In this document: positions 1 through 11,372 of the stretch, one piece after another
How positions within the stretch are numbered: the stretch's first letter is position 1
Layout of the letters: every line of letters begins with the position of its first letter
Assembly (NCBI GenBank): GCA_031254445.1
Contig: JAIRUL010000287.1
Coordinates: 1 to 11,372, forward strand
Direction: 5' to 3'
Origin: Chitinispirillales bacterium
Lineage (GTDB): Bacteria; Fibrobacterota; Chitinivibrionia; Chitinivibrionales; Chitinispirillaceae
DNA: 11,372 nt
Translations under genes and position numbers: made by a program
Notes under the pieces: model-generated
What the model was told of the DNA's origin: nothing
Seen by the model: the letters and a program-made list of their open reading frames with translations, nothing else
Databases searched by the model: none

Positions 1-10
1 AAAAGATTTT

Positions 11-48
11 GATTTTAAAAGATTTAAAAGATTTAAAAGATTTAAAAG
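11..48. repeat. AT-rich 9-bp tandem array (GATTTAAAA)
   Basis: One 10-bp variant (gattttaaaa, 11-20) is followed by three perfect copies of gatttaaaa (21-29, 30-38, 39-47). The array lies just downstream, in the minus-strand sense, of the pdxA remnant. A similar but shorter AT stretch (gattttgattttaaag, about 1726-1741) lies at the same place after the intact pdxA, so this flank appears to belong to the duplicated segment. Function is unknown; slippage expansion is the simplest explanation. Confidence 0.75.
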
Positions 49-52
49 CTTT

Positions 53-211
53 TTAGGGCCAAAGGCTTAAAGCCAAAGCTGCTCTAATTGCCGACCTCAA
101 ACTTTCTACCGACGCCCTGCCTTTCCACGCTATATCAAATGCCGTCCCGCGGTCAAAATCCATGTCTAGATCCGTAAGCTTCATTCCAAGTTCATGGTAA
201 GGGCCTTGTCG
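53..211 (-). pseudogene. decayed copy of the 3' end of pdxA
   Basis: The minus-strand frame from 211 to the TAA at 53-55 reads like the PdxA C-terminus. It contains DFDRG joined directly to GTAFDIAWK, then a tail resembling ESAVRVALAL. Positions 67-149 match 1759-1841 of the intact pdxA at 68 of 83 bases by hand count. A clean 51-nt deletion then removes the 17-codon stretch that includes GLPIIRTS, and the match resumes at 150-161 (against 1893-1904). Further upstream the match is weaker, with YHELG in place of HDHG and an apparent 4-nt insertion. A TGA at 212-214 closes the frame and most of the gene is missing, so it cannot be functional. It is in the same orientation as pdxA and about 1.7 kb downstream of it. 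Confidence 0.85.
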
Positions 212-286
212 TCATACTTTTATAAGCATTAGCTCGCCCGTGCGCCACTAGTAAGATAACTTTTGTCGATCGTCTCATGGCATTTT

Positions 287-1033
287 TCAATCTGTTGATT
301 CTTCTATCAGAGGAATTAGCTCTTCCGATGTATAGGTATATCTATCCATCTCTCCATTATCTAACGTAACCTCAATATCGGTAAAGCCCGCGAGCTTAAG
401 AGCAAGCATCGACTTATCAACCTCAACCACGAACATACCATCGAGAATATATTGTTTAGATACATCTGTGCGCCTGAGATATGCGTCCTGCCCTGAAAAA
501 CGATCGATGAATTTAACGCCAACGATATTTTTGTCATACCACTCCAATTTAAATCGGGGTTGTATTTTTATAATAACAGCTTCCGATTCTACATACACGA
601 TAGAATGATGGGAGAAATATGGATTTTTTAAGCAAATAGGCTTATATGAGTTATAGCAATATTTTTCATATCGCGATGACCATCGAGGTTTTAGCGTAAT
701 CGAAATCCGATAAAAACGCAGAAGATGGTACGCAATTCGCGGTATGTCAATTTCAAGCACAAACATTCCATCATGGATATATTGCTTAGACACATATGTT
801 GTTATGTATGCACCGCCCTCTATATCTATAACGATATGAGAGGTATACCGATTTGGATTGGAGCGAGTTTGTATTTTCACAATAAGTTTTTCCCCTTCAG
901 TCTGCACAAACACAATTCCTTCATTAATTAGAGTTGGCATCGGTCTCCCGGCATAAGCCTGCATTATTCCCAAAATGGCTAACACTAACAATACCATTCG
1001 TAGGTGTCGCATTTGCGTTATATTTCCATTCAT
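287..1033 (-). CDS. secreted protein of two ~110-residue repeats, unknown function
   Basis: I do not recognise the family. From the ATG at 1033 the product is 248 residues and opens with a signal-peptide-like segment (MRHLRMVLLVLAILGIMQAYA, residues 8-28), with likely cleavage after AYA. The mature part is two copies of one unit (about residues 40-115 and 144-225), 110 residues apart. The clearest shared motif is VSKQYIxDGMFVxE, at residues 81-94 and 191-204, which is also visible in the DNA (746-793 and 416-463). Predicted beta-rich character suggests an extracellular or envelope protein. The ATG was chosen because AGGAG lies 10 nt upstream and the signal peptide follows at once. The frame stays open to a TTG at 1138, which would add 35 Lys/Glu-rich residues and turn the hydrophobic segment into a membrane anchor. 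It lies 150 bp downstream of the BspA-type gene and is AT-rich like it. Confidence 0.7.
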   Translation of the reverse strand: MNGNITQMRHLRMVLLVLAILGIMQAYAGRPMPTLINEGIVFVQTEGEKLIVKIQTRSNPNRYTSHIVIDIEGGAYITTYVSKQYIHDGMFVLEIDIPRIAYHLLRFYRISITLKPRWSSRYEKYCYNSYKPICLKNPYFSHHSIVYVESEAVIIKIQPRFKLEWYDKNIVGVKFIDRFSGQDAYLRRTDVSKQYILDGMFVVEVDKSMLALKLAGFTDIEVTLDNGEMDRYTYTSEELIPLIEESTD

Positions 1034-1182
1034 CTTTTCTATCTCCTCTTCTGCTTTTTTAGTCCTTTTTGCTTTATTTTCTGCATCTTTCTTAGCTTCT
1101 TTTATTATTTCTTTGGCACCGTCCGAGTGATAGCCCAAATCCCAAATGTTAAAATAATTTTCTTCATGTTATATCCGTTCCA

Positions 1183-1626
1183 TTAGATGCCATCGCAGTA
1201 ATCAAACACACTTCTCCCCCCAATAGATGACACGCTCGCTGAAATCGTGACGGGCTTTAATCTAGGCAAGCGGGCAAATGCCAGCGACCCGATATGGGTC
1301 ACACCATTTTCAACGACTACATCGGTAATTGACAATGAGGCAGGGTCGGAAAAGCTGCCAAATTCACCGAAACGGCCGCGCCACGGAGCCCAGTCACCAT
1401 ATTCAAAATAATCTTTCATCGCCCCTTTCCCGAAGACCCTAAGCGTCCCGTTTTTCAGCGTAGCCTTTACTGTACGTAACTTACCTTTTTCTCCGCAGGG
1501 CCATGTTTTCTCGACAAACGGTATCAATACTAAACTATGCAAATGATAGGTGCCGACGATGCCCGGTATCGTCAGAATGGTAGCGAGGCACGCTATTAGT
1601 AAAATAGGTATTGCCGGCCATTTCAT
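1183..1626 (-). CDS. short secreted BspA-type leucine-rich repeat protein
   Basis: The product is 147 residues with an N-terminal signal peptide or anchor (hydrophobic residues about 5-27). It continues with the lead-in typical of BspA-like proteins: a CG near residue 45, NGTLRVFGKGAMKDY (about 59-73), and an aPW motif. Two LRR_5-like units follow: ITDVVVENGVTHIGSLAF, then VTISASVSSIGGRSVF. Family members usually carry many such units; this one stops after two, so it is either a minimal version or truncated. BspA-type repeats are known in surface and adhesion proteins, but nothing here shows a partner. The ATG at 1626 has AAGGAG 11 nt upstream and overlaps the TGA of a short preceding frame (ATGA). 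The next gene starts downstream, so the two may be cotranscribed. Confidence 0.75.
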   Translation of the reverse strand: MKWPAIPILLIACLATILTIPGIVGTYHLHSLVLIPFVEKTWPCGEKGKLRTVKATLKNGTLRVFGKGAMKDYFEYGDWAPWRGRFGEFGSFSDPASLSITDVVVENGVTHIGSLAFARLPRLKPVTISASVSSIGGRSVFDYCDGI

Positions 1627-1737
1627 GGCACCTGTCGCTCCTTAATAACCTTGAAAATCTCCTACCCAGGGGTGTTGCGGTAAGCGTGCTGCACCCCATC
1701 CACATCTTAAAAATCAATATTTTGGGATTTTGATTTT

Positions 1738-1753
1738 AAAGATTTTAATCTTT
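1738..1753. other. small AT hairpin overlapping the pdxA stop codon
   Basis: The sequence aaagatt-tt-aatcttt is a perfect 7-bp inverted repeat spanning the pdxA TAA. It could help end or protect the pdxA transcript, but it is weak and AT-only, with no clear T-tract beyond it. I would not call it a terminator on this evidence. Confidence 0.35.
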
Positions 1754-2746
1754 TGACGTTAAAGCCAACGCTACTCTAACCGCCGACTCCAAGCTCCCGC
1801 ACGACGCCTTGCTTTTCCATGCTATATCAAATGCCGTCCCGTGGCCCACCGAGGTTCTGATTATCGGCAGACCGACCGTGATGTTCACTCCGCGGTCAAA
1901 ATCCCTAGACTTTAGGGCTACGAAGCCGTGGTCGTGGAGCATGGATATTACCCCGTTGAACTCGCCCTTAAAGGCGCGGTTGAAGACGGTGTCGGGGGGG
2001 AGGGGGCCTGCGGCGTCGATGCCCTCGGCTTTTGCCGCATTGATTGCGGGGATGATCTCTTTAATCTCCTCGTCGCCGAACAGCCCGTTCTCCCCGGCGT
2101 GGGGGTTTAGGCCGGAGACGGCCATGCGGGGGGGGTCGAGGCCGAGGCTTTTGAGCGAGCGGTGGAGCAGGCGGATTTGGGCGAGGACGCGCTCCTTTGT
2201 TATCATATTAATAGCGTTGCGCAAGGACACATGCGTCGTGACGTGGGCGACCGCCACGCCGTCGAGCAGGAAGACCATTGAGTAGCCGCCCTCGCCTACG
2301 CCCGTCTTGTCGGCAAATATCTCTGTGTGGCCGGGGTAATCGATACCCGCCATCTTGAGCGATTCTTTGGATATGGGGTTCGTCACAACTCCCGCCGCGC
2401 GCCCGGCCATCGCTATTTCAATCGCCTTAATAATGTATTGATAGGCCGCCCGCCCGCAGTTTGCCTGCGGCTTGCCGGGGGCAAAATCGGAGGCGTCGAT
2501 CGCGTTGACGTTTATGATATTGATAACTCCGTCGCCAACCCCCGAAAAATCCCCATCCTCCCCCTCCAAAACGTTAAACGCCGCAGGCAAAGAGCAAAAC
2601 GCCGCCGCCCGCCGCATCACGCCGACATCCCCAACTACAACGACATTGCAATCTAACCCGCCGCGAAGCAACGACTCAACGGCAATCTGCGGCCCAACCC
2701 CGGCGGGATCGCCCATTGTTAGGAGTAATGGAAGTGTATTTTTCAT
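1745..2746 (-). CDS. pdxA: 4-hydroxythreonine-4-phosphate dehydrogenase (PdxA)
   Basis: PdxA oxidises 4-phosphohydroxy-L-threonine with NAD(P) in the DXP-dependent route to pyridoxal 5'-phosphate, in the cytoplasm. From the ATG at 2746 the product is 333 residues, close to the family's usual ~330. Signatures in order are TMGDPAGVGPQ (10-20), TNPISKESL and PGHTE (122-142), THVSLR (171-176), LNPHAGENGLFGDEE (213-227), LPPDTVF (249-255), HDHG (271-274, usually HDQG) and VGLPIIRTSVGHGTAFDIA (291-309). The histidines at 140, 172 and 271 match the family's metal ligands. The frame can extend to a TTG at 2761, but the ATG gives the normal N-terminus. It lies 124 bp downstream of the TonB-like gene. 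A degraded second copy of its 3' end lies at 53-211. Confidence 0.95.
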   Translation of the reverse strand: MKNTLPLLLTMGDPAGVGPQIAVESLLRGGLDCNVVVVGDVGVMRRAAAFCSLPAAFNVLEGEDGDFSGVGDGVINIINVNAIDASDFAPGKPQANCGRAAYQYIIKAIEIAMAGRAAGVVTNPISKESLKMAGIDYPGHTEIFADKTGVGEGGYSMVFLLDGVAVAHVTTHVSLRNAINMITKERVLAQIRLLHRSLKSLGLDPPRMAVSGLNPHAGENGLFGDEEIKEIIPAINAAKAEGIDAAGPLPPDTVFNRAFKGEFNGVISMLHDHGFVALKSRDFDRGVNITVGLPIIRTSVGHGTAFDIAWKSKASCGSLESAVRVALALTSKD

Positions 2747-2781
2747 GATGCCGCCTGACAACCGTTAAAAACAGCGCGCTA

Positions 2782-2869
2782 ACGTTCAGCGCGCAGCGAA
2801 CGTCAAAACCAATTCGCGCTCCTGCAGTTGGCTTTCTCTGCGCGCTGTGCGCTATGCGCTGAACGCTGC
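2782..2869. repeat. GC-rich intergenic cluster of inverted repeats and 7-bp units
   Basis: This gap between the TonB-like gene and pdxA holds several overlapping elements. acgttc (2782-2787) pairs with gaacgt (2798-2803). cgttcagcgc (2783-2792) pairs perfectly with gcgctgaacg (2856-2865). cagcgcgcag (2787-2796) pairs perfectly with ctgcgcgctg (2838-2847). The right side is also a 7-bp tandem series: gcgctgt, gcgctat, gcgctga, acgctgc (2842-2869). The arms could fold into one long cruciform or RNA stem in the leader of pdxA. Whether it acts as a terminator, attenuator or processing site cannot be decided here; no T-tract follows. Confidence 0.6.
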
Positions 2870-2870
2870 C

Positions 2871-3929
2871 TCACTTCACCCTCACCATAACCTCTATGGT
2901 CTGCCCCTCGTCCGAGTCCGCTACCGCCGGAAACAGCCAGCTTTTCATGTCTAGCGCCGCGAGGTCGTCGAAGCGTTTGGTTTGAATCTTGGAGCGGCGG
3001 AGCTTGAAGCCGGTGACCGCGCCCTCGGGCGAGACGGTCATGCGGATGTCCATAGCGTCGGGGACGGCTCGCGGGTCGTAGCGGCGGGCGAGCTCGTCTA
3101 ATACTATGGGTTTATAGTATGAGCGTATCAGCGACTCGATAGCCCCGGCCCGCGCGAAGAACGGCACGGCGTCCATGGAGCGCGCGAGCGTCTTTTTGGA
3201 GAACCAAGGCAATGTCGCCGACGCGGGGCATGCCCCTAGAGTAATCTTATCTATGGCGCTTAGGATAGCGGCGTTGCCGGGAAAGAATTTCTTGATGTCG
3301 CCGACATACGGCCGGTACTCGCGCCGGTTGACAGTCAATACGGCATTATTACCGGCGCCGTCAACGCCGCTATTATTATTGATACCGCTAACATTATTAG
3401 CGCCGCCGCCCTCCCCTATCCCTATCTGCCAAATCTCGTCCACCTGGCTCGCCCCGTAGCAAGTGTCCAAGCCGTTGGCGAATATCTGCCTGATGATGCG
3501 CACCTCGCAGTAGTAGGATCTGTTATCGGGGCTGTAGGAGTAGGGCCTAACATACCCGTACATGACATGCGTCATTGTGTGCCGCTCGCCCGAGGGGGTA
3601 TTGATGTCCCACGCGCTCACCATCCACAGCATCCCGTTGTCGATGAGCTCCATGCTCTCCCGCTTCGCGACCGGGGAGCTTTCGGGGTCGCCCTCGGCGT
3701 AGACCCTTAATCCGGCGATCGCCTTTTGCACCTCAAGAGACTTGGCCGAATCGAACTGCTCGAGATTCTTAAAGTTCTCGAAGTCGGAGTGGAGAAGGCT
3801 TGCGAGCCCGGAGGGGAGCCCGGACTTCCGCATCCCGTCTATCATTACCCACGAGATGACGAACAAAAGCGCTAGCAATAGCCCTGCTTTGTACGACGGG
3901 TATTTTCTGAGTTTCACGCGGGACTTCAT
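2871..3929 (-). CDS. single-span membrane protein with TonB/AgmX-like C-terminal domain
   Basis: The product is 352 residues. It has a basic N-terminus and one hydrophobic segment (about 15-30), fitting an inner-membrane anchor with a periplasmic body. A Gly/Asn-rich low-complexity stretch (about 171-197, with GGGANN, INNNSG and GAGNNA) splits the middle. The last ~90 residues (about 264-352) resemble TonB/AgmX-type C-terminal domains: MTVSPEGAVTGFKL (297-310), then a WLFP motif (331-334) and a final VMVRVK strand. The usual proline-rich spacer of TonB is absent and no ExbB/ExbD genes are nearby, so an energy-transducing role is not shown. The ATG at 3929 lies 2 nt after the folE stop, with GGGAGG in the last folE codons as ribosome binding site, so translation is probably coupled to folE. 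The middle region is unrecognised. Confidence 0.75.
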   Translation of the reverse strand: MKSRVKLRKYPSYKAGLLLALLFVISWVMIDGMRKSGLPSGLASLLHSDFENFKNLEQFDSAKSLEVQKAIAGLRVYAEGDPESSPVAKRESMELIDNGMLWMVSAWDINTPSGERHTMTHVMYGYVRPYSYSPDNRSYYCEVRIIRQIFANGLDTCYGASQVDEIWQIGIGEGGGANNVSGINNNSGVDGAGNNAVLTVNRREYRPYVGDIKKFFPGNAAILSAIDKITLGACPASATLPWFSKKTLARSMDAVPFFARAGAIESLIRSYYKPIVLDELARRYDPRAVPDAMDIRMTVSPEGAVTGFKLRRSKIQTKRFDDLAALDMKSWLFPAVADSDEGQTIEVMVRVK

Positions 3930-3931
3930 GG

Positions 3932-4477
3932 TTACCTCCCTATAAGCCTCAAAAATTCCATCCTTGTCTCCGGCTCGCCCCTAAAGCTGCCGAGCATCGA
4001 CGAGGTTACCATTACCGAGTTTTGCTTTGACACGCCGCGCATCATCATGCACAGGTGGCGCGCCTCTATAACTACCCCGACGCCCTCGGCGCCTATCGGT
4101 TCCATTATTGTTTCGGCAATCTGCCTTGTAAGCCGCTCCTGCAGCTGTAGGCGGCGGGAGAAACTGTCGACGACGCGCGCGAGCTTGCTCACGCCGTAAA
4201 CGCGCCCCTTGGGTATGTAGCCGATGTGGCACTTCCCGAAGAACGGCAGCAGATGGTGCTCGCACACGCTGTACACCTCGATGTCCTTGACGATAACCAT
4301 CTCGTCGGACTCTTCGGTAAATATTGCGCCCTTGAGAATGCCCGCCGGATCCTGCGAGTACCCCTGCAATAGGTGCTCCCAAGCGCGCGCCACCCGCGCC
4401 GGCGTATCGCGCAACCCCTCGCGCGCGGGATCTTCGCCAATAGAGGCGAGGAGCTGTTTGACGATGTCTTCGGTCAT
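3932..4477 (-). CDS. folE: GTP cyclohydrolase I (FolE)
   Basis: FolE converts GTP to 7,8-dihydroneopterin triphosphate, the first step to folate and other pterins; it is a cytoplasmic multimer. The product is 181 residues. [13 protein letters not shown] (21-33) matches the family N-terminal motif. [19 protein letters not shown] (71-89) carries the Zn ligands Cys72 and His75. [20 protein letters not shown] (95-114) follows, and HLCMMMRG (141-148) gives the third ligand Cys143. The 71-residue spacing between the two cysteines equals that of the E. coli enzyme (110 and 181). The ATG at 4477 is preferred, with AAGGG about 9 nt upstream; the longer frame begins at a TTG (4501) inside repeat-like leader sequence. 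It heads the run folE-TonB-like-pdxA and is divergent from the HTH gene. Confidence 0.95.
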
Positions 4478-4504
4478 TTTTGAACCCTTGTTTAAAGACA
4501 ATAT

Positions 4505-4552
4505 TCAATGCTCGATTCTCAATAAACGTCAACGGCAAAGCCAAAATCAACG
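4505..4552 (-). repeat. minus-strand CRTTGA-type units in the folE leader
   Basis: On the plus strand tcaatg (4505-4510), tcaacg (4529-4534) and tcaacg (4547-4552) occur in a stretch of xxCAAx hexamers. Read on the minus strand these are the same CRTTGA core seen in the plus-strand arrays nearby, so units occur in both orientations within this intergenic region. Divergence is high and only the core is reliable. Confidence 0.45.
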
Positions 4553-4568
4553 CCAAGATTAAACAATA

Positions 4569-4618
4569 AAAGCCTTTTGGCTTTCATTGAGCGTTGAGCG
4601 TTGAACATTGAACATTGA
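4569..4618. repeat. hairpin plus five tandem heptamers in the folE leader
   Basis: A perfect 6-bp hairpin (aaagcc-tttt-ggcttt, 4569-4584) is followed by five contiguous 7-bp units with consensus NCRTTGA: tcattga, gcgttga, gcgttga, acattga, acattga (4584-4618). The array lies between the candidate folE promoter and the folE start, so it would be in the 5' untranslated part of that transcript. Confidence 0.75.
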
Positions 4619-4624
4619 TAATAT

Positions 4625-4652
4625 AATATATGCCGCCACGCAAAGAGCGCAA
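4625..4652 (-). promoter_or_regulatory. candidate sigma70-type promoter for folE
   Basis: On the minus strand TTGCGC (4652-4647) is separated by 16 nt from TATATT (4630-4625). Both boxes are reasonable matches to the consensus, and the position is about 150 bp upstream of folE. The surrounding AT-rich sequence allows alternative -10 boxes, for example TATTAT with an 18-nt spacer. Confidence 0.4.
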
Positions 4653-4762
4653 TTTCCCACACATCCGCTCAGACAGGCTCCAAACCGCTTGCAGTTGCCT
4701 ATGAAATGCGCTGTAGGCAAATCGACGGAAACAGTAAAATCTGCATTAAGCGAATTTTTCTC

Positions 4763-4792
4763 TTGACGCCCCCCATACAAGCATATTATATT
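4763..4792 (+). promoter_or_regulatory. candidate sigma70-type promoter for the HTH gene
   Basis: TTGACG (4763-4768) is followed, 18 nt on, by TATATT (4787-4792), a good match to the vegetative consensus. Transcription would start near 4799, giving a leader of about 125 nt that contains the heptamer array and a GC hairpin before the GTG at 4923. Confidence 0.5.
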
Positions 4793-4820
4793 TATAGTAG
4801 CTTGGTGATATTGCTTAAAA

Positions 4821-4907
4821 ACATTGAACATTGGGCATTGTTCATTCGTTGGGCGTTGTTGCGTTGGGCGCATAAAACGCGCCCGAGATAAACAAGTTGA
4901 GCATTGT
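4821..4907 (+). repeat. degenerate heptamer array and hairpin in the HTH gene leader
   Basis: Units acattga, acattgg and gcattgt are contiguous (4821-4841). After an interruption come tcgttgg and gcgttgt (4846-4859), then gcgttgg (4861-4867), with an isolated gcattgt at 4901-4907. The core is again CRTTG. The last units run into a perfect 6-bp hairpin, gggcgc-(7 nt)-gcgccc (4866-4884). An open frame extends through this array from 4824, but its composition is that of the repeat, so it was not used as coding sequence. Confidence 0.65.
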
Positions 4908-4922
4908 TCAGTGGAGGGTCTT

Positions 4923-5558
4923 GTGGGACTAAAAGGCAAGGGTGCGCTTGTGCGGAGCTGCGAAGCCGCCAAGATACTAGGCGTTTCTCGTGAATACGTA
5001 AGGCAGATGGTCATAAACAAAGTTCTGCCCCCGCGTTACCTTTTCAACGCGAACTCGTGGCGCAAGATCTACATCTTCGACCGAAAGCTCGTAGAGCGCT
5101 TCAGCAACCCCTATCTGCGCAAAAGCGTAAAGTGGACGGAGCCCGAGAAGTGCAGCTGGATGACCGCCGTCGAACTTTCCAAGGTACTCAAGTGCAACGC
5201 CGACTGGATATACAACGCAACAAAGAAAGGCTTCTTAGAACCAGAAATAGTTATATCGAGCAGCAAGCAGCAGTTCCGCCTCTACGACAAAAAGAAAGTC
5301 GAGGCGGCCATGGCCCAAAACATAGACAGGCGCAGCGGCCGCAAGGGGCACTCCAAAAAAACGCTGCTGCTCATGGAGAAGATCAAGTACTTTCACTCCA
5401 GAGGCATGAACGACAGCCACATAGCCATAAGGACAAGATCCACACAACCGTTCATTTCAAAACTGCGCAAAGAACTCGGCCTAATATCAAACGCAAGGAT
5501 AGCCTCGGCAAAGCGGCGCGAGGCGCTTATGGCGGCGCAGAAACACAAAAGACGTTGA
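4923..5558 (+). CDS. DNA-binding protein with three helix-turn-helix-like units
   Basis: The product is a basic 211-residue protein, probably a cytoplasmic DNA-binding regulator. Unit 1 (about 12-33: SCEAAKILGVSREYVRQMV) looks like an excisionase/MerR-type HTH and is followed by a winged stretch with aromatic residues. Unit 2 (about 80-102, with TAVELSKVLKCNADWIYNA) is a second copy of that kind, followed by FRLYDKKKVEAA. Unit 3 (about 161-186, with NDSHIAIRTRSTQPFISKL) looks like a resolvase- or Hin-type HTH. The tail is rich in Lys and Arg. No catalytic recombinase or ligand domain is seen. The start is the GTG at 4923 with GGAGGG at 4913-4918 (short 4-nt gap); the longer frame upstream is repeat sequence. 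It is the only plus-strand gene and is divergent from folE. Its target is unknown. Confidence 0.75.
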   Translation: MGLKGKGALVRSCEAAKILGVSREYVRQMVINKVLPPRYLFNANSWRKIYIFDRKLVERFSNPYLRKSVKWTEPEKCSWMTAVELSKVLKCNADWIYNATKKGFLEPEIVISSSKQQFRLYDKKKVEAAMAQNIDRRSGRKGHSKKTLLLMEKIKYFHSRGMNDSHIAIRTRSTQPFISKLRKELGLISNARIASAKRREALMAAQKHKRR

Positions 5559-5576
5559 CATTGACGTTGACGTTAA
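5553..5576 (+). repeat. four hexamers of the CRTTGA family
   Basis: cgttga, cattga, cgttga and cgttaa are contiguous at 5553-5576. The first unit contains the TGA stop of the HTH gene (5556-5558). This is the same core as the 7-bp units near 4600 and 4830, but with a 6-bp period. Confidence 0.7.
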
Positions 5577-5585
5577 ATCAAAACC

Positions 5586-5644
5586 TTTAAAATCTTTTAG
5601 GGACGGGGCCCTGCCCCGCCCTCAAAAGGCTAAAAGATTAAAAG
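5586..5644. terminator. hairpin between convergent genes, possible two-way terminator
   Basis: A GC core, ggg-a-cggggc / cct / gccccg-ccc (5600-5621), forms a 9-bp stem with one bulged A and a 3-nt loop. AT-rich arms flank it: tttaaaatctttta (5586-5599) and taaaagattaaaag (5631-5644), which are nearly complementary. It lies between the HTH stop (5558) and the ptsI stop (5649), where a terminator for both strands is expected. A T-rich tract directly after the core exists only on the minus-strand side (tttga, from 5626 to 5622), and it is short. Confidence 0.6.
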
Positions 5645-5648
5645 CCTA

Positions 5649-7448
5649 TTAGATCCCGGTCTCTATATAAGGAATCCTCTTCATCAAATCCCCTAGAAGC
5701 CTCGCGTTCAAATTCTTCAGCCACGCTAACATGTCATCCATCGACTCTATTACGTCTATGTGCGAGATGCTCTCCGCGGCTTCGGCGAAGCTTATGTTGG
5801 ATATTATTTCTTTTATTAGCGGGATGCTCCTCGGCATGACGCTGAACCTGCGCAGGCCGAGGCCCACTAAGAGCACGGTGTGCAGCGGATGGCCCGCCAT
5901 CTCGCCGCATATCGACAGCGGCTTGCCGTTGTCGTTCGCGACCTTGATGGAGTTTCTTATGATACGCAAGAACGCGGGCTCTACGGGGTTGTAGAGGTAG
6001 TTGACCTTGGAGTTGTTGCGGTCGGCGGCGCTCAGGTACTGTATGAGGTCGTTTGTGCCGATGGACGCGAAGTCTATCTCTTTCATGAACGTGCCCATCT
6101 CTAGTATGGCGAGCGGAACCTCGAAGAGCACGCCGCACTTCGGCATCGGCATCTCGAGCTTCGACGCTATCTCGCGTATGAACGCCTTCGCCTCGATCCA
6201 CTCTTGCAGGGTGGTGACCATCGGAACCATTATCGAGTAGTCGTAACCCTTGCCGGCCTTTAGGATGGCGGCGACCTGCGTCTCGAAAATATCTTTGCGT
6301 TCTAAGAATATCCTTATCGCCCTCCAGCCCATAAATGGGTTGAACTCCTGGGGCATGTCGAAAAACTGCGGTATCTTGTCGCCGCCTATGTCCATGAGCC
6401 TTATCGTGCAGTGCTTGCCGGCGCCCTTGCTCAGTATGGCCTCGTAGTAGGCTAAGTGCGCCTCCTCGGTCGGCATCTCTTTGCGGTTGGAGAGCAGGTA
6501 CTCGGTGCGGACTAGGCCGATGCCGTCCGCGCCGTTTTCGACGGCCTCGTTGGCGTCTTCGGTGAGCGAGAGGTTGGCCAAAACCTCTATCCGCACGCCG
6601 TCGCGCGTGTAGACGGGGCGGCTCCACTTCGCCTTGAGCTCCTTGTAGATCGTCTCGCCGTGCGTCTGCTTCAGGTAGCGCTCTACGACGTAAGCCTCGG
6701 GGTGGACGAAGACATTGCCCTTGTCGGAGTCTACTAATACTTCGTCGCCAGGCTTGATGTGGTCGGAGATGTTGCGTACGCCGGAGATGACCGGGATGTT
6801 GTAGGAGCGCGCCAAAATCGCCGCATGCGAGGTTTTACCGCCGCTCATCGTTATGACGGCGCGGATCTTCGAGCGGTCGTAGGAGAGTATGTCGGTAGGC
6901 GTGAATGTGCGCAAAACGACTAAGACCACAGGTTCGGCGAAAGTCTTGGCGCGGCCGCTCTCGCTCGACAGGTAGGAGACGAGCTTCTCGCAAACCTCGA
7001 CCATGTCGCTCGAGCGCTCCTTGAAGTAGGAGGTGCCGGAGGACTCGAAGCGCTTTATGAAGTCGTTGGAGACGGTTCTGATGGACGTCTCGAGGTTGAA
7101 GAGCTTGACGGAGATGGTCTCCACCACTTGGCCTATGAACGCAGGGTCGTCTAAGATGTTTTCGTATATGTTGAGGATGGAGGCGTCTACGGTGCTTTCG
7201 CGGTCTAAGTCCTGTATGAGCTTTTGGTAGTCTTTCCTCGCATTGTCGCGTATCTCGTTGAAGCGGATGATCTCGCTGCCCACCTCCTCGCGCGAGATTG
7301 CGGCCTCGATGGTCGCGTCCTGCTGCTGTATGGTGCGCCCGATGAAGTAGGCCTTGCCGTGCCCCCACCCCGAGACAACGGACTCGCCCGCGAGCTCTTT
7401 GGGCTCTTTTTTGACGGCGGCGCTATTGTCGGACTGGCCATTTTTCAT
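5649..7448 (-). CDS. ptsI: phosphoenolpyruvate-protein phosphotransferase (PTS Enzyme I)
   Basis: Enzyme I takes phosphate from phosphoenolpyruvate and passes it to HPr, the first step of PTS sugar uptake and signalling; it is cytoplasmic. The product is 599 residues, slightly longer than the usual ~575, with a 20-30 residue hydrophilic N-terminal extension. There is no GAF domain, so it is EI-like rather than the nitrogen-PTS form. The phosphorylated histidine is His208 in SGGKTSHAAILARS (202-215). The PEP-binding half shows GIGLVRTEYLL (309-319), MDIGGDKIPQF (352-362), NPFMGWRAIR (370-379), GTNDLIQYLSAADRN (464-478) and SICGEMAG (512-519) with catalytic Cys514. All key residues are present. 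The near-N-terminal SPG common in Enzyme I is replaced by WGH (about 28-30). The ATG at 7448 follows GGGTGA. The phosphorylase homologue is 112 bp upstream; no HPr gene is in view. Confidence 0.9.
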   Translation of the reverse strand: MKNGQSDNSAAVKKEPKELAGESVVSGWGHGKAYFIGRTIQQQDATIEAAISREEVGSEIIRFNEIRDNARKDYQKLIQDLDRESTVDASILNIYENILDDPAFIGQVVETISVKLFNLETSIRTVSNDFIKRFESSGTSYFKERSSDMVEVCEKLVSYLSSESGRAKTFAEPVVLVVLRTFTPTDILSYDRSKIRAVITMSGGKTSHAAILARSYNIPVISGVRNISDHIKPGDEVLVDSDKGNVFVHPEAYVVERYLKQTHGETIYKELKAKWSRPVYTRDGVRIEVLANLSLTEDANEAVENGADGIGLVRTEYLLSNRKEMPTEEAHLAYYEAILSKGAGKHCTIRLMDIGGDKIPQFFDMPQEFNPFMGWRAIRIFLERKDIFETQVAAILKAGKGYDYSIMVPMVTTLQEWIEAKAFIREIASKLEMPMPKCGVLFEVPLAILEMGTFMKEIDFASIGTNDLIQYLSAADRNNSKVNYLYNPVEPAFLRIIRNSIKVANDNGKPLSICGEMAGHPLHTVLLVGLGLRRFSVMPRSIPLIKEIISNISFAEAAESISHIDVIESMDDMLAWLKNLNARLLGDLMKRIPYIETGI

Positions 7449-7470
7449 TTAATCACCCAAAAATTTGGTT

Positions 7471-7489
7471 TGGCGCGCAGAACGCGCCA
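7471..7489. other. perfect 7-bp GC hairpin between the phosphorylase gene and ptsI
   Basis: The sequence tggcgcg-cagaa-cgcgcca lies in the 112-bp gap. On the minus strand it is followed, after about 7 nt, by a short T run (attttt), so it could partly terminate the phosphorylase transcript or mark the ptsI leader. Two ttaacgc heptamers sit nearby at 7540-7553. Confidence 0.5.
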
Positions 7490-7539
7490 CCCGGCATTCG
7501 GCTAAAAAGTAGCTGTTTATTAACAAAAACGCTGATTTC

Positions 7540-7553
7540 TTAACGCTTAACGC
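7540..7553 (-). repeat. two tandem heptamers just after the phosphorylase stop
   Basis: The sequence ttaacgcttaacgc is two perfect copies of a 7-bp unit; on the minus strand it reads GCGTTAA twice. This resembles the GCGTTGA unit of the folE leader with one change. It is short and could be chance taken alone. Confidence 0.45.
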
Positions 7554-7560
7554 CTATCCG

Positions 7561-9966
7561 CTATATTATCTTCCAAACGCTGGCCGCGAAGTCCCTAACA
7601 AGCCTATCCGTCGAGAACCACCCCATCCTCGATATGTTGAGCAGGCATTTGCTGTCCCACGCCCCTTTGTTCTTGAAGAGGGCGTCTACGGCCTCCTGCT
7701 TATTAATATAATCTGCGAAATCCAATAAAACAAAATTTCTGTCGGCATCTCTTAAAGAAGAGAGCAGCGGGTAGACGGTGTGGCCGTCGGGAATCTTTGA
7801 CAAGTGGGAATCTAACAACGCGAATATCGCTCTCAGGCTTTCGCTCTCCGCGAGTATTTTCGCGGGGTTATAGCCGCCGTTCATGGACAAAAGTTCCTCC
7901 GCGGTCTTCCCGAAAGCGAAGATATTCTCTTCGCCGATGCGCTTTATGAGCTCGATGTTCGACCCGCCGCGGCTCGCCACCGTTAGGACGCCATTGAACG
8001 CGAACTTCATGTTGAACGTGCCGCACGGCTCGAAAGGGGCGGTCGATATCTGCTCCGATAGGTCGGCGGCGGTAACGAGCCTCTCGGCCCAGCCCACGCC
8101 GAAGTTGGGGATGAACGCCACGCGCATATACTCGCGCGCCTCGGGGTCGCCGTTTACGATGTCGGAAACGATGTTGACAAGGTGGATGATTTGCTTGGCA
8201 AGGAAATCCGACGGCGAGGCCTTGCCCGCAAAAATGTGCGCGCGGCGGCACATGCTCTTCTCGCCGCTCTTTATCTTGAGGTAATTGTGCAGGATGTACA
8301 GTATGTGCAGCGTTTGGCGCTTAGACATGTGGATTGGCCGGCTATGGACGTCGAAGAGCATCGTGGCGTCGAAAGCCACCCCAAACATCTCCCTAAGCGA
8401 CGCGCAGAGCTCCGACTTCGCCCTGCTCTTCACGTTTGCGAACGCTTTCAGCGTCTCCGCGCTTTTCGCGTAGTGCTCAAGCTTAGATAGCTCCTCCGAC
8501 CTCCGCACCCACCCGTCGCCGATCGCGCGCGTGATGAGGGCGGAGAGCGGCCTATTCGCGCAGTGCAGCCAGCGGCGGTGAGACACGCCGCTCGTCTTGC
8601 AGTTGAACTTTTCCGGGTACTGCCTATAGTAAATCGGGAAAACGTGCTTCGTGATAATCTCCGTGTGCTGCGCGGAGATGCCGCTGACCGAGCTCGACCC
8701 GAGCACCGCCATATCCGCGAAGCGTATGCGCTTGACCTCTCCCTCCTCGATAAGGGAGATGTTGCGCATAAGATCTACGTCGTGCCCCGAGTGCGAGCGG
8801 AGATAGTCTAGGTGCTCGGCGTTTATGTCGAAAATTACCTGCATCACCCTCGGCAGAAGCTGCCCTATCTTGTAGACCGGCCACGTCTCGATGTGTTCGC
8901 GGTGAACCGCGCTGCTCGAGTAGGAGAAGATGCTCTGCGTCATGCCCCACGCCCTCTTCCACTCGATGCCCTCGTGGTCTACGAGCAGGCGCATCATCTC
9001 GGGGATGGCGAGCGCGCAGCGGCTGCCGTTTAGGTGTATCGCCACCTTGGCGTCGAGGCCCTCTATGCTCCCGCAGTTGTGCTTGTGGCGGCGGATAATG
9101 TCCTGAATGACGGCGCTCACAAAAAAATACTGCTGGCGGATTCGCAAGTCGTGAGCCCGCCGCACGTCTTCGTCGGGAAAGAGCACCTTGGTGATGCGCC
9201 CCGACTGCGACTTCTCCTCGCAAGCGCGGACGTAGTCGTTGTGGTTCTGGTAGTCGGGCAGAAACTCCTCGCTCGCCCGCGCCGACCAAAGGCGCAGCGT
9301 GTTGACCGCATCGTTGCGGTAGCCCACAATCGGGACGTCGTAGGGGACGGCGTAGACCTCCTCGGCGTTCTTCCACTCGTAGGGGCCAAGCGGCTTGCCA
9401 TTGTCTACGCGCGCTATGTCGCCGGAGAACTTCACTACGCAGGCGTACTCGGGGCGCACAATCTCCCACGGGTGCCCCTTGTGCAGCCAGTCGTTGGGGA
9501 ACTCCACCTGCGACCCGTTCTTTATCTCTTGGCGGAACTGCCCGAAGTCGTAGCGCATCCCGTAGCCCATAGAGGGCAGCCCAAGCGTGGCGATAGACTC
9601 CAAGATGCAGGCCGCCGAGCGGGCCTTGCCGCTGTTGCCGAGGTCGAAGTCGTCGTCCTTCTCAAAAAGCCCCCTGAAAGATATCCCAAGGGAGTTGACC
9701 GCCTCCGTGAACGCCTCCTCGATCCCGAGGTTGACCATGTTGTTGTAGAGGCTCTTCCCGAGCGTGTACTCCATAGAGAGGACATAGACCCTGCGGCTGC
9801 CGATGTGCTCGCGCTGCGTGCTTATCCAGTGGCTGACAAACTCGCTGCGCACCGCGTAAGCTAGCGCCATAAAACGGTCATAGTCGGTCGCGGACATCTC
9901 GTCCTTCGCAAGGATATTGCGGAGGTAGAGAGTGTACGTATCGCGCAGATGTCTGAAGTCTATCAT
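7561..9966 (-). CDS. glgP: divergent glycogen/alpha-glucan phosphorylase homologue, possible pseudoenzyme
   Basis: The product is 801 residues, full length for the GT35 phosphorylases, which split alpha-1,4-glucan with phosphate to glucose-1-phosphate using pyridoxal phosphate. The fold is clear throughout: VYVLSMEYTLGKSLYNN (60-76), ATLGLPSMGYGMRYDFG (126-142), VNTLRLW (221-227), QDIIRRHK (288-295), AADLSEQIS (633-641) and NMKF with the PLP lysine Lys654. Many active-site positions are changed, using rabbit muscle numbering as known: the glycine loop GNGGLGR is GNSGKAR (110-116); NDTHP is NGSRC (313-317), so His377 becomes Arg; SHSVNG is SSSVSG (424-429), so Asn484 becomes Ser; KRIHEYK is RPIHMSK (543-549), so Arg569 becomes Pro and Tyr573 becomes Ser. 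Activity as a normal phosphorylase is doubtful. It has its own candidate promoter, a weak ribosome binding site, and ptsI downstream. Confidence 0.85.
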   Translation of the reverse strand: MIDFRHLRDTYTLYLRNILAKDEMSATDYDRFMALAYAVRSEFVSHWISTQREHIGSRRVYVLSMEYTLGKSLYNNMVNLGIEEAFTEAVNSLGISFRGLFEKDDDFDLGNSGKARSAACILESIATLGLPSMGYGMRYDFGQFRQEIKNGSQVEFPNDWLHKGHPWEIVRPEYACVVKFSGDIARVDNGKPLGPYEWKNAEEVYAVPYDVPIVGYRNDAVNTLRLWSARASEEFLPDYQNHNDYVRACEEKSQSGRITKVLFPDEDVRRAHDLRIRQQYFFVSAVIQDIIRRHKHNCGSIEGLDAKVAIHLNGSRCALAIPEMMRLLVDHEGIEWKRAWGMTQSIFSYSSSAVHREHIETWPVYKIGQLLPRVMQVIFDINAEHLDYLRSHSGHDVDLMRNISLIEEGEVKRIRFADMAVLGSSSVSGISAQHTEIITKHVFPIYYRQYPEKFNCKTSGVSHRRWLHCANRPLSALITRAIGDGWVRRSEELSKLEHYAKSAETLKAFANVKSRAKSELCASLREMFGVAFDATMLFDVHSRPIHMSKRQTLHILYILHNYLKIKSGEKSMCRRAHIFAGKASPSDFLAKQIIHLVNIVSDIVNGDPEAREYMRVAFIPNFGVGWAERLVTAADLSEQISTAPFEPCGTFNMKFAFNGVLTVASRGGSNIELIKRIGEENIFAFGKTAEELLSMNGGYNPAKILAESESLRAIFALLDSHLSKIPDGHTVYPLLSSLRDADRNFVLLDFADYINKQEAVDALFKNKGAWDSKCLLNISRMGWFSTDRLVRDFAASVWKII

Positions 9967-10038
9967 GGCCGGTGCTCAGCGATTGCTAAGTGCTTGGATT
10001 GGGGTAGAGAAACCTCTCCCAATATAAATATATAATAA

Positions 10039-10067
10039 AAAATAATTTATTGCATAGGAAAAGTCAA
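10039..10067 (-). promoter_or_regulatory. candidate promoter for the phosphorylase gene
   Basis: On the minus strand TTGACT (10067-10062) is followed after 17 nt by TATTTT (10044-10039), within an AT-rich stretch (10021-10080) that allows other -10 boxes. It lies about 75 bp upstream of the ATG at 9966 and just beyond the terminator of the preceding gene, which fits independent initiation. Confidence 0.45.
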
Positions 10068-10085
10068 AAGATTATAATCAAAAAA

Positions 10086-10111
10086 AAGGGCGGACACACC
10101 GGTCCGCCCTT
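10086..10111 (-). terminator. Rho-independent terminator of the glycosidase gene
   Basis: A perfect 10-bp stem (aagggcggac / gtccgccctt) encloses a 6-nt loop. On the minus strand it is followed immediately by a run of T (plus-strand A run at 10079-10087), the classic form. It lies about 75 bp after the stop of the glycosidase gene and acts in that direction only; there is no T run on the plus-strand side. Confidence 0.9.
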
Positions 10112-10184
10112 ACAATCGGCGCATCAATACAGCAATACGCCATAAAACCGCCGCATCTACAAATCGAAAACCGTCACCCCTGCC

Positions 10185-11372
10185 CTATTCAAGCGTAACC
10201 GTCACAAGCGAATGCGCCGGAATTGACATCTTCATGCCGGGTTTCACCTCCAGCGACTCTTCGCTTGGCCCCTTTTTCGCGTTTTCGGGGGTCAGGAGCT
10301 GCTTTTTGGCTTTGCCTTGGAAACCGGGTACGTTGATCGTCAGGTCTACGACCGTTTTCGGGTGCTTGTTTACTATCATCAGCGACTTTTTCTTGCCGTC
10401 CAACGTATAGTAGCTCGAAACGCGGTCGTTTCCGGTGCTCGACTCTAAGAGGGAGCCGCGGCCGAGGCTGTGGCTCGCCATCTTGAAAGCGAAGTACGAC
10501 GGGCGTGGGACGTTATCGCCGTCCGGCGCGCCGGTGCGCGATAGGTAGCCGTAATCGCCGCCCTGGGGGGTGATGCTGTTGTGAATATCCCAGTACGACG
10601 CCTGCTCGACGTTGTGGCGCGTGAGCATGCCGAGATAGTCGGCCGCAAAGAGCGCGTTTACGATGCCAAGCGTTTGGGGGCCGGGCTCGAAGTCTACGGA
10701 GTTCCACTCGGTGAGCCATATCTCGTACTTCTTGCCGGGCGTGCCGTACTGCTCAATCTGCTTCCTCACGTTGGGGAGGATGTCGTTCAAGGTCTGCGGC
10801 GCGGCCAAGAGGCCGGCGTCGTTTTCCTGGCCGGCATTCTGCGGATAGTGGTGGACATTCACGCCGTCCACAATGTCCTTGAGCTCTTGGAACGTGATCT
10901 TGTTCCAGTCGTCCTCAAGCGTCCATACCGGGGTGACGAGAATGCTCGGATCGGCCGCCTTCATCTGCTTCACAAACTCTTTCGCGCGTTTGGCGTACTC
11001 CTCCGGCGTGCAGTGGTTGGCGTGCCAGCTGCCGTAGAGCTCGTTTCCGATCTCCCAGTACTTCACGTTCGCCTTTTTCGTCTTGTTTACGTGGGTCACC
11101 CACTTCGCGGCCTCCTCCGGCGTACCGGTGCCGAAGTTGACCGTTATCATCGGCGTCGTGTTCGTCTTCTTGCAGAACTCCAAGAACTCGTCGATGTCGA
11201 CCATCCAGTCCTTCTTCTTCAGCACCTCTTCCCAGTGGTCTTCGTCGGCGCGCAGCCCGCCCGGATAGCGCAGGACGTGGTGGTTTACATCTTTCACGAA
11301 CTTCTCCGTGGCCGGCAAGAGCAGGTCGCCGTCCCACAGCGCGGCGTTGATGCCGAAGAGGCCGCTATTGAT
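10185..11372 (-). CDS. arabinofuranosidase-like glycoside hydrolase, 5' end outside window
   Basis: The frame is open to the right edge; 395 codons and the stop are visible and the N-terminus is missing. Early residues show FGINAALWDGDLL, then LRYPGGLRADEDHW, a pattern found in alpha-L-arabinofuranosidase-like enzymes of the clan GH-A type. A glutamate in KYWEIGNELYGSW (visible residue about 111) is the likely acid/base. Another in IWLTEWNS (about 222) is the likely nucleophile; the ~111-residue spacing suits a TIM barrel. VNVHHYPQN lies between them. The last ~100 residues look like a small beta-domain, as in GH51 and related families. Such enzymes release arabinose or similar sugars from plant polysaccharides. 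Exact family and substrate cannot be fixed. A strong terminator follows, so it ends its own transcription unit. Confidence 0.85.
   Translation of the reverse strand: MNSGLFGINAALWDGDLLLPATEKFVKDVNHHVLRYPGGLRADEDHWEEVLKKKDWMVDIDEFLEFCKKTNTTPMITVNFGTGTPEEAAKWVTHVNKTKKANVKYWEIGNELYGSWHANHCTPEEYAKRAKEFVKQMKAADPSILVTPVWTLEDDWNKITFQELKDIVDGVNVHHYPQNAGQENDAGLLAAPQTLNDILPNVRKQIEQYGTPGKKYEIWLTEWNSVDFEPGPQTLGIVNALFAADYLGMLTRHNVEQASYWDIHNSITPQGGDYGYLSRTGAPDGDNVPRPSYFAFKMASHSLGRGSLLESSTGNDRVSSYYTLDGKKKSLMIVNKHPKTVVDLTINVPGFQGKAKKQLLTPENAKKGPSEESLEVKPGMKMSIPAHSLVTVTLE

Follow-up and report, generated by a model that had tools for sequence, protein, structure and literature searches.

A phosphorylase homologue with replaced catalytic motifs lies beside the gene for PTS Enzyme I across an order of Fibrobacterota

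The locus and its altered phosphorylase

We analyzed a window of 11,372 nucleotides, by which we mean the whole stretch from position 1 to 11,372 of contig JAIRUL010000287.1 (assembly GCA_031254445.1), from a Chitinispirillales bacterium. The metagenome-assembled genome (MAG) to which it belongs comprises 1.97 Mb in 301 contigs and is 70% complete. Positions 7561 to 9966 are open on the minus strand and encode a protein of 801 amino acids, while the plus strand of the same interval contains stops. The product is a full-length GT35 phosphorylase homologue in which most catalytic motifs have been replaced. In profile searches it matches TIGR02093 over its full length with 832 bits (cut-off 552.9) and PF00343 with 781 bits, and modeling gives it the phosphorylase GT-B fold. 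The next gene downstream encodes Enzyme I (EI) of the PTS, and no Rfam element was found in the window. The features are listed below in the direction of transcription; numbers of the rabbit muscle enzyme follow what we take to be its sequence.

10086..10111, minus strand: terminator-like hairpin after the upstream gene, ten pairs followed by a T run (consensus match only)
10039..10067, minus strand: promoter-like site ahead of the pseudo-phosphorylase gene (matched by consensus only, 9 of 12)
7561..9966, minus strand: pseudo-glycogen-phosphorylase, GT35 fold, 801 amino acids, catalytic motifs replaced (open reading frame and profile matches)
9619..9639, minus strand: GNSGKAR, residues 110-116, replacing the glycine loop GNGGLGR (Leu136 to Lys; Lys here in 94 of the 120 best-listed homologues)
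9205..9255, minus strand: tower-helix region DYQNHNDYVRACEEKSQ, residues 238-254, with clade-conserved His242 and Arg247 (homologue counts)
9016..9030, minus strand: NGSRC, residues 313-317, replacing NDTHP (Asp339 to Gly, His341 to Arg, Pro342 to Cys; codons checked)
8911..8913, minus strand: Ser352 in place of His377 (codon checked)
8731..8748, minus strand: EEGEVK, residues 407-412, glycogen storage-site region, kept (Glu433 in 116 and Lys437 in 114 of the 120 best-listed homologues)
8590..8592, minus strand: Ser459 in place of Asn484 (codon checked)
8320..8340, minus strand: RPIHMSK, residues 543-549, replacing the phosphate/PLP-phosphate loop KRIHEYK, with the Lys574 equivalent kept (alignment)
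8206..8208, minus strand: Asp587 replacing Tyr613 near the active-site entrance, a hallmark of the clade (homologue counts)
8011..8031, minus strand: EPCGTFN, residues 646-652, replacing EASGTGN, with the Glu672 equivalent kept (alignment)
8005..8007, minus strand: Lys654 at the PLP-lysine position (rabbit Lys680), kept (Lys in 118 of the 120 best-listed homologues)
5649..7448, minus strand: PTS Enzyme I (PEP-protein phosphotransferase), 599 amino acids, downstream partner, presumed to lie in the same operon (TIGR01417, 439 bits, cut-off 342)

The first-pass annotation had described an intact frame of 801 codons, with Lys654 as the PLP lysine and Glu646 as rabbit Glu672, and had quoted the altered strings NGSRC, RPIHMSK, SSSVSG, GNSGKAR, EPCGTFN, and GGSNIE. 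All of this stands. Its assignment of motifs to rabbit residues needs correction in two places: NDTHP presumably spans residues 338-342 (Asp339 and His341), with His377 lying within YTNHT and Asn484 within KTNG rather than SHSVNG. Nevertheless, all five residues that it named are replaced (His377 by Ser, Asn484 by Ser, Arg569 by Pro, Tyr573 by Ser, and Ser674 by Cys). What it overlooked was the strand and the neighboring EI gene, and the latter is the strongest clue to the role of the pseudo-phosphorylase.

The window has SSSA for YTNHT and KTSG for KTNG, and its further substitutions include Asp339 to Gly, His341 to Arg, Leu136 to Lys, Lys568 to Arg, and Gly677 to Phe. Thus, neither Asp339 nor His341 of the catalytic NDTHP survives, and the phosphate site Lys568-Arg569-Tyr573-Lys574 reads Arg-Pro-Ser-Lys, which is not that of an active phosphorylase; the PLP-binding lysine is present. 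Of 148 positions that are near-invariant among canonical enzymes, the window keeps 12 of the 42 that we take to belong to the active site and 63 of the 106 elsewhere (Fisher test, P = 0.0009). By this count, the concentration of lost residues at the active site is greater than chance would give. The window’s genus is more eroded there than much of the clade. Residues held necessary for catalysis are gone from a gene under purifying selection, and on sequence grounds the protein qualifies as a pseudoenzyme.

Shared substitutions and selection across the order

A degenerate copy is present in 39 of the 40 genomes of the order analyzed, the exception being a genome (G020) that is 82% complete in 750 contigs. 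Canonical GT35 is found in 34 of the 40, including the window’s own genome (contig C225); three of these have fragments only (G007, G026, and G035, the first and last counted without inspection). In the remaining six (G009, G014, G022, G023, G024, and G030), four of which are 90 to 99% complete, we found the degenerate copy and no canonical GT35. Where both occur, they always lie on different contigs. Beyond the order, we surveyed 127 further genomes from the phylum, and 119 had a GT35 match among the matches listed. No pseudo-phosphorylase was seen in them, the pieces fetched being canonical as far as they reach; all 27 multi-match genomes were searched again, and for most of those with a single match the score alone decided. 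This survey excluded four weak hits (20 to 34 bits; L218 to L221) and four short end pieces.

The pseudo-phosphorylases form one branch (SH-aLRT 100). Grouping them with the order’s own canonical GlgP was not rejected (p-AU 0.68), with a gain of 15.3 log units for the tree constrained in this way. They can thus be explained without horizontal transfer from another phylum. In a larger tree, the clade was placed beside MalP-like long branches, a position that we do not trust.

We compared the protein with the best 120 of 7,966 hits, a set that includes the window’s own protein and 15 sequences that duplicate, for most of their length, loci already in our set. NDTHP is kept in none of these 120. 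Asp339 is lost from every one, and every one has Cys at position 342 and Asp at 613. Most of the PLP site is retained: Glu672 is as frequent as the PLP lysine (118 of 120) and Thr676 nearly so (116). Other canonical residues persist in about half of this best-listed set (His377 in 61, Asn484 in 66, Tyr573 in 65, and Ser674 in 60). Within the 39 genomes of the order, Cys342 occurs in 32 of the 34 copies from families f1 to f6 and in 3 of the 5 from family f7, and is therefore looser than among the best-listed 120. Asp613 is present in all 34 f1-f6 copies and in 3 of the 5 f7 copies, the other two having Asn.

Family f7, which includes Chitinivibrio, has eroded a different part of the site. We find that among 20 f7-like homologues (three already in our set; the 100 hits listed after them are canonical), the PLP lysine is Arg in 17 and Thr676 is lost from 19, while Asp339 is kept in all. 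All 20 have Asp at position 613, where the next 100 listed have Tyr. The tower-helix His and Arg (His242 and Arg247 of the window) are present in all 120 best-listed and all 20 f7-like proteins; among the 100 canonical proteins, 19 have the His and 21 the Arg. We also asked whether a His at rabbit position 259 might be a new phospho-acceptor, and rejected the idea: all 120 best-listed homologues have it, but so do 19 of 100 canonical ones.

Nineteen of 146 near-invariant canonical positions are lost in both branches, so that the loss looks ancestral, and another 19 are lost only in f7. In f1-f6, 11 canonical positions have been swapped for a different conserved residue. For comparison, NDTHP or NETHP is present at 78 of 78 loci from other bacteria, all of them canonical. 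These 78 are part of the best 80 of 587, the remaining two being pseudo copies; L074 and L075, copies of pseudo-phosphorylases already in the set, were excluded from the conservation, distance, and branch-loss counts. The simplest history would be a single ancestral loss of function, followed by separate drift of the leftover catalytic residues.

The gene appears to be under purifying selection throughout. NG86 dN/dS is 0.037 to 0.138 in 10 within-genus pairs of pseudo-phosphorylases, 0.037 to 0.129 in 21 canonical GlgP pairs, and 0.095 to 0.115 in three EI pairs, although for most pairs dS approaches or exceeds 1 and the ratios are therefore rough. No stop codon lies inside the listed matches of the 39 genomes. 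Averaged over all sites, conservation is 0.70 in the clade versus 0.66 in the canonical set, where the clade represents one order and the canonical set many phyla. The clade is less conserved than the canonical set at the active site (0.77 versus 0.94) and more conserved at what we take to be the dimer, cap, and tower positions (0.82 versus 0.62) and the glycogen storage site (0.87 versus 0.76). For non-active-site positions as a whole the values are 0.69 versus 0.64, so that the dimer, cap, and tower positions stand above this level in the clade but not in the canonical set. Eight of 27 newly constrained sites fall within the 73 dimer/cap/tower positions, out of 798 (P = 0.002). This constrained interface could serve plain homodimers.

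On these comparisons, the gene is an old, selected paralogue and not a product of error or decay. The first-pass annotation had likewise argued against random decay, and had named dN/dS, a search for homologues with the same substitutions, and a second, canonical glgP in the genome as ways to check; canonical motifs in homologues from this lineage would have spoken for sequence error. The lesions proved to be shared order-wide, no best-listed homologue has the canonical NDTHP, selection is purifying, and most genomes have a separate canonical GlgP as well.

Linkage with Enzyme I

The EI gene lies directly downstream of the pseudo-phosphorylase, on the same strand, in 36 of the 39 genomes and in all 21 contexts examined. 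In the other three (G001, G011, and G036), the end of the contig coincides with that of the pseudo-phosphorylase or lies close to it. The gap between the matched stretches is −22 to +70 nucleotides in 35 of the 36 genomes; in the window it is about 112. The five f7 genomes keep the same linkage, and the one genome that lacks the pseudo-phosphorylase (G020) also lacks the partner EI, its best EI hit being 36%. In all of the 21 contexts, comparison with E. coli ptsI shows the EI active site to be intact at the positions that we take to form the phospho-His motif and the PEP-binding Arg, Glu, Asn, Asp, and Cys. The two genes are presumably co-transcribed.

Among the contexts scanned, only those of the degenerate copy have this arrangement. 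No EI-like open reading frame was found in 20 contexts of canonical glgP (19 from the order, plus one of G040, spanning between 4.8 and 18 kb) or at any of the 78 loci from other bacteria, which have a median length of 16.5 kb and in some cases measure about 4 kb; the flanks scanned are unequal, and the same scan recovered EI in 20 of 20 pseudo-phosphorylase contexts. Other neighbors vary between families, except for FolE (12 of 21 contexts) and a protein resembling a TonB/AgmX tail (14 of 21). No second full-length EI is listed in the window’s genus, where the partner EI itself was not found in G001.

Other components of a PTS relay were also found. HPr was matched in 39 of 41 genomes, exactly once in 28 and two to nine times in 11, and lies away from the pseudo-phosphorylase–EI operon in the six loci read. 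EIIA-type domains occur in all 41. HPr kinase was discarded as a part of the system, with PF07475 above its cut-off in only 4 of 41 genomes. Outside the order, the EI of G040 adjoins HPr.

The pseudo-phosphorylase also appears to have changed in step with its neighbor. Over 16 genomes, its pairwise distances correlate with those of EI at r = 0.97 and with those of canonical GlgP at 0.85; the partial correlation with EI, given canonical GlgP, is 0.93 (0 of 2000 permutations as high). One genome (G027), whose canonical copy lies in a separate sub-branch, was excluded from this set, and with it the values over 17 genomes are 0.97 and 0.96. Without f7, the partial correlation falls to 0.34 (15 of 2000 permutations), and it is 0.60 inside f1 (0 of 2000). 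A single acceleration shared by both proteins in f7 thus accounts for part of the signal.

These distances bear on an alternative in which the protein is a regulatory or scaffold subunit of canonical GlgP, forming a heterodimer, with EI merely co-transcribed so that glycogen breakdown and the PTS are expressed together. Glycogen phosphorylase works as a dimer, the newly constrained sites include dimer, cap, and tower positions, and most genomes of the order do hold a canonical GlgP, if three of them only as fragments. Once f7 is left out, moreover, the distances of the pseudo-phosphorylase follow those of canonical GlgP (r = 0.94) more closely than those of EI (0.86). However, over all 16 genomes it is EI that is tracked better; EI, and never canonical GlgP, is the fixed neighbor; and the six genomes in which no canonical GlgP was found all have EI adjoining the pseudo-phosphorylase. 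We consider a GlgP heterodimer unlikely, though it deserves to be weighed.

Proposed role and comparison with known systems

The fixed pairing with the EI gene suggests a regulatory partner rather than an enzyme. We consider it probable that a catalytically dead phosphorylase has been kept as a regulatory partner of EI or HPr, joining the state of glycogen, or the energy state, to the PTS relay. By the time of the order’s last common ancestor (Fibrobacterota of the Chitinispirillales/Chitinivibrionales type), a GT35 paralogue would already have given up glucan phosphorolysis, and it would then have been retained as a non-catalytic partner of the EI encoded directly behind it. What the protein would keep is the phosphorylase fold, a dimer/cap/tower surface under unusual constraint, and the storage site, through which it might bind glycogen; its rebuilt pocket might sense either glycogen or some small anionic ligand. 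The linkage of the genes and the correlation of their rates are in keeping with contact with EI or HPr, linkage in itself being no proof of contact. Such contact could tune phosphoryl flow from PEP to EI, HPr, and EIIA; alternatively, the state of the PTS could control the use of glycogen by GlgP through the pseudo-phosphorylase. Tentatively, the protein might be an obligate allosteric subunit of EI itself, a sensor of glycogen or sugar phosphate that gates phosphoryl entry to the PTS relay as a whole, so that EI, rather than HPr or EIIA, would read carbon storage.

The first-pass annotation had proposed either a new role or a new substrate. A role other than glucan phosphorolysis is indeed probable, whereas a new substrate is weakened by the Arg that replaces the PLP lysine in most f7-like proteins, even though the window’s branch keeps the lysine. 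The corresponding alternative is an active PLP-dependent phosphorylase or transferase, with a new acceptor or donor and a remodeled conserved pocket (Lys136, Gly339, Arg341, Cys342, and Asp613). With Lys680, Glu672, Thr676, and mostly Lys574 retained, the window’s branch may still bind PLP and have residual or altered chemistry, and the 11 canonical positions exchanged for other conserved residues in f1-f6 are also in keeping with a new activity. Furthermore, six genomes yielded no GT35 other than the pseudo-phosphorylase, which would be odd if glycogen must be phosphorolyzed. These two points, the PLP site and the six genomes, keep a new activity in f1-f6 among the competing explanations. Against it, Asp339 and His341 are lost and Lys568 and Arg569 eroded, and f7, mostly without the PLP lysine and Thr676, has the same EI linkage in five genomes; thus, a role shared by both branches cannot need PLP chemistry. 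We regard a new activity as improbable. Neutral decay, a pseudogene, a chimeric assembly, or sequencing error, for which the incomplete and fragmented MAG might speak, can be set aside in view of the independent genomes, the same substitutions in 120 of 120 best-listed homologues, the uninterrupted frames, and the low dN/dS.

If the protein is the regulatory partner of EI that we favor, its lineage has kept a scaffold and discarded the chemistry, and would show what the non-catalytic surfaces of a phosphorylase can do alone. Glycogen phosphorylase is a textbook allosteric enzyme. The fixed pairing with EI offers a direct connection of carbon storage to the PTS relay, one that can be tested, and chitin degraders are among the members of the group. 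Chitinivibrio has been cultured. Chitinispirillum alkaliphilum has also been isolated in culture (PMC4814513), and in the part of that paper available to us, the terms glycogen and phosphorylase occur and PTS and HPr do not. Databases call the proteins of this clade glycogen phosphorylase, its homologue being an example. Under such names, metabolic models will credit them with a reaction that probably does not occur.

Regulatory pseudoenzymes and cross-talk between the PTS and glycogen are already known. In the open-access literature searched, judged by titles and the openings of abstracts, we found no report of a degenerate GT35, of an EI-phosphorylase operon, or of an order-wide GT35 pseudo-phosphorylase beside EI. 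Relative to GT35 enzymes of the GlgP/MalP type (TIGR02093 and PF00343), the clade differs in NDTHP, YTNHT, KRIHEYK, EASGTG, the glycine loop, and Tyr613, in the replacement of the PLP lysine in most of one branch, and in having EI as a fixed neighbor. That neighbor resembles other Enzymes I (TIGR01417) in its domains and in its intact phospho-His and PEP residues. It differs in lying behind a pseudo-phosphorylase rather than next to ptsH, the arrangement of G040 and E. coli, and in having about 10 more C-terminal residues than E. coli EI.

The closest parallel is with E. coli, where HPr is reported to bind GlgP and to regulate both its activity and its oligomeric state (PMC11046441); the entry for a solved GlgP-HPr complex is PDB 9s8k. 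There, and putatively here, the PTS relay is connected to a protein with the phosphorylase fold. In E. coli, however, the phosphorylase is catalytic and is not encoded beside ptsHI, whereas the copy described here is degenerate and is linked to the PTS gene for EI, with HPr encoded elsewhere.

Genomes with the pseudo-phosphorylase as the only GT35 found

In six genomes of the order (G009, G014, G022, G023, G024, and G030), no GT35 was found besides the pseudo-phosphorylase, the homologue whose catalytic motifs are replaced. Four of these six genomes are 90-99% complete. Strong matches to PF08323 (glycogen-synthase-type) are present in G009, G014, G022, and G023.

Genes around the operon

Other genes lie near the pseudo-phosphorylase and its partner Enzyme I (EI) gene in the window:

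2871-4501: region of FolE and a TonB/AgmX-tail-like protein
3932-4501: FolE
4824-5558, plus strand: HTH_17/excisionase-like protein
10185-11372: arabinofuranosidase-like ORF, truncated where the contig ends

The TonB/AgmX-tail-like protein recurs beside the operon in 14 of the 21 neighborhoods examined, and FolE in 12, a count that leaves out the window's own FolE owing to the ORF choice of the context scan. The HTH_17/excisionase-like protein occurs in only 2 of the 21. The arabinofuranosidase-like ORF belongs to the same cluster as a protein of 1053-1281 amino acids in three relatives.

HPr loci and additional Enzyme I-like genes

We examined six HPr loci (L230, on G000:C129; L225; L229; L242; L244; and L249). 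Judged by sequence, HPr is flanked there by a putative MCE/MlaD-like gene and a putative homoserine-dehydrogenase-like gene, with a putative HPF-like gene also nearby in four of the six. HPr kinase is close to HPr in G025 and G031.

Many genomes of the order carry additional Enzyme I-like genes. The nine that we compared (L273-L277 and L279-L282) share 30-36% identity with the window's EI, and their C-terminus is unlike that of this partner EI.

A divergent GT35 in family f8

One f8 genome carries a second GT35:

G090:C65:1140-3281: L212, second GT35

L212 is very divergent in sequence with its motifs intact, and it is placed in the tree beside Escherichia coli MalP, on a long branch.
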